Source: Arcobacter roscoffensis (lineage in GTDB: Bacteria; Campylobacterota; Campylobacteria; Campylobacterales; Arcobacteraceae). From it: a stretch of DNA of 64,000 nucleotides. The notes beneath the pieces are model-generated. The model made no database searches. It was not told the DNA's origin and saw only the letters and a program-made list of their open reading frames with translations. The translations under genes and the position numbers were made by a program. The number at the start of each line of letters is the position of its first letter. The first letter of the stretch is position 1. The stretch covers positions 496,001-560,000 of the forward strand of contig NZ_CP100595.1 of NCBI RefSeq assembly GCF_024267655.1, read 5' to 3'. Positions 1 to 64,000 of this stretch are shown here, piece after piece.

Positions 1-11
1 GCCCTTATCAT
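1..11 (-). CDS. Possible start of the gene downstream of cydX (partial)
   Basis: An ATG lies directly after the cydX-like stop codon on the minus strand, preceded by an AAGGAA ribosome-binding sequence inside the end of that gene. Only three codons are in the window, so no product can be assigned. A continuation of the cytochrome bd operon is plausible but cannot be shown here. Confidence 0.3.
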
Positions 12-107
12 TTACTTTTCCTTAATATTTCTTAATGATAATTTATAAGCCATATATATAACTATAGGCCATGAACAAAGCCAAATAATTGAACTTAGAT
101 ACTCCAT
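12..107 (-). CDS. cydX: CydX-like small subunit of cytochrome bd oxidase
   Basis: This 31-codon ORF begins MEYLSSIIWLCSWPIVIY and ends in a basic tail (LRNIKEK). It is one hydrophobic segment with Trp residues, followed by positive charges. A good ribosome-binding site (TTAGGAGATTAAT before ATG) decides the start, which lies 9 bp after the cydB stop. CydX/CbdX proteins are single-helix subunits of about 30-40 residues that stabilise the bd oxidase haems, and their genes normally follow cydB. Position, size, single helix and ribosome-binding site support the call. The sequence itself is too short and divergent from E. coli CydX for certainty. Confidence 0.7.
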   Translation of the reverse strand: MEYLSSIIWLCSWPIVIYMAYKLSLRNIKEK

Positions 108-116
108 ATTAATCTC

Positions 117-1250
117 CTAATAATTGTGTGCGTGAGGATCTTCTATTTCCTCTTTTGTGATTTTTACTTTATCCATTTGATACCAAACATATGTGATATA
201 TGCTATTACAAAAGGCACCATAAAAGATACATAAGACATAGTTGTTAAAGTGTAGTGACTACCTGAACTGTTTTGTATAGTAAGTGAGCTTTGTAAATCA
301 TATACAGATGGGTAATATGCTGTATTATTAAATCCAACATTTAAAAATAGTGCCATTACAGTTAAAACTATTCCTAATCCACCTGTTTTAATACAACAAG
401 TCATATTAAAGTGAATAGTTACAACAACAGCTACTACAACCATAATAATTCCTAAAATAAAAAGAGCAAAAACTATAGGCATTTCTAAAAAGTTATGTAA
501 ATATTTGTATTCAACTAAATAAACAAAACCCTCAGTATCATAAGCAAAACCATCTTTTGTAAATAGTAAAAACAGAAAAACAGAAAAGAAAAATAAAAAG
601 ATAGGCATATTTATTTTTATACTTTTAATAGCTCTTTGTCTAATAATGACATGGTCTATATTGTTGATGAAATATAAAGCACCAGAGATTCTAACTAAAA
701 AGAATAGGGCAAAACCAAGACTTAGATTAAAAGGACTTGCTAAAGCCTCTAATCCTCTTAAACTTGTATGCCAGTGAGAAAAGTTGTTTTCATCTACACT
801 AAAAGCAGAACCTGAAAAAAATGTAGCAATAGCAACTCCAAGTAAGATGACACCTAAACTTCCATTTATGTATAAAAAGCTTTCATATACTTTTTGACCT
901 AAGAAGTTTTGAGTCTTTTTTCTATACTCATAAGATACAGCTTGAATAATAAAACAAAATAAAATTGACATCCAAACCCAATAAGCCCCACCAAAACTAG
1001 TAGAATAAAACAAAGGAAAAGCTGCAAATAAAGCTCCTCCAAATAAAACAAGCGTTGTAAAACCAAGTTCCCATTTTCTACCAAGTGAGTTTACAAGCAT
1101 TGTTTTTAAAGTCTCATCCCCTTTTGAAATAGTTCCAAACAGAGTTTGCCCACCTTGCACAAACATAATAAATCCAAAAATACCACCAAGTAATGAGATT
1201 ATGATCCACCAGTATTGTTGTAATTGTAGTAGTGTTAGTTCTTCAAACAT
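117..1250 (-). CDS. cydB: Cytochrome bd ubiquinol oxidase subunit II
   Basis: This polytopic membrane protein of 377 residues starts MFEELTLLQLQQYWW. It matches CydB, the second core subunit of the quinol-oxidising bd-type terminal oxidase, a high-affinity respiratory enzyme of the inner membrane. About eight or nine hydrophobic segments are visible. An in-frame ATG exists at 1274 inside cydA, but the ATG at 1250 has a GGAGG sequence about 8 bp upstream and gives the family's usual N terminus, so it is preferred. The start lies one base after the cydA stop, indicating translational coupling in the DUF4492-cydA-cydB-cydX operon. Confidence 0.95.
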   Translation of the reverse strand: MFEELTLLQLQQYWWIIISLLGGIFGFIMFVQGGQTLFGTISKGDETLKTMLVNSLGRKWELGFTTLVLFGGALFAAFPLFYSTSFGGAYWVWMSILFCFIIQAVSYEYRKKTQNFLGQKVYESFLYINGSLGVILLGVAIATFFSGSAFSVDENNFSHWHTSLRGLEALASPFNLSLGFALFFLVRISGALYFINNIDHVIIRQRAIKSIKINMPIFLFFFSVFLFLLFTKDGFAYDTEGFVYLVEYKYLHNFLEMPIVFALFILGIIMVVVAVVVTIHFNMTCCIKTGGLGIVLTVMALFLNVGFNNTAYYPSVYDLQSSLTIQNSSGSHYTLTTMSYVSFMVPFVIAYITYVWYQMDKVKITKEEIEDPHAHNY

Positions 1251-1251
1251 G

Positions 1252-2778
1252 TTAATGACCTCCATTTGGACCAATTGAAATTTGTCTTAGCATGATTTTA
1301 ATTTCTGCTATTAAAAGTGCAGTAAATAAAAAGGCAAACATATAAAATGTAATTTTTACATTTGTAGATGAAATATCAGTTGCAGCAATTCCAACAGGCA
1401 TTAAGTCTTGAATAGCCCAAGGTTGTCGTCCAACTTCAGCTACAATCCATCCTGCTTCACTTGCTATATATCCTAAAGGAATTGAAGCTACTGCACTTAT
1501 TAAAAGCCATTTATACTTTAAAATATCTTTTTTAAGAACAAAGAATAATAGTAAAGCAAATAAGGCTAAAAACCAAGAGCCAAGAGCTACCATAATATGG
1601 AAAGCATAAAAAGTAATACCAACAGGAGGCACAATATCTTCAGGTTTATTAAGATGCCCATATCCAAAATACTTTATATTTTCTCTAAGTATTTTTTCAT
1701 GTTTTGTTATAGCTATTAGGTCATTGTTTCTTTTAGCTTCTTTATAATCTTTTAGTGCTTGTATTGCTATTTTACCTTGAGCCATTTTTTGTGAAGTTGG
1801 AATAATATTATATTTTTCATTTCCATAAACTAGATCTTTAAGTCCTGGAACAAAAGCATGAATATCATGGTATCCCAGAAGTGATAGGGCATAGGGTGCT
1901 TCTAGTTCAAAAAGAAAAGTATCTTCATCATTTGTAAGAGTTTTCTTAGGATTTAAAATACCAAGAGCAACTATTCCTGCATCTTTTTTTCCTTCATAAA
2001 GACCTTCCATTGCTGCGAGTTTAACTGGTTGTTTAAGAGCTACTTGGTGGGCTGATTCATCTCCATTTATTATAATAAAAATAGAAGAGATTAAACCAAA
2101 AGTAGCTCCTATAATCATAGATTTTTTAGCAAACTCTATTTCTCTTCTTTTTAGTAAATACCAAGCAGAAATACCAACTACAAATAGTGATGCAACTATA
2201 TACCCACTAGAAATTGTATGTAAAAACTTTGAAATTGCAACAGGAGAAAATAAAACTTCCCAAAAGTTATTCATTTCATTTCTTACAGTATCAGGATTAA
2301 AAGTCATTCCCACTGGATATTGCATCCAACCATTTGCGACTAATATCCATAATGCACTAAGATTTGAGCCAATTGCAACTAACCATGTTGAAAGTAAGTG
2401 AAATCCTTTTGATACTTTATCCCAACCAAAAAACATAACAGCAAAAAAAGTTGACTCCATAAAAAAAGCCAAAATCCCTTCAACCGCTAAAGGTGCTCCA
2501 AATATATCTCCTACAAACCAAGAGTAGTTTGCCCAGTTAGTCCCAAACTCAAACTCCATTATAATTCCTGTAGCAACACCAATAGCAAAGTTTATGGCAA
2601 AAAGTGTCATCCAAAATTTTGTAGTTTTTTTCCAAAAATCACTATTTGTTTTCACATAAATAGTTTCCATAATTGCAATAATAAAACCAAGTCCTAATGT
2701 AAGTGGTACAAATAACCAGTGATATATTGCTGTTAGGGCAAATTGAGCTCTAGACCAGTCTACTAAATGCTCTTCCAT
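1252..2778 (-). CDS. cydA: Cytochrome bd ubiquinol oxidase subunit I
   Basis: This 508-residue integral membrane protein carries the haems b558, b595 and d and oxidises quinol. The N terminus has the CydA pattern [16 protein letters not shown], with His20 at the position of a known axial haem ligand. The C-terminal half has the diagnostic GRQPWAIQD motif near residue 450. A Q-loop of moderate length lies between about residues 250 and 390. The ATG overlaps the stop of the upstream DUF4492 gene by one base (TAATG), so the two are coupled. The length fits the family. Confidence 0.96.
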
Positions 2779-2987
2779 TATCTATCCTTTGTAATATTTT
2801 TATATACAAAATCTATTTTTGTTTCTTGTGTTTTGTATGTATTTTTAAAGTTGTCATCATAAATAAAATATTTTAGAAGTACTAAAATAAAAAAAAGTTT
2901 TATAAAAATTAGTTTCCAAAGTGTTTTACCGATTTTTAGGTTTTTAAAGCCTTCAATATACATATTTAAAAAGTTTTTTAATAACAT
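2778..2987 (-). CDS. DUF4492 small membrane protein of the cyd operon
   Basis: This 69-residue protein has one transmembrane segment at about residues 24-42, an N-terminal MYIEGFK-x-LKIGKTLWK motif and a charged C-terminal tail. The motif is typical of the DUF4492 family, which recurs upstream of cydA in Campylobacterota and Bacteroidetes. Its function is unknown; a role in oxidase assembly is inferred from context only. The start at 2987 has AGGTGA seven bases upstream. The internal Met9 is an alternative start that would begin right at the conserved motif. It heads the cyd operon, and its stop overlaps the cydA start. Confidence 0.8.
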   Translation of the reverse strand: MLLKNFLNMYIEGFKNLKIGKTLWKLIFIKLFFILVLLKYFIYDDNFKNTYKTQETKIDFVYKNITKDR

Positions 2988-3265
2988 AAACTAATCACCT
3001 TTCTATAATTTAAACTTATATATTGAAATGATAAAGGAATAAATATTAAAAATATATAAAATGAACATAAGTTAAACTTATAATAAGTTTCTTCATTAGT
3101 GAATAATTATTTATTTAATTAAGTTTATTGTGTAAAAGTGGATAAAAATTGTCTTAAATAGTTTCAATAAAAAATAAATAATATTTCAATATTTATATTT
3201 TTTTTCTTAATAAGTTTTATATGATATAATTATTGATTATGATAATAAAAAATAAAGGATATAAA
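2988..3265. promoter_or_regulatory. Divergent intergenic region with a TATAAT box
   Basis: This AT-rich gap of 278 bp separates the minus-strand cyd operon from the plus-strand CoA-binding protein gene. A perfect TATAAT at 3225-3230 lies 35 bp before the ATG at 3266 and is a likely -10 box for that gene. No clear -35 box, operator repeat or small ORF was seen. The cyd promoter must lie here too but cannot be placed precisely. Confidence 0.45.
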
Positions 3266-3694
3266 ATGGAGTGCGAATTTCCAAGTGTAAATTCTAATAA
3301 TGAAGAAATAATTGAAATATTTAATAATACAAAAACTATAGCAATTGCAGGACTATCACCAAATGAAGAAAAAGCTTCAAATAGAGTTGCTAAGTATTTA
3401 CAAAATGCTGGTTTTAAGATAGTTCCTATTTACCCAAAAGAAGATGTGATTTTAGGTGAAAAAGTATATAGAAGTCTAGAAGAAATACCTTTTAAGATTG
3501 ATATGCTTGATATTTTTAGAAAGCCTGATGCTATTGCTGCTGTTGTCGATGCTGCTATAAAAAGAGGAGATATAGATACTGTATGGACTCAATTAGGTTT
3601 AGTAAATAATGAAGCTGCTGCTAAAGCAAAAGAAGCGGGTATGAAAGTAGTACAAAATAAATGTACTAAGATAGAACACGCAAATAATTTTTAA
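3266..3694 (+). CDS. CoA-binding domain protein (YccU type)
   Basis: This 142-residue cytosolic protein is a single Rossmann-type CoA-binding domain: TIAIAGLSPNEEKASNRVAK near the N terminus (glycine-rich loop), then VPIYP and a central DMLDIFRKPDAI stretch. The family (YccU and succinyl-CoA-ligase alpha-like CoA-binding domains) binds CoA, and no reaction is established. An upstream ATG at 3233 is in frame, but the ATG at 3266 has AAAGGA at the right distance and gives the normal family length. It is transcribed alone and converges on the histidine kinase gene. Confidence 0.85.
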   Translation: MECEFPSVNSNNEEIIEIFNNTKTIAIAGLSPNEEKASNRVAKYLQNAGFKIVPIYPKEDVILGEKVYRSLEEIPFKIDMLDIFRKPDAIAAVVDAAIKRGDIDTVWTQLGLVNNEAAAKAKEAGMKVVQNKCTKIEHANNF

Positions 3695-3704
3695 TAAAAA
3701 GCTT

Positions 3705-5003
3705 TTAAAGGTTTTTTAGTTTTGATGGGTTGTTAAGCACAAGCTTGGCAACACATCCAGATTTTTCATCTTTTCTATTTTTTAAAGTGATTTTTGCTCT
3801 TAATGCATCTGCTGCATTTTTTGCTAAGAATAGTCCAAGACCAACACCACTTTGATTACCAACTCTTTTAAATGGTGCAAATAAATCAATATTTTCATCA
3901 ATACCTTTACCTTCATCTGTTATAGTAATAATGATTTTTTCTTTGCCTTTTTTAAGTCTAATAGCTATTGATTTATCCTCAGGTGTAAACTTAATAGCAT
4001 TTTGAACAAAGTTTTGAAGTATTTGATTAAATAAAGTTACTTGCATAGATACTTTTAGATGATTTACATTTGAAAAAAATGTAACAATGATATTTTTTTG
4101 AGCACTAAGCATTCTGTAATCATTTGTTTTTTTCTTCATAAATTCAACTAAATCTAAATCTTGAGTTTGTTCAAACTGAGCACCCTCAGCTCGTCCTATA
4201 TCTAGGATTGAAGAAATCATGATATTCATATCATCTATTTGTTTTACAGTTAGTTTTAAAGTCTCTTCATAAGCTTCTGGGTCTCTTTTTTTTCTAAGAG
4301 TTACTTCATTTTTTAGTTTCATAACTGCTAGTGGAGTTTTAAGCTCATGGGCAGCACCAATAAATAGTTCTTTTTTAAACTTAACGTATGTCTCAATTCT
4401 ATTTGTAAGGGAATTAATAGAATCTGATAATGAGTGAAACTCAATGGGTAAATCTTTTTTATCTATTTGTGTTAAAGAGTTTTCATCCATATTTGAAAGT
4501 TTTTTATTTATTTGAATAATAGGTTTAAGTAGTGATTTAGATACTACAAGTGAATAAATAAGCATAAGTAAAAAACCTGGAATTGCTAAAATAAATAGAT
4601 TTTTGAAGATTATAGAGTAAAGTATTTCTCTTTCAAAGTTGATATTTCTTACAAGCTGAATAAATTTTCTTTTTTCCATATTATATGGATATAAAAGTTT
4701 TATATAGTGATTATTGTCTTTTCTATATGTGAAAAATTTATAATTTTTAAGTTTTGGATTATTTACTAAATCAATTGATAAATCATCATCTTGAATTGTT
4801 TTAAAGTTTTTAAAGTTAAATTCTTTATTTTCATGTGAGATTTTGTAGATTTTTTTTGCATCTTTTAGCATGTTTTTTTGAATATTTTCATAAGTTGTAC
4901 TTCTTGAATATTCGTAAAAAATAAAAGATAAAGCGATAATAAAAAGCGAAGTAGCAATAATTAGTTTTGTATAAAACTGTTTATATATGCTCTTCGCTTC
5001 CAT
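3705..5003 (-). CDS. Sensor histidine kinase next to the CosR/HsrA-type regulator
   Basis: This 432-residue inner-membrane kinase has a transmembrane helix at about 13-30, a periplasmic loop of about 100 residues, and a second helix at about 130-155. A HAMP-like linker follows, then a dimerisation domain with AAHELKTPLAV (His219 is the predicted phosphorylated residue). The ATPase domain has an N box (NFVQNAIKFTP), DEGKGI and GVGLGLFLA. All catalytic motifs are intact. The gene starts 22 bp after the response regulator gene on the same strand, so the two are probably one operon and one signalling pair. The signal sensed is unknown. The CosR/HsrA regulators of C. jejuni and H. pylori have no adjacent kinase, which makes this pairing informative. 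Confidence 0.88.
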   Translation of the reverse strand: MEAKSIYKQFYTKLIIATSLFIIALSFIFYEYSRSTTYENIQKNMLKDAKKIYKISHENKEFNFKNFKTIQDDDLSIDLVNNPKLKNYKFFTYRKDNNHYIKLLYPYNMEKRKFIQLVRNINFEREILYSIIFKNLFILAIPGFLLMLIYSLVVSKSLLKPIIQINKKLSNMDENSLTQIDKKDLPIEFHSLSDSINSLTNRIETYVKFKKELFIGAAHELKTPLAVMKLKNEVTLRKKRDPEAYEETLKLTVKQIDDMNIMISSILDIGRAEGAQFEQTQDLDLVEFMKKKTNDYRMLSAQKNIIVTFFSNVNHLKVSMQVTLFNQILQNFVQNAIKFTPEDKSIAIRLKKGKEKIIITITDEGKGIDENIDLFAPFKRVGNQSGVGLGLFLAKNAADALRAKITLKNRKDEKSGCVAKLVLNNPSKLKNL

Positions 5004-5025
5004 TTATAACCTAAAGGAAATTGAT

Positions 5026-5709
5026 TTATTTATTTTCGTCTTGAGTATCAGGGTAACAGAATCTGTAACCTCTTCTTCTGATTGTTTCAATTGTAGAAAT
5101 ATTTAATGGTTTATCCATTTTTTGTCTAATTTGGTTAATTGCAACTTCAATTACGTTTGGAGTTACTAATTCTGGCTCTTCCCAGATAGCGTCTAATAAT
5201 TGCTCTTTAGATACGATTTGATCTCTGTGTCTAGCTAAGTGAGTTAATACTTCAAAAGGTTTACCTTTTAATTCGATTTCTTCACCGTTGTATTCAATTT
5301 TTTCTTCATCAGGGTTGATTGCAAGACCTTCGATTTCAATGATGTTTGTTCCACCAAATCTTAATCTAGCTTCGATTCTTGCTAATAAGATATCAAAGTC
5401 AAATGGCTTTTTAATAAAGTCATCTGCACCTGATTTTAAAGCTTCAATTTCTGATTCTTTATCATCTCTAGCTGAGATAATAACAACAGCAGTTCTTGAA
5501 CTTCTATTTTTTACGATTTTACATAGTTCAATTCCATCACCATCTGGTAACATCCAGTCAGTTAAAACTAAATCATAATTTCTAATATCAATAAAGTATT
5601 CAGCATCTTTATAGTTTTCAGCGGCATCTACTTGGTATCCAAAGTCAGTTAGCCCCTCTTGTAGTGTTCTATTTAAAGTTATTTCGTCTTCAATTATTAA
5701 AATTCTCAT
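5026..5709 (-). CDS. cosR: Response regulator, CosR/HsrA family
   Basis: This 227-residue OmpR-family regulator has a receiver domain (1-115) and a winged-helix DNA-binding domain (about 125-220). The DNA-binding half contains GKPFEVLTHLARHRDQIVSK and ends RRRGYRFCYP, which I recognise as near-identical to C. jejuni CosR and H. pylori HsrA (HP1043). Those are essential regulators linked to oxidative stress and homeostasis. The receiver looks fully functional: Glu7/Asp8 acidic residues, Asp51 in TDWMLPDGDG, Ser79 and Lys101. H. pylori HsrA has lost the phosphorylation site. The kinase gene follows directly. The gene symbol is by similarity. Confidence 0.9.
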   Translation of the reverse strand: MRILIIEDEITLNRTLQEGLTDFGYQVDAAENYKDAEYFIDIRNYDLVLTDWMLPDGDGIELCKIVKNRSSRTAVVIISARDDKESEIEALKSGADDFIKKPFDFDILLARIEARLRFGGTNIIEIEGLAINPDEEKIEYNGEEIELKGKPFEVLTHLARHRDQIVSKEQLLDAIWEEPELVTPNVIEVAINQIRQKMDKPLNISTIETIRRRGYRFCYPDTQDENK

Positions 5710-5908
5710 ATATTTGTTATCCCTTAAATTTAAGTTAAGTTTAAATTTTGTCGGAATTGTACCATAAATCTTTTGAAATTTAAAGGCTTTTTAAGGAAAA
5801 TTTTAAAATTTCTTAAGAATCTGTGTTTTTTTGGGATTTTTCCATTATATTAATTTTTTATTAACAAAGAATAGTTACAATACCTAAAACTTTTTACTAA
5901 GGAAAATT
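5710..5908. promoter_or_regulatory. Divergent promoter region of cosR and peb4
   Basis: This 199-bp AT-rich gap lies between the minus-strand cosR operon and plus-strand peb4. A TACAAT at about 5876-5881 is a reasonable -10 box for peb4, whose ATG at 5909 is preceded by AAGGAA. T-rich tracts (TTTTTTGGGATTTTTCC) lie upstream. No operator repeat was recognised. Confidence 0.35.
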
Positions 5909-6715
5909 ATGAAGAAAATTATTTCAAGTGTTGTTGCAACACTAGTATTATCTACGGCTTTAAGTGCAGCTGATCACTATGCAACTGTAGATGGAGAAAA
6001 AATTACTAAAACTGATGTAGCTATGGTTTTACAAGACCCAAGAATGAAGTTTGAAGCTTTACCAAAAAAAGCTCAAGAGCAAGTATTAAATCAAATCATC
6101 AATAAGAAACTTTTAGCTAAAAAAGCTATGAACGAAGGAATTGAAAAAGATAAACAATACAAAGATGCTTTAAATAGAATGAAAGGTGATTTAGCATTTC
6201 AAGTTTGGCAACAAAATGAACTAAAAAATATGAAAATTTCTGAGTCTGAACAAAAGAAATTTTATGATGAAAATAAAGATAAATTCAAAACACCAGCAAC
6301 TTTAAAAGCTAGACATATTTTAGTAAAAACTGAAAAAGAAGCAAAAGATTTAATTAATCAATTAAATAAAGCATCAAAAAAAGAAGCAAAATTTATTGAA
6401 TTAGCTAAAACAAAATCTCAAGGTCCTAGTGGGAAAAATGGTGGAGATTTAGGTGAATTTAATGCTCAACAAATGGTTCCAGAATTTGCAAATGCAGCTC
6501 AAGCTTTAAAGAAAAACAGCTATTCTAAGACACCTGTGAAGACACAATTTGGATATCATATTATCTATTTAAATGACAAAAAAGCTTCTAAGTCATTATC
6601 TTTTAATGAAGTAAAGGGTAATATTTCAAGAATGTTATTACAAAATAAATATAATAAAAAAGTAAAAGACATCACTGACGAATTAAGAAAAAAAGCAAAA
6701 ATTGTAATTAAATAA
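5909..6715 (+). CDS. peb4: Periplasmic peptidyl-prolyl isomerase / chaperone (PEB4/SurA-like)
   Basis: This 268-residue exported protein has a signal peptide at 1-20 (KKIISSVVATLVLSTALSAA). An N-terminal SurA-like helical region runs over about 25-120, and a parvulin rotamase domain over about 130-220 (KARHILVKTEKEAKDLI, GGDLGEF, FGYHIIYL). The family helps outer-membrane proteins fold. C. jejuni PEB4 (Cbf2) is the closest known relative, and there too the gene precedes the class II aldolase gene, as here (28-bp gap). The domain is parvulin, not FKBP. Confidence 0.92.
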   Translation: MKKIISSVVATLVLSTALSAADHYATVDGEKITKTDVAMVLQDPRMKFEALPKKAQEQVLNQIINKKLLAKKAMNEGIEKDKQYKDALNRMKGDLAFQVWQQNELKNMKISESEQKKFYDENKDKFKTPATLKARHILVKTEKEAKDLINQLNKASKKEAKFIELAKTKSQGPSGKNGGDLGEFNAQQMVPEFANAAQALKKNSYSKTPVKTQFGYHIIYLNDKKASKSLSFNEVKGNISRMLLQNKYNKKVKDITDELRKKAKIVIK

Positions 6716-6743
6716 ATTTAATAAAAAACACAAGGAGAACAAG

Positions 6744-7811
6744 TTGGGTGTATTAGATATTGTAAAGCCAGGGGTATTAACAGGTAGTGAAGCTAAAAAG
6801 CTTTTTGCATATGCAAAAGAGAATAAGTTTGCTATTCCTGCAGTAAATGTAGTAGGAACTGATTCAGTAAATGCAGTTTTAGAAGTAGCAGCAAAAGTTA
6901 ACTCACCTATTATTATCCAGTTTTCAAATGGTGGAGCTCAATATTTTGCAGGTAAGGGTTTAAAAGTAGATAACGCTTCTATTTTAGGTGGAATTAGTGG
7001 TGCACAACATGTGCATACTATGGCAGAGGCTTACGGAGTTCCTGTTATTTTACATACTGACCATGCTGCAAGAAAACTTTTACCATGGATTGATGGTTTA
7101 TTAGAAGCTAGTAAAAAGCATTTTGAACAAACTGGTAGACCTTTATACACATCTCATATGTTAGACCTATCTGAAGAGCCTTTAGAAGAAAATATTTCTA
7201 CATGTGTTGATTACTTTAAAGTGATGAATGAATTAGATATGATGATTGAAATCGAGCTTGGTATTACAGGTGGTGAAGAAGATGGTGTTGATAATACAGA
7301 AATTGATAACGCACTATTATATACTCAACCTGAAGAGGTTTGTTACGCTTATGAAAAATTAGGAGAAGTTGGACCTAACTTTACAATAGCAGCATCTTTT
7401 GGAAATGTTCATGGTGTTTATAAGCCAGGAAACGTTGTACTTTCTCCAAAAATCTTAGATAACTCTCAAAAGTTTATCAAAGAAAAACACTCAACTGAAG
7501 ATAAAGCAGTTGACTTTGTATTCCATGGGGGTTCAGGGTCTGCTTTAGAAGAGATTAGAGAAGCTATTGAGTATGGTGTTATCAAAATGAACATTGATAC
7601 AGATACTCAATGGGCATTCTGGGATGGTGTAAGAGCTTATGAAGCTAAAAATCATGATTATTTACAAGGACAAATCGGAAACCCAGATGGTGAAGATAAA
7701 CCAAATAAATCTTATTATGACCCAAGAAAATTCTTAAGAGCAGGACAAGAATCTATGATTGCAAGATTAGAAGTAGCATACTCTGATCTTTGTTCTTTAA
7801 ATAAAAACTAA
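6744..7811 (+). CDS. fba: Class II fructose-bisphosphate aldolase
   Basis: This 355-residue cytosolic enzyme catalyses the reversible cleavage of fructose 1,6-bisphosphate in glycolysis and gluconeogenesis. It follows E. coli FbaA closely from the N terminus (LDIVKPGVLTG; PAVNVVGTDSVNAVLE). The zinc-binding histidines (QHVHTMAEAYGVP, ILHTDHAARK) and phosphate-binding glycines (VFHGGSGSA) are present. The start codon is TTG with AAGGAG eight bases upstream, and no ATG would keep the conserved N terminus. It is probably co-transcribed with peb4 and is followed by a hairpin terminator. Confidence 0.95.
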   Translation: MGVLDIVKPGVLTGSEAKKLFAYAKENKFAIPAVNVVGTDSVNAVLEVAAKVNSPIIIQFSNGGAQYFAGKGLKVDNASILGGISGAQHVHTMAEAYGVPVILHTDHAARKLLPWIDGLLEASKKHFEQTGRPLYTSHMLDLSEEPLEENISTCVDYFKVMNELDMMIEIELGITGGEEDGVDNTEIDNALLYTQPEEVCYAYEKLGEVGPNFTIAASFGNVHGVYKPGNVVLSPKILDNSQKFIKEKHSTEDKAVDFVFHGGSGSALEEIREAIEYGVIKMNIDTDTQWAFWDGVRAYEAKNHDYLQGQIGNPDGEDKPNKSYYDPRKFLRAGQESMIARLEVAYSDLCSLNKN

Positions 7812-7818
7812 CAAAACT

Positions 7819-7845
7819 AAAAACCAGCTTTTAGCTGGTTTTAGC
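7819..7845 (+). terminator. Intrinsic terminator after fba
   Basis: The stem AAACCAGC / GCTGGTTT with a short TTTTA loop is followed by a T-rich stretch, just after the fba stop codon and before pepA. It is a typical short rho-independent hairpin. Confidence 0.7.
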
Positions 7846-7903
7846 TTATAAATTAAAATCTAATTTTATATTAAAACTATATAATATTTCCAAAGGAAAG
7901 AAG

Positions 7904-9352
7904 ATGAATATAGTTTTAAAAACACGAGAAAAAAAAGATGATGAAATAGAAATTATCTTACTTAAAAACACAGAAAAACTACCTACAAAAACGAAAACAA
8001 TACTAAGAAATATAAATTTTAAAAGCTCAAATTTTAATACATATTTTGAGACAAGTTCAAAAAAACTTTTTGTATATATAAAAGAAAAAGATAGTGAGTC
8101 TATAAAAATAGCAATTAGTAAAGCTGTAAATACTTTGAAAAAATACACTTCTTTTTATATTGATATAAACTTTTTAAAAAAAGAGTTAAAAATAGAAGAT
8201 TTAGTTCAAGGTTTTATTTTAGGGTCTTATGAGTTTTTAAAATATAAAAAGAAAGAAAAAAGCTTAAAAACACTTTGTATCAATATAAAAAATTCACAAG
8301 AGAATAAAACTAATCTAGAAAATAGATTAAAAGATAGTTTAAAACTATGTCAAAGCGTAAATTTTGTAAGAGATATAGTTAATACACCTGCTCAAGACTT
8401 TTATCCTAAAAGCATGGCAAAAGAAGCTTTAGAATTAGCAAAGAAAGCTAATATGAGTTGTAAGGTATATGGTGAGGATTATATGCAAGAAAACTCTTTA
8501 AATGCCATGTATGCTGTAGGAAAAGCATCAATACATGAGAGTCAGCTAATACATCTAAGCTACAAACCATGTAATCCCGCAAGTACGAGGACAAAAAAAG
8601 CAAAAGCTAAGATAGTTTTAGTTGGTAAGGGTGTTACTTATGATACAGGAGGTTTGAGTCTTAAAAGAGGTGATGGCATGGTTTCTATGAAGATTGATAA
8701 AGCAGGAGCTATATCAATTTTAGGAGTTATGAAGTATTTAAGCCAATCAAATTTAGATATTGAAGTTCATGCTATTTTAGGAGCAGTTGAGAATATGATA
8801 GACTCAAATGCTTATAAACCTGATGATGTGATTAAAATAGGAAATAAAACTGTTGAGATTACAAATACTGATGCTGAAGGTAGACTCGTTCTTGCTGATT
8901 GTTTAGTTTATGCTCAAAAAAACATAAATGATATAGATTATATTTTTGATTTAGCAACACTTACTGGTTCTAGTATAGGAGCATTTGGTGGATATACTAG
9001 TGCTGTATTAGGACACAGCCAAAAACTAAAAAAACAAATATCAAAAGCTTCAAGTAAAAGTGGTGAGCTAGTTGGTTTTATGCCTTATAATATTTATATG
9101 CAAGATATTTTAAAAAGTGGTGTTGCTGATATTTTAAACTCAAGTGCTAATAAAAATGGTGCAGCAATTATTGGAAGTATGTTTTTAGATAATTTTATTG
9201 ATAAAAAATATAAAAAGAAATGGCTACACTTTGATATAGCAGGGCCTTCATATAGAAAGACTACATGGGGATATAATCCTTATGGTGCAACAGGTGCAGG
9301 AGTTAGACTTGTAGTTGAGTTTTTAAAGCAATTAAGTGTGAAGAATCAATAA
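7904..9352 (+). CDS. pepA: Leucyl aminopeptidase (M17, PepA)
   Basis: This 482-residue cytosolic dinuclear metallopeptidase removes N-terminal residues from peptides. The C-terminal catalytic domain has the M17 signatures GKGVTYDTGGLSLK (Lys242, Asp247) and the hallmark NTDAEGRL (Asp323, Glu325), plus KIDKAGA with further metal ligands. The N-terminal domain (about 1-160) is lysine-rich and poorly conserved. The start has AAAGGAAAG seven bases upstream. It is a single gene between the fba terminator and a symmetrical terminator shared with the converging metallohydrolase gene. Confidence 0.94.
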   Translation: MNIVLKTREKKDDEIEIILLKNTEKLPTKTKTILRNINFKSSNFNTYFETSSKKLFVYIKEKDSESIKIAISKAVNTLKKYTSFYIDINFLKKELKIEDLVQGFILGSYEFLKYKKKEKSLKTLCINIKNSQENKTNLENRLKDSLKLCQSVNFVRDIVNTPAQDFYPKSMAKEALELAKKANMSCKVYGEDYMQENSLNAMYAVGKASIHESQLIHLSYKPCNPASTRTKKAKAKIVLVGKGVTYDTGGLSLKRGDGMVSMKIDKAGAISILGVMKYLSQSNLDIEVHAILGAVENMIDSNAYKPDDVIKIGNKTVEITNTDAEGRLVLADCLVYAQKNINDIDYIFDLATLTGSSIGAFGGYTSAVLGHSQKLKKQISKASSKSGELVGFMPYNIYMQDILKSGVADILNSSANKNGAAIIGSMFLDNFIDKKYKKKWLHFDIAGPSYRKTTWGYNPYGATGAGVRLVVEFLKQLSVKNQ

Positions 9353-9364
9353 TTTATTGATTCT
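9342..9364. terminator. Likely bidirectional terminator between converging genes
   Basis: A perfect 11-bp inverted repeat, AGAATCAATAA / TTATTGATTCT with a single T between the arms, spans the stop codons of pepA and the converging metallohydrolase. Symmetry and position suggest termination in both directions, but the stem is AT-rich and the T tail is poor. Confidence 0.4.
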
Positions 9365-10259
9365 CATACTTAGGGTATAGATTTATAATACTTCTTTCAA
9401 ACTCTTCTTTAAACATAGAATAATCTTGAAGTTCTTTAGGATGTTCTTTCTCTAAAATCTCAAAAGTATCAAGACCTTCATTTACTGCATTTTTTAAAGT
9501 GCTATGTAAATATTTTAAATAAAAGATATTCTCATCTATTACTTTTTTATCATATGATACTTTTCCATGTCCTGCAACTAAAATTTTAAAATCAATTGTT
9601 TTTAGTTTTTCTAAAGCTTTTATCCAATCTTGAAGATTTGCATGGGGAGTTGCTAATGCTCTTTTGTTGAAAATTAAATCAGAAGCATAAACTATTTTTG
9701 TTTTTTCATCATAAATAACTACATCACTTTTTGTATGACCATTTAGATATAAAATCTTTAGTTTATATCTATCTAAAATAAGCTCTTTTTCTTCAAGTAA
9801 ACTATTTGGAACTTTAACCTTAGTAGTATAAGCAGCTTTTCCAATTAGATTTACCATATTGCTTATATATAATTCACCATTGTTTTTTATATCTTCTTTT
9901 GTATAGTCTGTTGCAAAGATTTTGGCATCTTTAAAAGCATAGTTGCCTAAAAAATGATCTGGATGATGATGAGTATTAAAAATAAACTTTATAGGTTTAT
10001 TTGTAATTTTTCTTATTTGCTCTTTTAACTGTTTTGCATAAGCAACACTTGAACCTGTATCTATTAATATTACAGAATTTTTAGTGATTATAAAAGCAGT
10101 ATTTGCTATATCTCCACCATTTTCTTTGGAAAAATACTCTTCTTTCCCATATACATAATAGCTATTCTCATTTAGTTTTATGGCTTTGATTTTGTAGTCA
10201 AAGTCATTTGCAAAACTAAAAATAAAAGCTGTGATGATTAATAGTAAAATCTTCATCAC
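9354..10259 (-). CDS. PQQ-cluster metallo-beta-lactamase-fold hydrolase (SoxH-related)
   Basis: This 301-residue exported protein has a signal peptide at about 1-17. Its metallo-beta-lactamase fold carries the motif NTHHHPDHFLGN near residue 95, further ligands (NGHTKSD, VAGHGKVS), and IDTGSS before them. It fits the quinoprotein relay system zinc metallohydrolase (SoxH-related) families, which occur only with PQQ dehydrogenase clusters. The substrate is unknown. It is the last gene of the minus-strand operon that starts with pedF, and it overlaps the SoxYZ-like gene by 4 bp (ATGA). Confidence 0.85.
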   Translation of the reverse strand: MMKILLLIITAFIFSFANDFDYKIKAIKLNENSYYVYGKEEYFSKENGGDIANTAFIITKNSVILIDTGSSVAYAKQLKEQIRKITNKPIKFIFNTHHHPDHFLGNYAFKDAKIFATDYTKEDIKNNGELYISNMVNLIGKAAYTTKVKVPNSLLEEKELILDRYKLKILYLNGHTKSDVVIYDEKTKIVYASDLIFNKRALATPHANLQDWIKALEKLKTIDFKILVAGHGKVSYDKKVIDENIFYLKYLHSTLKNAVNEGLDTFEILEKEHPKELQDYSMFKEEFERSIINLYPKYENQ

Positions 10260-10993
10260 AGTTCCATTTCAAAATCATTTCCATCATTATCTAGAAAGTT
10301 TATTTTATATGATTTACTATTGTCTTTTACTTCAAAAATAAATCTAGGATTTTCACTAATAGCAGAACTAGTTTTTATAGTTGAAATAAGTTCATTATCA
10401 TTCTTTATAGTAATAGTGTTTATGTAAAATTCAACATTTCCAAATATTAGACCAGTTTCCATAGGATGGAAAATAGAAGCTTTAATTCTATTTCTATCTT
10501 TCTTTTCAAAGATTTTACCTTTGGTTTTACCTAAAAATTTTGCAAAATCACTATTAGTAGAGGCTTGACTTGAAACATCACAACCTCCACCATTACTTCT
10601 TATATTTTTACTTCCAACATGCCAAATACCTTTGCTATCTAATACTAAGGCTCTAAGAGGGGTTTCTTGAGCTACTTTAATATTTGTTGAAATCACAGGA
10701 AGGATTTTTGTTGTTTGCATATCTACAACTCTAGGAATTGGGTTTAAATCTGCAAATAAAATCATTCTTTTGGCATCTTTTATTTTTGAGGCATTTACAT
10801 AAATAGGAACTTGTACAGGGTTATCTGCAAATTTTGGAACTTTGATTTGTATATTTTCATCATCAAAAACATACTTTTCATCACCTATTATTTGTTTTAT
10901 TAAATCTCCAAAAGTAGGAGATTCAATAGGGTTTTTAGCAAAAAGACTTGTACTTATTAAAAAAGTAGAAATAAAAAGAAGTAATAATTTCAT
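10256..10993 (-). CDS. Quinoprotein dehydrogenase-associated SoxYZ-like carrier
   Basis: This 245-residue periplasmic protein has a signal peptide (about 1-19). The first half resembles SoxY and contains SNGGGCDVSSQAS, where Cys138 corresponds to the substrate-carrying Cys of the SoxY GGCGG tail. The second half (from about 150) resembles SoxZ. Fused SoxYZ proteins of this type are known from PQQ dehydrogenase clusters. What they carry is not established. It lies between the binding protein and the metallohydrolase, and the last step may be hydrolysis of the carried group by the metallohydrolase (inference). Confidence 0.85.
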   Translation of the reverse strand: MKLLLLFISTFLISTSLFAKNPIESPTFGDLIKQIIGDEKYVFDDENIQIKVPKFADNPVQVPIYVNASKIKDAKRMILFADLNPIPRVVDMQTTKILPVISTNIKVAQETPLRALVLDSKGIWHVGSKNIRSNGGGCDVSSQASTNSDFAKFLGKTKGKIFEKKDRNRIKASIFHPMETGLIFGNVEFYINTITIKNDNELISTIKTSSAISENPRFIFEVKDNSKSYKINFLDNDGNDFEMEL

Positions 10994-11002
10994 AATAAAT
11001 CC

Positions 11003-11869
11003 TTATTGAGTTTTTGAAATTGGAGGCATATATTCAAGCCCATATTTTTCAAATATTTTTTTGATAGTTCCGTTAACATAAGCTTTATGAAGTACTCCAT
11101 CTATATGATAACTAAGAGGTCTATACATACTAGAAACTGCTGTAGCTAAATCCCAATGTGATTTTACATTTGGTAGAGCTTCACTTATAAAGTATTTGTC
11201 TTTATTATTCTTATAATCTAAAAGATATTCAAGCTGTGATTTTAAACCAGCAATTGCATCAATTTTTCTATTTTTAAAATCATTTATAGCTTTATCAAAT
11301 TTAAAATAGTGTTTAACATTTTTACTAATTAAACCTCTTGCAAAACCAGTTATATGTGTATCAGGTAGAGTATCTAACTCAACACCAATAGTATGATATG
11401 CAAAAGTTGCTAATGTTTCAAATTCATCAATTATATCTTTATGTGTTGCAATAACCCATTTTTCACTTTGGTAAGGTCCTTTGATTGTAACCATTTCATT
11501 TTCAAGTTCACCTGTTGATTTATCTCTCATTCTTAAATAATCATAATCATAAGGAATTCTAAACATAACATCTGCTTTTGTTTTATGTACTAGATTACCT
11601 TTCCAAATTGTATTTCTTAAATCATCAGCTAAGTTTTCATCAGAACCTGTAACATACCAAATAGGTTTTACATTAAGAGATTTTGCAATAATCTTTCCAA
11701 GTTCTATATCAATACCTTTTAGCTCTCCATTCTCTTCGTAAGAGTAAGGGGGAAAGTTCTCATAAACAGCTAGTACAATATTTCCACTCTCCTGAATATG
11801 TTCAATACTTCTAGCATTTGCAAATAAACTTACTAAAACTATTAATACTGTTGATTTAAGTAGGTTCAT
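11003..11869 (-). CDS. Quinoprotein dehydrogenase-associated periplasmic binding protein (MxaJ/XoxJ-like)
   Basis: This 288-residue exported protein has the type II solute-binding fold of amino-acid-type receptors (IVLAVYENFPPYSYEENGEL near residue 31, IDIELGKIIAK, AVSSMYRPL). It matches the binding-protein family that accompanies PQQ alcohol dehydrogenases, related to MxaJ/XoxJ. XoxJ is thought to help activate or bind the dehydrogenase rather than feed a transporter. No amino-acid-type permease is adjacent, which supports that reading. It starts 3 bp after the cytochrome gene. Confidence 0.82.
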   Translation of the reverse strand: MNLLKSTVLIVLVSLFANARSIEHIQESGNIVLAVYENFPPYSYEENGELKGIDIELGKIIAKSLNVKPIWYVTGSDENLADDLRNTIWKGNLVHKTKADVMFRIPYDYDYLRMRDKSTGELENEMVTIKGPYQSEKWVIATHKDIIDEFETLATFAYHTIGVELDTLPDTHITGFARGLISKNVKHYFKFDKAINDFKNRKIDAIAGLKSQLEYLLDYKNNKDKYFISEALPNVKSHWDLATAVSSMYRPLSYHIDGVLHKAYVNGTIKKIFEKYGLEYMPPISKTQ

Positions 11870-11872
11870 TTC

Positions 11873-12286
11873 TTACTCTTTTGGTAAAGATAAGATATAT
11901 GTTCTAATAGCCCACATAGCTTCTTGGTTTAATACACCTTCAAATGGAGGCATGTAAACATTACCATTTCTAACAGCACCGTTTCTTGCTCTTTCCATAA
12001 ACCACTCATCACCATCAAAACCAGCTTCTAAAGCTCTTAAGTCAGGAGCAATACCACCTGAAACTGCATTTAAACCGTGACATCTTGCACAGTTTTCACC
12101 ATATGCATATTCACCAATTTCTACAGCTTTTTTATTATCTGTTTTATATGGATTTTCATCTAACCACTCTTCACCTAATGGCTCTAAACCTTTTGTATCA
12201 ACTTCTTGGGGAGTAACACTTCCATGTCCAAATGCAAACACTGCTGAAAATAATGCAGCTAATCCTAATTTTTGTATTTTATTCAT
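11873..12286 (-). CDS. pedF: Cytochrome c-550, PedF type
   Basis: This 137-residue periplasmic c-type cytochrome has a signal peptide at 1-20. A single haem-binding CARCH motif (Cys66, Cys69, His70) is present, and Met112 in VYMPPFEG is the likely axial ligand. It fits the PedF/ExaB-like cytochromes that take electrons from PQQ alcohol dehydrogenases. It is the first gene of a minus-strand operon (pedF, binding protein, SoxYZ-like, metallohydrolase), with AAGGAAG before the ATG. Promoter P1 with the shared GCTAWA element lies directly upstream. Confidence 0.9.
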   Translation of the reverse strand: MNKIQKLGLAALFSAVFAFGHGSVTPQEVDTKGLEPLGEEWLDENPYKTDNKKAVEIGEYAYGENCARCHGLNAVSGGIAPDLRALEAGFDGDEWFMERARNGAVRNGNVYMPPFEGVLNQEAMWAIRTYILSLPKE

Positions 12287-12318
12287 TTTTCTTCCTTTTG
12301 TATATTTTAGATTTTGAA

Positions 12319-12350
12319 ATTATAAACACTTTTTATAGCCTGATTATAGC
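12319..12350 (-). promoter_or_regulatory. Promoter P1 with GCTAWA tandem element (pedF operon)
   Basis: On the minus strand, GCTATAATCAGGCTATA (12350-12334) holds two half-sites 11 bp apart. It is followed by exactly 9 bp and a perfect TATAAT (12324-12319). It lies 33 bp before the pedF ATG and is back to back with P2. Confidence 0.75.
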
Positions 12351-12372
12351 GATTAAAAATAGGGCTTTTTTC

Positions 12373-12404
12373 GCTAAATTCATGCTATAAAACTCCTATA
12401 CAAT
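12373..12404 (+). promoter_or_regulatory. Promoter P2 with GCTAWA tandem element (NitT/TauT-type ABC operon)
   Basis: GCTAAATTCATGCTATA (12373-12389), two half-sites 11 bp apart, is followed by exactly 9 bp and TACAAT (12399-12404). It faces the ABC transporter operon that begins at 12436. It diverges from P1, with 22 bp between the two elements. Confidence 0.75.
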
Positions 12405-12435
12405 ACTTGATATTTAAGCTTTGGAGAAAAAATAC

Positions 12436-13395
12436 ATGATTAAATTTTTAGTAACACTACTAATAACAATAATAAGTATTATAAACGTTAATGCAGAAGA
12501 TAAGTTAAAAGTAGGTGTTTTAGCCTATGGAACAGTTAACTGGGAACTTGATGTAATCAAACATAATAAACTTGATAAAAAGTATGGATTTGATTTAGAA
12601 GTTTTAAAACTCGCTTCAAAAAATGCTTCCTCTGTAGCAATGCAAGCAGATTCTGTAGATATGATAGTTACTGATTGGCTTTGGGTAAATACTCAAAGGG
12701 CAAATGGAAAAGATTTTACTTTTTATCCATATTCAAAGGCAACAGGTACAATATACACAAAACAAAATGCTAAAACACTTTTAGATTTAAAAGGTGAAAA
12801 GCTTGGAGTTGCAGGTGGACCTTATGATAAGAGTTGGTTACTTTTAAGAGCATACAGTAAATATAAGCATGGAAAAGATTTGAAAGATTTGATAACTCCT
12901 GTATTTGCAAGTCCAGTTATCTTATATAAAAAGATATTAGATGGTTCTTTAAATAGTGCTATTAATTTTTGGCATTTCAATGCAAAGTTAAAAGCTAAAG
13001 ATGCAAAAGCCTTGATTGAAATGAGTGATGTTTTAAAGGATTTAGGTGTAAAAGAAGATATTTCATTAATTGGATGGACATTTAGAAGAGATGTTGCTTT
13101 AAAAAATAAAAAGCTTTATAACTCATTTATAAAAGCTAGTCATGAGGCAAAAGATATTCTTTTATCAAGTAGTAAAGAGTGGGATAGAATAAGACCTCTT
13201 ATGAAAGCAAAAGATGAAAAAGTTTTTCTATCATTAAAAGAAGGATTTAAACAAGGAATTATAAAAGAATTTTCATCTAAAAATATTGAAGATTCAAAAA
13301 AAGTATTTGAAATACTTTTAAAAGAGGGTGGGAAAAATCTAGTTTCAAATGCTAAAAGTTTAGATGAAAAAACTTTTTGGAATTTCCAAAAATAA
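12436..13395 (+). CDS. ABC transporter substrate-binding protein (NitT/TauT-like)
   Basis: This 319-residue exported binding protein has a signal peptide at about 1-21. It has the SsuA/TauA/NrtA-like fold: VGVLAYGTVNWELDVI near the N terminus, AMQADSVDMIVTDWLW, and KLGVAGGPYDKSW. The ligand cannot be read from the sequence; the family takes up sulfonates, nitrate, bicarbonate, thiamine precursors and others. A TTG at 12421 is in frame, but the ATG at 12436 has TTGGAG at the right distance and gives a proper signal peptide. It heads a four-gene operon under P2, so its transport job is probably tied to alcohol oxidation (inference). Confidence 0.85.
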   Translation: MIKFLVTLLITIISIINVNAEDKLKVGVLAYGTVNWELDVIKHNKLDKKYGFDLEVLKLASKNASSVAMQADSVDMIVTDWLWVNTQRANGKDFTFYPYSKATGTIYTKQNAKTLLDLKGEKLGVAGGPYDKSWLLLRAYSKYKHGKDLKDLITPVFASPVILYKKILDGSLNSAINFWHFNAKLKAKDAKALIEMSDVLKDLGVKEDISLIGWTFRRDVALKNKKLYNSFIKASHEAKDILLSSSKEWDRIRPLMKAKDEKVFLSLKEGFKQGIIKEFSSKNIEDSKKVFEILLKEGGKNLVSNAKSLDEKTFWNFQK

Positions 13396-13407
13396 AAAGA
13401 ATTAAAA

Positions 13408-14145
13408 GTGTCAAGTAAAAATATCAGAATCATATCTGTAATAACTTTTTTAGGTATTTGGGAAATAGCAGCTTTTTTTATAGGAAGCTCAAGCTTTCCA
13501 TCTATTAGTCAAATATCAATAAGTTTATATGAACATACCTTTAATTCAGACTTACTTTATAATTTAGGGATCACTTTATATAGAGTATTTGTTTGTTTTT
13601 TTGTAGTTATGTTACTTGGTATTGTTTTTGGTATTTTAATGGGAGTATCTAAAAAAATAGATGATATTTTTGATTTTATTTTAATTCTTGGATTAAATAT
13701 TCCAGCATTAGTAACAATAGTTATTTGCTATATTTGGTTTGGACTTACAGATTTTGCTGCAATTTTAGCTGTAATATTAAATAAACTTCCTATTGTAATA
13801 GTAAATGTAAGAGAAGGTACTAAGGCAATTGATAGAAAATATATGCAATTAGCAAAAGTATATAAAGTATCAAAAAAAGAGACTTTCTTTAAAGTTTTTT
13901 TACCACAAATATATCCTTATATTATGGCTTCTACAAGACTTTGTTTATCTTTAATTTGGAAGATTGTATTAGTTGTTGAACTTCTTGGAAGAAGTGATGG
14001 AATAGGTTTTAAGATTTCAATGTTCTTTCAATTTTTTGATATTACTTCAATATTAGCTTATTCATTTGCTTTTGTTTTAGTAATACTTTTAATTGAAAAA
14101 CTATTTTTAAAACCAATAGATTCATATATCAATAAATGGAAATAG
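13408..14145 (+). CDS. ABC transporter permease (NitT/TauT-like)
   Basis: This 245-residue inner-membrane permease of the SsuC/TauC type has about six hydrophobic segments. The cytoplasmic ATPase-contact loop with the conserved EGTKAIDRKYMQLAKVY and a downstream FFKVFLPQIYPYI is present. The start is GTG, with only a weak purine-rich site before it, so expression may depend on coupling to the binding-protein gene 12 bp upstream. The next gene, the ATPase, starts one base after its stop. The substrate is unknown. Confidence 0.88.
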   Translation: MSSKNIRIISVITFLGIWEIAAFFIGSSSFPSISQISISLYEHTFNSDLLYNLGITLYRVFVCFFVVMLLGIVFGILMGVSKKIDDIFDFILILGLNIPALVTIVICYIWFGLTDFAAILAVILNKLPIVIVNVREGTKAIDRKYMQLAKVYKVSKKETFFKVFLPQIYPYIMASTRLCLSLIWKIVLVVELLGRSDGIGFKISMFFQFFDITSILAYSFAFVLVILLIEKLFLKPIDSYINKWK

Positions 14146-14146
14146 C

Positions 14147-14845
14147 ATGTTAGAAATTTGTATTGAAAACAAAAGTTATAAAGAAAAAACTGTTTTAAAA
14201 GATATAAATATAAGTCTAAAAAAAAGTGAGTTTATATCTATAATAGGTCCATCTGGTTGTGGTAAAACAACACTTTTAAATATTTTGGCATCACTAGATG
14301 ATGATTACATTGGAGAGCTTAAAAAAGATAGTGATGAAATATCTTTTATGTTTCAAGATGATAGATTAATACCATGGCTAAGTATAAAAGAAAATCTTTT
14401 ATTGATTTCAAAAAACAAAGATGAAAATAAAATAAAAGAGTTTTTAAAGCTGATTAATTTAGAAGAAGTTTTAGATTTTTATCCTAACTCTTTATCTGGT
14501 GGCATGAAAAGAAGAGTAGCTTTAATAAGAGCTTTTATAAATGAACCTAAGCTTATATTTTTAGATGAACCTTTTATTTCACTGGATTATCCAACAGCTA
14601 TGCAGTTAAAAGAGGAATTTTTGAAATTGTGTGAAAAATTTAATCCAAAAGTTGTTTTAGTAACTCATGATTTAAGTGAAGCAATATATTTTTCAAATAG
14701 GATTTTCTTTTTATCAAAAAATCCAGCAACTATAATCTTAGAGTTTGAAAACAATAAAAACAGAAAATCCAATCAACGAAGAGTTGATGAGGTAAAAAAT
14801 GAGATATTTGAAAAATATCCAAATATATTAAAAGGAGAAATATGA
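14147..14845 (+). CDS. ABC transporter ATP-binding protein (NitT/TauT-like)
   Basis: This 232-residue ATPase drives the importer formed with the two preceding genes. It has Walker A GPSGCGKTTLLN (about 33-44), a Q-loop MFQDDRLIPW, the signature LSGGMKRRVALIRA, Walker B LIFLDEPFISLD and a switch His in VTHDLSEA. In the signature, Met-Lys replaces the more common Gln-Arg, which is tolerated in this group. It overlaps the next gene by 4 bp (ATGA), so the DUF411-like gene belongs to the same operon. Confidence 0.92.
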   Translation: MLEICIENKSYKEKTVLKDINISLKKSEFISIIGPSGCGKTTLLNILASLDDDYIGELKKDSDEISFMFQDDRLIPWLSIKENLLLISKNKDENKIKEFLKLINLEEVLDFYPNSLSGGMKRRVALIRAFINEPKLIFLDEPFISLDYPTAMQLKEEFLKLCEKFNPKVVLVTHDLSEAIYFSNRIFFLSKNPATIILEFENNKNRKSNQRRVDEVKNEIFEKYPNILKGEI

Positions 14846-15240
14846 AAAAAATAGTTTTAAGTTTAATGCTAGCTCTTGCAGTATTTGCAAGTGAAAGTAA
14901 AATGCAAATTTTTCAACCTATGACAAGTACATGTCCAAAATCTTGGTTAGATGATATGAAAAAGATAGCCAAGGAAGTTGAAATAGTTCAAATGGTAAAT
15001 GTAAAAGGTTTAAAATATAGTGTAGGTGTTCCAAGGGAAGTTCAATCATGTAATACAACAATCTTTAAAGATTATGTATTTGAGGGAAATGTTCCAGCAA
15101 AAGCTATAAAAGAGTTCTTTAAAAGTGTCCCAAAAGATTCAATGGGGCTTTCTTTACCCTCTTATGAAAATGATAAAGAAGTAAAAACAGTATATTTACT
15201 TTTAGATAATGGCACTTACAAAGAGTTTGGGAAATATTAA
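14842..15240 (+). CDS. DUF411-like periplasmic protein
   Basis: This 132-residue protein has a signal peptide at 1-16. The body resembles DUF411: a Cys near the N terminus followed by SWLDDMKK, then SCNTTIFKDYVFEGNVPAKAIKEFF, which parallels the family's His-Thr-x-x-x-x-x-Tyr-x-x-Glu-Gly-His-Val-Pro pattern. Typical members have two or three Cys in the first motif (C-x-C-C) and are linked to metal handling. Here only one remains, and the family His residues are Asn. A metal role is therefore uncertain. It is the last gene of the P2 operon and is followed by a strong two-way terminator. Confidence 0.65.
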   Translation: MKKIVLSLMLALAVFASESKMQIFQPMTSTCPKSWLDDMKKIAKEVEIVQMVNVKGLKYSVGVPREVQSCNTTIFKDYVFEGNVPAKAIKEFFKSVPKDSMGLSLPSYENDKEVKTVYLLLDNGTYKEFGKY

Positions 15241-15252
15241 TCCAAACTCTTT
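15220..15252. terminator. Bidirectional terminator between converging operons
   Basis: An 11-bp perfect inverted repeat, AAAGAGTTTGG / CCAAACTCTTT with an 11-base loop, overlaps the ends of the converging DUF411-like and DUF302 genes. It has A and T runs on the correct sides, so it can work in both directions. Confidence 0.65.
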
Positions 15253-15692
15253 AATATTAGATTTTTTAACTTTTCATTTACTTCTTTAAAAATCTTATCA
15301 TCAAAATTTAATTTATGATACTTTTTATAAGATATAAAAACTTCATTTTTAACTTCATAAATAGAGATACCTAAAGGACAATAAGTAATATTTGAAGGGT
15401 TTTCTTGAATCATTTTCAAAGTAAAGCTACTTTTACACATAAGTAGATTTATACCATTTGTTAAAACAGCTTTTTGCTTTAAAGCTTTGGCTACATTTGA
15501 TGTAGATTTTGCAAGATTTAGTTCATGGACTATTATAAAACCTTGAAAACTAATTTCATCTTTTAGATTTACTAATACTTCTTGAAAACTTTCACTTTCT
15601 ACCTTAACACTAAAAAGATTTTCATTTTCTATGATTTTATAGTTTGCACTCAAAGTACAAACCATAAAACAAAAAAGTATTAGCTTTTTCAT
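15237..15692 (-). CDS. DUF302 domain periplasmic protein
   Basis: This 151-residue protein has a signal peptide at 1-16 and then a single DUF302-like domain. It has FQEVLVNLKDEISFQGFIIVHELN, followed by a stretch around NLLMCKSS and YCPLGISIYEVKNEVFISY. The family has an alpha/beta fold of unknown function and is common next to redox and metal genes. It starts at the last base of the upstream binding-protein stop codon, so it is co-transcribed from P3 and translationally coupled. No catalytic residues can be named. Confidence 0.75.
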   Translation of the reverse strand: MKKLILFCFMVCTLSANYKIIENENLFSVKVESESFQEVLVNLKDEISFQGFIIVHELNLAKSTSNVAKALKQKAVLTNGINLLMCKSSFTLKMIQENPSNITYCPLGISIYEVKNEVFISYKKYHKLNFDDKIFKEVNEKLKNLILKSLD

Positions 15693-16840
15693 TACTTTTT
15701 ACACTCCATTTCAAATGGTGCTATACCTAAAGTATCAAGGTCTGTTTGAGGATGTAAGAATCCAACTTGTGGTGATGTTGAAACTAATGCTCTTGGTTGA
15801 ACAAGTGCTACAGGCATTCTTAATTGACCGTTAAACTCTCTAAAAGTAAGTTTTCTTCCTTTGTATGCTGCTAGTTCAAACTCTTTTGAGTAGATATATT
15901 TTATATTTGTTTGTAAATCAGCTGTTTTTGTATGAGTTAAAGCATTTACTATTGTTCTAATCGCAACCCAGTTTGAATAATCAGTAGATTGCATCCATCT
16001 TTTTGCAAACTTTTCAAATCTACTTTGCATTTGTGCAGCTCCCCAAGCTTCAATAACTTTATGCCATGTAACTGGTGTTAAACCTTGTGTTCCAGCAACT
16101 GGTCTTGGAAGCCAAGTGTTAAAATACATAAACTCACCAAAATCTCCATAATAATCAGCCAATAATATTAAGTCATAATTCTTAGCTTGTGTAAATACAG
16201 GAAATTCACTACTGGCTTTTCTTCTAATATCACTATTATTATCCCAAACTTTTTCTTCTACTATATTTGCAGCAAACTTTTTAATAGATCTTTTAATATC
16301 TTCTTTAATAAGTAAGTCTTTTTTATGTTCACCACTAATTAAAAAGATGTCTTTAAAGTCTCTTTTTACTAAAAATTGCACTAATCCATCATATAGCATA
16401 GCATTACTTGCTATTGTATGTAAAAGATTATCTTGACAATAGTTTTTTCTAAGATGTGAGTTTTGACTTTTTGCATTAATAAACAGAGTCTTTGATGCAA
16501 GTTTATTTGCTAAAAGTTCTTTTAATAAATCATCTTCTACATTTAAAATAACATAGCTATTCTTATCATTTATAAACTTCTCATATGTACTTATAAGCTC
16601 TTCTTTTTTGTAAGAAATAGCTTCTACTAGGTTATATTTTTGGTTTAAGAATCTAGCACTTTTATTGCTATCCCTTACGGCTACTTGGGCACCTTTTAAA
16701 CCTAAATCATCAGGCTCTTCTATAACATTTGATAATACTGGTGGCTTTTTGATTTTTTGCTCTAGGTATAAAATATTTACTTCTAGTATATTTGCATTTA
16801 GAAAAGTTGCAAATATAAGTAATAATGGTAATAGTCTCAT
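15692..16840 (-). CDS. PQQ alcohol dehydrogenase-system ABC substrate-binding protein
   Basis: This 382-residue exported protein has a signal peptide at 1-17 and a branched-chain-amino-acid-receptor-like (type I) fold. The family, known only from PQQ dehydrogenase clusters, has the N-terminal region ILYLEQ and later GLKGAQVAVRDSNKSARFL. The C-terminal part has WHKVIEAWGAAQMQ and PLALV-like segments. Together with the ATPase at 18488 and permease at 19214 it forms the Ped-type alcohol-linked ABC system. Whether it imports or exports, and what, is not settled. Promoter P3 drives it with the DUF302 gene; AAGGAA precedes the ATG. Confidence 0.85.
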   Translation of the reverse strand: MRLLPLLLIFATFLNANILEVNILYLEQKIKKPPVLSNVIEEPDDLGLKGAQVAVRDSNKSARFLNQKYNLVEAISYKKEELISTYEKFINDKNSYVILNVEDDLLKELLANKLASKTLFINAKSQNSHLRKNYCQDNLLHTIASNAMLYDGLVQFLVKRDFKDIFLISGEHKKDLLIKEDIKRSIKKFAANIVEEKVWDNNSDIRRKASSEFPVFTQAKNYDLILLADYYGDFGEFMYFNTWLPRPVAGTQGLTPVTWHKVIEAWGAAQMQSRFEKFAKRWMQSTDYSNWVAIRTIVNALTHTKTADLQTNIKYIYSKEFELAAYKGRKLTFREFNGQLRMPVALVQPRALVSTSPQVGFLHPQTDLDTLGIAPFEMECKK

Positions 16841-16865
16841 AGATTTTCCTTCTTAATTTTTTAAG

Positions 16866-16897
16866 AGTATACATAAGATTTATAGCCTAAGTTTAGC
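16866..16897 (-). promoter_or_regulatory. Promoter P3 with GCTAWA tandem element
   Basis: On the minus strand, GCTAAACTTAGGCTATA (16897-16881) is followed by exactly 9 bp and TATACT (16871-16866). It drives the PQQ-associated binding protein and DUF302 genes. It is back to back with P4, with 11 bp between the two elements. Confidence 0.75.
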
Positions 16898-16908
16898 AAA
16901 AAACTGTT

Positions 16909-16940
16909 GCTAAACTCAGGCTATAATTATTCATTACAAT
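16909..16940 (+). promoter_or_regulatory. Promoter P4 with GCTAWA tandem element
   Basis: GCTAAACTCAGGCTATA (16909-16925) is followed by exactly 9 bp and TACAAT (16935-16940). It lies 28 bp before the ATG of the 138-residue periplasmic protein. Confidence 0.75.
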
Positions 16941-16967
16941 GTCGAAACTTAAAATTTAGGAGAAAAA

Positions 16968-17384
16968 ATGAAAAGATTTTTAACAGTTGCAATTATGTTA
17001 ATTTTAACAGCTGAGTTTGCTTTCGCAAATATAAAGGGCTTATTACATTCAAGAACAACTTTAGAGCCTATTACAATTGGTGCAGGTAAAACTTTAGCAG
17101 ATAAACCTTATAATTTAAAAGCAGGTAAATACTATAAGTTAGTATTAAAAAGTGATGGTTCAAGAGAAGTTCCTATTGTAGGTCCTGAATTTTTTAGAAA
17201 TATCTGGGTTAATCAAGTATCTATTAATGATATTGAAGTAAGACCATTAGGAATTGATAGTTTTGAGTTTGATGATGAGGGTGAGATTGAACTTACTTTT
17301 ATACCTATCAAACCGGGAACTTATACTTTAGGTCTTCCATCAGCTAAAAGCGATAGAGAAAGAGCTACTTTTATCGTAAAATAA
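16968..17384 (+). CDS. Small periplasmic protein, possibly cupredoxin-like fold
   Basis: This 138-residue protein has a signal peptide at 1-20 (FLTVAIMLILTAEFAFA). I do not recognise a named family. The body is mostly beta-strand in character, with PYNLKAGKYYKLVLKSDG and a C-terminal ELTFIPIKPGTYTLGLPS, a layout like cupredoxin domains. However, the mature protein has no Cys, no His and no Met, so the blue-copper ligands are missing. It has its own promoter (P4) with the shared cluster element and its own hairpin behind it. This suggests it is made in different amounts from its neighbours. Confidence 0.6.
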   Translation: MKRFLTVAIMLILTAEFAFANIKGLLHSRTTLEPITIGAGKTLADKPYNLKAGKYYKLVLKSDGSREVPIVGPEFFRNIWVNQVSINDIEVRPLGIDSFEFDDEGEIELTFIPIKPGTYTLGLPSAKSDRERATFIVK

Positions 17385-17397
17385 ATAATATATCTTA

Positions 17398-17426
17398 TGG
17401 TATAAAGCAGTTTTTGCTTTATACCA
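17398..17426 (+). terminator. Hairpin after the 138-residue periplasmic protein gene
   Basis: The perfect 12-bp stem TGGTATAAAGCA / TGCTTTATACCA has a short GTTTT loop and lies 13 bp after the stop codon. The T tail is weak (ATACTTCTC), so it may be a terminator or an RNA-stabilising hairpin. Confidence 0.5.
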
Positions 17427-17465
17427 ATACTTCTCTAAATTCTTTTCTTCTTGCAAAAAAACTTT

Positions 17466-17497
17466 GCTAAACTCAGGCTATAAATATGATATACAAT
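17466..17497 (+). promoter_or_regulatory. Promoter P5 with GCTAWA tandem element
   Basis: GCTAAACTCAGGCTATA (17466-17482), identical to the P4 element, is followed by exactly 9 bp and TACAAT (17492-17497). It drives the beta-propeller/ATPase/permease operon that starts at 17526. Confidence 0.75.
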
Positions 17498-17525
17498 GCT
17501 TTTATTAAATTAAGGAGAAGAGATT

Positions 17526-18485
17526 ATGAAAAGATTACTACTAGCATCTGCATTATTATCAACAAGTTTATTAGCAGATACTATTTTTGTTTCAAATGAG
17601 AAAGATAATACAATTACAGTTATAGATTCAAATACAGATAAAGTTATAAAAACTTATGAGGTTGGTCAAAGACCAAGAGGTATTTTATTAACAAATGATT
17701 ATTCAAAACTATATGTATGTGCAAGTGATGATGATACTGTTCAAGCTATGGATACAAAAACTGGAGAGATTTTATACAGTCTTCCATCAGGTGAAGACCC
17801 TGAACAGTTTGCTCTACATCCAGATGGAAAAGAACTATACATATCAAATGAAGATGACGGTATTGTAACAGTTGTAGATGTTCAAAAAAAAGATGTTGTA
17901 GCTCAAATAGAAGTTGGTATTGAGCCTGAGGGAATGGCAGTAAGTCCAGATGGATCAATAGCTATTAATACATCTGAAACATCAAACTTTTTACATTGGA
18001 TTGATACAAAAACAAAAAAGATTGTTCATAATACTTTAGTAGATCAAAGACCAAGACATATTGAGTTCACGAAAAGTGGTGATAAGATTTGGGCATCAAG
18101 TGAAATTGGTGGAACTGTAATGGTTATTGATACAAAAACAAAAGAACCTCTTTCAAAAATCTCTTTTAAAATTCCTGGAATTTTTAAAGATTTAATTCAA
18201 CCAGTAGGAATTAAACTAACAAGTGATGGTAAATATGCTTTTGTAGCTTTAGGCCCTTCAAATCACGTAGCTGTAATTGATGCAAAAACATATAAAGTAA
18301 TCAAATACTTATTAGTTGGAAGTAGAGTTTGGATGCTTGATTTTGCTAATAATGAAAAGAAACTTTATACTACAAATGGTGTAAGTGGTGATGTTTCTGT
18401 TATTGATGTAGAATCTTTAAAAGTTAAGAAAACTATTAAAGTTGGAAGATACCCTTGGGGCTTAGCAGTAATTCCAAGTAAATAA
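17526..18485 (+). CDS. PQQ-associated YVTN-type beta-propeller protein
   Basis: This 319-residue exported protein has a signal peptide at 1-17. About seven blades follow, each with the YVTN pattern (TIFVSNEKDNTITVIDSNT, LYVCASDDDTVQAMDTKTG, LYISNEDDGIVTVVDVQ and so on). It matches the beta-propeller family found in PQQ-dependent alcohol catabolism clusters. The role is unknown; it may be a periplasmic scaffold or redox partner. It is the first gene of an operon with the ATPase (2-bp gap) and permease of the Ped-type ABC system. Confidence 0.85.
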   Translation: MKRLLLASALLSTSLLADTIFVSNEKDNTITVIDSNTDKVIKTYEVGQRPRGILLTNDYSKLYVCASDDDTVQAMDTKTGEILYSLPSGEDPEQFALHPDGKELYISNEDDGIVTVVDVQKKDVVAQIEVGIEPEGMAVSPDGSIAINTSETSNFLHWIDTKTKKIVHNTLVDQRPRHIEFTKSGDKIWASSEIGGTVMVIDTKTKEPLSKISFKIPGIFKDLIQPVGIKLTSDGKYAFVALGPSNHVAVIDAKTYKVIKYLLVGSRVWMLDFANNEKKLYTTNGVSGDVSVIDVESLKVKKTIKVGRYPWGLAVIPSK

Positions 18486-18487
18486 TC

Positions 18488-19210
18488 ATGGAAAAAAATA
18501 TTCTAGAATTAAAAGATGTAGATTTTTCTTATGGAAGTAAAAAGGTATTAAATAATATATCTTTTAGTATAAAGCAGGGCAGTTTTTCTGTTCTGCTTGG
18601 ACTAAATGGAGCTGGAAAATCTACAGTATTTTCACTAGTTACAAGACTTCTAAAACTTGAAGTTGGAACTATAAATATAAATCAACATTCAATAAAAAAC
18701 TACTCAAAATCCTTAAAAGATATTGGTATTGTTTTCCAAGAACCAACTTTAGATTTAGACTTAACTGTACGACAAAATCTTTATTACTATGGCTCACTTA
18801 AGGGTTTAAATTTTAAAGATACTATTGAGTCTGTAAAAAATGAAATCCTTAGACTTGAACTTCAAGACTCACTAGATATTACTGCTAGAAAACTAAATGG
18901 TGGTCATAGAAGAAGAGTTGAAATTTTAAGAGCTTTAATAAATAAACCAAAGCTTTTACTTTTAGATGAGCCTACAGTTGGGCTTGATTTAAAAAGTAGA
19001 TTTGATATTTTAGATTATGTAAGAGACTTAGTAAAAAGAGAAAAATTAAGTGTTTTATGGATTACTCATCTTTTTGATGAAGTAAAAGAAGATGATGATA
19101 TATCTTTTATCAAAAAAGGTGAGATTATAGAGTGTGGAATTGTAAAAGATATAGTTAAAAAATATCAAAAAGATAACTTGGTTGATACCTTCAATCAAAT
19201 AGTAAGGTAA
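18488..19210 (+). CDS. ABC transporter ATP-binding protein, PQQ alcohol system
   Basis: This 240-residue ATPase fits the ABC-2-type transporters linked to PQQ alcohol dehydrogenases. It has Walker A GLNGAGKSTVFS (about 37-48), Q-loop VFQEPTLDLDLTVRQNL, signature LNGGHRRRVEILRA, Walker B LLLLDEPTVGLD and switch His in WITHLFDE. In the signature, Asn replaces Ser and His replaces Gln, which fits this subfamily. It pairs with the permease that starts 3 bp downstream. The family of the permease suggests export, while the presence of a binding protein suggests import, so direction is open. Confidence 0.9.
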   Translation: MEKNILELKDVDFSYGSKKVLNNISFSIKQGSFSVLLGLNGAGKSTVFSLVTRLLKLEVGTININQHSIKNYSKSLKDIGIVFQEPTLDLDLTVRQNLYYYGSLKGLNFKDTIESVKNEILRLELQDSLDITARKLNGGHRRRVEILRALINKPKLLLLDEPTVGLDLKSRFDILDYVRDLVKREKLSVLWITHLFDEVKEDDDISFIKKGEIIECGIVKDIVKKYQKDNLVDTFNQIVR

Positions 19211-19213
19211 AAG

Positions 19214-19996
19214 ATGAATATTTATATAAATTGTATGAAAGGAATTATCTATAAAGAGTTAATTCGATTTGTAAAGCAAAAAAGTAGATTTTTTTCAGCA
19301 TTAGTGCGACCTTTATTATGGCTATTTATCTTTTCTGTGGGATTTAAAACTGCCTTAGGTTTAGCAATTGCTCCACCTTATGAAACATATATTACTTATG
19401 AAACATATATAGTTCCTGGACTTGTTGGTATGGTTTTACTTTTTAATGGTATGCAAAGTAGCCTTACAATGATATTTGATAGAGAAATGGGAAGTATGAA
19501 GATTTTATTATCATCATATATAAATAGAAACTATTTGCTTTTTTGTAAGATGTTTGCAACAGCAATTGTATCAACAATACAAGCTATAACATTTTTACTT
19601 ATTGCAAAAGTCTATGGAGTTGATATATCTTTTTTAGCTATTTTGGCAACTATTCCAATTATTATAATCTCATCAATAATCTTAAATGCTTTTGCTTTAT
19701 TTATTTCATCAGTAATTAAACAATTAGAGAATTTTGCTACTGTTATGAACTTTGTAATTTTTCCGATGTTCTTTTTAAGTAGTGCCTTATATCCTTTATG
19801 GAAAATAAAAGATTCCTCACTTATTTTATTTAACATATCATCTTATAATCCATTTACTTACATAGTTGAATCAATAAGATTTAGTTTGTATCTAAAAATA
19901 GACACAAACTCCTTAGTAATTGTATTGATTTCTTTAGTTGTTACCCTACTAATGGCCTTTATAGGTTTTAAATCAAAAAAAGTAAATAATAGCTAA
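19214..19996 (+). CDS. ABC-2 type permease, PQQ alcohol system (PedC-like)
   Basis: This 260-residue inner-membrane protein has about six hydrophobic segments. It has the ABC-2 pattern: an N-terminal amphipathic stretch with KELIRFVKQKSRFFSALVRPL, then FSVGFKTALG, VPGLVGMVLLFNGMQSS and FPMFFLSSALYPLW. This is the layout of PedC, the permease of the Pseudomonas ped cluster. It completes the ABC system with the ATPase upstream. Its stop is followed 80 bp later by the alcohol dehydrogenase gene, with promoter P6 just before the dehydrogenase. Confidence 0.85.
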   Translation: MNIYINCMKGIIYKELIRFVKQKSRFFSALVRPLLWLFIFSVGFKTALGLAIAPPYETYITYETYIVPGLVGMVLLFNGMQSSLTMIFDREMGSMKILLSSYINRNYLLFCKMFATAIVSTIQAITFLLIAKVYGVDISFLAILATIPIIIISSIILNAFALFISSVIKQLENFATVMNFVIFPMFFLSSALYPLWKIKDSSLILFNISSYNPFTYIVESIRFSLYLKIDTNSLVIVLISLVVTLLMAFIGFKSKKVNNS

Positions 19997-20023
19997 ACTG
20001 AGGCTATATTTCTTATGTATACT
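19992..20023 (+). promoter_or_regulatory. Promoter P6 with GCTAWA tandem element (alcohol dehydrogenase)
   Basis: GCTAAACTGAGGCTATA (19992-20008) is followed by exactly 9 bp and TATACT (20018-20023). It overlaps the end of the permease gene by 5 bp and precedes the dehydrogenase ATG by 52 bp. Since no further element precedes pqqA, it probably drives the dehydrogenase and pqqA-E together. Confidence 0.75.
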
Positions 20024-20075
20024 TCTTTTCAGACAAATTTTTCAGGTTTGTTATCAAAATTAAGAAGGAGAGAAG

Positions 20076-21866
20076 ATGAATAAGAATAGATTGCTAACTA
20101 GTGCAGTTGCCGTTACACTAGCTGCACTAATTAGTGGATGTGCTATGTCTAACAACACGGGAAATAATAGCATAACAAAAGTTACAAAACCATCATTTGC
20201 ACCAGTTACATATGATGAAATCGTAAATGATGCAAAAACACCTGGTGATGTAGTTAGTTATGGTTTAGGGCCAAAAGGTCAAAGATACTCAACATTAACT
20301 CAAATCAATAAAGATACTATTAAAGATTTAGTTCCTGTATGGAACTTTAGTTTTGGTGGGGAAAAACAAAGAGGACAAGAGTCTCAACCTGTAGTTAAAG
20401 ATGGAGTTATGTATGTAACTGCTTCTTACTCTAGACTTTTTGCTATTGATGTTTTAACTGGTGAAGAGTTATGGCAATATGATGCAAGACTTCCTGATGC
20501 AATTTTACCTTGTTGTGATGTAATTAACAGAGGTGCTGCATTATATGGTGATTTAGTTATTTTTGGAACACTTGATGCAAAACTAGTTGCTCTTGATAGA
20601 AAGACTGGTAAAGTTAAATGGAAAAAAAGAATTGCTAAGTATAAAGATGGATACTCATTTACAGCTGCTCCACTTATTGTAAAAGATATGTTAATCACTG
20701 GTGTATCTGGTGGTGAATTTGGTGTTGTTGGTAAAGTAGAGGCTAGAAACCCAAATACAGGTAAACTTTTATGGACTAGACCAATGGTTGAAGGACATAT
20801 GGGATACTTAAATGGTAAAGAAAATGGTATTACTGGTACTTTAAATGCTACTTGGGAAGGTGATACTTGGAAACATGGTGGTGGTGCTCCATGGAATGGT
20901 GTAACTTACGATCCTGAAACAGACTTAATTTATGTTCCAACTGGAAACCCTGCACCTTGGAATTCTCACTTAAGAAAAGGTGATAATTTATACACTGCTT
21001 CAAGAGTTGCTGTAAATCCTGATACTGGTAAAGTTGTATGGCATTACCAAACTACTCCTAATGATGGATGGGATTATGATGGTATGGCAGAATTTATACC
21101 ATTTGATTACAAAGATGAAAATGGAAATGTTGTAAAAGCAGGTGCTACTGCTGATAAAAATGGATTCTTCTATGTTTTAGATAGAGTTAATGGTAAATAT
21201 ATCAGATCTACTCCTTTTGTTGATAAAATTACATGGGCTAAAGGAATTGATGAAAACGGTAGACCAATTGTAAATGAAGATAACAGACCTGGAGCTCCTG
21301 TAAATGGGAAAAAAGGTAAATCTGTATTCTCAGTACCTTCATTCTTAGGTGGTAAAAACTGGAATCCAATGGCATACTCGCAAAAAACTGGATTATTTTA
21401 TGTTCCTGCAAATGAGTGGGGAATGGATATTTGGAATCAACCTGTTTCTTATAAAAAAGGTGCAGCATACTTAGGTGCTGGATTTACAATTAAACCTATT
21501 TATGAAGATCACATTGGTGCTATCAAAGCTGTTGATCCTGTAACTGGAAAAATTAAGTGGATTTATAAAAACAAAGCACCATTATGGGGTGGAGTTTTAA
21601 CTACTGCTGGTGGTTTAGTAATTACAGGTAATCCAGAAGGTAAACTTTTAGCATTAGATGATGAGACTGGTAAAGAGTTATATTCATTTAATGTTGGATC
21701 TGGAATCGTTTCTTCTCCTATTACTTGGGAGCAAAATGGTGAGCAATATATAGCTGTAGTATCTGGTTGGGGTGGAGCCGTTCCTTTATGGGGTGGTGAA
21801 GTTGCAAAAGCTGTTAAGCTTTTAAACCAAGGTGGTTCAGTTCACGTGTTTAAATTACATAAGTAG
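20076..21866 (+). CDS. PQQ-dependent alcohol dehydrogenase, lanthanide-type active site, predicted lipoprotein
   Basis: This 596-residue quinoprotein oxidises primary alcohols in the periplasm. It has the eight-bladed propeller of the methanol/ethanol dehydrogenase family, with adjacent Cys146-Cys147 (the disulphide over PQQ), metal ligands Glu214 and Asn291 (TGNPAPWN), and catalytic Asp333. Asp335 (WDYDG) sits two residues after Asp333. Lanthanide-dependent XoxF/PedH enzymes have this extra Asp, while calcium enzymes have Ala or Ser. The N terminus ends in the lipobox LISG-Cys22, so it should be a lipid-anchored protein, which is unusual for this family. No haem motif is present, so it is type I. 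It is followed by pqqA. Confidence 0.93.
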
Positions 21867-21902
21867 TTTGAACACAAAAATCTTACAAAGGAGGTAATTG
21901 TT

Positions 21903-21977
21903 ATGAAATGGGAAACACCTATGTTTGTAGATAATAGATTTGGTTTTGAAGTAACAATGTATATTTGTAACGAGTAG
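21903..21977 (+). CDS. pqqA: PQQ precursor peptide PqqA
   Basis: This 24-residue peptide, MKWETPMFVDNRFGFEVTMY plus ICNE, is the precursor whose Glu and Tyr side chains become PQQ. Glu16 and Tyr20 are at the required E-x-x-x-Y spacing. An unusually strong ribosome-binding site (AAAGGAGGT) precedes the ATG. It lies 36 bp after the dehydrogenase gene and before a terminator-like hairpin, an arrangement that yields more pqqA message than pqqB-E message. Confidence 0.95.
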   Translation: MKWETPMFVDNRFGFEVTMYICNE

Positions 21978-21992
21978 AACCTAAGTTTGAGT

Positions 21993-22020
21993 AAACTAGC
22001 TTTTAGCTAGTTTGCTCTTT
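21993..22020 (+). terminator. Hairpin between pqqA and pqqB
   Basis: The stem AAACTAGC / GCTAGTTT with a TTTTA loop is followed by GCTCTTTTTAT. It lies 15 bp after the pqqA stop codon. It is likely a partial terminator that lowers pqqB-E transcription relative to pqqA. Confidence 0.6.
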
Positions 22021-22059
22021 TTATAATTAAGTCTAGACTAGACTTAATTATAAAAAGAG
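22015..22059. repeat. Perfect 45-bp palindrome between pqqA and pqqB
   Basis: Two 22-bp arms, CTCTTTTTATAATTAAGT + CTAG and its exact reverse complement, are separated by one A at 22037. All 22 positions pair. It starts inside the T tail of the pqqA terminator and ends 14 bp before pqqB. It could be an RNA hairpin that protects or blocks the pqqB-E message, a second terminator, or a protein-binding palindrome. The inner TCTAGACTAGA part is the most GC-containing. Confidence 0.85.
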
Positions 22060-22073
22060 TTAAGGGTACAATT

Positions 22074-22991
22074 ATGAGAATAGAAGTTTTAGGATCAGGA
22101 GCAGGTGGAGGACTTCCTCAGTTTAACTGTAACTGCGATAACTGTAAGGGTTATAGAGAAGGTAAAGAAACTATCAAAAGAAGAACACAAAGTTCTATTA
22201 CTATAAGTGAAGATGGTGAAAACTGGGTTTTATTTAACACTTCACCAGATATTTTAGAGCAAATTCATAATTCCCCTTTTTTGCATCCAACTAAAAAAAG
22301 AGAAACAAAAATAAAAGCTATTGTTTTCAATGATGCACAAATTGACCATACAACAGGTCTACTTATGTTAAGAGAGGGATGTCCTCATCAAATTTACTGT
22401 ACAAAAGAGGTAAATGAAGAGCTAAATACATCATTTCCTATTATGAAGATGCTAAAACATTGGGATGGTGGTGGAACTGCTTGGCATGAGATTTTACCAG
22501 ATTCAACTACAAAATTTGAAATTCCTGTAATGCCTAGTTATGAATTTTACGCACATGCTTTAATCTCAAATGCACCTCCATATTCAGCCCATAGAGATCA
22601 ACCTAGAAAAGGTGACAATATAGGAATTACAGTTGTAAATAAAAATACTGGAAAAAGACTATTTTATTTACCAGGACTTGGTGTTATGGAAGACCATGTT
22701 TTTGAAGAAATGAAAAATGCAGATGTTCTTTTAATTGAAGGAACATTATGGACAAATGATGAAATGATAAAAGGAAATTTCTCAAATAAACTAGGAACTG
22801 ATATGGGACATATTCCATTAAGTGGGGAACAAGGACTTATTAAAGTTTTAGATAGCTTGGAAAAACCAAGAAAAATACTAATTCATATCAATAATACAAA
22901 TCCTATTTTAGATGAGAGTAATGATGAGTATAAAGAGCTTATTTCACATGGAATTGAAGTTTCTTATGATGGTATGAGTATAGAAATATAA
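22074..22991 (+). CDS. pqqB: PQQ biosynthesis protein PqqB
   Basis: This 305-residue metallo-beta-lactamase-fold protein hydroxylates a tyrosine-derived intermediate in PQQ biosynthesis. The N terminus has the PqqB signature [18 protein letters not shown] with the Cys-rich NCNCDNCKG segment that binds zinc. [17 protein letters not shown] is the variant metal-ligand region, and [11 protein letters not shown] lies near the C terminus. The start codon lies 14 bp after the 45-bp palindrome, with AAGGG upstream. It is followed by pqqC after 16 bp. Confidence 0.95.
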
Positions 22992-23007
22992 TAAAGGAGA
23001 GAATATT

Positions 23008-23766
23008 ATGACTAAAAAAATTGACCAACTACTTTCAAAAGATGAGTTTGAAAAAAAATTAAGAGCTATGGGTAGAATGTACCATATTCATCATCCCTTT
23101 CATATTAGAATGTATAAAGGTGAATGTACAAAAGAAGAGATTCAAGGATGGGTAGCAAATAGATTTTATTATCAAACAGCTATTCCTATTAAAGATGCTG
23201 CAATCATGTCAAATAATCCTCCTTTGGAAGATAGAAGAAAGTGGATAGATAGAATTATTGACCATGATAGTGTTGGTGGAGGAATTGAAGCTTGGCTTGA
23301 ATTAGGTGAAGCAGTTGGATTAAATAAAGAGGATTTAATCTCTCATAAATATGTTTTACCATCTGTTAAGTTTGCAGTTGAAGCATATATAAATTTTGCG
23401 AAACAAAGACCTTGGAAAGAGGCTGCTATGTCATCTTTAACTGAAATGTTTGCTCCTGAAATTCACCAACAAAGACTTAATACTTGGCCTGATAATTATC
23501 CTTGGATTGAACCAAAAGGTTTAAGATATTTCCAAAAAAGATTAAGTGAAGCAAGAAGAGATGTTCAACATGGATTATCATTAACTTTAGAAGAGTTTAA
23601 TACAGTTGAACTTCAAGACAAAGCTTGTGAAATATTACAATTTAAATTAGATATTTTATGGACAATGTGTGATGCTTTATATTTAGCATACGAATTAAAA
23701 CAACCTCCATACTTTAATATTGAAGGGGTAGAAGATGAACAAAGAAAAATTAATTGTAGTGAATAA
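23008..23766 (+). CDS. pqqC: Pyrroloquinoline-quinone synthase PqqC
   Basis: This 252-residue oxidase catalyses the last step of PQQ formation, an eight-electron oxidation and ring closure that needs no metal or cofactor. It shows the family signatures [33 protein letters not shown] and ITDHDG-like [17 protein letters not shown], and [15 protein letters not shown]. The length matches the family. AAAGGAGAG precedes the ATG. Its last 32 bp overlap the start of pqqD. Confidence 0.96.
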
Positions 23767-24004
23767 TCACTTTCAATTACAGTTTGAAAAAGCACAAGAC
23801 TGTTTTGTATTATTATATCCTGAGGGTATGGTTCAATTAAATCAAAGTGCTGGTGAAATAATGAACCAATGTGATGGAACAAAAAGTTTTAATCAAATAG
23901 TAGAAACTTTAGAAAAAAAGTTTGAAATGTCTGGATTAGAAAAAGATATAGAAGCCTTTTTTAATGAAGCATTTGAAAGAAAGTGGGTGCAATATGTCGA
24001 TTAA
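23735..24004 (+). CDS. pqqD: PqqA-binding chaperone PqqD
   Basis: This 89-residue winged-helix RiPP recognition protein holds the PqqA peptide for PqqE. It has the family pattern: [25 protein letters not shown] in the centre and a C-terminal helix. The start at 23735 lies inside pqqC with GGGG about 8 bp upstream, giving a 32-bp overlap. The end overlaps pqqE by 11 bp. These tight overlaps imply coupled translation of pqqC, D and E. Confidence 0.93.
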
Positions 24005-25121
24005 TAATAATGAGAGATTAGATATAAAACCACCTCTTTGGGTACTTTTAGAGTTAACTCATAAGTGTCCTTTGGAATGTTCATACTGTTACAATCAACT
24101 TGATTTTGTAAACACAAAAGATGCTATGAGCAAAGATGATTGGTTTAGAGTGATGGATGAATCAAGAGAGCTTGGAGCTGTTCAACTTGGTATTTCAGGT
24201 GGAGAGCCTTTACTAAATAAAGATATAGTTGATATTGTTCAAAGAGCAAATGATTTGAAATTTTATACTAATCTTATTACATCAGGAGTTGGTGCTCCAA
24301 AAGGAATAGTAAAAAAACTAAAAGATGCAGGTCTTAAAACTGTTCAGTTAGGTATTCAATCACATGATGAAAATACTATGACTTTAATTACAAACAACAA
24401 AAATTCATATAAAGAAAAAATGGTTTTTGCTAAAGAAGTAAAAGATGCAGGACTTCAACTAATTGTAAATACTTGTATTACAAGACAAAATATTCATCAA
24501 GTAGGTGATATTATTGAGTTTGCTCAAAGTTTAGATGCCGATTATTTAGAAATTGCTAATATTCAATACTATGGATGGGCATTAAAAAATATAAATGCAC
24601 TACTTCCTTCTCAAGAACAATTAAATGAAGCAAAAGCTAAAGTAAATGAGTATAGACAAAAAGATGATGCAATGAAAGTATTTTTAGTTGTACCTGATTA
24701 TTTTGCCGAAAGACCAAAAGCTTGTATGAATGGATGGGGTAGTACTTTTTTAACTATAAACCCTGATGGTGTCGCACTTCCTTGTAATACAGCAAATACT
24801 TTACCTTTGGATTTTCCAAATGTTAAAGAAAACTCTATAAAAGAAGTTTGGTATGACTCAAAAGCCTTTAATTATTTTAGAGGTGATAGCTGGATGAAAG
24901 AACCATGTCGTACTTGTGATGAAAGAGACAAAGACTTTGGCGGTTGTAGATGCCAAGCCTTTGCCCTAACAGGAGAGATGAATGCTGCTGATCCTGTGTG
25001 TTCAAAGTCACCTGATCATGCAGTTGTTACGCAAAAAATCCAAGATAGTATAACTTATAGTGATCAAAAGATTTTTTACAGAAATAGAAAAAATTCTATT
25101 TCATTTTCTGAAGTTAGATAG
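23994..25121 (+). CDS. pqqE: Radical SAM PqqA cross-linking enzyme PqqE
   Basis: This 375-residue radical SAM enzyme joins Glu and Tyr of PqqA, the first step of PQQ synthesis. The iron-sulphur motif is Cys25-x3-Cys29-x2-Cys32 (CPLECSYC), followed by GISGGEPLL. The C-terminal SPASM region has ALPCNTA, CRTCDERDKDFGGCRCQAF and DPVCSKSPDH, which should hold the auxiliary clusters. An in-frame upstream ATG at 23964 lies well inside pqqD. The ATG at 23994 has GTGGG upstream and gives the usual length. A terminator overlaps its stop. Confidence 0.96.
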   Translation: MSINNNERLDIKPPLWVLLELTHKCPLECSYCYNQLDFVNTKDAMSKDDWFRVMDESRELGAVQLGISGGEPLLNKDIVDIVQRANDLKFYTNLITSGVGAPKGIVKKLKDAGLKTVQLGIQSHDENTMTLITNNKNSYKEKMVFAKEVKDAGLQLIVNTCITRQNIHQVGDIIEFAQSLDADYLEIANIQYYGWALKNINALLPSQEQLNEAKAKVNEYRQKDDAMKVFLVVPDYFAERPKACMNGWGSTFLTINPDGVALPCNTANTLPLDFPNVKENSIKEVWYDSKAFNYFRGDSWMKEPCRTCDERDKDFGGCRCQAFALTGEMNAADPVCSKSPDHAVVTQKIQDSITYSDQKIFYRNRKNSISFSEVR

Positions 25122-25150
25122 GAATAAACCTATCTTCTTCTTTTTTTTCT
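25116..25150 (+). terminator. Intrinsic terminator after pqqE
   Basis: The stem AGATAGG / CCTATCT with a six-base AATAAA loop is followed by TCTTC and eight T residues. The pqqE stop codon is inside the left arm. It ends the alcohol dehydrogenase-pqq transcription unit. Confidence 0.7.
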
Positions 25151-25786
25151 AGTTTTTGAAATTCTTTTTGTATTAATTTTGAAATTGTATGTTAGATACT
25201 TTTTTATCATATATTCAGATAAATCATACATCTCATCCAAACTTGTCTTAACTTTCCAAGTTGGAATATTATCTTTTTGAGATATATTTTTCTTTACTGC
25301 TATATTATTTTCATTATAGATATTTAGTATCTTCTCAATAGGGAAGCTTTCAATGAACGTATATGAACAAAAAGATTTTTCGAACTCTTTTTTATAACTG
25401 TATATCAAACTAAAAGCAAGTAATTCAGGAATCCAATACGAACCTTTCTTTAGTTGGGAAGAAAAGATTGAGGTTAGGAATTTATAATAAGCCCTCATTG
25501 GTTCTAAATTTGTTGATATTTTTTTAAGTGTCGAAGACTTATTTTGGTTCTGGAAAACATATGAAAGTGTTTGGCTTGTTACTATATTATTGTCTAAATA
25601 ATTTTTTAGATTTTTTACATTTTCATGAATAAACTTCGTTTCATTTTCATCTTTTGGTAATTGCATTTTTTTGTAATCACTTAAAAGATGATGAACAATA
25701 ATTAGTAGTGTATCTAATTTTAATTTTTGTAAATTTATAGATTCACATTGCTGTAAAACTAAATTCATTTGTTTATTTAAGTCCAT
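25130..25786 (-). CDS. Uncharacterised basic protein in the PQQ cluster
   Basis: This 218-residue protein has no signal peptide or transmembrane helix. It looks mostly helical, with a very basic C terminus (KINTKRISKTRKKRRR) that could bind nucleic acid. I recognise no family. The start has AGGAAG before the ATG. It converges on pqqE and diverges from the AraC-type regulator gene, an arrangement common for regulatory partners. No GCTAWA element precedes it. Codon use looks like that of its neighbours. Confidence 0.6.
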   Translation of the reverse strand: MDLNKQMNLVLQQCESINLQKLKLDTLLIIVHHLLSDYKKMQLPKDENETKFIHENVKNLKNYLDNNIVTSQTLSYVFQNQNKSSTLKKISTNLEPMRAYYKFLTSIFSSQLKKGSYWIPELLAFSLIYSYKKEFEKSFCSYTFIESFPIEKILNIYNENNIAVKKNISQKDNIPTWKVKTSLDEMYDLSEYMIKKYLTYNFKINTKRISKTRKKRRR

Positions 25787-25864
25787 AATTTTCTTCCTAA
25801 AATACTTACTTATATTTGAATTGCAGTTATTGTATGAAAATAAAAGAAATAATTCTTCTTTTTA

Positions 25865-25919
25865 AGTGCTACTAAAATTGTTTATTAGTGCTAATTTTAT
25901 ATTTGTTTTGTGCTATAAT
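25865..25919 (+). promoter_or_regulatory. 22-bp-spaced GTGCTA repeats and -10 box before the AraC-type gene
   Basis: AGTGCTA at 25865-25871 and 25887-25893 and TGTGCTA at 25909-25915 lie exactly 22 bp apart. The last runs into TATAAT (25914-25919). Transcription from this box would begin about at the ATG (25927), so the message may be leaderless. The repeats could be binding sites for the encoded regulator (inference). Confidence 0.5.
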
Positions 25920-25926
25920 TATTGTT

Positions 25927-26802
25927 ATGAAAAAACAAACACTTCAAAAAAGAACAAAAATAGCAAATGATATAATGTTTTATATTTATACTCATATTGA
26001 AACAAACATCGATATAGAGGAACTTAGCATTGATTTGAATGTAAGTAAATTCCATATGCACAGAATTTTCAAAGAAGCATTTGGAAAAAATATTTATGAG
26101 AGTATTAAATCAATTAGATTACAAAAAGCATCTAATTTACTTCTTACAAATAAGTATTCAACAATATCAGAAATTGCAAATGAGTGTGGATACTCTTCTC
26201 AATCATCTTTTATAAAAACTTTTAAAGAAAGGTTTGAGATGACTCCAAAACAGTGGAAAAAAGGTGGATATAAAGAATACTCAAATAATATCTTACAACA
26301 ATCTCCAAAAGCTATGGAGTCAAAGGCAGACTTTAATGAAATAACACCAACTATTGTAAAAATGCCTTTTAGAAAAGCATACTATATTAGAAATAGGGGT
26401 TATAATATAAATATAAAACAGACTTGGCAGAAAATGCAAGTTTGGAGACTAACAAATGATATAAATGAATATAAAGAAATCGCACTTTTTCATGATAATC
26501 CTTCAATTACTCCTTTAAATGATTGTCAATATATTGCTTGTATTGAAACAAATGAAGATGAAGAACTTAAAAGTGATAGACTTCCTGATTTTAAAATAGC
26601 TGATGGGGTTTATGCGAGATTTGATTTACAAGGGATTCATGGGGATGTGTTAAAATTTACACATTGGGTTTATCATGAGTGGCTTCCTAGAAGTGAGTTT
26701 GAAACAACAACCAAACCATCATATGTTGAATATAGAAAAAACAACTTTTTAAGTGATGATAATGAGTTTGATTTAAGCTTTTATGTATCTATAAAATTTT
26801 AG
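25927..26802 (+). CDS. AraC-family regulator with GyrI-like effector domain
   Basis: This 291-residue protein has an N-terminal pair of helix-turn-helix motifs (residues about 10-110: NVSKFHMHRIFKEAFGKN and ISEIANECGYSSQSSFIKTFKE). A C-terminal GyrI-like small-molecule-binding domain (about 130-290) follows, ending in FDLSFYVSIKF. This is the Rob/MarA-plus-GyrI layout that responds to small ligands. The upstream in-frame start at 25888 is unlikely because it overlaps the -10 box. ATG 25927 has no ribosome-binding site, which fits a leaderless message. It converges on the response regulator gene. Confidence 0.85.
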   Translation: MKKQTLQKRTKIANDIMFYIYTHIETNIDIEELSIDLNVSKFHMHRIFKEAFGKNIYESIKSIRLQKASNLLLTNKYSTISEIANECGYSSQSSFIKTFKERFEMTPKQWKKGGYKEYSNNILQQSPKAMESKADFNEITPTIVKMPFRKAYYIRNRGYNINIKQTWQKMQVWRLTNDINEYKEIALFHDNPSITPLNDCQYIACIETNEDEELKSDRLPDFKIADGVYARFDLQGIHGDVLKFTHWVYHEWLPRSEFETTTKPSYVEYRKNNFLSDDNEFDLSFYVSIKF

Positions 26803-26810
26803 ATTAGAGG

Positions 26811-27470
26811 TTAGTTTGGTCTTTCAACCATATAACCACTTCCTCTAATGTTTTTAATAAAGTCTTCTTTTAAAACTTTTTTTACTCTATTTACTTCTGC
26901 TCTTATAGTTGCATTATCTATAAAATCATCATTCCATACATAAGTTCTAAACATATCATATTGTACAACTAAACTTCTATTATGAGCTAGTAGTTCTATA
27001 ATTTGAAGTTGTCTTTTAGGTAGTATATGCGGTTCATTATTAAAGTATAAAGTCATAGTCTCAGCATCAAAACTATAATTCTTTGATAATCTTTTGTGTT
27101 TTTGTGGAGCAATATTTGTTTTTAGAATTTTATTTATTCTAAGTGTTAGCTCTCTTAAATGGAAAGGTTTTTTTAGATAATCATGACAACCTATATTAAA
27201 GGCTCTATCTATATCTTCTATATCAATAAGTGCTGATATAAATATAGTAGGTATCATTCTTTTATTTTCATGTAATTGTTCTAAAACACTTAATCCATCA
27301 ATATTTGGTACATTTATATCAAGTATTAATAAATCAAACTTTTCATTTTCTAAAATATTTAAGCACTCATCACCTTTTGTAGTACTAGTAATAGAGTGAC
27401 CAGTTGATGTTAAATATTCTGTAATCATCTCATTTAACATAATATCATCTTCTAAAAGTAATATTTTCAT
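26811..27470 (-). CDS. OmpR-family response regulator of the PQQ cluster
   Basis: This 219-residue regulator has an intact receiver domain: Glu7/Asp8/Asp9, phosphorylation site Asp51 in LLILDINVP, Ser79 and Lys101. A winged-helix DNA-binding domain (about 130-217) has LPKRQLQIIELLAHNRSLVV and a C-terminal NIRGSGYMVERP. It overlaps the FIST-domain kinase gene by 4 bp and is surely its partner. OmpR/PhoB-type proteins bind tandem direct repeats with about 11-bp spacing. That is the geometry of the element in promoters P1-P8, so this is the best candidate for their activator (inference). Confidence 0.9.
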   Translation of the reverse strand: MKILLLEDDIMLNEMITEYLTSTGHSITSTTKGDECLNILENEKFDLLILDINVPNIDGLSVLEQLHENKRMIPTIFISALIDIEDIDRAFNIGCHDYLKKPFHLRELTLRINKILKTNIAPQKHKRLSKNYSFDAETMTLYFNNEPHILPKRQLQIIELLAHNRSLVVQYDMFRTYVWNDDFIDNATIRAEVNRVKKVLKEDFIKNIRGSGYMVERPN

Positions 27471-29380
27471 TTCTCAATTCCTTTAAATGTATAAGTAAAT
27501 GAAGACCAGTTTTCACCAGATTCTAGTTTTATTCCAACATTTTCTTCACTACAAATTCTTTTTACAAGATTTAGTCCTAGACCAAAACCATCTTTAGATT
27601 CTTCTTCTCTATAATACTCTTCAAAAATTTTTTGAGGTTCTAGTATTTGAACTGAATGACTCTCAATTATGAAATCACACTCACTATTTCTGTAAACTAA
27701 TTTTACAGTTATAGTTTCGTTTGGTAATGTATATTTAATTGCATTTGTAAGATTATTATCAACTATTCTTTGAAGTTTAATCTCATTAAAATTTATTTTT
27801 ATTTCATCTAAATTATGAATAAACTTTAGTTTAGATTTAAATTTTAAAGCTGTTTGAGTAAAAAACTCAATTCTACTTCTAACAAAATCTACTAAATTTA
27901 TTTCATGTGTTGCTTTATTTACTTGATCTTTTTTTACTAAGTAACTTAAATCATCATAAATACTAAAAACATTTTTCATTGCAACTTCAATATTAGATAA
28001 ATATTTATTTTTTCCATGCTCAATTTCATACATATCAATATTCCCCATTATTATTGATAAAGGAGTATTTGTTTCATGAATTGTATATTTTAAAAATTGT
28101 TTTTGCGACTCAACTAAATTTTGAGTATATTTATTTCCTTCTTCTAACTTTTTTGATTGATTACTATAATCTTTTGAAGATTGTTCAATTAGATGAGTTA
28201 AAGCCTGTAAACTTCTTGCTTGTTCACTTATATCGTCATTATCATTTTTTTCTTCAATCTCTTTTTCATCATAAGTTATCTCACTGTTTTCACTAAGTCC
28301 TACAACTGTTAGTGTTTGATTTAATAACTCATTGTGTCCTTCATTATGATAAAACTCTCCATAGGTAAAAAACCCAGAAGTATTTGCAATCTCTGAAAAA
28401 GGCTTTATCTCGATATCAATTAAATCTGGAATATATCTTCTTCTTGCCATGCAAGTATAGATAAAAAATGACTCAACACCTGTTACAGAACACTTATTAA
28501 ATAAAGACTGTAATGGATTGTTCATTATAAGCTCAACATTACCAAATCCTAACTTTACAATATCCCCTTTATTTAAATTACCTGCAAAGCTTAAGCTTCC
28601 ATCATCATGTTTTTGAATTACGGCTCTAGCTACGGGTATTCCATTTTTTTGTACAATCAAAGGAAACTCTATTCCTGTTGCAGGTAGTGCTTTTGCAACA
28701 TATTCACCAAGATACTTTTCATAGAAAGCTAAAGGTGATAAACCTGAGATTTTATAAACTCTATTATCTTTAACTTCTTGTATCTCATGGTTTATTCCTA
28801 TTGGTGACCAATTAAAGTTATAGGCATTACAGATTTTTAGTTCTTTTGAATTTAAAGATACAGCAACAGCACCTTTTGTGATAATTTTATCTTGACATAA
28901 AATAAATGTTTCTTTAAAGGTTGCATTATCAGCTGCCATTCCACCACTTACAACTACTTTACTATTAATAGAGCTTATACCTTTTAAAAACTCTTCCCCA
29001 TTTGTAGTTTCACCATCAGTAAATGTAATAAGTAGTTTTGTATCTTCAGTGCATAACTGTTTTGCTATTTCTTGGCCATTTGTATAAGAGTTGTCATTTT
29101 GTACATAGGCTACTTTTAAATGAGTTTTTTCAAATACAGATATAGATATTACTGTTTTCTTTGTAGAAATATTTGCATTATCTATCTCACCATCAGTTGA
29201 AGAGCCAATACAAATAGCTTGTGGAAGCTCTTTTTTTAATTTATTTAGAATATTTTTCATGATCACTTTTGATTGACCACAAAAAATCTGTATTAATATG
29301 TTTTTTTCTTTTTTTAAAGTATTAAAATCTATTAACAGTTCTAAAGATTCATCTTTGATTGTATAGTTAAATGTTTTCAT
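27467..29380 (-). CDS. FIST-domain sensor histidine kinase
   Basis: This 637-residue, apparently cytoplasmic kinase has no membrane helix. Residues about 1-380 form FIST N and C sensor domains (AICIGSSTDGEI, GGMAADNATFKETF, GFFTYGEFYHNEGHNELLN). A coiled-coil linker follows, then a dimerisation domain with YTIHETNTPLS (His435 is the likely phosphorylated residue) and an ATPase domain (NNLTNAIKYTLP, DGFGLGLNLVKRI). The usual D-x-G-x-G in the ATPase domain is replaced by ESHSV, so activity may be altered. FIST domains are thought to sense small ligands and occur in kinases of PQQ alcohol clusters. No GCTAWA element precedes it. Confidence 0.88.
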   Translation of the reverse strand: MKTFNYTIKDESLELLIDFNTLKKEKNILIQIFCGQSKVIMKNILNKLKKELPQAICIGSSTDGEIDNANISTKKTVISISVFEKTHLKVAYVQNDNSYTNGQEIAKQLCTEDTKLLITFTDGETTNGEEFLKGISSINSKVVVSGGMAADNATFKETFILCQDKIITKGAVAVSLNSKELKICNAYNFNWSPIGINHEIQEVKDNRVYKISGLSPLAFYEKYLGEYVAKALPATGIEFPLIVQKNGIPVARAVIQKHDDGSLSFAGNLNKGDIVKLGFGNVELIMNNPLQSLFNKCSVTGVESFFIYTCMARRRYIPDLIDIEIKPFSEIANTSGFFTYGEFYHNEGHNELLNQTLTVVGLSENSEITYDEKEIEEKNDNDDISEQARSLQALTHLIEQSSKDYSNQSKKLEEGNKYTQNLVESQKQFLKYTIHETNTPLSIIMGNIDMYEIEHGKNKYLSNIEVAMKNVFSIYDDLSYLVKKDQVNKATHEINLVDFVRSRIEFFTQTALKFKSKLKFIHNLDEIKINFNEIKLQRIVDNNLTNAIKYTLPNETITVKLVYRNSECDFIIESHSVQILEPQKIFEEYYREEESKDGFGLGLNLVKRICSEENVGIKLESGENWSSFTYTFKGIEK

Positions 29381-29471
29381 AAAAAAATTGTAGCAAATAA
29401 ATTAAAAAAAACAAAGAAAAAAAAGACAATAGAAGCACCAATTTTAGGGATTTTGTGTCAAAAAACTACAT

Positions 29472-29525
29472 TGCTATATTCAAGCTATACTTAGGCTAAA
29501 TTCACGCTATATTTCTCGTGTAAAC
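29472..29525 (+). promoter_or_regulatory. Promoter P7 with four GCTAWA half-sites (aldehyde dehydrogenase)
   Basis: GCTATA, GCTATA, GCTAAA and GCTATA start at 29472, 29483, 29494 and 29505, exactly 11 bp apart each. The last is followed by exactly 9 bp and TAAACT (29520-29525). The aldehyde dehydrogenase ATG is at 29600, leaving a leader of about 68 bp. The remaining part of this 219-bp gap holds no other feature I could identify. Confidence 0.8.
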
Positions 29526-29599
29526 TTTCATCAAGCAGAAAAATTATGGCACAGCAAATAATTTTCTCAAAATAATTAAAATAATAAAAAGGATGAAAA

Positions 29600-31096
29600 A
29601 TGATTTATAGTAAACCGCAGTACAAAGCTCAATATGAGAACTTTATTGGTGGAGAATGGCTAGCTCCAAAAAGTGGAGAGTATTTTGAAAATATTTCACC
29701 TGTTGATGGAGAAGCATTAACAAGAATTCCTAGATCAAATGAAGAAGATGTTGATGCGGCAGTTGCAGCAGCTAGTAAAGCTTTTGAATCATTTAAACAC
29801 ACTTCTGTAATAGAAAGAAGTAACTTATTAAATAAAATTGCTGATGCAATTGAGGGTAACTTAGAAGCTTTAGCAATTGCTGAAACTTTAGATAATGGTA
29901 AAACTATTAGAGAAACATTAAATGCTGATGTTCCTTTAGTTGTAGATCACTTCAGATACTTTGCATCTGTAATTAGAGCTGAGTCTGGAACTGTTGCAGA
30001 TTTAGATGAAAACACTATTTCTCAAGAAGTATATGAGCCATACGGAGTTGTTGCTCAAATTATTCCTTGGAACTTCCCATTATTAATGGCAGCTTGGAAA
30101 TTAGCTCCTGCATTAGCAGCAGGTAACTGTGTAGTTATGAAGCCAGCAAGTGCTACTCCAATGTCAATCTTAGTATTAATGGAAACAATTGCAGATGTAT
30201 TACCAGCAGGTGCAATCAATATTATTAATGGTGCAGGTGGAAAAATTGGTAAACACTTATCAACTCACCCAGACATCAAAAAAGTTGGATTTACAGGTGA
30301 AACTACAACTGGTCAGTTAATTATGCAATATGCAACTGAAAATATTATTCCATCAACATTAGAATTAGGTGGTAAGTCACCAAACATCTTTATGGAATCA
30401 ATTATGGATGCTGATGATGAATTCTTTGATAAAGCAATTGAAGGTTTAGTATTATTCGCATTTAACTCTGGTGAAGTTTGTACTTGTCCATCAAGAGCAT
30501 TAATCCAAGAATCAATCTATGAGCCGTTTATGGAAAGAGTTCTTGAGAGAGTTAAAGCTATTAAATTAGGTGATCCATTAGATACTGATAATATGATGGG
30601 TGCTCAATGTTCATTAGCTCAAAAAGAGAAAATTGCTGAGTATATTAAAATTGGTAAAGAAGAAGGTGCTGAGTGTCTAATTGGTGGAGATATTTTAGAG
30701 TCTGAAAAATATCCAAATGGATTCTATATTCAACCAACATTATTCAAAGGTCACAACAAAATGAGAATCTTCCAAGAAGAAATCTTTGGACCTGTACTTG
30801 CTGTTACTACATTTAAAACAGAAGAAGAAGCATTAGAAATTGCAAATGATACTATCTACGGATTAGGTTCAGGTGTATGGTCAAGAGATGCTCACCAATT
30901 ACATAAATTCTCAAGAGGAATTGAAGCTGGTAGAGTATGGGTGAATTGTTACCACTTATACCCATCACATGCATCATTTGGTGGATATAAAAAATCAGGT
31001 ATCGGTAGAGAAACTCACATGATGATGTTAAACTCTTACAGACACACAAAAAATATCTTAACTTCTTACAGCAAAGATGCTTTAGGATTCTTTTAA
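29600..31096 (+). CDS. exaC: NAD-dependent aldehyde dehydrogenase (AcoD/ExaC type)
   Basis: This 498-residue cytosolic enzyme oxidises acetaldehyde and similar aldehydes to acids. It is recognised from the N terminus (YENFIGGEWLAPKSGEYFENISPVDG), the NAD-binding WNFPLLMAAWKLAPALAAGN, catalytic Glu in LELGGKSPN and catalytic Cys294 in SGEVCTCPSR. This subfamily (AcoD/ExaC) works after PQQ alcohol dehydrogenases in ethanol oxidation. It has promoter P7 with four half-sites and a DUF779 partner gene downstream. There is no signal peptide, so aldehyde must enter the cytoplasm. The symbol is by similarity. Confidence 0.93.
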   Translation: MIYSKPQYKAQYENFIGGEWLAPKSGEYFENISPVDGEALTRIPRSNEEDVDAAVAAASKAFESFKHTSVIERSNLLNKIADAIEGNLEALAIAETLDNGKTIRETLNADVPLVVDHFRYFASVIRAESGTVADLDENTISQEVYEPYGVVAQIIPWNFPLLMAAWKLAPALAAGNCVVMKPASATPMSILVLMETIADVLPAGAINIINGAGGKIGKHLSTHPDIKKVGFTGETTTGQLIMQYATENIIPSTLELGGKSPNIFMESIMDADDEFFDKAIEGLVLFAFNSGEVCTCPSRALIQESIYEPFMERVLERVKAIKLGDPLDTDNMMGAQCSLAQKEKIAEYIKIGKEEGAECLIGGDILESEKYPNGFYIQPTLFKGHNKMRIFQEEIFGPVLAVTTFKTEEEALEIANDTIYGLGSGVWSRDAHQLHKFSRGIEAGRVWVNCYHLYPSHASFGGYKKSGIGRETHMMMLNSYRHTKNILTSYSKDALGFF

Positions 31097-31131
31097 TAGA
31101 TAATTTAAAACTTAATTAAACCCCTTATTGT

Positions 31132-31175
31132 GGTACAGAAGGTTCTCTCTCCCTTTTCCTTCTGTACCTTTTTTG
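31132..31175 (+). terminator. Intrinsic terminator after the aldehyde dehydrogenase
   Basis: The perfect 11-bp stem GGTACAGAAGG / CCTTCTGTACC (31132-31142 and 31158-31168) is followed by TTTTTTG. Despite this, the DUF779 gene 25 bp further on is probably still linked by read-through. Confidence 0.8.
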
Positions 31176-31199
31176 TTTTATATATAAAAAGGATAAATT

Positions 31200-31583
31200 A
31201 TGGCAATACAAAGAGTAGACGTTACAAAAGAAGCTTGTGATGTGATTAAAAAACTTCAAGAAGAACATGGTGAATTAGTATTTAACCAAAGTGGTGGTTG
31301 TTGTGATGGAACAGCTCCTATGTGTTATGCAAAAGATGATTTTTATGTACCAAGTAGAAATGTAAAGCTTGGTGAAATATGTGGATGTGAGTTTTTTATA
31401 GATAAAGACCAATTCGAATATTTTAGACACTCTTTTATTACAATTGATGTAAGAGAAGAAAAGTCGGCTTTTGGTAACTCTTTTTCTCTTGAGATAGATA
31501 TGGGTTATCAGTTTATAACTAAATCTAGAATCTTTACAGATGAAGAGTATGAGCAATTAAAAAAAGAAGAAGAGGGGAATTAA
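31200..31583 (+). CDS. DUF779 protein, aldehyde dehydrogenase partner
   Basis: This 127-residue cytosolic protein matches DUF779: VTKEACDVIKKLQEEHGELVFNQSGGCCDG, then PMCYAKDDF and GCEFFIDKDQFEYF. DUF779 genes are very often next to AcoD-type aldehyde dehydrogenase genes, as here. The conserved adjacent Cys pair (GGCCDG) and further Cys residues suggest metal binding. The biochemical function is not established. The terminator between the two genes implies a lower level of this protein. Its end overlaps the converging exbD-like gene by 4 bp. Confidence 0.85.
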   Translation: MAIQRVDVTKEACDVIKKLQEEHGELVFNQSGGCCDGTAPMCYAKDDFYVPSRNVKLGEICGCEFFIDKDQFEYFRHSFITIDVREEKSAFGNSFSLEIDMGYQFITKSRIFTDEEYEQLKKEEEGN

Positions 31584-31975
31584 TCCTTTTTTTCTTCTTG
31601 ACTTGTTACAAGGGCAAGGTTTGTTAAATCATGTTTTTGTAATAAATCTAAAACTTTCACAACTCTTTGATATTCAACTTTTTTGTCAATTCTAACAAGT
31701 ACAGCTTTTTGTTTATTTTCAATAGCTTTTAGATTATCTTCTAGTGATTGAAAAGATACTTCTATTCCTTTTATTGCAAGTTTATTTGAACTAAGTTCTA
31801 TAAAAACTTGTTCTTCATCTACTTTTAACTCTTTAGCATTTGAATTTGGCAAATCAAGTATTAAAGCTAGTTCGTCTTTTTTAAACACTGAACTTACAAT
31901 AAAAAATAAAAGTAGTATAAAAACCACATCTATGATTGGGGTTAAGTCTAAACCTAAAGGTTCTCTTCTTTTCAT
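31580..31975 (-). CDS. ExbD/TolR-family protein
   Basis: This 131-residue protein has one N-terminal transmembrane helix (about 17-37) preceded by PLGLDLTPIIDVVFILLLFF. The Asp is the conserved proton-path residue of ExbD/TolR. The periplasmic domain ends in a lysine-rich tail. It works with the ExbB-like channel encoded just upstream to energise TonB- or Tol-type systems. No tonB or tolA gene is adjacent, so the exact partner is unknown. It converges on the DUF779 gene. Confidence 0.88.
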   Translation of the reverse strand: MKRREPLGLDLTPIIDVVFILLLFFIVSSVFKKDELALILDLPNSNAKELKVDEEQVFIELSSNKLAIKGIEVSFQSLEDNLKAIENKQKAVLVRIDKKVEYQRVVKVLDLLQKHDLTNLALVTSQEEKKD

Positions 31976-31976
31976 A

Positions 31977-32447
31977 CTATTTAATTGTACTTTTTGCTTT
32001 TAATTCAATAGAATCAATTTGTGAAATAAAATGATTATAAGCAATATGATGAGGTATTGCTACTATTAAGCCTGCTATTGTTGTAATTAGTGCGATTGAA
32101 ATACCATTTGAGAAAACACTTGGATCACCTAAACCATTTTTTGTAATAACATCAAAAGACTGATAAACCCCAATTACAGTTCCAAGTAATCCTAAAAGTG
32201 GTGCAATTGTAGCAATGTTTTTTATATATGTAAGACCACTTTCTAGCTTTTTTACTTCATACTCAATTTGTGAAAAAACTGAGTTTGTTGAGTTTTTATC
32301 AAGTTTTGTCTCAATCTTTTTTATCATGGCATTTTTTCTTGGAAGTGTAAATAGCTTCCATAAAATTATAGTAAATCCAATAGTATTTAAAGCTATTAAG
32401 ATATAGACAATAAGGCCACCTTTTTGTATATAAAAAAGTATATCCAT
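31977..32447 (-). CDS. ExbB/TolQ/MotA-family proton channel protein
   Basis: This 156-residue inner-membrane protein has three hydrophobic segments and the family core TIAPLLGLLGTVIGVYQSF followed by SVFSNGISIALITTIAGLIVAIPHHIAYN. It forms a proton channel with the ExbD-like protein one base downstream. An in-frame ATG at 32507 exists, but ATG 32447 has AAGAGGAT at the right distance and starts at the first helix. The divergent PLP-enzyme gene begins 68 bp away. Confidence 0.88.
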   Translation of the reverse strand: MDILFYIQKGGLIVYILIALNTIGFTIILWKLFTLPRKNAMIKKIETKLDKNSTNSVFSQIEYEVKKLESGLTYIKNIATIAPLLGLLGTVIGVYQSFDVITKNGLGDPSVFSNGISIALITTIAGLIVAIPHHIAYNHFISQIDSIELKAKSTIK

Positions 32448-32514
32448 GTTTATCCTCTTATAAGTTTTTTTGTTATTGTACATAAATTTTATTAATAAAT
32501 GGTACAATTTTAAA

Positions 32515-33375
32515 ATGAATTACACAAACTCTCCCATAGAAAAAATCACATTTAACAATAATAGTTTTTATATAAAAAGAGATGACTTACTACATAAAGA
32601 CTTTTCTGGTAATAAAGCTAGAAAATTTTATTATTTCTTGCAAAAAGATTTGATTGGAATAAAAAAAATAGTATCTCATGGTTCTGCTCAATCAAATGCA
32701 ATGTACTCTTTGTCTGTTCTTGCAAAAATTAAAGGAACGTCATTTGATTATTATGTAGATCATATTGCCTCTTTTTTAAAAGATAATCCTACTGGAAACT
32801 ATAAATATGCTTTAGAAAATGGTATGAATATTTATGAAAAAGAAGTGCCAAATAACTTTGAAGATGATGTTTTATTTATAAAAGAAGGTGGAGCTTTAAA
32901 CGAAGCCCAATTTGGCTTGAAAATACTTGCAGATGAGATAAAGATTTGGGCAGAAGAAAATAGTATAAAAAATTTAAAGGTTTTTTTACCAAGTGGTACA
33001 GGAACAACAGCATTATACTTACAAAAATATTTGCCATATGAAGTAATAACTTGTGCTTGTGTAGGAAATGAAGAATATTTGAAAAAGCAATTTTTTCAAT
33101 TAGAAAACTCAAATCATCCAAAAATTTTAGCAAAAACAAAAAAATATCATTTTGGAAAACTCTATAAAGAGTTTTATGAAATTCATTTAAGATTATTAGA
33201 ACAAACGAACATTAAATTTGACCTATTATACGACTCTTTAGGAATAAAACTTTTTGAAGAGTATATAAGAAATGATAATAAAACAAGTAATAACTATCTT
33301 TATATTCATCAAGGTGGAATAATTGGTAATGAATCCATGCTACAAAGGTATAAAAACAAGTACAAAGAGTTATAA
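32515..33375 (+). CDS. PLP enzyme of the ACC deaminase / D-cysteine desulfhydrase family
   Basis: This 286-residue cytosolic protein has the tryptophan-synthase-beta-like PLP fold. The family pattern KRDDLLHKDFSGNKARKFYYFL includes the PLP-binding Lys. VSHGSAQSNAMYSLSVLAK and LPSGTGTTALYLQKYL (phosphate-binding loop) follow. Family members open the ACC ring or release sulphide from D-cysteine; which applies here cannot be told. The upstream in-frame start at 32470 lies in the divergent promoter region, so ATG 32515 is preferred. It lacks a ribosome-binding site and may be leaderless or weakly translated. Confidence 0.8.
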   Translation: MNYTNSPIEKITFNNNSFYIKRDDLLHKDFSGNKARKFYYFLQKDLIGIKKIVSHGSAQSNAMYSLSVLAKIKGTSFDYYVDHIASFLKDNPTGNYKYALENGMNIYEKEVPNNFEDDVLFIKEGGALNEAQFGLKILADEIKIWAEENSIKNLKVFLPSGTGTTALYLQKYLPYEVITCACVGNEEYLKKQFFQLENSNHPKILAKTKKYHFGKLYKEFYEIHLRLLEQTNIKFDLLYDSLGIKLFEEYIRNDNKTSNNYLYIHQGGIIGNESMLQRYKNKYKEL

Positions 33376-33396
33376 AACTTATGCTAAAATGTTTGC

Positions 33397-35316
33397 ATGT
33401 TACAAACAAATGAAAAAAATATACTAAATTTAATAAAATATGCACCAACTTTTATAGTAATTGTACTAATTACACTAGTTAGCTACTTGTATTTTTTAGA
33501 AAAAGATGCTCAAAATAAAGAAGATATAAAAAAATTAAAAGAGCGTTTTATTGAAAAAAGTAAACAAGATATAAAGAATCAAGTAGATATAGTTTATGAA
33601 TATATAAATTATGAAAAACTAAACAGTACTAAAAACCTTAAAAATAGTCTTAAAAAAGAAGTACATCAAGCCCATCGAGTTATGATGTACATATATAATA
33701 AATACAAAAATACACATACAAAAGAACAGATTGTAATAAAGATTAAAGATGCTTTACGAAAACACTCTTTTAATGATGGAAGAGGTTATTTCTATATTTA
33801 TGATTTAAATGCTGTGAATATATTACACCCTTTAAAACCCCAACTTGAGGGTAAAAATCTCTTAGAATTTCAAGATAAAAGAGGCAATCATATTTCAAAA
33901 GATATTTTAAAAGGTTTAAGTCAAAGTGACGAGTTTTTTTATGAGCTTTATTGGAATAAACCAAAGTTTTTAGATATACAATTTAAAAAAATCACATACA
34001 ACTATATATTTAAACCTTATGGCTGGTTTATTGGCACTGGTGAATATGTGGATGATTTTGAAAAAACCTTAAAGACAAAGATTTTGGATTATATTCAAAA
34101 AATTAATTATGGTAATGAAAACTATGTCTTTGTAATTGATTATAAAGGTAATTATTTATCCCATATAAGTAAAAACTATATTGGTTTAAATAGACTTGAA
34201 TTAAAAGATAGCAACTCTTTTTACATTACAAAAGAGATAATAAAAACTGCAAAAAATGGCGATGGATATTTGACTTATAACTCTACTGTAAAACCAAAAA
34301 CTGGTAAAAGCTATGAAAAAACCACATACATAAAAGGTTTTGATTATTGGAAGTGGGCAATTGCAACTGGCTTTTATATGGATGAGTTAGAATCAAATTT
34401 AAAAGCCATAGAAAAAGAGGCTAAACTTAGAAAACAAGATGGTTTATATACTATTTTTATATTTGGACTTTTACTAAGTTCTATTTTTATTTTAATTTCA
34501 ATCTTTTTATCTAGACAATTAAAACTAAGATTTTTAAAACATAAAAAAGAGTTAATCTCTCAAATAAATAAAAACAATGAAAAAGACTTGATTTTATCTC
34601 AGCAAGCAAAAATGGCAGCTATGGGTGAAATGATAGGAAATATTGCTCATCAATGGAGACAACCATTAAATGCAATTACAACTCAATCATCTGGCTTAAA
34701 GTTTAAAAATGAGTTTAGCTCAATTGAGAAAAAAGAGATAAATGAAAGTATGGATAATATTACTCATACAGTAGAGTATTTATCAAATACTATTGATGAT
34801 TTTAAAGACTTTTTTAATCCCAATAAACAATATGTAAGTTTTACTATAAATGAATTATTTATAAAAGTCGAAAAGCTCTTAGGCGTTCACTTTAAAAATA
34901 GAGGTATTGAAATAATAAAGGATATCGATGATATTCAAGTTTCTGGATATGAAAATGAACTTTTACAAGTAATCATAAATATTTTCAACAATGCAAAAGA
35001 TGAATTTGAAAGAAAAAGCATAGAGAAAAGATATATTTTTGTAAAAGCCACACAAGAAAATGAAAAAGTAATTATTACAATCAAAGATAATGCTTTTGGA
35101 ATTCCCGAAGAAATTATAAAAGAGATATTTAAATCACATTTTACTACAAAAGAAAAATCAAATGGCACAGGTATTGGACTTTATATGTCAAAACAGATTT
35201 TAAAACGATTTGCAAAAGGTGATATTGAAGCTTCAAATGAAACTTACAAATATAAAGATGTGAGCTATAAGGGAGCATGTTTTAAACTAAGAATCTTGAA
35301 GGATTTTTCTTTATGA
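33397..35316 (+). CDS. Cache-domain sensor histidine kinase (orphan)
   Basis: This 639-residue kinase has an N-terminal helix at about 15-32 and a large periplasmic part to about 350. That part contains two Cache-type modules (GRGYFYIYDLNAVNILHP; YGWFIGTGEYVDDFE; then ENYVFVIDYKGNYLSH; FDYWKWAIATGFYMDE). A second helix lies at about 355-375. The kinase domain has MAAMGEMIGNIAHQWRQPLNAI with His418, INIFNNAKDEF, DNAFGIP and GTGIGLYMSK. All catalytic motifs are present. No response regulator is adjacent, so its partner is elsewhere. Cache modules usually bind small ligands such as carboxylic or amino acids. Confidence 0.88.
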   Translation: MLQTNEKNILNLIKYAPTFIVIVLITLVSYLYFLEKDAQNKEDIKKLKERFIEKSKQDIKNQVDIVYEYINYEKLNSTKNLKNSLKKEVHQAHRVMMYIYNKYKNTHTKEQIVIKIKDALRKHSFNDGRGYFYIYDLNAVNILHPLKPQLEGKNLLEFQDKRGNHISKDILKGLSQSDEFFYELYWNKPKFLDIQFKKITYNYIFKPYGWFIGTGEYVDDFEKTLKTKILDYIQKINYGNENYVFVIDYKGNYLSHISKNYIGLNRLELKDSNSFYITKEIIKTAKNGDGYLTYNSTVKPKTGKSYEKTTYIKGFDYWKWAIATGFYMDELESNLKAIEKEAKLRKQDGLYTIFIFGLLLSSIFILISIFLSRQLKLRFLKHKKELISQINKNNEKDLILSQQAKMAAMGEMIGNIAHQWRQPLNAITTQSSGLKFKNEFSSIEKKEINESMDNITHTVEYLSNTIDDFKDFFNPNKQYVSFTINELFIKVEKLLGVHFKNRGIEIIKDIDDIQVSGYENELLQVIINIFNNAKDEFERKSIEKRYIFVKATQENEKVIITIKDNAFGIPEEIIKEIFKSHFTTKEKSNGTGIGLYMSKQILKRFAKGDIEASNETYKYKDVSYKGACFKLRILKDFSL

Positions 35317-35350
35317 GAAAATTACATACTTTTAGATATAATCTTTGACT

Positions 35351-35860
35351 ATGAAAAAGAAGAATATTATATTAATAGGTTTTATGGGTGTTGGTAAGGG
35401 TACAGTAGCTAGAGGATTAGTAAAATCTTCTGATATGTTTGCTATTGATACTGATGACTTAATTGAAAGTATGGAAAATAGAAAAATTAAAAAGATTTTT
35501 GCCCAAGAGGGAGAACCATACTTTAGAGCATTAGAAAAGAAAACTGCATTATGGTTAGAGCAAAGTGTTAATAACACTATTATTTCAACTGGTGGTGGCT
35601 TTTATAAGCAAGAAAATATTAAAAATATTGGTACGGTAGTTTATCTGAAATCATCATTTCAAGGGATTTTAGACAGAATAAATGCTGCTCCAAATGCTGC
35701 TAATAAACTTAGAAAAAGACCACTTCTACAAAACTTAGATGAAGCAATAAAACTTTATGATTCAAGAGTACCACAGTACGAAGAAGTTGCTGATATTGTT
35801 GTAGATGTTGAGAAAAAGCCTTTAGAAAATATTGTAGAAGAGATATTAGGACAAATTTAA
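35351..35860 (+). CDS. aroK: Shikimate kinase
   Basis: This 169-residue cytosolic kinase phosphorylates shikimate in aromatic amino acid synthesis. It has Walker A GFMGVGKGTVARGL, DTDDLIE (Mg binding), FRALEKKT, STGGGFY and the lid RPLLQ. The Walker A Ser/Thr after Gly-Lys is Gly-Thr here, a small departure. TTG 35345 is in frame, but ATG 35351 is the more natural start; neither has a clear ribosome-binding site. It is followed directly by hisD (1-bp overlap), so the two form a biosynthetic pair. Confidence 0.9.
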   Translation: MKKKNIILIGFMGVGKGTVARGLVKSSDMFAIDTDDLIESMENRKIKKIFAQEGEPYFRALEKKTALWLEQSVNNTIISTGGGFYKQENIKNIGTVVYLKSSFQGILDRINAAPNAANKLRKRPLLQNLDEAIKLYDSRVPQYEEVADIVVDVEKKPLENIVEEILGQI

Positions 35861-37152
35861 TGAAAATTATAAATACAAAAGACTCAAACTTTAAAGAAGA
35901 GTTTGGTGGAATTTTAGCTAGAGCAAAAAGTGATATTAAAGGCGTATCTTCAATAGTTACAGGAATTATTGATGAGATTATTGAAGAGGGAAATGAAGCT
36001 TTAAAAAGACATATTGAAAAGTTTGATAAATGGGAAGTTAAAGACGATAGTGATTTAATGATTTCTCAAGAAGAGATGAAAAAAGCTTATGACAATATGG
36101 ATGAAAAATTAAAAGCAGCATTACATACAGCTTATGACAGAATCAAATCTTATCACGAAAAACAACTTCCAAAATCATGGTTAGACTTTGAATCAAATGG
36201 AACTATTTTAGGTCAAAAAGTAAGTGCTGTTGATAAAGCTGGACTTTATATCCCTGGTGGAAAGGCTGCATATCCAAGTAGTTTACTTATGAATGCAGTT
36301 CCTGCAATAGTTGCAGGTGTTGAGGAGATTGTAGTATGTACTCCAACTCCTGATAATGAAGTAAATGAATTATTACTAGCAGCTTGTCACTTATGTGGTA
36401 TTTCAAAAGCTTATAAAGTAGGTGGAGCTTCTGCCATTGCTGCAATGGCTTATGGAACTGCTACTATTCCAAAAGTAGATGTTATTACAGGTCCAGGGAA
36501 TATTTTTGTTGCAACTGCTAAAAAGTTAGTTTTTGGTGAAGTAAATATTGATATGATTGCAGGACCTTCTGAGATTGGAATTTTAGCTGATGAAACTGCA
36601 AAGCCTAAATACTTAGCAATTGATTTATTATCTCAAGCTGAGCATGATGAAATGGCTAGTTCTATTATGATTACAACTGATGAAAATATTGCAAATGAAA
36701 CATCAGTAGAAGTTGAAAACTACTTAAAAACATTAAGTAGAGAAGAAATAGCTAGAAAATCAATTGAAGATAGAGGTGTGATTATCGTAACTTCAACAAT
36801 GGAAGAAGCCTTAGAGCTTATGAATGAAATAGCTCCTGAACACTTAGAAGTTATGACTAAAAATGCTTTTGAACTGCTTCCATATATTAAACACGCAGGT
36901 GCAATTTTCTTAGGTGAAAATACTCCTGAACCTATTGGTGATTATATAGCAGGACCAAATCATACTCTTCCTACAGGAAGTACGGCTAAATTCTACAGCC
37001 CTTTAAATGTAGAAAACTTTATGAAAAAAAGCTCAATTATCAACTTCTCAAAAAATGCAATTGATGAGTTAGGTGAAGCTTGTGCATTACTTGCTGATAC
37101 AGAAGGTTTAACAGCGCATGCAGAATCTGTTAGAGTAAGAATAAAAAATTAA
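35860..37152 (+). CDS. hisD: Histidinol dehydrogenase
   Basis: This 430-residue zinc enzyme catalyses the last two steps of histidine synthesis. It is recognised over the full length: AGLYIPGGKAAYPSSLLMNAVPA, DVITGPGNIFVATAKK, GPSEIGILAD, LLSQAEHDE and APEHLEV, with GDYIAGPNHTLPTG near the C terminus. The length is normal. The start overlaps the last base of the aroK stop codon. It is not in a his operon here, as is common in Campylobacterota. Confidence 0.96.
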   Translation: MKIINTKDSNFKEEFGGILARAKSDIKGVSSIVTGIIDEIIEEGNEALKRHIEKFDKWEVKDDSDLMISQEEMKKAYDNMDEKLKAALHTAYDRIKSYHEKQLPKSWLDFESNGTILGQKVSAVDKAGLYIPGGKAAYPSSLLMNAVPAIVAGVEEIVVCTPTPDNEVNELLLAACHLCGISKAYKVGGASAIAAMAYGTATIPKVDVITGPGNIFVATAKKLVFGEVNIDMIAGPSEIGILADETAKPKYLAIDLLSQAEHDEMASSIMITTDENIANETSVEVENYLKTLSREEIARKSIEDRGVIIVTSTMEEALELMNEIAPEHLEVMTKNAFELLPYIKHAGAIFLGENTPEPIGDYIAGPNHTLPTGSTAKFYSPLNVENFMKKSSIINFSKNAIDELGEACALLADTEGLTAHAESVRVRIKN

Positions 37153-37176
37153 TAAAAAGAAATAAAAGGAAATAAT

Positions 37177-37479
37177 ATGTCAATGTTCGGTGAATGGTTT
37201 ACAGAAGACGAAGATGATATTTTTATGGGAAGCCCAAAATCAAAATTTTTTGATGTAAGTAAAACTGCTTCTCAGGATATCGTAGAAGAAGAATGGGATA
37301 AAATTGTTGAAAAAGTTGCGGCTTTAGAGATGATGTTATCGCAAGGTAAAGATGAAAACTTTGATATTAATGAAGAGATTAAAGAATTTAAATTAGAAAA
37401 TGAAAAAGAGTTAGAAGCTATGAAAAAAGGTCTTTATGTAGAGTTTACAGGTGAGATCATTTGTAGATTAGACTCATAA
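37177..37479 (+). CDS. DUF2018 protein (HP0242-like)
   Basis: This 100-residue, acidic, all-helical protein begins MFGEWFTEDEDDIFMGSPKSKF after two residues. It matches DUF2018, whose H. pylori member HP0242 is a tightly intertwined, knotted homodimer of unknown function. The order DUF2018-ispB-hemA-proS also occurs in H. pylori (HP0242 to HP0238), which supports the call. AAAGGAAA precedes the ATG. Confidence 0.85.
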   Translation: MSMFGEWFTEDEDDIFMGSPKSKFFDVSKTASQDIVEEEWDKIVEKVAALEMMLSQGKDENFDINEEIKEFKLENEKELEAMKKGLYVEFTGEIICRLDS

Positions 37480-37489
37480 GGTAATATTT

Positions 37490-38389
37490 GTGGAAGAGTT
37501 ACAACAAGTTAAAGATCAAATAAAAACATTTGTAAAAGAGTGTAATGATGAAAAGAGTCTAGTTCTTTTAGATAAATTAGCAACAGGAAAAATGCTAAGA
37601 TCTAAACTAGTTTTAAAAATTGCAGGAGTTACTGAACAATCAGTTAAACTATGTGCAGTTATTGAGATGATTCATGCAGCATCACTTTTACATGATGATG
37701 TGATTGATGAAGCTGATACTAGAAGGGGACAGCCATCTGTAAATGCTTTATATGATAATAAAACATCTATTATGTTTGGAGATATCTTATATTCAAAAGC
37801 CTTTACTGAGTTAACTTCAATGCCACATGAAATAGCACATACTGTTTCAAGTGCAGTTACACTTTTAAGTATTGGTGAAATGTTAGATGTTGATTTGACA
37901 GATAGTTTTAACTCTTCATATGAGAAATATAATGACATGATTTATAAAAAAACTGCTTCACTTATTGAGGCTAGTGCAAAAAGTGCAGCTATATTAGCAG
38001 GTCTTCCAAAAGAAAACTATGCTTTATATGGTAAAAATCTTGGTCTTGCTTTTCAAATGATAGATGATATTTTAGATATTACACAAGATAGTGATACTTT
38101 AGGAAAGCCTGCAATGCTTGATTTTGTAGAAGGTAAAGTAACTATTCCTTATTTATTACTTCATGAAAGACTTGAAGATAAGTCAAAATTAGAGTCTTTA
38201 TATAAAAAAGAGTTATCCAATGAAGAGAGTTCTTGGATTAAAGAGATGATGAAAGAAACAAATGCTCTTGCTGACTCTATTAAATTAGCTAAAGATTTAG
38301 GTAATGAAGCTATAGAAGCAGTTAAAGATGAAAAAGATAGCGAAACACTTATTTTTATAATGAAAGCGATGATTGAAAGAGAGTTTTAG
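37490..38389 (+). CDS. ispB: Polyprenyl diphosphate synthase
   Basis: This 299-residue trans-prenyltransferase makes the long isoprenoid side chain of respiratory quinones. It has the first Asp-rich motif LLHDDVIDEADTRRG and the second FQMIDDILDITQD, plus GKMLRSKLVL near the N terminus. The chain length made cannot be told with certainty. The start codon is GTG, with AAGGTAA upstream; it follows the DUF2018 stop by 10 bp. It adjoins hemA directly, linking quinone and haem supply in one operon. Confidence 0.9.
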   Translation: MEELQQVKDQIKTFVKECNDEKSLVLLDKLATGKMLRSKLVLKIAGVTEQSVKLCAVIEMIHAASLLHDDVIDEADTRRGQPSVNALYDNKTSIMFGDILYSKAFTELTSMPHEIAHTVSSAVTLLSIGEMLDVDLTDSFNSSYEKYNDMIYKKTASLIEASAKSAAILAGLPKENYALYGKNLGLAFQMIDDILDITQDSDTLGKPAMLDFVEGKVTIPYLLLHERLEDKSKLESLYKKELSNEESSWIKEMMKETNALADSIKLAKDLGNEAIEAVKDEKDSETLIFIMKAMIEREF

Positions 38390-39685
38390 ATGAGTTATTT
38401 AATAATTAGTTTTTCCCATAAAAACACTGATATTTCTATGAGAGAAAAACTAGCCTTTGGAAGTGATGAAGATAAAGATAGATTTTTAAGATCACTTCTA
38501 GATTATGAAAATACTAAAGAAGCAGTGGTTTTATCTACATGTAATAGGGTTGAGATTATTACAAGGTCTTCAAATATTAATGGAAGTTCAAAAGATATTC
38601 TTTCAAAACTTGCAAAATACTCTTCTTTAGATTTTGATGAATTATATGATAGAGCAGATATTTATGATAATAATGGGGCTATTCATCATCTTTTTTCAGT
38701 TGCTTCTGCACTTGATTCACTAGTAATTGGTGAAACACAAATTGTAGGTCAATTAAAAGATGCTTTTAGATTCTCACAATCAAAACAATATTGTTCATCA
38801 AATGTAACAAGAGCTATGCATTTTGCTTTTAAATGTGCAGCAGCAGTTAGAAATGCTACAAGTTTAGGAACAGGTTCTGTATCAGTTGCTTCAACAGCAG
38901 TTGCAAAAGCTAAAGAGCTTGTAGGGGATACAAAAGGTGTTAAAGCCTTAGTTATCGGTGCAGGTGAGATGAGTGAACTTACAATAAAACATTTAATCTC
39001 TTCAGGATTTGATGTTATTTTAACAAGTAGAGATAAGAAAAAAGCTCAAATATTAGCAGATACTTTTGATGCAAATATTGATGTTCAAGACTATTCACAG
39101 CTTTCACAACTTTTAAAAGAAACAAAGGTAATGGTTACAGCAACAGCTGCCCCATATCCTATTATAACAGAAGATATTGTAAGTCCTACATCATATGAAC
39201 GATATTGGTTTGATATAGCAGTACCAAGAGATATTGATGATATTGAAATGTCAAATTTAGATATTTATGCAGTTGATGATTTACAAGATATTGTAAATGA
39301 GAACATGAGTTTAAGAGCTGAACAAGCAAAAACTGCATATTCAATAGTAAGTAAAATGTCTATTGAATTTTTTGATTGGTTAAAATCTTTAGAGATAGAA
39401 CCAATTATTAAAAACCTTTATCTAAAAGGTAATGAAGTAATTGATAAAAAAGTTGATAATGCCATAAAAAAAGGTTTTATTAATCCAGAAGATGAAGAGA
39501 ATATAAGAAAACTTTGTCAAACAGTAATTACTGAGTATTTACACACACCCTCACAACAGTTAAAAGATATTTCTAGAAATATGGAGTGTGATGTAGTAGT
39601 AGGAACAATTCAAAATATGTTTGGATTAAGTGATGATTCAGCAGTATTTGATAGTTTTAAATGTGAACATTTAGATAAAAAATAA
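38390..39685 (+). CDS. hemA: Glutamyl-tRNA reductase
   Basis: This 431-residue enzyme reduces glutamyl-tRNA to glutamate-1-semialdehyde, the first step of C5 haem synthesis. It has the catalytic Cys in [11 protein letters not shown], the family motif [20 protein letters not shown], and a Rossmann domain with [13 protein letters not shown]. The C-terminal dimerisation helix region is complete. The ATG directly follows the ispB stop codon with no gap, so translation is coupled. Confidence 0.95.
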
Positions 39686-39702
39686 AATATAGGAAACAGT
39701 TA

Positions 39703-41409
39703 ATGAAATTTAGTAATATGTTTATTCCAACAACAAAAGAAGCTCCAAAAGATGCAACTTTAGCATCTCATCAATATTTAGTAAGAGGTGCTTTTGTATC
39801 TCAAACTGGTGCTGGTATTTATGATTTTATGCCTTTAGGTAAAATAGTATTAGAAAAAATTAGAGCAGTTGTAAAAGAAGAAATGGATAAAAGTGGAGCA
39901 AATGAAGTTCAGTTTGGTTTTGTAACACCTTTATCTTATTGGGATGAATCAGGAAGATCAGCTACTATGGGTAATGAACTTTTAAAGTTCAAAGATAGAA
40001 AAAATGCTGATTATGTTTTATCTCCTACAAATGAAGAAGCTGTTGTTAATATGATAAAAAACAGAATTACTTCTTACAAAGATTTACCTGTAAATTTATA
40101 TCAAATCAACACTAAATTTAGAGATGAAGCAAGACCAAGATTTGGTCTTATGAGAGGTAGAGAATTCTTGATGAAAGATGCTTACTCTTTCCATGCTTCA
40201 AAAGAGGATTTAGTAAGAGAATTTAATCTTATGGAAGAAACATATAAAAATGTTTATAATAGATTAGGTTTAGATTTTAGAGTTGTTGAAGCCGATAGTG
40301 GTGCTATTGGTGGAAGTGGTTCAAAAGAGTTCCATGTTCTTGCAAACTCAGGTGAAGATACAATTGTTGTTTGTCCATCATGTGAATATGGTGCAAATAT
40401 TGAAGCAGCAGTTAGAAAGCCAAATAAAAAAGAAGCATTAGAAACTATTGCTCTTGAAAAAGTAGAGACTCCTAACTGTAAAACTATTGAAGAAGTAAGT
40501 GAGTTTTTAAATGCAGATTCTTACTACTCTATGAAAGCTGTTATGAAAAAAGCAGTTTATGAAGATAAAACAGAAGTAGTATTATTCTTTGTAAGAGGAA
40601 CAGATGAACTAGAAGAAACAAAAGCTTGTAATGCAGTTGGAGCTTTAGAGTTAGAAGATGCTAATGATGAAGATTTAGAAAAAGCTGGTTTAGTTGCTGG
40701 TTACTGTGGAATAGTTGGACTTCCAGAAAATATTCAAGTTATAATCGACAATGAATTAAAAGAAGATAATAACCTTGTTTGTGGAGCAAATGAAGAAAAC
40801 TATCACTATAAAGGTGTAGATTTAACTTCTATGGAAGGTTTAACTTTTGATGATTTAGTAACTGTTCAGGAAGGTGACACTTGTTCTTGTTGTGGTGGAA
40901 GATTAGAGTATACAAAAGGAATTGAAGCTGGACATATTTTCCAATTAGGTTCTAAATATAGTGAAGCTTTAGATGCAAAATTTTTAGATGCAAACGGTAA
41001 AGCGCAAGCTTTTGAAATGGGATGTTATGGAATAGGTGTTTCAAGATTAGTTGCAGCAGTGATTGAACAAAACCATGATGAAAAAGGTTGTATCTGGACT
41101 AAAGAGACTGCACCATTTTTAGTTGATGTGATCGTTTCAAATGCAAAAAAAGAAGAAGAACTTGAAGTGGGTGAGAAAATCTATGAAGAGTTAAAAGCAA
41201 ATGGAATTGATACTATTTTAGATGATAGAAAAAATGCTAGATTTGGTTTTAAAATGGGCGATTTTGAACTTATTGGTTTCCCTTATGCTATTGTAATTGG
41301 AAAGAAACTAAAAGAGGGTAAAGTTGAACTTGTTAATAGAAAAACTTTAGAAAAAACAGAAGTTGAAATAGAAAATGCTGTTTCACAACTTTTAGAAATT
41401 ATAGGATAA
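39703..41409 (+). CDS. proS: Prolyl-tRNA synthetase (bacterial type with editing domain)
   Basis: This 568-residue class II synthetase has motif 2 region [23 protein letters not shown], motif 3 [20 protein letters not shown] and a C-terminal anticodon-binding domain (from about 470). The insertion domain (about 220-400), which edits mischarged Ala-tRNA, is present, making this the long bacterial form. It follows hemA by 17 bp in the same operon. Confidence 0.96.
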
Positions 41410-41460
41410 TTTTTAAACTTATTTATGTTATAATTTCATAAATTATTTAAAGGAAAACAT

Positions 41461-42309
41461 TTGGAAAACAAAGTTAATGAAGTAACTAACAAGTTTAGTT
41501 CATATATCCCAGAGAATATAGTTGAGATTTTAGGTGGGTATGTTTTTTCACTTTTAATGGCAATTTTAATATTTTTAGTTGGAAAATGGATTGTAAATAG
41601 AATAGTAGCAGTTTTAGGAAAGTTATTAAGAAAAGTAAAAGGTATGGATGAAACTCTAGTTAAGTTTCTAGAAAATATCGTTTATTATGCTTTAATGATT
41701 GTTGTTATCTTAACAGCATTATCAGAACTTGGTGTTGAAACTACTTCATTCTTAGCAATCTTAGGTGCTGCTGGTTTAGCTATTGGTCTTGCATTAAAAG
41801 ATTCATTAGGAAACTTCGCATCAGGTGTTATGATTATTTTATTCAAGCCTTTTAGAGTTGGTGATTTTGTAAGTGCTGCTGGTGTATCTGGAACTGTAAC
41901 AGAAGTAGGAATTTTTAACTCTGTATTTACAACTCCTGATAATCAAAGTATCATTGTTCCAAATGGTGCTATAACAAGTGGTTCTATCACAAATGTAAAT
42001 GCACATGATACAAGAAGAGTTGATTTAGTTGTAGGTATTGGTTATGATGATGATATTAAAAAAGCAAAAGATGTTTTAAATGATATTATCAATTCGAATG
42101 AAAAAGTTTTACTAGACAAAGGTGTAACAGTAGCAGTTTCAGAACTTGCTGACTCTTCTGTAAACTTTGTAGTTAGAGCTTGGGTTAAAACACCTGATTA
42201 CTGGGGAGTTAAATTTGATTTAACAGAAACAGTTAAATTAAGATTTGACCAAGAAGGAATTTCTATTCCTTATCCACAACAAGATGTTCATCACCACAAC
42301 AACGATTAA
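41461..42309 (+). CDS. mscS: Small-conductance mechanosensitive channel (MscS family)
   Basis: This 282-residue inner-membrane protein has three helices in the first 120 residues and the pore-lining pattern AAGLAIGLALKDSLGNFASGVMIILF. The beta domain starts KPFRVGDFV, and a C-terminal alpha/beta domain follows. It releases solutes when osmotic shock stretches the membrane. The start codon is TTG with AAAGGAAAA upstream; no other start keeps the first helix context. Its end overlaps the cca gene by 26 bp. Confidence 0.93.
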   Translation: MENKVNEVTNKFSSYIPENIVEILGGYVFSLLMAILIFLVGKWIVNRIVAVLGKLLRKVKGMDETLVKFLENIVYYALMIVVILTALSELGVETTSFLAILGAAGLAIGLALKDSLGNFASGVMIILFKPFRVGDFVSAAGVSGTVTEVGIFNSVFTTPDNQSIIVPNGAITSGSITNVNAHDTRRVDLVVGIGYDDDIKKAKDVLNDIINSNEKVLLDKGVTVAVSELADSSVNFVVRAWVKTPDYWGVKFDLTETVKLRFDQEGISIPYPQQDVHHHNND

Positions 42310-43684
42310 GATACCTAAGGTATTAAAACAAATTCTAATCGCACTACAAGAAGAGAAAATAAAGCCTCTTCTTGTTGGTGGTTGTGTTAGAGACTCCCTT
42401 TTAGATATCCCCTGTAAAGATTATGATGTAGAACTTTTTGGTATTGATACTTTAAATGAAGTAGAATCAATACTAAAGCGTTTTGGAAATGTAAAACAAG
42501 TTGGCAAATCCTTTGGAGTACTAACTTTAAAAATTGATTCTTTTGATTTTGACTTTGCGCTTGCAAGATTAGAGAAAAAAATAGCTTCTGGACATAAAGG
42601 CTTTGAAGTTATAAATGATAAAAACCTAGAATATGACAAGGCTAGTTTAAGAAGAGATTTTACTATAAACTCAATTGCCTATGATTTCTTTGAAAAGAAA
42701 TTTTTAGACCCAAACAATGGAATAAAAGATTTAGAAAATAAAGTTCTTAGACATATAAAAGATGAGACTTTTGTAGAGGATCCCTTAAGAGTATATCGAG
42801 CAGTTCAGTTTTGTTCTAGGTTTGATTTAACTTTAGATAAAAAAACTTCACAACTATGTAAACAAATGGTTCAACGAGGTGATTTAGAAGAGTTAGCAAA
42901 AGAGAGAGTTTATGAAGAGTTTAAAAAACTATTTTTAAAGTCACCAAAACCCTCAATAGGCTTAGAACTTTTAAATACTTTAGGAGTATTAAAATATTTT
43001 CCTGAATTAGAAGCTTTAAAAGGCTGTATACAAGACAAAGAGTATCATCCTGAGGGTGATGTATGGATTCACACTCTAATGACAGTAGATGAACTCTCTA
43101 GAATTTTAGAAGAGTCTAAGATAAAAGATGAATATAGAAAACTCTATTTATTTTACGCAATTCTTTGCCATGATTTAGGAAAGCCATTTTGTACCCAAAC
43201 TACTGATGAGGGAAGAGTAACTTCTCATAAGCATGAGGTTTTAGGAATAGAACCAACTATTATCTTTTTATCTAAACTTACTAATGAAAAGAAGTTTATA
43301 GATTTAATTACACCACTTGTGAAAAATCATTTAGCACCTTTTCAATTATATCTTGCAGAGTCATCATTAAAAGCTGTAAAGAGATTATCTTTAAAAGTGA
43401 ATATTGAGGATTTATGTTTAGTTTGTCTTGCTGATTGTTTGGGAAGAGACATAAAAGATAAGGAGAAGTGTCCCAAAGCAACTTTTTGGCTTTTAGAAAA
43501 AGCAAAAGAGTTAAATATAGAAAATGAAGCTTTAAAACCTTTAGTTCAAGGAAGAGATTTAATAGCTTTAGGATTAAAACCCTCAAAAGAGTTTAAAACT
43601 ATTTTGGATTATGCTATGGATTTACAAATAGATGAGAACCTAGAAAAAGAGAAGATTTTAGGAAAAATTAAAGAAATAATTTAA
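42284..43684 (+). CDS. cca: CCA tRNA nucleotidyltransferase with HD domain
   Basis: This 466-residue protein has a class II nucleotidyltransferase head (LLVGGCVRDSLLDIPCKDYDVEL, then RRDFTINSIAYDFF) and RNA-binding region (DPLRVYRAVQFCSRF). A C-terminal HD domain (YAILCHDLGKP, then RVTSHKHE) follows. It adds or repairs the CCA end of tRNAs; poly(A) polymerase is an alternative for such sequences. ATG 42284 inside mscS is preferred over 42245, because it gives the usual N terminus. The overlap suggests coupled translation. Confidence 0.88.
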   Translation: MFITTTTIKIPKVLKQILIALQEEKIKPLLVGGCVRDSLLDIPCKDYDVELFGIDTLNEVESILKRFGNVKQVGKSFGVLTLKIDSFDFDFALARLEKKIASGHKGFEVINDKNLEYDKASLRRDFTINSIAYDFFEKKFLDPNNGIKDLENKVLRHIKDETFVEDPLRVYRAVQFCSRFDLTLDKKTSQLCKQMVQRGDLEELAKERVYEEFKKLFLKSPKPSIGLELLNTLGVLKYFPELEALKGCIQDKEYHPEGDVWIHTLMTVDELSRILEESKIKDEYRKLYLFYAILCHDLGKPFCTQTTDEGRVTSHKHEVLGIEPTIIFLSKLTNEKKFIDLITPLVKNHLAPFQLYLAESSLKAVKRLSLKVNIEDLCLVCLADCLGRDIKDKEKCPKATFWLLEKAKELNIENEALKPLVQGRDLIALGLKPSKEFKTILDYAMDLQIDENLEKEKILGKIKEII

Positions 43685-43737
43685 GTATATTTATAGTTTA
43701 TAAAGTTATAATTCAATAATTATAAAAAAGGATTTAA

Positions 43738-44178
43738 ATGAAAAAATTATTATTAAGTACTATTGCTGTTGCAGCATTAAGTTCATCTGCATTTGCTAAT
43801 TCAAATACAGGTTGTGGATTAGGTTCAGTTTTAATTAAAGATCAAAGTACAACTGTAATGCAAGTTCTTGCAGCAACTACAAATGGTACTTCTGGTAACC
43901 AAACTTTTGGTATTTCATCAGGTACATTAAATTGTTCTCAACCAGCTAACTTTGCTTCAAATGACAAATTAAATAAATTTGTTGCTGATAACATGGATGA
44001 ATTAGCTTTAGATATTTCAGCAGGTAAAGGTGAAACTTTAAATACTGTTGCTAAATTAATGAATGTTCAAGATTCTTCTACATTTAGTGCAAAATTAAAA
44101 TCTAACTTTTCAAACATTTATGCAAGTGAAAATGTTACATCTTCTACAGTAATTGATTCTATTGCTAAGTATATGTAA
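43738..44178 (+). CDS. DUF3015 family exported protein
   Basis: This 146-residue protein has a signal peptide at 1-20. A domain with NTGCGLGSVLIKDQSTTVMQVLAATTNGTSGNQTFGISSGTLNC follows, the pattern of DUF3015, with two Cys that may form a disulphide. The rest is acidic and helical. The function is unknown. It overlaps the DUF4105 gene by 26 bp, and the two families are often paired, so they probably act together. AAAGGA precedes the ATG. Confidence 0.85.
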   Translation: MKKLLLSTIAVAALSSSAFANSNTGCGLGSVLIKDQSTTVMQVLAATTNGTSGNQTFGISSGTLNCSQPANFASNDKLNKFVADNMDELALDISAGKGETLNTVAKLMNVQDSSTFSAKLKSNFSNIYASENVTSSTVIDSIAKYM

Positions 44179-45961
44179 TTCTTTTTTAAATAAAGTAACT
44201 AAGATAATACTTCTTAGTTCTTTATTTATTTCATACTCATTTTCTTCTACTGCTACAGAAGATTTTATCAAAAAAAATAAACTTTATAATGATTCATATT
44301 GGTCAAAACTTTTACATTATAAAAATGGTAAAAGTGAAGTAGATTCTAATAATTTTTTTATTTCAAAAAATGGAAAAACTAATTTAAAAGAAGAATTATT
44401 AGAAACTATAGACTCATTACAAAATGGTACAAATAATACTTTATGTAGGTTCCCTCTAAGAGTAAAATGGTTAAAAGAAAAAATACCTAATCTTGAAAGT
44501 AAAATAAAAAAATATCAATGTAAAGATTTAGATTTATATCTAAAAGAAATAAATGCAAAATTTGCAAGCCTTATTTTCCCTACATCTCATATAAATTCTC
44601 CTGCTTCAATGTATGGACATACCTTTTTAAGATTGTCAGGGGATGAAAAAACACCTTTACTTGGTAATGCTGTAAATTATGCAGCACAAACAGAAGAAAC
44701 AAATGGTTTGATTTTTGCATATAAAGGTTTGTTTGGTGGTTATAAAGGAAAATATTCAATACTACCTTACTATAAAAAGATAAAAGAGTATAGTAATTTA
44801 GAGCAAAGAGATATTTGGGAATATAAACTAGACCTAAGCCAAGAAGAAGTAGAAAAAATAGCTTTACACTCTTATGAACTAAAAGATGCATACTCATTTT
44901 ACTACTTTTTTTTAGAAAATTGTTCATATAATCTTCTTTGGTTACTTGAAGTTGCAAGAGATGATTTAGAACTTGTTAACAATTTCTATCTAAAAGCAGC
45001 ACCTCTTGACACAATAAAAATATTAAAGAAATATGATTTGATAAAACAGTCCGATTATAGATACTCTAAAATGACAAAAATGAAACATATTTTAGATAAT
45101 GAGATTTTAAATAAGAACTATATAAAAAGCTTTGTAAAAGAGAATAAAGAATTACCAACAAGCTTAAGTTTAAAAGATAAAGCAGCATACTTAGACTTAA
45201 AAATTGAATATACTCAATATTTGAGAAGTAAGAATAAAATAGAAAAGAAAGATTATTTAAAAAAATATTTAAAACTTTTAAAACAAAGAAGTAAAATATC
45301 AATTGTTTCAGATTATGAAATAAAAAAAGCTAGTAATCCTCTTTTTTCTCATGATTCAGCAAGAGTAAGTTTAACTTATAATAGTGATAAAACTTATGAA
45401 CTATCTGGTAAGCCTGTATATAGTAATATCTATGATATCTCTTATGGATATTTAGATGGTGCTTATATAGACTTCTTTGATTTAAATCTAAAAAAAGATG
45501 ATGATAGAGTTTTTATTGATAAGTTTAAAATATTAGATATTAGTTCCTTATCAAAAAGAGATGAATTATTTAAACCTCTATCTTGGGGAATTGAACTTTC
45601 TTATGAAAGATTTAAAAGTCAAGAGGATTATATGAAACTAAAACCTAGTTTTGGAGTGACTTATGGAAATGAAAACTATTTTATTTATGCTTTAGGACAA
45701 TCAAAGGCATACAATAAGTTAGGGGATAATTTACTTTCTTTAGGTTCAAAAATTGGTTTTGTTGCGAATAAATTTGAAGATATAAAACTAGGTTTATCTT
45801 ATGAATATGACAAGTATAATAAAGGCTTTAAAAATAGAAACTTTGAAGTTTTTTCAACTTATAAAATAGATGAAAATTTATCTTTAAATTTGAAATATAT
45901 AAATGACAATTTAATAAAACAAAGAGATATTAGTTCTTTCTCTTTGTTTTACTATTTTTAA
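44153..45961 (+). CDS. DUF4105 (Lnb N-terminal-like) periplasmic/membrane protein
   Basis: This protein of about 602 residues has a hydrophobic export signal near the N terminus (KVTKIILLSSLFISYSFSS). The conserved domain has SPASMYGHTFLRL (His156) and LENCSYNLLWLLEVA (Cys257), the likely Cys-His pair of this papain-like family. The second half (from about 380) is beta-rich and may form a barrel ending in FSLFYYF. The family's Bacteroides member Lnb is an apolipoprotein N-acyltransferase. The start is uncertain: TTG 44153 and TTG 44162 both lie inside the DUF3015 gene and there is no ATG before the signal. Confidence 0.8.
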   Translation: MILLLSICNSFLNKVTKIILLSSLFISYSFSSTATEDFIKKNKLYNDSYWSKLLHYKNGKSEVDSNNFFISKNGKTNLKEELLETIDSLQNGTNNTLCRFPLRVKWLKEKIPNLESKIKKYQCKDLDLYLKEINAKFASLIFPTSHINSPASMYGHTFLRLSGDEKTPLLGNAVNYAAQTEETNGLIFAYKGLFGGYKGKYSILPYYKKIKEYSNLEQRDIWEYKLDLSQEEVEKIALHSYELKDAYSFYYFFLENCSYNLLWLLEVARDDLELVNNFYLKAAPLDTIKILKKYDLIKQSDYRYSKMTKMKHILDNEILNKNYIKSFVKENKELPTSLSLKDKAAYLDLKIEYTQYLRSKNKIEKKDYLKKYLKLLKQRSKISIVSDYEIKKASNPLFSHDSARVSLTYNSDKTYELSGKPVYSNIYDISYGYLDGAYIDFFDLNLKKDDDRVFIDKFKILDISSLSKRDELFKPLSWGIELSYERFKSQEDYMKLKPSFGVTYGNENYFIYALGQSKAYNKLGDNLLSLGSKIGFVANKFEDIKLGLSYEYDKYNKGFKNRNFEVFSTYKIDENLSLNLKYINDNLIKQRDISSFSLFYYF

Positions 45962-45962
45962 A

Positions 45963-47195
45963 TCAAGGTCTTATTACATAATTTTGGCTTCCATTTACAA
46001 CATGGAAAATAGTTACCCCATATTTTTTGGCATAGTATTTCATAAGTAGCTTTTGTAAAGTTGGCTCAGTTGATGGGGTAAACCAAGCATTATTTGAAAT
46101 AGCTATCATGTATTTTGTATCATTTAAGTTTTCAAATATCTTATCAGTAGTTGCCTCATAACAAATAGCATTTCTTATTTTTGTTCCATTTATTATAAAA
46201 TCAGTTGCTTTCGAAGCTTTTGAATAATCAGAAGCACCTCCATAAAAAGTATTATTGATTAAATCAACAAAAAACTTTGGAAGTGGTATTTCTTCTCCAA
46301 AAGGAACTAATACAACTTTTTTTGCTATTTGAACTTCTCCTTTTGAGAAAAGATAAGTTGCATTATAAATTTTTTGATCTTCTAAGTATAATCCACCTGT
46401 AAAAATAGTAATCTCATAAGACTTTTCTTTTAGGAAATTTAATAGATCTCTTTGATTATTTAAAACTATTGGAATTGAAGTCTCAGGTAAAACTACAAGG
46501 TCTTTATTTAAAGATATTGCTTTATCTATTTCATTTAAATTCTTATTTATTAGAGTGTTTCTATTTTCTTTTTTCCATTTTAAATCTTGAGGAATATTAA
46601 ATTGTGATAGATGAATATCAAGATTTGGATTATCAATTATTTCTCCCTGTGGAGATTGAAATGCAATAAAAAGTGGAACTAAAGCTAAGATTTTTAATCT
46701 TTTTAGTTGTGAAGCCATTAAAACTGCTGCTAAAATTAGAGCAAAACTCTCTTTTGTGGTATTAAAATATGAATCTATAAATAAAAGTTCAAATTTCATC
46801 CAATTAAAACCAAAAGGTGCTATAAAAGTAAATGCAAAAATTGCTATTACTCTATATAAAATATTATTGATTAATCCAAATAGTGAAAATAAAATTCCAT
46901 AAGCAAGCCCTATAACTATTAGAAGTACCGGAACTAGGTATGTAAGCTCATAATATTGTAAAGATACAGCAATCCAATAAAACCAAAAAATACCTGTTGT
47001 AAAACCTGTAATAAAAAGTGATTTTCTAGGAATTGTTACTAAAAAATAAATAGCTAAAACACCTAAAATAGAATTTAAGGCAAGATATTCAATATTAAAA
47101 TGACTTAAGTATATAAAAGCACTTAATAATATAGACGTAGTGAAGCCTTTTATTATAAAGTTTTTGTTAAAATTATCGCGTTTTACTAAAAACAT
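45963..47195 (-). CDS. lnt: Apolipoprotein N-acyltransferase
   Basis: This 410-residue inner-membrane enzyme adds the third acyl chain to bacterial lipoproteins. The N-terminal half has about seven hydrophobic segments. The C-terminal nitrilase-like domain has catalytic Glu in VVLPETSIP, Lys in KKVVLVPFGEEIPLP and Cys in IRNAICYEA. The length is on the short side for Lnt but all three catalytic residues are present. It converges on the DUF4105 gene, with 1 bp between them, and its start lies 29 bp from yajC, which it faces away from. The same neighbour is found in Campylobacter. Confidence 0.92.
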   Translation of the reverse strand: MFLVKRDNFNKNFIIKGFTTSILLSAFIYLSHFNIEYLALNSILGVLAIYFLVTIPRKSLFITGFTTGIFWFYWIAVSLQYYELTYLVPVLLIVIGLAYGILFSLFGLINNILYRVIAIFAFTFIAPFGFNWMKFELLFIDSYFNTTKESFALILAAVLMASQLKRLKILALVPLFIAFQSPQGEIIDNPNLDIHLSQFNIPQDLKWKKENRNTLINKNLNEIDKAISLNKDLVVLPETSIPIVLNNQRDLLNFLKEKSYEITIFTGGLYLEDQKIYNATYLFSKGEVQIAKKVVLVPFGEEIPLPKFFVDLINNTFYGGASDYSKASKATDFIINGTKIRNAICYEATTDKIFENLNDTKYMIAISNNAWFTPSTEPTLQKLLMKYYAKKYGVTIFHVVNGSQNYVIRP

Positions 47196-47223
47196 ACTAA
47201 ACTACTTTTGAAAAGGAATTTTG

Positions 47224-47499
47224 ATGGAAGGTTCAAGTGCTGATTTAATAAGCTCATTACTACCCCTTGTTGCATTATTTGCAATTTTTTACTTTTTGAT
47301 TATAAGACCACAACAGAAACAAGCGAAAACGCATAAAGAAATGGTTAGTAATCTTAAAAAAGGTGATAAGATTGTAACAAATGGAGGCTTAATGGTAGAA
47401 GTAACTAAAGTAGAAGATGACTACTTTGTAGTGAAAAATAGTGATGGAACTGAAATGAAATTAATCAGAGAGTTCGTAGCTAAACTTTTAGAAGACTAA
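47224..47499 (+). CDS. yajC: Preprotein translocase subunit YajC
   Basis: This 91-residue protein has one transmembrane helix (about 12-30, LLPLVALFAIFYFLIIRPQQKQ) and a small cytoplasmic domain with MVSNLKKGDKIVTNGGLM. It associates with SecDF. ATG 47224 has AAAGGA nine bases upstream and is preferred to the TTG just before it. It heads the sec operon. Confidence 0.95.
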   Translation: MEGSSADLISSLLPLVALFAIFYFLIIRPQQKQAKTHKEMVSNLKKGDKIVTNGGLMVEVTKVEDDYFVVKNSDGTEMKLIREFVAKLLED

Positions 47500-47514
47500 T
47501 AATCTTTTTTTAAG

Positions 47515-47538
47515 ACATGTAAGTTTCTTACATGTTTT
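47515..47538 (+). terminator. Hairpin between yajC and secD
   Basis: The stem ACATGTAAG / CTTACATGT with a TTT loop is followed by TTTTATCTTT. It lies 16 bp after the yajC stop and may reduce read-through into secD. Confidence 0.6.
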
Positions 47539-47577
47539 ATCTTTAAAAATTCAAACCCCCCTTACTAAGGATTAAGA

Positions 47578-49143
47578 TTGAAAATCTTTAATTATAGACT
47601 TATAATATTTGCATTAAGTATTATTTTTGGTGTTGTTTTTTCAATTCCCTCACTTATGCAAACAGATAGCGGTAAAAAAATCTCATTAGGACTTGATTTA
47701 CAAGGTGGATTACATATGCTTTTAGGTGTTAATACACATGAAGCAGTAACATCTAAAATCAAAACAATAGCAACTTCAGTTAAATATTTTACAGATGATG
47801 AAGATATTTTAATAGATAGTTTAGCTATTGATGAAGAATCTATTACATTTACAGTTTTAGACCCTGATGAATTAGCTAGAATGGATGAAATGTTAGCCAA
47901 GATTAAAGGTCTTGAAATTTCAAAAGTAAATACAGATTATACTGTAAAACTAACAAGTGAAGAAATTGAAAGAACAAAAGACTTATCAGTATCTCAAGCT
48001 GTTGAGACTATTAGAAATAGACTTGATCAGTTTGGTTTAGCAGAGCCTACAGTTGTAAGACAAGGTACTACTGATATTGTTGTTCAATTACCAGGTATTA
48101 AAACAGCAGAAGATGAAAAAGCTGCAAGAGAACTTATCTCAAAACCTGCAAACTTAGAACTTATGGCTATTGATGAAGTAAGAGCTGATCAAGTATATAC
48201 TATGAGTGAGGCAGAGGCTTCTCAATATGGTGATATTATCTTAGAAGATACAAAAAATGCAGCAGTTAAATACCTTGTAAAAGAAATACCTATTTTAAGT
48301 GGTTCTCAAGTAATAGATGCACAAGTTGCATTTGATACAGCAAACCAGCCAATTATTAACTTTACACTAAATTCAAGTGGAGCTAGAATTTTTGGTGACT
48401 TTACAGGTAAAAATGTAGGTAGTAGATTAGCTGTTGTTTTAGATGGAAAAGTTTACTCAGCTCCAAATATCAGAGAAAGAATTGGTGGTGGAAGTGGTCA
48501 AATCTCAGGTGGATTTACTGTACAAGAAGCTGGAAATGTTGCAATTGCTTTAAGAAGTGGTGCTTTACCAGCATCTGTTAAACTTTTAGAGAAAAGAAGT
48601 GTAGGACCATCACTTGGTGCTGATTCTATTAAAGCTTCTACTATTGCTTTAGTTTCTGGATTTATTATAGTATTTATCTTCATGATTGTTTACTATAGAA
48701 GAGCAGGTATCATTGCAAATATTGCACTTGTTACAAATATTTTTATTATCATTTCTGTAATGGCAATGTTTGGAGCAACTCTTACACTTCCTGGTATGGC
48801 AGGTATTGTATTAACTGTAGGTATGGCAGTTGATGCCAATGTAATTATTGGTGAGAGAATTAGAGAGTTATTAAAGCAAGGTGTTTCTGTACCAAAAGCA
48901 ATTGAAGATGGATATTCAAATGCAATGAGAGCTATTTTAGATGCAAATATCACTACACTTTTAGTTGCTGTGATTTTATATGCATATGGAACAGGTCCTA
49001 TTAAAGGATTTGCTATTACAATTTCTATTGGTATTTTAGCTTCTATGTTAACTGCAATTTTAGGTACTCATGGTATTTATGAAGCCTTAGCTAGTAAAAT
49101 CTCAAAAGATAAAGACTTAAAAAAATGGTTTGGAGTTAAATAA
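47578..49143 (+). CDS. secD: Protein translocase subunit SecD
   Basis: This 521-residue inner-membrane protein uses the proton gradient to pull exported proteins through the SecYEG channel. It has SLGLDLQGGLHMLLGV near the N terminus, a periplasmic P1 region, and six helices including GMAVDANVIIGERIRE. The start codon is TTG with AAGGA upstream and fits the conserved N-terminal helix. The secF start overlaps its stop by one base. Confidence 0.96.
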   Translation: MKIFNYRLIIFALSIIFGVVFSIPSLMQTDSGKKISLGLDLQGGLHMLLGVNTHEAVTSKIKTIATSVKYFTDDEDILIDSLAIDEESITFTVLDPDELARMDEMLAKIKGLEISKVNTDYTVKLTSEEIERTKDLSVSQAVETIRNRLDQFGLAEPTVVRQGTTDIVVQLPGIKTAEDEKAARELISKPANLELMAIDEVRADQVYTMSEAEASQYGDIILEDTKNAAVKYLVKEIPILSGSQVIDAQVAFDTANQPIINFTLNSSGARIFGDFTGKNVGSRLAVVLDGKVYSAPNIRERIGGGSGQISGGFTVQEAGNVAIALRSGALPASVKLLEKRSVGPSLGADSIKASTIALVSGFIIVFIFMIVYYRRAGIIANIALVTNIFIIISVMAMFGATLTLPGMAGIVLTVGMAVDANVIIGERIRELLKQGVSVPKAIEDGYSNAMRAILDANITTLLVAVILYAYGTGPIKGFAITISIGILASMLTAILGTHGIYEALASKISKDKDLKKWFGVK

Positions 49144-50111
49144 TGGAATTTTTTAAATCAGATAAAATTTATAACTTTATGGGTAAGAGACTTCCTTTTT
49201 TAGGGTTCTCTTCACTTCTTGTTATTGCTTCACTTGTAATACTATTTACAAAAGGTCTTAACTTTGGTATTGACTTTGCTGGTGGTACTTTAGTTCAAGT
49301 TCAATATGAGCAAAAAGCTCCTATTGATAAAATAAGAGATGTTTTAAATGAAACTAAATACAAAGGTTCATCTATTACTGAGTTTGGAACTCCTGAAGAA
49401 GTTGTAATTAGAATTACAAATACATCTCCTGATATTGCAAATGATATTAGTGATGAAATGCACAAAATCTTAGATTCAACTGGAAGCTTTGAAGTAAGAA
49501 GAGTTGACATGGTTGGACCTAAAGTTGGTAATGAACTAAGAGAAAAAGGTTTAATGGCTTTAGGTTTATCTCTTATAGTAATTTTGATTTATGTATCATT
49601 TAGATTTGAATGGAGATTTGCCGTAGCTTCTATTTTGGCTTTAGCACATGATGTTACTATTGCATTGGGAGCTATTGCACTTGTGGGTGTAGAGGTAAAC
49701 TTAGATATTTTAGCAGCTATTCTTACGATCCTTGGATATTCTCTAAACGATACAATTATTGTATTTGATAGAATTAGAGAGGGAGTTCAAACATCTAAAG
49801 AGAGTATTCTTGATAAAGTTGTAAATGAATCAGTAAGTAAAACACTTTCTAGAACAACACTTACGTCATTAACAACATTCTTTGTTGTTGTAACACTTTA
49901 TTTATTTGGTGGAGAGATTATCAATGGATTCGCATTTACAATGCTTGTAGGTATTATTGTAGGTACTTATTCATCTATTTTTATTGCTGCATCATTCTTA
50001 GTTCAGTTAAAATTCTCAATTTCTGATTATAGAGCTAAAGAAGCAGAAAAATTAAAAAAACAAAAAGAAAAAGATAAGCTAAGAGCTATGTACGAGCAGG
50101 GTACAGTTTAA
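49143..50111 (+). CDS. secF: Protein translocase subunit SecF
   Basis: This 322-residue inner-membrane protein is the partner of SecD. It has GLNFGIDFAGGTLVQVQY after the first helix and TILGYSLNDTIIVFDRIRE in the fourth helix, both family signatures. The C-terminal tail is rich in Lys and Glu. It is followed by a strong terminator. In relatives, the next gene is the DUF6394 gene, which here is displaced by 3.7 kb of inserted genes. Confidence 0.96.
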   Translation: MEFFKSDKIYNFMGKRLPFLGFSSLLVIASLVILFTKGLNFGIDFAGGTLVQVQYEQKAPIDKIRDVLNETKYKGSSITEFGTPEEVVIRITNTSPDIANDISDEMHKILDSTGSFEVRRVDMVGPKVGNELREKGLMALGLSLIVILIYVSFRFEWRFAVASILALAHDVTIALGAIALVGVEVNLDILAAILTILGYSLNDTIIVFDRIREGVQTSKESILDKVVNESVSKTLSRTTLTSLTTFFVVVTLYLFGGEIINGFAFTMLVGIIVGTYSSIFIAASFLVQLKFSISDYRAKEAEKLKKQKEKDKLRAMYEQGTV

Positions 50112-50131
50112 TATAGTTTTGTTTTGATTTT

Positions 50132-50166
50132 AAAAAGGGAAGAGTTTTTACTCTTCCCTTTTTTTA
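50132..50166 (+). terminator. Intrinsic terminator after secF
   Basis: The stem AAAAAGGGAAGAG / CTCTTCCCTTTTT has a six-base T-rich loop and extends into a T run. It is perfectly paired and lies 20 bp after the secF stop codon. Confidence 0.85.
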
Positions 50167-50188
50167 TTTGTATACTATGTATACAGAG

Positions 50189-50242
50189 GCTATATTTAGG
50201 CTATTTATGGGCTATAACAAAGCTATAAACTTATTTTATAAT
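50189..50242 (+). promoter_or_regulatory. Promoter P8 with four GCTAWA half-sites (XdhC-like gene)
   Basis: GCTATA, GCTATT, GCTATA and GCTATA start at 50189, 50200, 50211 and 50222, exactly 11 bp apart each. The last is followed by exactly 9 bp and a perfect TATAAT (50237-50242). The next ATG is at 50275. This puts the XdhC-like gene under the same control as the PQQ cluster, 19 kb away from the nearest other site. Confidence 0.8.
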
Positions 50243-50274
50243 TACTTTAAGAAAATAAATAGGGTAATTATAAA

Positions 50275-51246
50275 ATGTTTAGTAACAAACAAAATATAAA
50301 ATTTTTACAAAAGTCAAAACAAAATAGAAATGACATAGTTTGTATCAATATCTTAGATTACAAAAATAGTTCATATCAAAAAAGTGAATACTCAATGTTT
50401 GTAAATAGTAACTTTGAAACTATAGGTTTTGACAATCTAAAAAGATTAGAAAACTATATCTTAACTTTAGTTGATGATGTAATAAAATCAAGACAAGGTA
50501 GATATGTAATCTTTGATTTAAAAAGTGAAAGTAGTGTGGTTCACACATGGGAGAAAGATTTTTTAAATGATAGTTATGTGAAATGTTGGGTCGAGCCATT
50601 TTATTATGAGGATGATTATGCTTGTATCGGTGAAGCTTTTGAAAACTCACAAAAAGGAATAAATAATACTTTAGTAAGGTCAATTAAGCATAAAAATGCA
50701 TATTGTTTTTTCCCAAATTTTGATGAAAAAGATAACCATTTTAATACAAACAAGAATCTATTTTATCAAAGAATAGAAACTCCTTTAAAACTTTTTATAT
50801 TTGGAGTGTCAAAACAAAGTGAAGAGTTAGTTAAAGTTTCAAACTATCTTGGGTGGCATACAACAGTTTGTGATATAAGAGGTAAAAACTTCAGAAACTA
50901 TAAACTCGCTGATGAACTTTTAATACTTGATTCATATGAGAGTGCATATAAACTAAAAGAAAAAGAGTTTGATGCCGTAGTTGTGATAAATGCAAGTTCT
51001 AATAAAGAATATATAAAAGCTGCACTTGGTTTAAATGTAAGTCATATTGCTATTTTAAACTCTAATAAAAAAGTAAAACAGATAATCGATGAATATCATA
51101 TGGAAGAAAATATCATAGAAGATAAAAGAGTTCATCATATAAGTAAAGCTCAATATGACAGTATAGAAACAGCAGCATTTAAAGTCTGTGCTTTGGTTCA
51201 AAATAGAAGAAAAGATGAGAAAGGAAAAGAACATGAATTTAATTAG
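50275..51246 (+). CDS. XdhC-like protein
   Basis: This 323-residue protein is predicted to be cytosolic. The second half has the XdhC/CoxI-type Rossmann domain: LKLFIFGVSKQSEELV (glycine at 177), then NYLGWHTTVCDIRGKNF and FDAVVVINASSNKEYIKAAL, ending in a Lys/Glu-rich tail. XdhC proteins insert or modify the molybdenum cofactor of xanthine dehydrogenase and aldehyde oxidase-type enzymes. The N-terminal domain (1-170) is divergent and I see no Ser-Gly-Gly-Cys motif. No molybdoenzyme is in the window. Promoter P8 connects it to alcohol/aldehyde metabolism, and an aldehyde oxidase elsewhere could be its client (inference). Confidence 0.65.
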   Translation: MFSNKQNIKFLQKSKQNRNDIVCINILDYKNSSYQKSEYSMFVNSNFETIGFDNLKRLENYILTLVDDVIKSRQGRYVIFDLKSESSVVHTWEKDFLNDSYVKCWVEPFYYEDDYACIGEAFENSQKGINNTLVRSIKHKNAYCFFPNFDEKDNHFNTNKNLFYQRIETPLKLFIFGVSKQSEELVKVSNYLGWHTTVCDIRGKNFRNYKLADELLILDSYESAYKLKEKEFDAVVVINASSNKEYIKAALGLNVSHIAILNSNKKVKQIIDEYHMEENIIEDKRVHHISKAQYDSIETAAFKVCALVQNRRKDEKGKEHEFN

Positions 51247-51307
51247 TTTTGTACTTTTTATGTTTGCATATTTTGCTTTAGTTTGGAAATTGGGGTTTTC
51301 TTTTTAG
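51233..51307 (+). CDS. 24-residue membrane micropeptide overlapping the XdhC-like gene
   Basis: The ORF encodes MNLISFVLFMFAYFALVWKL plus GFSF, a single hydrophobic helix. The ATG is preceded by AAAGGAAAAGAAC, a good ribosome-binding site, and overlaps the end of the XdhC-like gene by 14 bp. I know no family. Its coupling to the P8 transcript makes translation plausible, but such a short ORF needs direct proof. Confidence 0.5.
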   Translation: MNLISFVLFMFAYFALVWKLGFSF

Positions 51308-51364
51308 TTTTTTGAAAACTAATACAAAGAGGAAGTATCTCTTTGTGTTCATACTTTTAATAAA

Positions 51365-51735
51365 TAGGATGCTTTCTACTTTTTCTTTTATAAGAAAAAC
51401 TAGGAAAAAGAAATCCTATCGCAAATTGTATTTTTGGGGATTTTGTTCAATCTTCGCTAAAATTTAAAAACTCGCTGTCGCTCTAACAGCTTAAATTTCT
51501 TTACGCTCATCAATCACAAAATCTTATCCCCAAAATACAAAGCTATTCCTTCTTCAAAAGTGTGAGCATTTTGAAAATAGCGTTAAGAAAAATCTATCTA
51601 AATTCGTAAAGAAATTTGAACTGTCTGAGGTGAGGTACGAACTGAGTTTTCAAATTTTAGAATTTCGATATATTTTTTAGCTATTTACAAACTCTGCTCA
51701 CGATTTTTTGTTTCTTTTTTCTAAAAAAAGAATAT
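51365..51735. repeat. Intergenic inverted-repeat element
   Basis: This gene-free stretch (51308-51788) contains two inverted, imperfect copies of a unit of about 50 bp. The left arm is 51456-51505 and the right arm 51605-51660. Reading the right arm and the reverse complement of the left arm, both start CGTAAAGAAATTT, have ACTGT or GCTGT then GAG in the middle, and end GAGTTTT plus AAATTTTAG. Further weak pairing (GTATTTTTGGGGA with TCCCCAAAATAC at 51429 and 51527) lies on the left side. No ORF or transposase is present. It resembles a dispersed intergenic repeat or non-autonomous element (inference). Confidence 0.55.
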
Positions 51736-51788
51736 GAAGAAAACTACAAATAAGAGTAAAAAGATAAAATATAACTAATTATTTAAAT

Positions 51789-53138
51789 ATGAAAGTAAGT
51801 AAAATGTGTAATGTAAAAGATTGTGAGTTAGATGAATATGAAAATGGTAAATGTATTTTACACTGTGAAAAAAAAGATTGGTATGAATCAGAAAATGATA
51901 AAAAAAACTGGGAAAAATCAGAAAATAAAATAAAATTATTTTGGGAAATTATAGACGAAAATATTGAAAACCTAAATAGTGTTGATATTGATATTGATGA
52001 AATACGAAAAATGTCAGAAGAAGATAATAAGGAATTCCATTCTTATTTATTTGATAGGGTAATTTTCCCTTGTTCAATTGATAATAGTTCACCTTTTTAT
52101 GCAATTAATGAACATATCGACTTTAATAAAGATGAAGGACTAAATTTAAATTTTGAAAATTGTGAGTTTTTAGGAATTATTAATCTTGAGTATATTTTCA
52201 AATCTAAAAATATTAGATTTTATAGGTGCAAGTTTGATGAGAAGATTAGTTTTTCTAGAATGGTTTTTAAAAATGATTTTTTATTTGAAGGTTGCGAAGT
52301 ACAAAAAAGTATATCTTTTAGGAATATTGTTTTTAATAAAATATGCTCTCTTATTGATACAAAATTTTATCAAAAATTAGATTTAATTCATTGTCGCTTT
52401 AATGATACATCATTAATGAATAATATCACAGTAAATAATTTTACTATAGATAATAGTTTTTTTAGAAAAGAAGTTAATTTTATAGATTCTAAGATTGATG
52501 TATCAAATCGTGAAACTGCAAGAATTATAAAAGACTCTTTTGAACAGCAAAATAATATCATTGAAGCAAATAAATTTTATGCAATTGAAATGCAAAAAAG
52601 AGAAGAAGAATTAAAACCTTCAAAAAACTTTTTTGAATGGCTTGTTTTTAAAACTCATGGTTTAGCTTCAAATCATTCACAAAACTGGTTATTAACTTTA
52701 TTTTGGATTATTATATTTACTTTTATATATTCTTTTTATAGTTATATAAATATTATGAGTACTAAAATAGTTGATATTTCATTTTTTGAGATATACAAAG
52801 ATGTTATTCTATATGAAAAGTTTATAGAGATTAATGAATTAAGTATTTGTATTTTTATTACCTTCTTTATTGGTTTAGTTATTTGGTTAATAACATTTAA
52901 ATTTAAAATTCTAAATAAATCTATTTTTTTTATTTTTATAAGTTGTATATTTTATTTTTTTTATAGTTTTATTACAGGTGACTGGAAATTATTCTTATTT
53001 TCTAATAATGTCAATCCTTTTTCAATAGTAACACAAAATGAAAAGATTAGCTTCTTTGAGTTACTTTACAGAATAATAATTGCATACTTAATCTACCAGT
53101 TTATTATCTCTATAAGACAAAACACAAGAAGAAAATAG
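51789..53138 (+). CDS. Pentapeptide-repeat-like membrane protein
   Basis: This 449-residue protein begins with a Cys cluster (MCNVKDCELDEYENGKCILHCEK) that looks like a small zinc-binding knuckle. Residues about 100-240 have loose pentapeptide-type repeats with regular Phe/Cys (NFENCEF, FYRCKF, FEGCEV, DLIHCRF). A helical linker (ETARIIKDSFEQQNNIIEANKFYAIEMQKREEE) leads to four hydrophobic segments from about 300 to the end. Similar proteins are frequent in Campylobacterota; the function is unknown. There is no strong ribosome-binding site, and ATG 51804 is an alternative start. Its terminal domain is related to the next gene. Confidence 0.75.
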   Translation: MKVSKMCNVKDCELDEYENGKCILHCEKKDWYESENDKKNWEKSENKIKLFWEIIDENIENLNSVDIDIDEIRKMSEEDNKEFHSYLFDRVIFPCSIDNSSPFYAINEHIDFNKDEGLNLNFENCEFLGIINLEYIFKSKNIRFYRCKFDEKISFSRMVFKNDFLFEGCEVQKSISFRNIVFNKICSLIDTKFYQKLDLIHCRFNDTSLMNNITVNNFTIDNSFFRKEVNFIDSKIDVSNRETARIIKDSFEQQNNIIEANKFYAIEMQKREEELKPSKNFFEWLVFKTHGLASNHSQNWLLTLFWIIIFTFIYSFYSYINIMSTKIVDISFFEIYKDVILYEKFIEINELSICIFITFFIGLVIWLITFKFKILNKSIFFIFISCIFYFFYSFITGDWKLFLFSNNVNPFSIVTQNEKISFFELLYRIIIAYLIYQFIISIRQNTRRK

Positions 53139-53158
53139 TCAATAACATAAAAAGTCAC

Positions 53159-53180
53159 AAAGCCCATGATATTGGGCTTT
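53159..53180 (+). terminator. Intrinsic terminator after the pentapeptide-like gene
   Basis: The stem AAAGCCCA / TGGGCTTT with a six-base TGATAT loop lies 20 bp after the stop codon. The T tail is short (TTTAAACTTATTT). Confidence 0.6.
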
Positions 53181-53239
53181 AAACTTATTTCATATAAAAT
53201 ACTAATGAAATATTTATATATTATTAACCGGAGTTAATT

Positions 53240-53716
53240 ATGGAAAAAAATAAACAAGGATTTTTGTATCAATTTAATGGTTTTACTTCAAAACATGGTA
53301 CAGATTGGTTCTTAGCTCTTACTTGGATTTTTGTATTTGAAATCATCTCTTCTATTATTGAGTATAAGTTTTTAGACTATTCAAGAACTTATGTGATAGA
53401 TATTCAAGCAGGTGTATTCAAAGAACTTTTGATAGCTGTATTTGTATCTTTTTTTGTATGGCATTTTGTTTATAGTATTATTGAAATGCAAAAAAATCAG
53501 TTTTATTTTTTAGTTATGTATGTTGCACTTATTGCTTATTTTGTTGTGACAAACGATATAACTTTTAATCTTTTATTTCACAATATTATTAACCCTTTTG
53601 AGTATGAGATAAATGGCTTTACACCATATACAGCCGTTCAGATATTTATAAAAATAATCATGCTTTATCTTTTTTTTATGATGTTTAAAGGCCTTAGACA
53701 CAAGTTTTCAAAATAA
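53240..53716 (+). CDS. Membrane protein related to the C-terminal domain of the preceding gene
   Basis: This 158-residue protein has four hydrophobic segments. Its start (YQFNGFTSKHGTDWFLALTWIFVFEII) matches the pattern at the beginning of the membrane domain of the pentapeptide-like protein (FKTHGLASNHSQNWLLTLFWIIIF). Its end (NIINPFEY, then a helix and a basic tail) matches that protein's NNVNPFS region and tail. So it is a stand-alone copy of that membrane domain without the sensor or repeat part. Whether by duplication and truncation or as a natural partner cannot be told. The function is unknown. CCGGAG precedes the ATG. Confidence 0.65.
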   Translation: MEKNKQGFLYQFNGFTSKHGTDWFLALTWIFVFEIISSIIEYKFLDYSRTYVIDIQAGVFKELLIAVFVSFFVWHFVYSIIEMQKNQFYFLVMYVALIAYFVVTNDITFNLLFHNIINPFEYEINGFTPYTAVQIFIKIIMLYLFFMMFKGLRHKFSK

Positions 53717-53807
53717 CTTATAAAGCATTACCAAAGCCATTTTTTACCTTTTTTTAGATAGTATATCTGCTTAAAATTAAAATAGTAGAAACTATAAAAG
53801 GATAAAA

Positions 53808-54152
53808 ATGGATTGGGGTAAAGTAACTTATATTTTCTTTTCACTAATGTCACTTACTACAACTGCAGGTTTTCTTTATGAGCCAAATGCAATAGCTTTA
53901 TTTATTGCAGCAGGAGTAAATGTAATATCAACGATTCTAAAAGTTGGGGTTAGAAATCTTCTTGCAGCAGAGTTGTTGGCAAGTTCATTAGTTGCTGATT
54001 TACACCTAATTCCAGCATTTATGGTATTAACTTTCATGCACGACTTACCACTTGCTATCTCCCTTGCAATTGGTGCAGTAGTAGCAAACGTTTTCTCAAT
54101 AGCTTTAGCTTTAATTGAGAGTGCAAAAATTCAAGAGAAGGACGACTTTTAA
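53808..54152 (+). CDS. DUF6394 membrane protein
   Basis: This 114-residue protein has three or four hydrophobic segments ([56 protein letters not shown]) and a short acidic tail. It matches the small family found between secF and leuS in Helicobacter and Campylobacter. The function is unknown. GGATAAA precedes the ATG. Its stop overlaps the leuS start by one base, indicating coupling. Confidence 0.85.
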
Positions 54153-56617
54153 TGGAGTATAATTCAAAACACGTTGAGCAAAAGTGGCAAAACTTTTGGT
54201 CAGAAAATAAATCATTTGAACCAAGTGATGAGCAAACAAAAGACAAGAAATATATCTTAAGTATGTTTCCATATCCAAGTGGTAGAATCCATATGGGACA
54301 TGTTAGAAACTACTGTCTAGGTGACGCATTTGCTAGATTTTATAGAAAAGAAAACTATAATGTTTTACATCCAATTGGATGGGATAGTTTTGGTATGCCA
54401 GCAGAAAATGCAGCTATTAAGCATAATCTTCATCCGAAAAAATGGACTTATGAAAATATTGATTACATGAGAGATGAGCTTAGAGCACTTGGATTATCTT
54501 TTAGTGAATCAAGAGAATTTGCTACATCTGATGAATTATACACAAGATGGGAACAAGAGTTTATCATCAAAATGTTTGAAGAAGGACTTTTATACAGAAA
54601 GTCAACTACTGTAAACTGGTGTCCACATGACTTAACAGTTTTAGCAAATGAGCAACTTGAAGAGGGTTGTTGTTGGAGATGTGGAACTGAAGTTGTTCAA
54701 AAAGAGATGCCTGGATATTATGTAGGTATTACTAAATATGCTCAAGAATTACTTGATGATTTATCTTCATTAGAAGACACTTGGCCTTCTCAAGTTTTAA
54801 CTATGCAAGAAAACTGGATAGGAAGAAGTGAAGGTTTAGAGTTTGAATTTGAGTTATCAAAAGATTCTAGATACAAGCTTAATAGAGAGTTTAAAAAATA
54901 TTCAGTATTTACAACTAGACCAGATACAATTTATGGTGTTTCTTATTCAGCATTAGCACCAGAACATCCAATTGTAAAATATATAGTTGATAACAAATTA
55001 CTTCCAGAGAAAAAAATCAATGCTATTAAAGCAATGCAAAAAGTAAGTGAAAGAGATAGAGCAACACAAGATAAAGAAGGTGTTTCTTTAGAGATTGATG
55101 TAATCCATCCTTTAACTGGCGAAAATATTCCTGTATGGGTTGCTAACTTTGTATTAGCTTCTTATGGTGGTGGTGCTGTAATGGCTGTACCTGCTCATGA
55201 CCAAAGAGACTTTGAGTTTGCAAGTCAATATGACTTAGCAATCAAACAAGTTATCCAAGGAAGTGAAGGTCTTATTGAAAACCCAAGTGAAGCATTTACA
55301 GGGGAAGGTGAGCTTATCAATTCTGAAAGCTTTACTGGACTTAAAAATACAAAAGCTAAAAAAGCTATTATTTACCATTTTGAACAAAACTCAATTGGTA
55401 CTAAAAAAGTAAACTTCAAACTTAGAGATTGGGGAGTTTCAAGACAAAGATATTGGGGAGCACCAATTCCATTTGTTCACTGTGATGATTGTGGATTAGT
55501 TGCTGAAAAATCAGAAAACTTACCTATTGCTTTACCTGAAGATGTTGAAATAACAGGTGAGGGAAATCCTCTTGATACTCATCCAACTTGGAAGCATACA
55601 ACTTGTCCATGTTGTGGTAAACCAGCAGTAAGAGAAACTGATACTTTAGATACATTTGTACAGTCTTCTTGGTACTTCTTAAGATATGCAACAAATCCAA
55701 AAGTTTGGAATGAAGAGGGTATTTCAAAAGCTGATTCTGACTACTGGATGGATGTTGATCAGTACATTGGTGGTATTGAGCACGCTATCTTACACCTTCT
55801 ATATGCAAGATTTTTTACAAAAGTATTAAATGATTTAGGATATACAAACTCAAGAGAGCCATTTAAAAGATTACTTACTCAAGGTATGGTACTTAAAGAT
55901 GGTGCTAAGATGTCAAAATCTAAGGGAAATGTAGTTGATCCTGATTTAATCGTAGAAAAATATGGAGCTGATACAGCTAGAATGTTTATTTTATTTGCTG
56001 CACCTCCTACAAAAGAGCTTGAGTGGAATGATTCTGCTGTTGAAGGTTCATTTAAATTCATCAAAAAGTTCTATGAAAGAGCTTCAAATGTAACGGCTAA
56101 GGGTATTGAAGAGTTTAAAAATATTGATCACTCATCATTATCAAAAGAAGAAAAAGAAGCAAGAAGAAAAGTATATGAAGCACTTCAAAAGTCAAATGAT
56201 GTATTTGAAAAAACATATGCTTTCAATACTTTAATTGCAGCTTCAATGGAAGCTATGAATGCACTTCAAGCACAAAACAATGAAGCTGTATGGGCAGAAG
56301 GTTATTACATCCTTACAAATATTTTAGAGCCTGTAATTCCTCATGCTTGTTGGGATTTAGCAAATGGCTTATTCCAAAGAGAAAACTTCAATAACTCTTT
56401 AGAAGTGAAAGAAGAAGTATTTGCTTTAGATTCAATTGCACTTGCTGTTACAATTAATGGTAAGAAAAGAGCAGAAATAGAAGTATCACCTGATGCTTCA
56501 AAAGAAGATATTTTAGCTCAAGCTAAAGAAGTAGCTTCTAAATGGCTTGAAGGTAAAGATATAATCAAAGAGATTGTAGTACCAAATAAATTAGTAAACT
56601 TAGTTATAAAGGGATAA
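54152..56617 (+). CDS. leuS: Leucyl-tRNA synthetase
   Basis: This 821-residue class I synthetase has the HIGH motif as HMGH ([17 protein letters not shown]), the KMSKS motif ([15 protein letters not shown]), the editing domain (about 230-410, with [12 protein letters not shown] and [15 protein letters not shown]) and a zinc region ([18 protein letters not shown]). The length is normal. It lies in the conserved DUF6394-leuS-lptE-folC order. Confidence 0.97.
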
Positions 56618-56623
56618 AGAATA

Positions 56624-57160
56624 ATGAAAAGTATGAATAATGTAAGGAAAGTACTATTCGTACTTTTCACTTTATTATCTACATCTTTTATTTTAAATGG
56701 ATGTGGATACAAACCCTCAACATATTATGCTAAAAAAGAGTTAGGTCAAAAGGTTTTTGTAAAGTTATTTGTAGACTTAAAAGACCCTAGAAATGCTGTG
56801 ATTATTAAAGATTCACTAAATCAAGTATTACTTCAAAAGTTGAATACTAATTTAGTATATGATGAAGCTTTAGCTGATACTATTATGAAAATAAAAATTG
56901 GTTCAGTAAATATGCAAGAGTTACAGTATGATAAAGAAGGGTACAACAAACTTTATAGAGCCCTTGTTACACTTAATATTCAGTACAATAAAGTAAATGA
57001 ACAAGTAAAAAATATCTCTTTAGAAGGGGAGCATAACTTCTCTATTGATGATGGTACAACTATTACAGATACAAAAAGATTTGAAGCTATTAAAAGTGCT
57101 GCAAATGATGCTTTAGATGAGTTCTTATCAAAGTTAGCCGTACACTCTTTTGATAAGTAG
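56624..57160 (+). CDS. lptE: LPS-assembly lipoprotein LptE
   Basis: This 178-residue lipoprotein has a signal peptide ending in the lipobox ILNG-Cys27, followed by GYKPSTYYAKKELGQKVFVKLFVDLKDPRN. It is the plug partner of the LptD barrel that places lipopolysaccharide on the cell surface. Sequence conservation is low in this family, but lipobox, size and the leuS-lptE-folC order agree. ATG 56633 is an alternative start three codons in. Confidence 0.82.
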   Translation: MKSMNNVRKVLFVLFTLLSTSFILNGCGYKPSTYYAKKELGQKVFVKLFVDLKDPRNAVIIKDSLNQVLLQKLNTNLVYDEALADTIMKIKIGSVNMQELQYDKEGYNKLYRALVTLNIQYNKVNEQVKNISLEGEHNFSIDDGTTITDTKRFEAIKSAANDALDEFLSKLAVHSFDK

Positions 57161-57165
57161 TTTCT

Positions 57166-58335
57166 ATGACTACAGATTTAAAAAAAGCTAATCTTGAAGA
57201 GTTTTTGAAATACAAAACTCTTTATTATGACAAAATAGATTTCAGTACAGTAAGAAATTCTTGGGATATTTTAAGTCAAGAAATAAAACTTCCTTTTGTG
57301 ATACATATTGTAGGAACAAATGGAAAAGGAAGTACTGGAAGATTCTTATCTCACTATTTATATAAAAAAAATTACAAAACACTACACTACAGCTCTCCTC
57401 ATATCGTAAAATTTAATGAAAGAATTTGGATAAATGGAAGTGATGTAAGTGATTTAAAACTTGATGAAGCTCATAGATTTTTACAAGATATATATGATAT
57501 TGAACTACTTTCTAAACTTACATATTTTGAATATACAACACTACTAGCTATATACTTATCAAAAGATATGGATTATTTAGTTTTAGAAGCTGGACTTGGA
57601 GGAGAATTTGATGCTACAAATGTAGTACCAAGTGATTTATCTTTGATTACTACTATTGATTTAGATCATCAAAGTTTCTTAGGAAATACAGTTGAAGAAA
57701 TAGCTATTACAAAAATGCGTTCAGTTGATACTAAAATGCTAGTTGGTTACCAAATTCATGATAGTGTAAAACAAAGTGCTTTTGAAGTGCAAAGACAAAT
57801 TAAAGATGAAAGAAATAAAGACATAAGTATAGAATTTCTTGAAGAATTTAATAAATATAACTTAAAAGAGAGTTTTGCATCATATTTAAAAAGAAATTTA
57901 CACTTAGTTATAAAATGTTTAGAAGAGTTACACATCGATATTGACTTATCTTTATTTGAGGATGTAAAACTTTTTGGAAGATGTCAAAAAATTGCTTCAA
58001 ATATCACTATTGATGTGGGGCACAATCCCCTCGCTGCAAGGGTTTTGAAAGAAGAATTTAAAAATAAAGAAATTACTTTAATTTATAATTCTTATGCGGA
58101 TAAAGATTATGAGGAAGTTTTAAAAATATTAAAACCAATAATTAAAGAGATAATTATAATAGATATTGATGATAATAGGATGGTTGAAAAAAATAATTTA
58201 TTGAAAATTATAAAAGATTTAAATATAATAAATATTCCAAGTATAGAAATAAACGAAAATAAAGAGTATTTAGTATTTGGTTCTTTCTTAGTTGTAGAGA
58301 AATTTTTATCAATGATTGGTTTTAATGAAAAATAG
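57166..58335 (+). CDS. folC: Folylpolyglutamate / dihydrofolate synthase
   Basis: This 389-residue Mur-ligase-type ATPase adds glutamate to folates. It has the P-loop IVGTNGKGSTGRFLSHYL, FEYTTLLAIYLSKD, LVLEAGLGGEFDATNV and TIDLDHQSFLGNT. The C-terminal domain (DVGHNPLAARVLKEEF) is complete. No ribosome-binding site stands out; it starts 5 bp after lptE. Its end overlaps the M23 peptidase gene by 11 bp. Confidence 0.93.
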   Translation: MTTDLKKANLEEFLKYKTLYYDKIDFSTVRNSWDILSQEIKLPFVIHIVGTNGKGSTGRFLSHYLYKKNYKTLHYSSPHIVKFNERIWINGSDVSDLKLDEAHRFLQDIYDIELLSKLTYFEYTTLLAIYLSKDMDYLVLEAGLGGEFDATNVVPSDLSLITTIDLDHQSFLGNTVEEIAITKMRSVDTKMLVGYQIHDSVKQSAFEVQRQIKDERNKDISIEFLEEFNKYNLKESFASYLKRNLHLVIKCLEELHIDIDLSLFEDVKLFGRCQKIASNITIDVGHNPLAARVLKEEFKNKEITLIYNSYADKDYEEVLKILKPIIKEIIIIDIDDNRMVEKNNLLKIIKDLNIINIPSIEINENKEYLVFGSFLVVEKFLSMIGFNEK

Positions 58336-59227
58336 ATTAATAATTACTGTTTCAGATATAAAAGGTACAAAGTCATATAATTTACATCAGTTTATAAAAA
58401 AAATACTTTTATTTGTTATTATAGGTATATTAGTTATAATTGCAGGAAGTTTTGCTTTTATATCTTATTTAAGTAATGAAGTAGATGAAGTTAGAAAAGA
58501 TAAAGAGAATGAATTAAAGGTTTTAACTCAAAAAGAGGAAAAACTTGTAGCTCAAAATAAATTTTACTCTATGCAAATAAAAAGTAAAATAAAAGATATT
58601 GATGAGTTAAGTTCAAAACTTGATGAAATTCATACTATAATTGGTGTTGATAAAGATGCTACAACAGAAGAGATTACTAAAAAAACTCTTGAAGCGATGA
58701 ATATAAATAAAAGAAGATATACTTTAAGGGTTATTCCAAATGGAAAACCTTTAGATAAGATAACTACATCTTCTGGTTTTGGTTATAGAATACATCCTAT
58801 TACTAAAAAAAGACAGTTTCATAGAGGTTTAGATATACCTGCTAATAGAAAAACACCAGTTAGGGTTACAGCTGATGGTGTAGTTGAATATGTTCAAGCA
58901 GCAAATAGAGGTTCTTATGGAAGAGTTATTAGAATAAACCATAACTTTGGCTTTAAAACTGTATATGCTCACTTAAATAAAACAATGGTTAAAGTTGGAC
59001 AAATAGTAAAAAAAGGCGAGATTATAGGACTTAGTGGAAACTCAGGTCGAAGCTCAGGCCCTCACTTACACTATGAAGTAAGATATGCAAACAAAGTTTT
59101 AAATCCGAAAAAGTTCATCAAATGGAACTTAAACAATTATGATTACATCTTTAAAAATGAGAGGAGAGTGCAATGGGAGTCTTTAATAAGTCTAATAAGG
59201 GATCAACATCAAATGGAGCAACAGTAG
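58325..59227 (+). CDS. M23 peptidase, cell-shape (Csd1/Csd2-like)
   Basis: This 300-residue protein has one N-terminal membrane helix (about 22-45), a coiled-coil (about 48-110) and a C-terminal M23 domain. The zinc ligands are intact: His and Asp in RQFHRGLDIP, and His-x-His in GPHLHYEVR. It should cut peptidoglycan cross-links. In H. pylori, two such genes (csd1, csd2) sit between folC and the bactofilin gene ccmA and set helical shape; here there is one. ATG 58325 inside folC is the natural start. Its last 55 bp overlap the bactofilin gene. Confidence 0.9.
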   Translation: MKNRLIITVSDIKGTKSYNLHQFIKKILLFVIIGILVIIAGSFAFISYLSNEVDEVRKDKENELKVLTQKEEKLVAQNKFYSMQIKSKIKDIDELSSKLDEIHTIIGVDKDATTEEITKKTLEAMNINKRRYTLRVIPNGKPLDKITTSSGFGYRIHPITKKRQFHRGLDIPANRKTPVRVTADGVVEYVQAANRGSYGRVIRINHNFGFKTVYAHLNKTMVKVGQIVKKGEIIGLSGNSGRSSGPHLHYEVRYANKVLNPKKFIKWNLNNYDYIFKNERRVQWESLISLIRDQHQMEQQ

Positions 59228-59610
59228 TTGCTGCAGGCACTTGTATAATAGGTGGTATTAGTACAAAAGGTACTGTGCATATTGATGGAAAATTTGAAGG
59301 TGTTATTTTAGAAGCTGATGTTATATCAATAGGAACAGAAGGTGAGGTTATTGGAGATATAAAAGCCAATAATTTAGTTGTAAATGGCCTTTTTGATGGA
59401 AAAATTGATTGTAATGAAGTTCAGATTTTAGAAGAGGGACGAGTTATAGGTGAGATGAGATATAACGAACTTGTAATTGATCCAAAGGGTAAATTTGAGG
59501 GAAGAGGAATTAGAAAAAATTCTGAATTAAAAAGTAGATATAACGAGATTGAACAAAAAATCAATAATATTGTAGTTGGTCCATCAGCAATTGCTCATGA
59601 TAAATCTTAA
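59173..59610 (+). CDS. ccmA: Bactofilin (CcmA-like)
   Basis: This 145-residue cytoskeletal protein has the bactofilin beta-helix core: CIIGGISTKGTVHIDGKFEG, then SIGTEGEVIGDIKANNLVVNG and GRVIGEMRYNELVIDPKG. Bactofilins polymerise without nucleotide and direct cell-wall enzymes. The overlap with the M23 peptidase gene and the H. pylori csd1-ccmA pairing support a shared role in cell shape. GAGGAG precedes the ATG. Confidence 0.93.
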   Translation: MGVFNKSNKGSTSNGATVVAAGTCIIGGISTKGTVHIDGKFEGVILEADVISIGTEGEVIGDIKANNLVVNGLFDGKIDCNEVQILEEGRVIGEMRYNELVIDPKGKFEGRGIRKNSELKSRYNEIEQKINNIVVGPSAIAHDKS

Positions 59611-61711
59611 GAAAAAATTAGAAGTACTTTATTCTCAAAAGAAACAAATTGAAGATGAGATTAAAGCCTTAGAGCTTCAAATACAAGAAGAAGCTAAGTT
59701 AAAAAAGAACTTTACAAAAGATGAGAAAATAGATATTTTTAAATCTTTATTTCTTGCAAGAAGTGATATTTATGCAAAAAAATGGATTAGTAAAGATGGA
59801 GATAAACAAGGCTTTTATCCTGTAACACAAACTTTTAAAGGGGAAGATTTTCTTCCTATTACAAACCATGATATAGAATCACACTTAAGAGGTTTGGTTC
59901 ACCTAGCAACTTATTGTATAGATTCAAATAATAACTCAAAATTTATAGCCTTTGAAATACTTGATGAAGATAAGTTTAAACTACAGATTGCTTTAAACTC
60001 TTTGAATATCAGAGCTTATTATGAATTGAACTCTTATAATAGTTTAATTGCATGGATTTTTTTTGAAGAAGCTATTTCTTCAAAAATAGTACATAACTTT
60101 GGTAAATTTGTAATGAAAAAAGCAAATATAAGTGCTAAGCTTTATCCAAATAGTGAGTTTGCTACAAAAGCAAGCCTTGGAAATAGTATAGAGTTACCAC
60201 TTCATTTAAACTATAGAAAAAAGAATAAAACTGTTTTTATTGATACTAATACAAATAAAATTTATGAAGATCAATGGATGGTTTTAAATAATGTCTCAAA
60301 AATAAATAAAGAGACTATTTATAAGTTTTCACAAGTAAGCACATCAGCAAATGATGAAAAAGATTTTGGGAATATAGAGTTTCCTCTAAATATGATTGAA
60401 ATGGTTTTATTTGATTTTATTTATATTCCAACACAAAACTTATCTAAATCACTGATTAATAAACTTAAATCTTTTGCTTCTTTTGAGAATCCTCAAATCA
60501 AAGTACTATTAAGCCTTAGAAAACCTTTGTATAATACTCCAAGGGTGCTTCAAGGCTTTGAAGAAGATGAAAGTCATCTTATGCTTCCAAGAGGTCTTAA
60601 AACAAAAGTATGTGACTTTTTTAATGAAAATGGTGTTAAATATACTATTGATGATAAAAGACACTTTGAGCAAATACATACAAAAAAAGTGAAATTTACC
60701 TTAAGACCTGAACAAGATGAAGCTATAAAGCAGATTTTAAAAGCAGATTTTTCTATTTGTGTGGCTCCTCCTGGTTTTGGAAAAACATTAATTGGTGCTA
60801 AGATGTTTGAGCAAAGAGCAGTTAGTACTATGATTGTTGTAAATAAAAATATGCTTTTAAATCAATGGATTGAGAGATTTGTTGATTACTTTGAGTATAA
60901 CAAAAAAGATATAGGTTATTTAGGAAAAGGAAAAAATAAACTAAATGGAATAATAGATGTTGCAACAATGCAAAGTTTAAAAAACTCCCCTGAGATTATC
61001 AATAAATACTCTTTTGTGATAGTTGATGAGTGTCACCATATTCCAGCAGTTACTTTTGAGCAGATTATCAAAAACTTTAAGGGAAAATATATCTTAGGTT
61101 TAAGTGCAACCCCAAATAGAAAAGATGGCTTACAACCAATTTTATTTCAACAATTAGGTGAAGTAGCATATGAGTATAAAAAGAAAAGAACTCATACAAA
61201 TAAACTAAAGATAATTAGAACAGAATTTACAAGCGAGGCTGATAACTATGCGACTATAATTAATGAACTTTGTGTCAATGAAGCTAGAAATAACTTAATA
61301 ATTCAGCAAATAAAAGATAATATATCTAGAAAGATTTTGATTCTTACAGACAGAATTGAGCATATAAATATTTTGGAAAATTTTTTATGTGAAGAAAAAA
61401 TAGAGTATGTTAGTATTCATGGAAGTATGAATAAAAAAGAGCAAGTTGAAAATATGAATAAGGTTAGAGAATCATCTTTGATTTTAGCTACTACTTCGTA
61501 TTTTGGTGAGGGAATAGACTTTCCTCACCTAAATACGATAATGTTTGTAACACCTATTTCATATTATGGTAGACTTGTGCAATATTTAGGAAGAATTGGT
61601 AGAGGAAATCAAGAGTGTTTAGCTATTGATTTTTTAGACTCAAAAAACCCTATGTTAAACTCTGCTTACAAAAAAAGGCTTGAAGGCTATAAGCAGATGC
61701 ATTATAAATAA
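59597..61711 (+). CDS. TOTE-type primase-like / superfamily 2 helicase fusion
   Basis: This 704-residue protein starts with a coiled-coil (2-35). A domain at about 45-250 follows the archaeo-eukaryotic-primase domain of TOTE conflict systems (FKSLFLARSDIYAKKWISKDG from Phe48; AWIFFEEA; LGNSIELPLHLNYR; DQWMVL). The helicase part has Walker A APPGFGKT (390-397), DECH (477-480), GLSATPNRKDG and QYLGRIGRG. The primase metal site looks lost: the Asp-x-Asp positions are Glu120 and Leu122, and the later His is Ile151. So a working helicase with a dead primase fold is likely. ATG 59597 overlaps ccmA by 14 bp, tying it to the cell-shape operon. Confidence 0.8.
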   Translation: MINLKKKLEVLYSQKKQIEDEIKALELQIQEEAKLKKNFTKDEKIDIFKSLFLARSDIYAKKWISKDGDKQGFYPVTQTFKGEDFLPITNHDIESHLRGLVHLATYCIDSNNNSKFIAFEILDEDKFKLQIALNSLNIRAYYELNSYNSLIAWIFFEEAISSKIVHNFGKFVMKKANISAKLYPNSEFATKASLGNSIELPLHLNYRKKNKTVFIDTNTNKIYEDQWMVLNNVSKINKETIYKFSQVSTSANDEKDFGNIEFPLNMIEMVLFDFIYIPTQNLSKSLINKLKSFASFENPQIKVLLSLRKPLYNTPRVLQGFEEDESHLMLPRGLKTKVCDFFNENGVKYTIDDKRHFEQIHTKKVKFTLRPEQDEAIKQILKADFSICVAPPGFGKTLIGAKMFEQRAVSTMIVVNKNMLLNQWIERFVDYFEYNKKDIGYLGKGKNKLNGIIDVATMQSLKNSPEIINKYSFVIVDECHHIPAVTFEQIIKNFKGKYILGLSATPNRKDGLQPILFQQLGEVAYEYKKKRTHTNKLKIIRTEFTSEADNYATIINELCVNEARNNLIIQQIKDNISRKILILTDRIEHINILENFLCEEKIEYVSIHGSMNKKEQVENMNKVRESSLILATTSYFGEGIDFPHLNTIMFVTPISYYGRLVQYLGRIGRGNQECLAIDFLDSKNPMLNSAYKKRLEGYKQMHYK

Positions 61712-61723
61712 AGGAGAACATGG

Positions 61724-63337
61724 ATGTTAGGGATTATTGTCTCAACAATTGCAATTGCATTAATCGTAAATTTAATTCTAAAAAAGTTTCATTTACCTAC
61801 TATCATTGGGTATATTTTTACAGGAACAATTATAGCTTATGCTTTTGAATTACATGATGCTGTAAATAACCATACATTAAAAGAAATAGCTGAATTTGGG
61901 GTTGTTTTTTTAATGTTTACTATTGGATTAGAATTCTCAATTGAACATCTAAAAAAGATGAAAAGGGAAGTGTTTGTAACAGGAAGTTTACAGATACTAG
62001 TTACTGCTACATTTGTATTTTTAGTATGTTACTTTGCAATTGGACTATCTACTGAAACATCTGTTATCATAGGTGCTGCACTTGCCTTGTCTTCAACAGC
62101 TATCGTACTTAAAACTTTTAATGAAACAAAAGAGATAAATAGACCTCATGGAAGACGTGTTTTAGGTATTTTAATTATGCAAGATATTGCAGTAATTCCT
62201 ATTTTACTTATGATTTCTTTCTTTACTATGGGTGATGATAAAAGTGTAGGTTATATGATATTTGAAACATTAGTTGCTGCATTTATCTTATTAACACTGC
62301 TTTATGTTTCAGGAAAGTATTTATTAGAGCCATTTTTAACATTGGTTTCAAAAACTAAAACAGATGAGCTTTTTGTAGGTTCAGTACTTTTACTTGCAAT
62401 TGGTTCTTCATATTTAGCTCATTATTTTGGTTTTACTTATTCACTTGGAGCTTTTGTTGCAGGTATGATGATTAGTGAGACAAAGTTTAAACATCAAGTT
62501 GAAGCTGACCTAATACCATTTAGAAATATTCTTTTAGGTGTGTTCTTTATTACAGTGGGTATGCAAATTAACTTTACAGTAATTGGTGAATATATTTGGA
62601 TAATTCTTCTTTTACTTCCAGTTTTAATGGGATTGAAATATGCAATCATTTATACAATTGTGAAGTTTGAAGATAATAAAAGGGTTGCATTTAAAACAGC
62701 TTTATCATTGATTCAAATTGGTGAATTTTCACTTGCAATTTTAGAACTTGCAAGAAGTAAAGATTTAGTTGATCCTACTTATTCACAAGTATTGATTGTA
62801 ACTATTGTAATTTCTATGGTATTAACTCCAATTATTCTGAAAAATTTATCTAAAGCAGCAGCTAAACTTGTTCCTGAAGATGTTATGATGATTAACTCAG
62901 CACACCATGTGGATGAAGATAAGAAAAACCATGTTGTAGTACTTGGATATGGAAGATTCGGTCAATCTATTGTAAATGAACTTAAAATGTTAGAACAAGA
63001 TTATGTTGTAATTGAACATAATATGAAATTTTATCAGTTAGGTGAACAAAGAGGTGAGCCAATAGTTTTTGGAAATGCAGCACATAGACATATTCTAAAC
63101 TCTGTAAATATTAAAACAGCCTCAGCTGTTATTGTTGCTGTTAATAACCCAGAAGCCTTACAGCTTATTTGTCATGCAATTGATGATTTAACTCATAATG
63201 CTAAGACAATTATTACAGTTACAAGTGAACAAGATAAGAAAGCTCTTGAAGGTTTACATCTAGAGCATATTATTGTTGAGACGAATCAAATAGCTAAATC
63301 AGTAGTTGATGAGGTTATGTATTGTAGATTAGGTTAA
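61724..63337 (+). CDS. Kef-type cation:proton antiporter with TrkA-N domain
   Basis: This 537-residue inner-membrane protein has about 12 hydrophobic segments with the CPA2 family patterns: FHLPTIIGYIFTGTII, EFGVVFLMFTIGLEFS, AALALSSTAIVLKTF and LGAFVAGMMISE. A cytoplasmic TrkA-N Rossmann domain (from about 405, VVVLGYGRFGQSIVNEL) follows. It is likely a potassium or sodium efflux antiporter gated by nucleotide binding. GGAGA precedes the ATG. It may be the last gene of the operon. Confidence 0.9.
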   Translation: MLGIIVSTIAIALIVNLILKKFHLPTIIGYIFTGTIIAYAFELHDAVNNHTLKEIAEFGVVFLMFTIGLEFSIEHLKKMKREVFVTGSLQILVTATFVFLVCYFAIGLSTETSVIIGAALALSSTAIVLKTFNETKEINRPHGRRVLGILIMQDIAVIPILLMISFFTMGDDKSVGYMIFETLVAAFILLTLLYVSGKYLLEPFLTLVSKTKTDELFVGSVLLLAIGSSYLAHYFGFTYSLGAFVAGMMISETKFKHQVEADLIPFRNILLGVFFITVGMQINFTVIGEYIWIILLLLPVLMGLKYAIIYTIVKFEDNKRVAFKTALSLIQIGEFSLAILELARSKDLVDPTYSQVLIVTIVISMVLTPIILKNLSKAAAKLVPEDVMMINSAHHVDEDKKNHVVVLGYGRFGQSIVNELKMLEQDYVVIEHNMKFYQLGEQRGEPIVFGNAAHRHILNSVNIKTASAVIVAVNNPEALQLICHAIDDLTHNAKTIITVTSEQDKKALEGLHLEHIIVETNQIAKSVVDEVMYCRLG

Positions 63338-63356
63338 GTAGTTAACTATTTAAATA

Positions 63357-63385
63357 AAAGATAAGGATTTTAATCCTTATCTATA
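63357..63385. terminator. Bidirectional terminator after the antiporter gene
   Basis: The perfect 11-bp stem AGATAAGGATT / AATCCTTATCT (63359-63369 and 63372-63382) has a two-T loop. It lies between the converging antiporter and acyltransferase genes and overlaps the acyltransferase stop. Confidence 0.6.
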
Positions 63386-64000
63386 TATCTTTTTCTTGCG
63401 CTATCTTTTATTTTATCAACTTCAACTAAGATAAATCCATCAACACAATCAGCAAATTCAGGGTCAATATTAAAATCGCAAAATTTAACACCACCTTCTG
63501 ATGCGATATCAGAGTACTGTTTATAAAGTGTGGGTACTGCACAGTTCATATTTGATAGAGTAGATTTTAAAAGTTTAAAGTCAGCTCTTTTATCTTCTAA
63601 ATGAAAAACTTCTTTTACTTCATTTACACTATTTGAGTATTGATAAGGGATTTTTGCAGTTACTAAACTAGCTTTTGTTTTAAAATAATGTGAATAGTAA
63701 TAAACCATCATATCTTTTGCTGCTTTTGGAAAAGATGCACTCATAGATACAGGTCCAAACATATATTTTATATGTGGGTTCTTCTTAAGATAAGCTCCAA
63801 TTCCATACCATAGGTAATCTAAGGCTCTTGTTCCCCAGTATTTAGGTTGCACAAAACTTCTTCCAAGCTCAATAGAATTTTTTAAGTATGGAATCATATC
63901 TTCGTTGTAGTCAAATAGTTTATTTGAATAAAAACCTTTAACTCCTATATTTTTATAGATAAAATCAGAATTACCAATTCTATATGAACCAACTATTTCT
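63370..64000 (-). CDS. GNAT-type N-acyltransferase (OlsB/hemolysin-like), partial
   Basis: The reading frame runs unbroken from 63370 to the window edge, at least 210 residues; the internal ATG at 63897 is not the true start. The part before it reads IVGSYRIG...GFYSNKLFDYNED, and after it SIELGRSFVQPKYWGTRALDYLWYGIGAYL. This is the pattern of the OlsB/hemolysin-type acyltransferases, which put acyl chains on amino-acid head groups of membrane lipids such as ornithine lipids. The 5' end lies outside the window, so the exact subfamily cannot be settled. Confidence 0.8.
   Translation of the reverse strand, partial: EIVGSYRIGNSDFIYKNIGVKGFYSNKLFDYNEDMIPYLKNSIELGRSFVQPKYWGTRALDYLWYGIGAYLKKNPHIKYMFGPVSMSASFPKAAKDMMVYYYSHYFKTKASLVTAKIPYQYSNSVNEVKEVFHLEDKRADFKLLKSTLSNMNCAVPTLYKQYSDIASEGGVKFCDFNIDPEFADCVDGFILVEVDKIKDSARKRYIDKD

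Follow-up and report, generated by a model that had tools for sequence, protein, structure and literature searches.

The proteins of the XdhC/PaoD/CoxI family are molybdenum cofactor (Moco) chaperones, and nearly every XdhC-like protein has one particular cysteine (Cys82 in R. capsulatus; PMC2997495). A molybdenum-dependent step is already known beside the oxidation of alcohols by PQQ-dependent dehydrogenases (PQQ-ADH), for in acetic acid bacteria PQQ-ADH has as its partner a membrane aldehyde dehydrogenase (ALDH), a molybdenum enzyme that oxidizes acetaldehyde and depends on MCD (PMC9171043). Neither XdhC nor molybdenum appears in the text of a review of the Pseudomonas ped/exa alcohol cluster (PMC12997753), and in three papers that name both XdhC and pyrroloquinoline quinone, titles and the beginnings of abstracts reveal no link between the two. 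The window analysed here, 64,000 nucleotides from Arcobacter roscoffensis, contains an XdhC-like gene that the first-pass annotation had assigned to the alcohol regulon of a PQQ cluster, taking it as a hint of either a molybdenum-dependent aldehyde step or a new use of the XdhC fold in PQQ metabolism.

The operator ahead of the XdhC-like gene

Eight promoters had been proposed for the window (12350-, 12373+, 16897-, 16909+, 17466+, 19992+, 29473+ and 50189+), the last of which, P8, was credited with four half-sites that keep an exact 11-bp phase, together with a perfect TATAAT. All eight were found again, with an offset between half-site and -10 element that is identical across P1-P8, and P8 (50188-50242, plus strand) reads just as described: NGCTAT half-sites start at 50188, 50199 and 50210 (GGCTAT) and at 50221 (AGCTAT), in steps of exactly 11, and the -10 TATAAT occupies 50237-50242, 16 nt from the start of the last half-site. 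On the minus strand, P1 (12319-12350) and P3 (16866-16897) would serve the operon of a PedF-type cytochrome c550 and a PQQ_ABC_bind gene (15692-16840), respectively. The other operators lie on the plus strand, namely P2 (12373-12404) ahead of an ABC substrate-binding gene at 12421, P4 (16909-16940) ahead of gene 16968, P5 (17466-17497) ahead of a PQQ-associated beta-propeller gene at 17526, P6 (19992-20023) ahead of the PQQ-dependent alcohol dehydrogenase (20076-21866) and P7 (29473-29526), which has four half-sites, ahead of an ExaC-like ALDH (29600-31096).

Among the eight, only P1 and P8 match two in-phase half-sites plus TATAAT perfectly and only P7 and P8 have four half-sites; these last two are also the sole hits when the whole genome is scanned for four half-sites and no more than a single mismatch is tolerated. 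Matches to the operator pair number 13 in the window against 2.4 expected, a count never attained in 100 shuffles, and three exact in-phase GCTAT did not occur once in 7.7 million simulated strand-bases; chance is thus excluded as the source of the P8 pattern. Across 104 genomes of the family the fourfold repeat turns up often and a reversed control pattern hardly ever. P8 has the layout of the regulon, in-phase 11-bp NGCTAT repeats with a -10 hexamer 16 nt past the start of the last half-site. In G083, the only other genome of the family with an orthologue, the gene again comes after secF and is preceded by the same four half-sites and a TATAAT whose offset is unchanged. Both the sequence of P8 and its retention in G083 support the proposed membership of the XdhC-like gene in the PQQ-alcohol regulon, as far as this can be read from DNA.

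The protein that binds these repeats is very probably the OmpR-type response regulator (26811-27470, minus strand; Response_reg and Trans_reg_C domains), as judged from its class, its proximity and its conservation with the cluster. Next to it is the gene for a FIST-domain (NosP-like) sensor histidine kinase (27467-29380, minus strand; FIST, FIST_C, HisKA and HATPase_c). The pair (26811-29380), with its FIST kinase fusion, recalls nosP-nahK near the Pseudomonas ped cluster.

Elements of this kind also occur elsewhere. The longest array that we met has six consecutive 11-bp half-sites (L099:8742, L103:7799, L105, L107, L108 and L109), and in G001 and G030 such an array precedes a gene of the PQQ cluster that looks like a porin gene; genes with N-termini similar to this one have elements upstream in G655 and G648 as well. 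In four genomes, a two-half-site operator stands ahead of a 400-aa pyridine-nucleotide-disulphide (NDH-2-like) oxidoreductase (G000:C1:3053007 = L204:2008; L205, L206 and L207), a distal regulon member which would reoxidise NADH. In G001 and G030 an operator precedes an apparent ethanolamine ammonia-lyase (EutB, named by eye; L212:1504, L213:2128), a source of acetaldehyde. The four-half-site operator of the ALDH type is present in G010, G011, G002 and G026 as well, genomes with no pqqE above the cut-off. TTGCTAT-type forms of the repeat stand before two gene pairs, both named by eye, one for an acetate-type symporter and the other for phosphotransacetylase and acetate kinase (G000:C1:689062, G000:C1:676868, G001:C1:745360), and perhaps mark a sister regulon.

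Between secF and P8, a terminator-like inverted repeat with a T run was read by eye (50132-50163, plus strand), and a similar hairpin occupies the equivalent place in G083. Behind P8 come, as previously described, an ORF for a 323-aa XdhC-like protein (50275-51246, plus strand) and one for a 24-aa hydrophobic micropeptide, MNLISFVLFMFAYFALVWKLGFSF (51233-51307, plus strand), which overlaps the stop of the former by 14 nt. The first-pass annotation had further seen an insertion between secF and the DUF6394 gene at a place empty in relatives. The gene does lie within that interval; however, DUF6394 (53808-54152) is not its immediate neighbour, as a pentapeptide-repeat gene (51789-53138) and a 158-aa gene (53240-53716) intervene. 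The place is empty in a few relatives, but many have homologues of these two genes, and G083 has the XdhC-like gene itself. The supposed insertion is thus one of several variable genes in the interval.

A degenerate XdhC-like protein and its micropeptide

In sequence the XdhC-like protein resembles XdhC only weakly, scoring 32.2 bits against Pfam XdhC_C (PF13478; cut-off 29.7), while its G083 orthologue stays below that cut-off at 13.1 bits. Neither of the two matches the N-terminal domain XdhC_CoxI (PF02625), which is detected in canonical relatives. With the NCBIfam models, the window protein reaches 32.5 bits of the 350 demanded by NF045664 and has no match to TIGR02964, cut-offs that the canonical relatives likewise fall short of. 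In its AlphaFold model (mean pLDDT 81.5, pTM 0.80), 292 residues align with 3on5, a structure of an XdhC (VIA-align, Z 21.0, rmsd 4.1), far above generic Rossmann matches at Z 11-13, and the model shows a full-length XdhC fold with both domains.

It is the motifs that have gone. In an alignment with 27 other XdhC proteins, the window protein keeps 34 and the G083 protein 33 of 96 columns conserved in canonical XdhCs, as against 66-92 in five of the more distant canonical rows. Both orthologues have lost the GST-K-G loop, the GVLGS/SGGC turn, the GCNG cysteine site, the second glycine of the nucleotide loop (GxG) and the SH..D, YIG..GN and APxGLDIG motifs; where XdhCs of the regulon type read GCNG, the window protein reads LNDS. 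Since the resident Arcobacteraceae-type XdhCs read GHG at this site and thus also do without the cysteine, its loss alone is not decisive and it is the sum of the losses that counts; on that sum, the protein would no longer be a Moco-sulfurating chaperone. A point against the reading favored below is that the degenerate form of XdhC is carried by two genomes only: G083 is the sole source of an orthologue among the 104 family genomes, and wider samples of the order and the phylum yielded no third degenerate copy. A search of genome contigs with the single protein gave no match, and one with the two-row alignment returned one locus only, at 29% identity.

A functionless, decaying remnant of a lost molybdenum hydroxylase (Mo-hydroxylase) operon would be expected to diverge fast, and the two orthologues are indeed only 39% identical, compared with 85% for the adjacent secF; the eroded motifs and the missing client enzyme (see below) point the same way. 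Decay is nevertheless unlikely, because a frame of more than 300 codons is open in both genomes, both have kept the perfect promoter, the overlapping micropeptide is conserved along with the protein and second codon positions are conserved. Differences between the two genomes at codon positions 1/2/3 amount to 138/93/163 of 302 for the protein and to 13/4/13 of 24 for the micropeptide (Fisher p 0.003), which argues for translation and selection of both.

The G083 orthologue, too, is followed by a hydrophobic ORF of 24 aa with a stop overlap of 14 nt. As a PqqA the micropeptide was rejected, for it contains no Glu and hence no Glu-x3-Tyr core; a PqqA-like peptide, MKWETPMFVDNRFGFEVTMYICNE, precedes pqqB. 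Judged from the two available sequences, on which the micropeptide and any membrane role depend, it is conceivable that the XdhC-like protein now acts as a membrane-associated accessory factor, although we would put this at somewhat less than an even chance.

Molybdenum enzymes, PQQ genes and the operator in other genomes

If the gene served a molybdenum-dependent aldehyde step in this organism, a client enzyme would be expected. A survey of xanthine-oxidase-type and AFOR-type clients detected no MoCoBD_2 (PF20256) enzyme in the complete genome, although the same search was positive in 33 of 104 relatives, and no AFOR_C. Given these absences and the lost motifs, the proposed step is not supported for the window's genome. 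The same evidence bears on the possibility that the protein is a still-working Moco chaperone that serves another molybdoenzyme of the genome during growth on alcohol. Its intact fold would suit such an activity, as would the fact that relatives of the regulon place a Mo-hydroxylase under this very operator; but with no client of either type in the genome, and with the cysteine and the GST-K-G, GxG, SH-D, YIG-GN and AP-G-IG motifs gone from both orthologues, we regard it as quite improbable.

Elsewhere in the family, every XdhC homologue whose surroundings were read has genes for a MoCoBD_2 enzyme and a MobA-like protein as neighbors, except that of G082, where xdhC-mobA stands without a Mo-hydroxylase beside integrase-like ORFs (L217:2421-5066), another route to an orphan xdhC. 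G083 has, in addition to the degenerate gene, an operon of the MoCoBD_2-xdhC-mobA type without the operator. The Arcobacteraceae ior operons were considered as regulon members and dismissed, as no operator precedes iorA in G083 or in the other relatives read. Mo-hydroxylases are found in 18 of 30 PQQ-positive genomes of the family and in 15 of the 74 others (Fisher p 1.5e-4, with kinship ignored), a co-occurrence which is only a hint.

In a search across the phylum, the XdhC that scored best of all others against the two-orthologue pair came from G590, a member of another family of the same order (E 4.5e-66; next 3e-43). Its contig carries a PQQ alcohol dehydrogenase, pqqBCDE, a FIST kinase and an OmpR-type regulator, followed on the opposite strand by iorA-iorB-xdhC and then mobA. 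Immediately 5' of iorA lies the operator, GCTATATCTAAGCTAT-N10-TATACT. Three further genomes of its genus (G643, G648 and G655) have the same operator ahead of the same operon. The PQQ cluster is next to the operon in three of the four (G590, G643 and G655) and outside the stretch read in G648. None of 34 other iorA promoters read has the operator, and it is likewise missing from a second ior operon in G643. G590 also encodes a FIST-MCP fusion, a chemoreceptor, between its PQQ cluster and its ior operon (L222:8622-10622).

IorB carries a twin-arginine signal (RRTFLK), so the Mo-hydroxylase probably resides in the periplasm, as does the PQQ dehydrogenase. By analogy the Mo-hydroxylase is probably an aldehyde oxidoreductase, aldehyde being the natural guess for the substrate in view of the pairing found in acetic acid bacteria. 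A molybdenum-dependent aldehyde step in the regulon is therefore plausible, albeit not where it had been suspected: what lacks support in the window's genome is borne out, in the wider regulon, by four genomes of another family with iorAB-xdhC-mobA behind the operator.

In the tree, a split supported at 100/100 sets the pair, the XdhCs of the regulon and two further XdhCs apart from the resident XdhCs of the Arcobacteraceae type, which contradicts an origin from the xdhC resident in the family. Inside this group branches are long and the tree does not settle their order; a grouping of the pair with the regulon XdhCs is not rejected (AU p 0.41). On balance, the likelier history is that the XdhC-like gene goes back to an XdhC under the control of the regulon and that the enzyme served by this XdhC was lost.

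The new use in PQQ metabolism would make the protein a factor in the synthesis, transport or insertion of PQQ. Both carriers, the window's genome and G083, have pqqE and the element, no orthologue having turned up in a PQQ-free genome that lacks the element, and the gene shares its regulon with the PQQ cluster. However, the gene is missing from 28 of 30 PQQ-positive relatives, so that the protein is not required for PQQ, and with two genomes the co-occurrence is by itself not significant. We thus hold a role in PQQ synthesis, or any such PQQ-related use, to be very unlikely.

A probably orphaned regulon member among known systems

Taken together, we favor with some confidence an orphaned, fast-changing descendant of XdhC that is held under the alcohol switch and possibly works at the membrane with the micropeptide. 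Most likely, the OmpR-type partner of the FIST kinase would switch on the gene through the four 11-bp repeats and the consensus -10. Its ancestor would have been an XdhC chaperone like those that this operator still controls, in another family of the order, together with a Tat-exported Mo-hydroxylase. This enzyme would then have been lost from the regulon in the window's lineage, and from the whole chromosome in the window's genome, and the protein, retaining the fold while shedding the conserved motifs, would have given up Moco sulfuration. Selection would keep the gene together with the overlapping peptide, and its product would most likely now assist the oxidation of alcohols or aldehydes as an accessory or adaptor protein recruited to the membrane. 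That a Moco-chaperone fold without cofactor motifs and a translationally coupled 24-aa membrane peptide form a new module that assists alcohol oxidation by quinoproteins is a more speculative and rather doubtful extension.

On this reading the promoter has outlived its enzyme, the alcohol operator driving a full Mo-hydroxylase operon in one family and a degenerate chaperone alone in another. The contrast suggests that in Campylobacterota a molybdenum-dependent aldehyde step, so far undescribed, is coupled to the oxidation of alcohols with PQQ, and it provides a case in which to see what the XdhC fold can do without molybdenum.

With the XdhC/PaoD/CoxI chaperones (3on5, BH1974; R. capsulatus XdhC, PMC2997495) the window protein shares the full-length fold of an N-terminal domain plus a Rossmann domain; it differs in lacking the conserved cysteine and most conserved columns, in a genome without a client and in falling far below the NCBIfam cut-offs. 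The iorAB-xdhC-mobA operons of Campylobacterales, which in four genomes of one genus have the same 11-bp-repeat operator, encode homologous XdhCs, but these keep their motifs and are placed between a Mo-hydroxylase and a MobA-like gene. The MCD-dependent membrane ALDH of acetic acid bacteria (PMC9171043) provides the molybdenum aldehyde step beside PQQ-ADH that we propose for the operon of the G590 type, yet it belongs to a different phylum and the enzyme is not in the window's genome. Finally, the Pseudomonas ped/exa cluster (PMC12997753) has in common with the window the PQQ-ADH, the PedF cytochrome, the ABC system, an ExaC-type ALDH and a NosP-type sensor nearby, whereas the 11-bp direct repeats, the regulator of the OmpR type and the fusion of FIST domain and kinase set the window apart.
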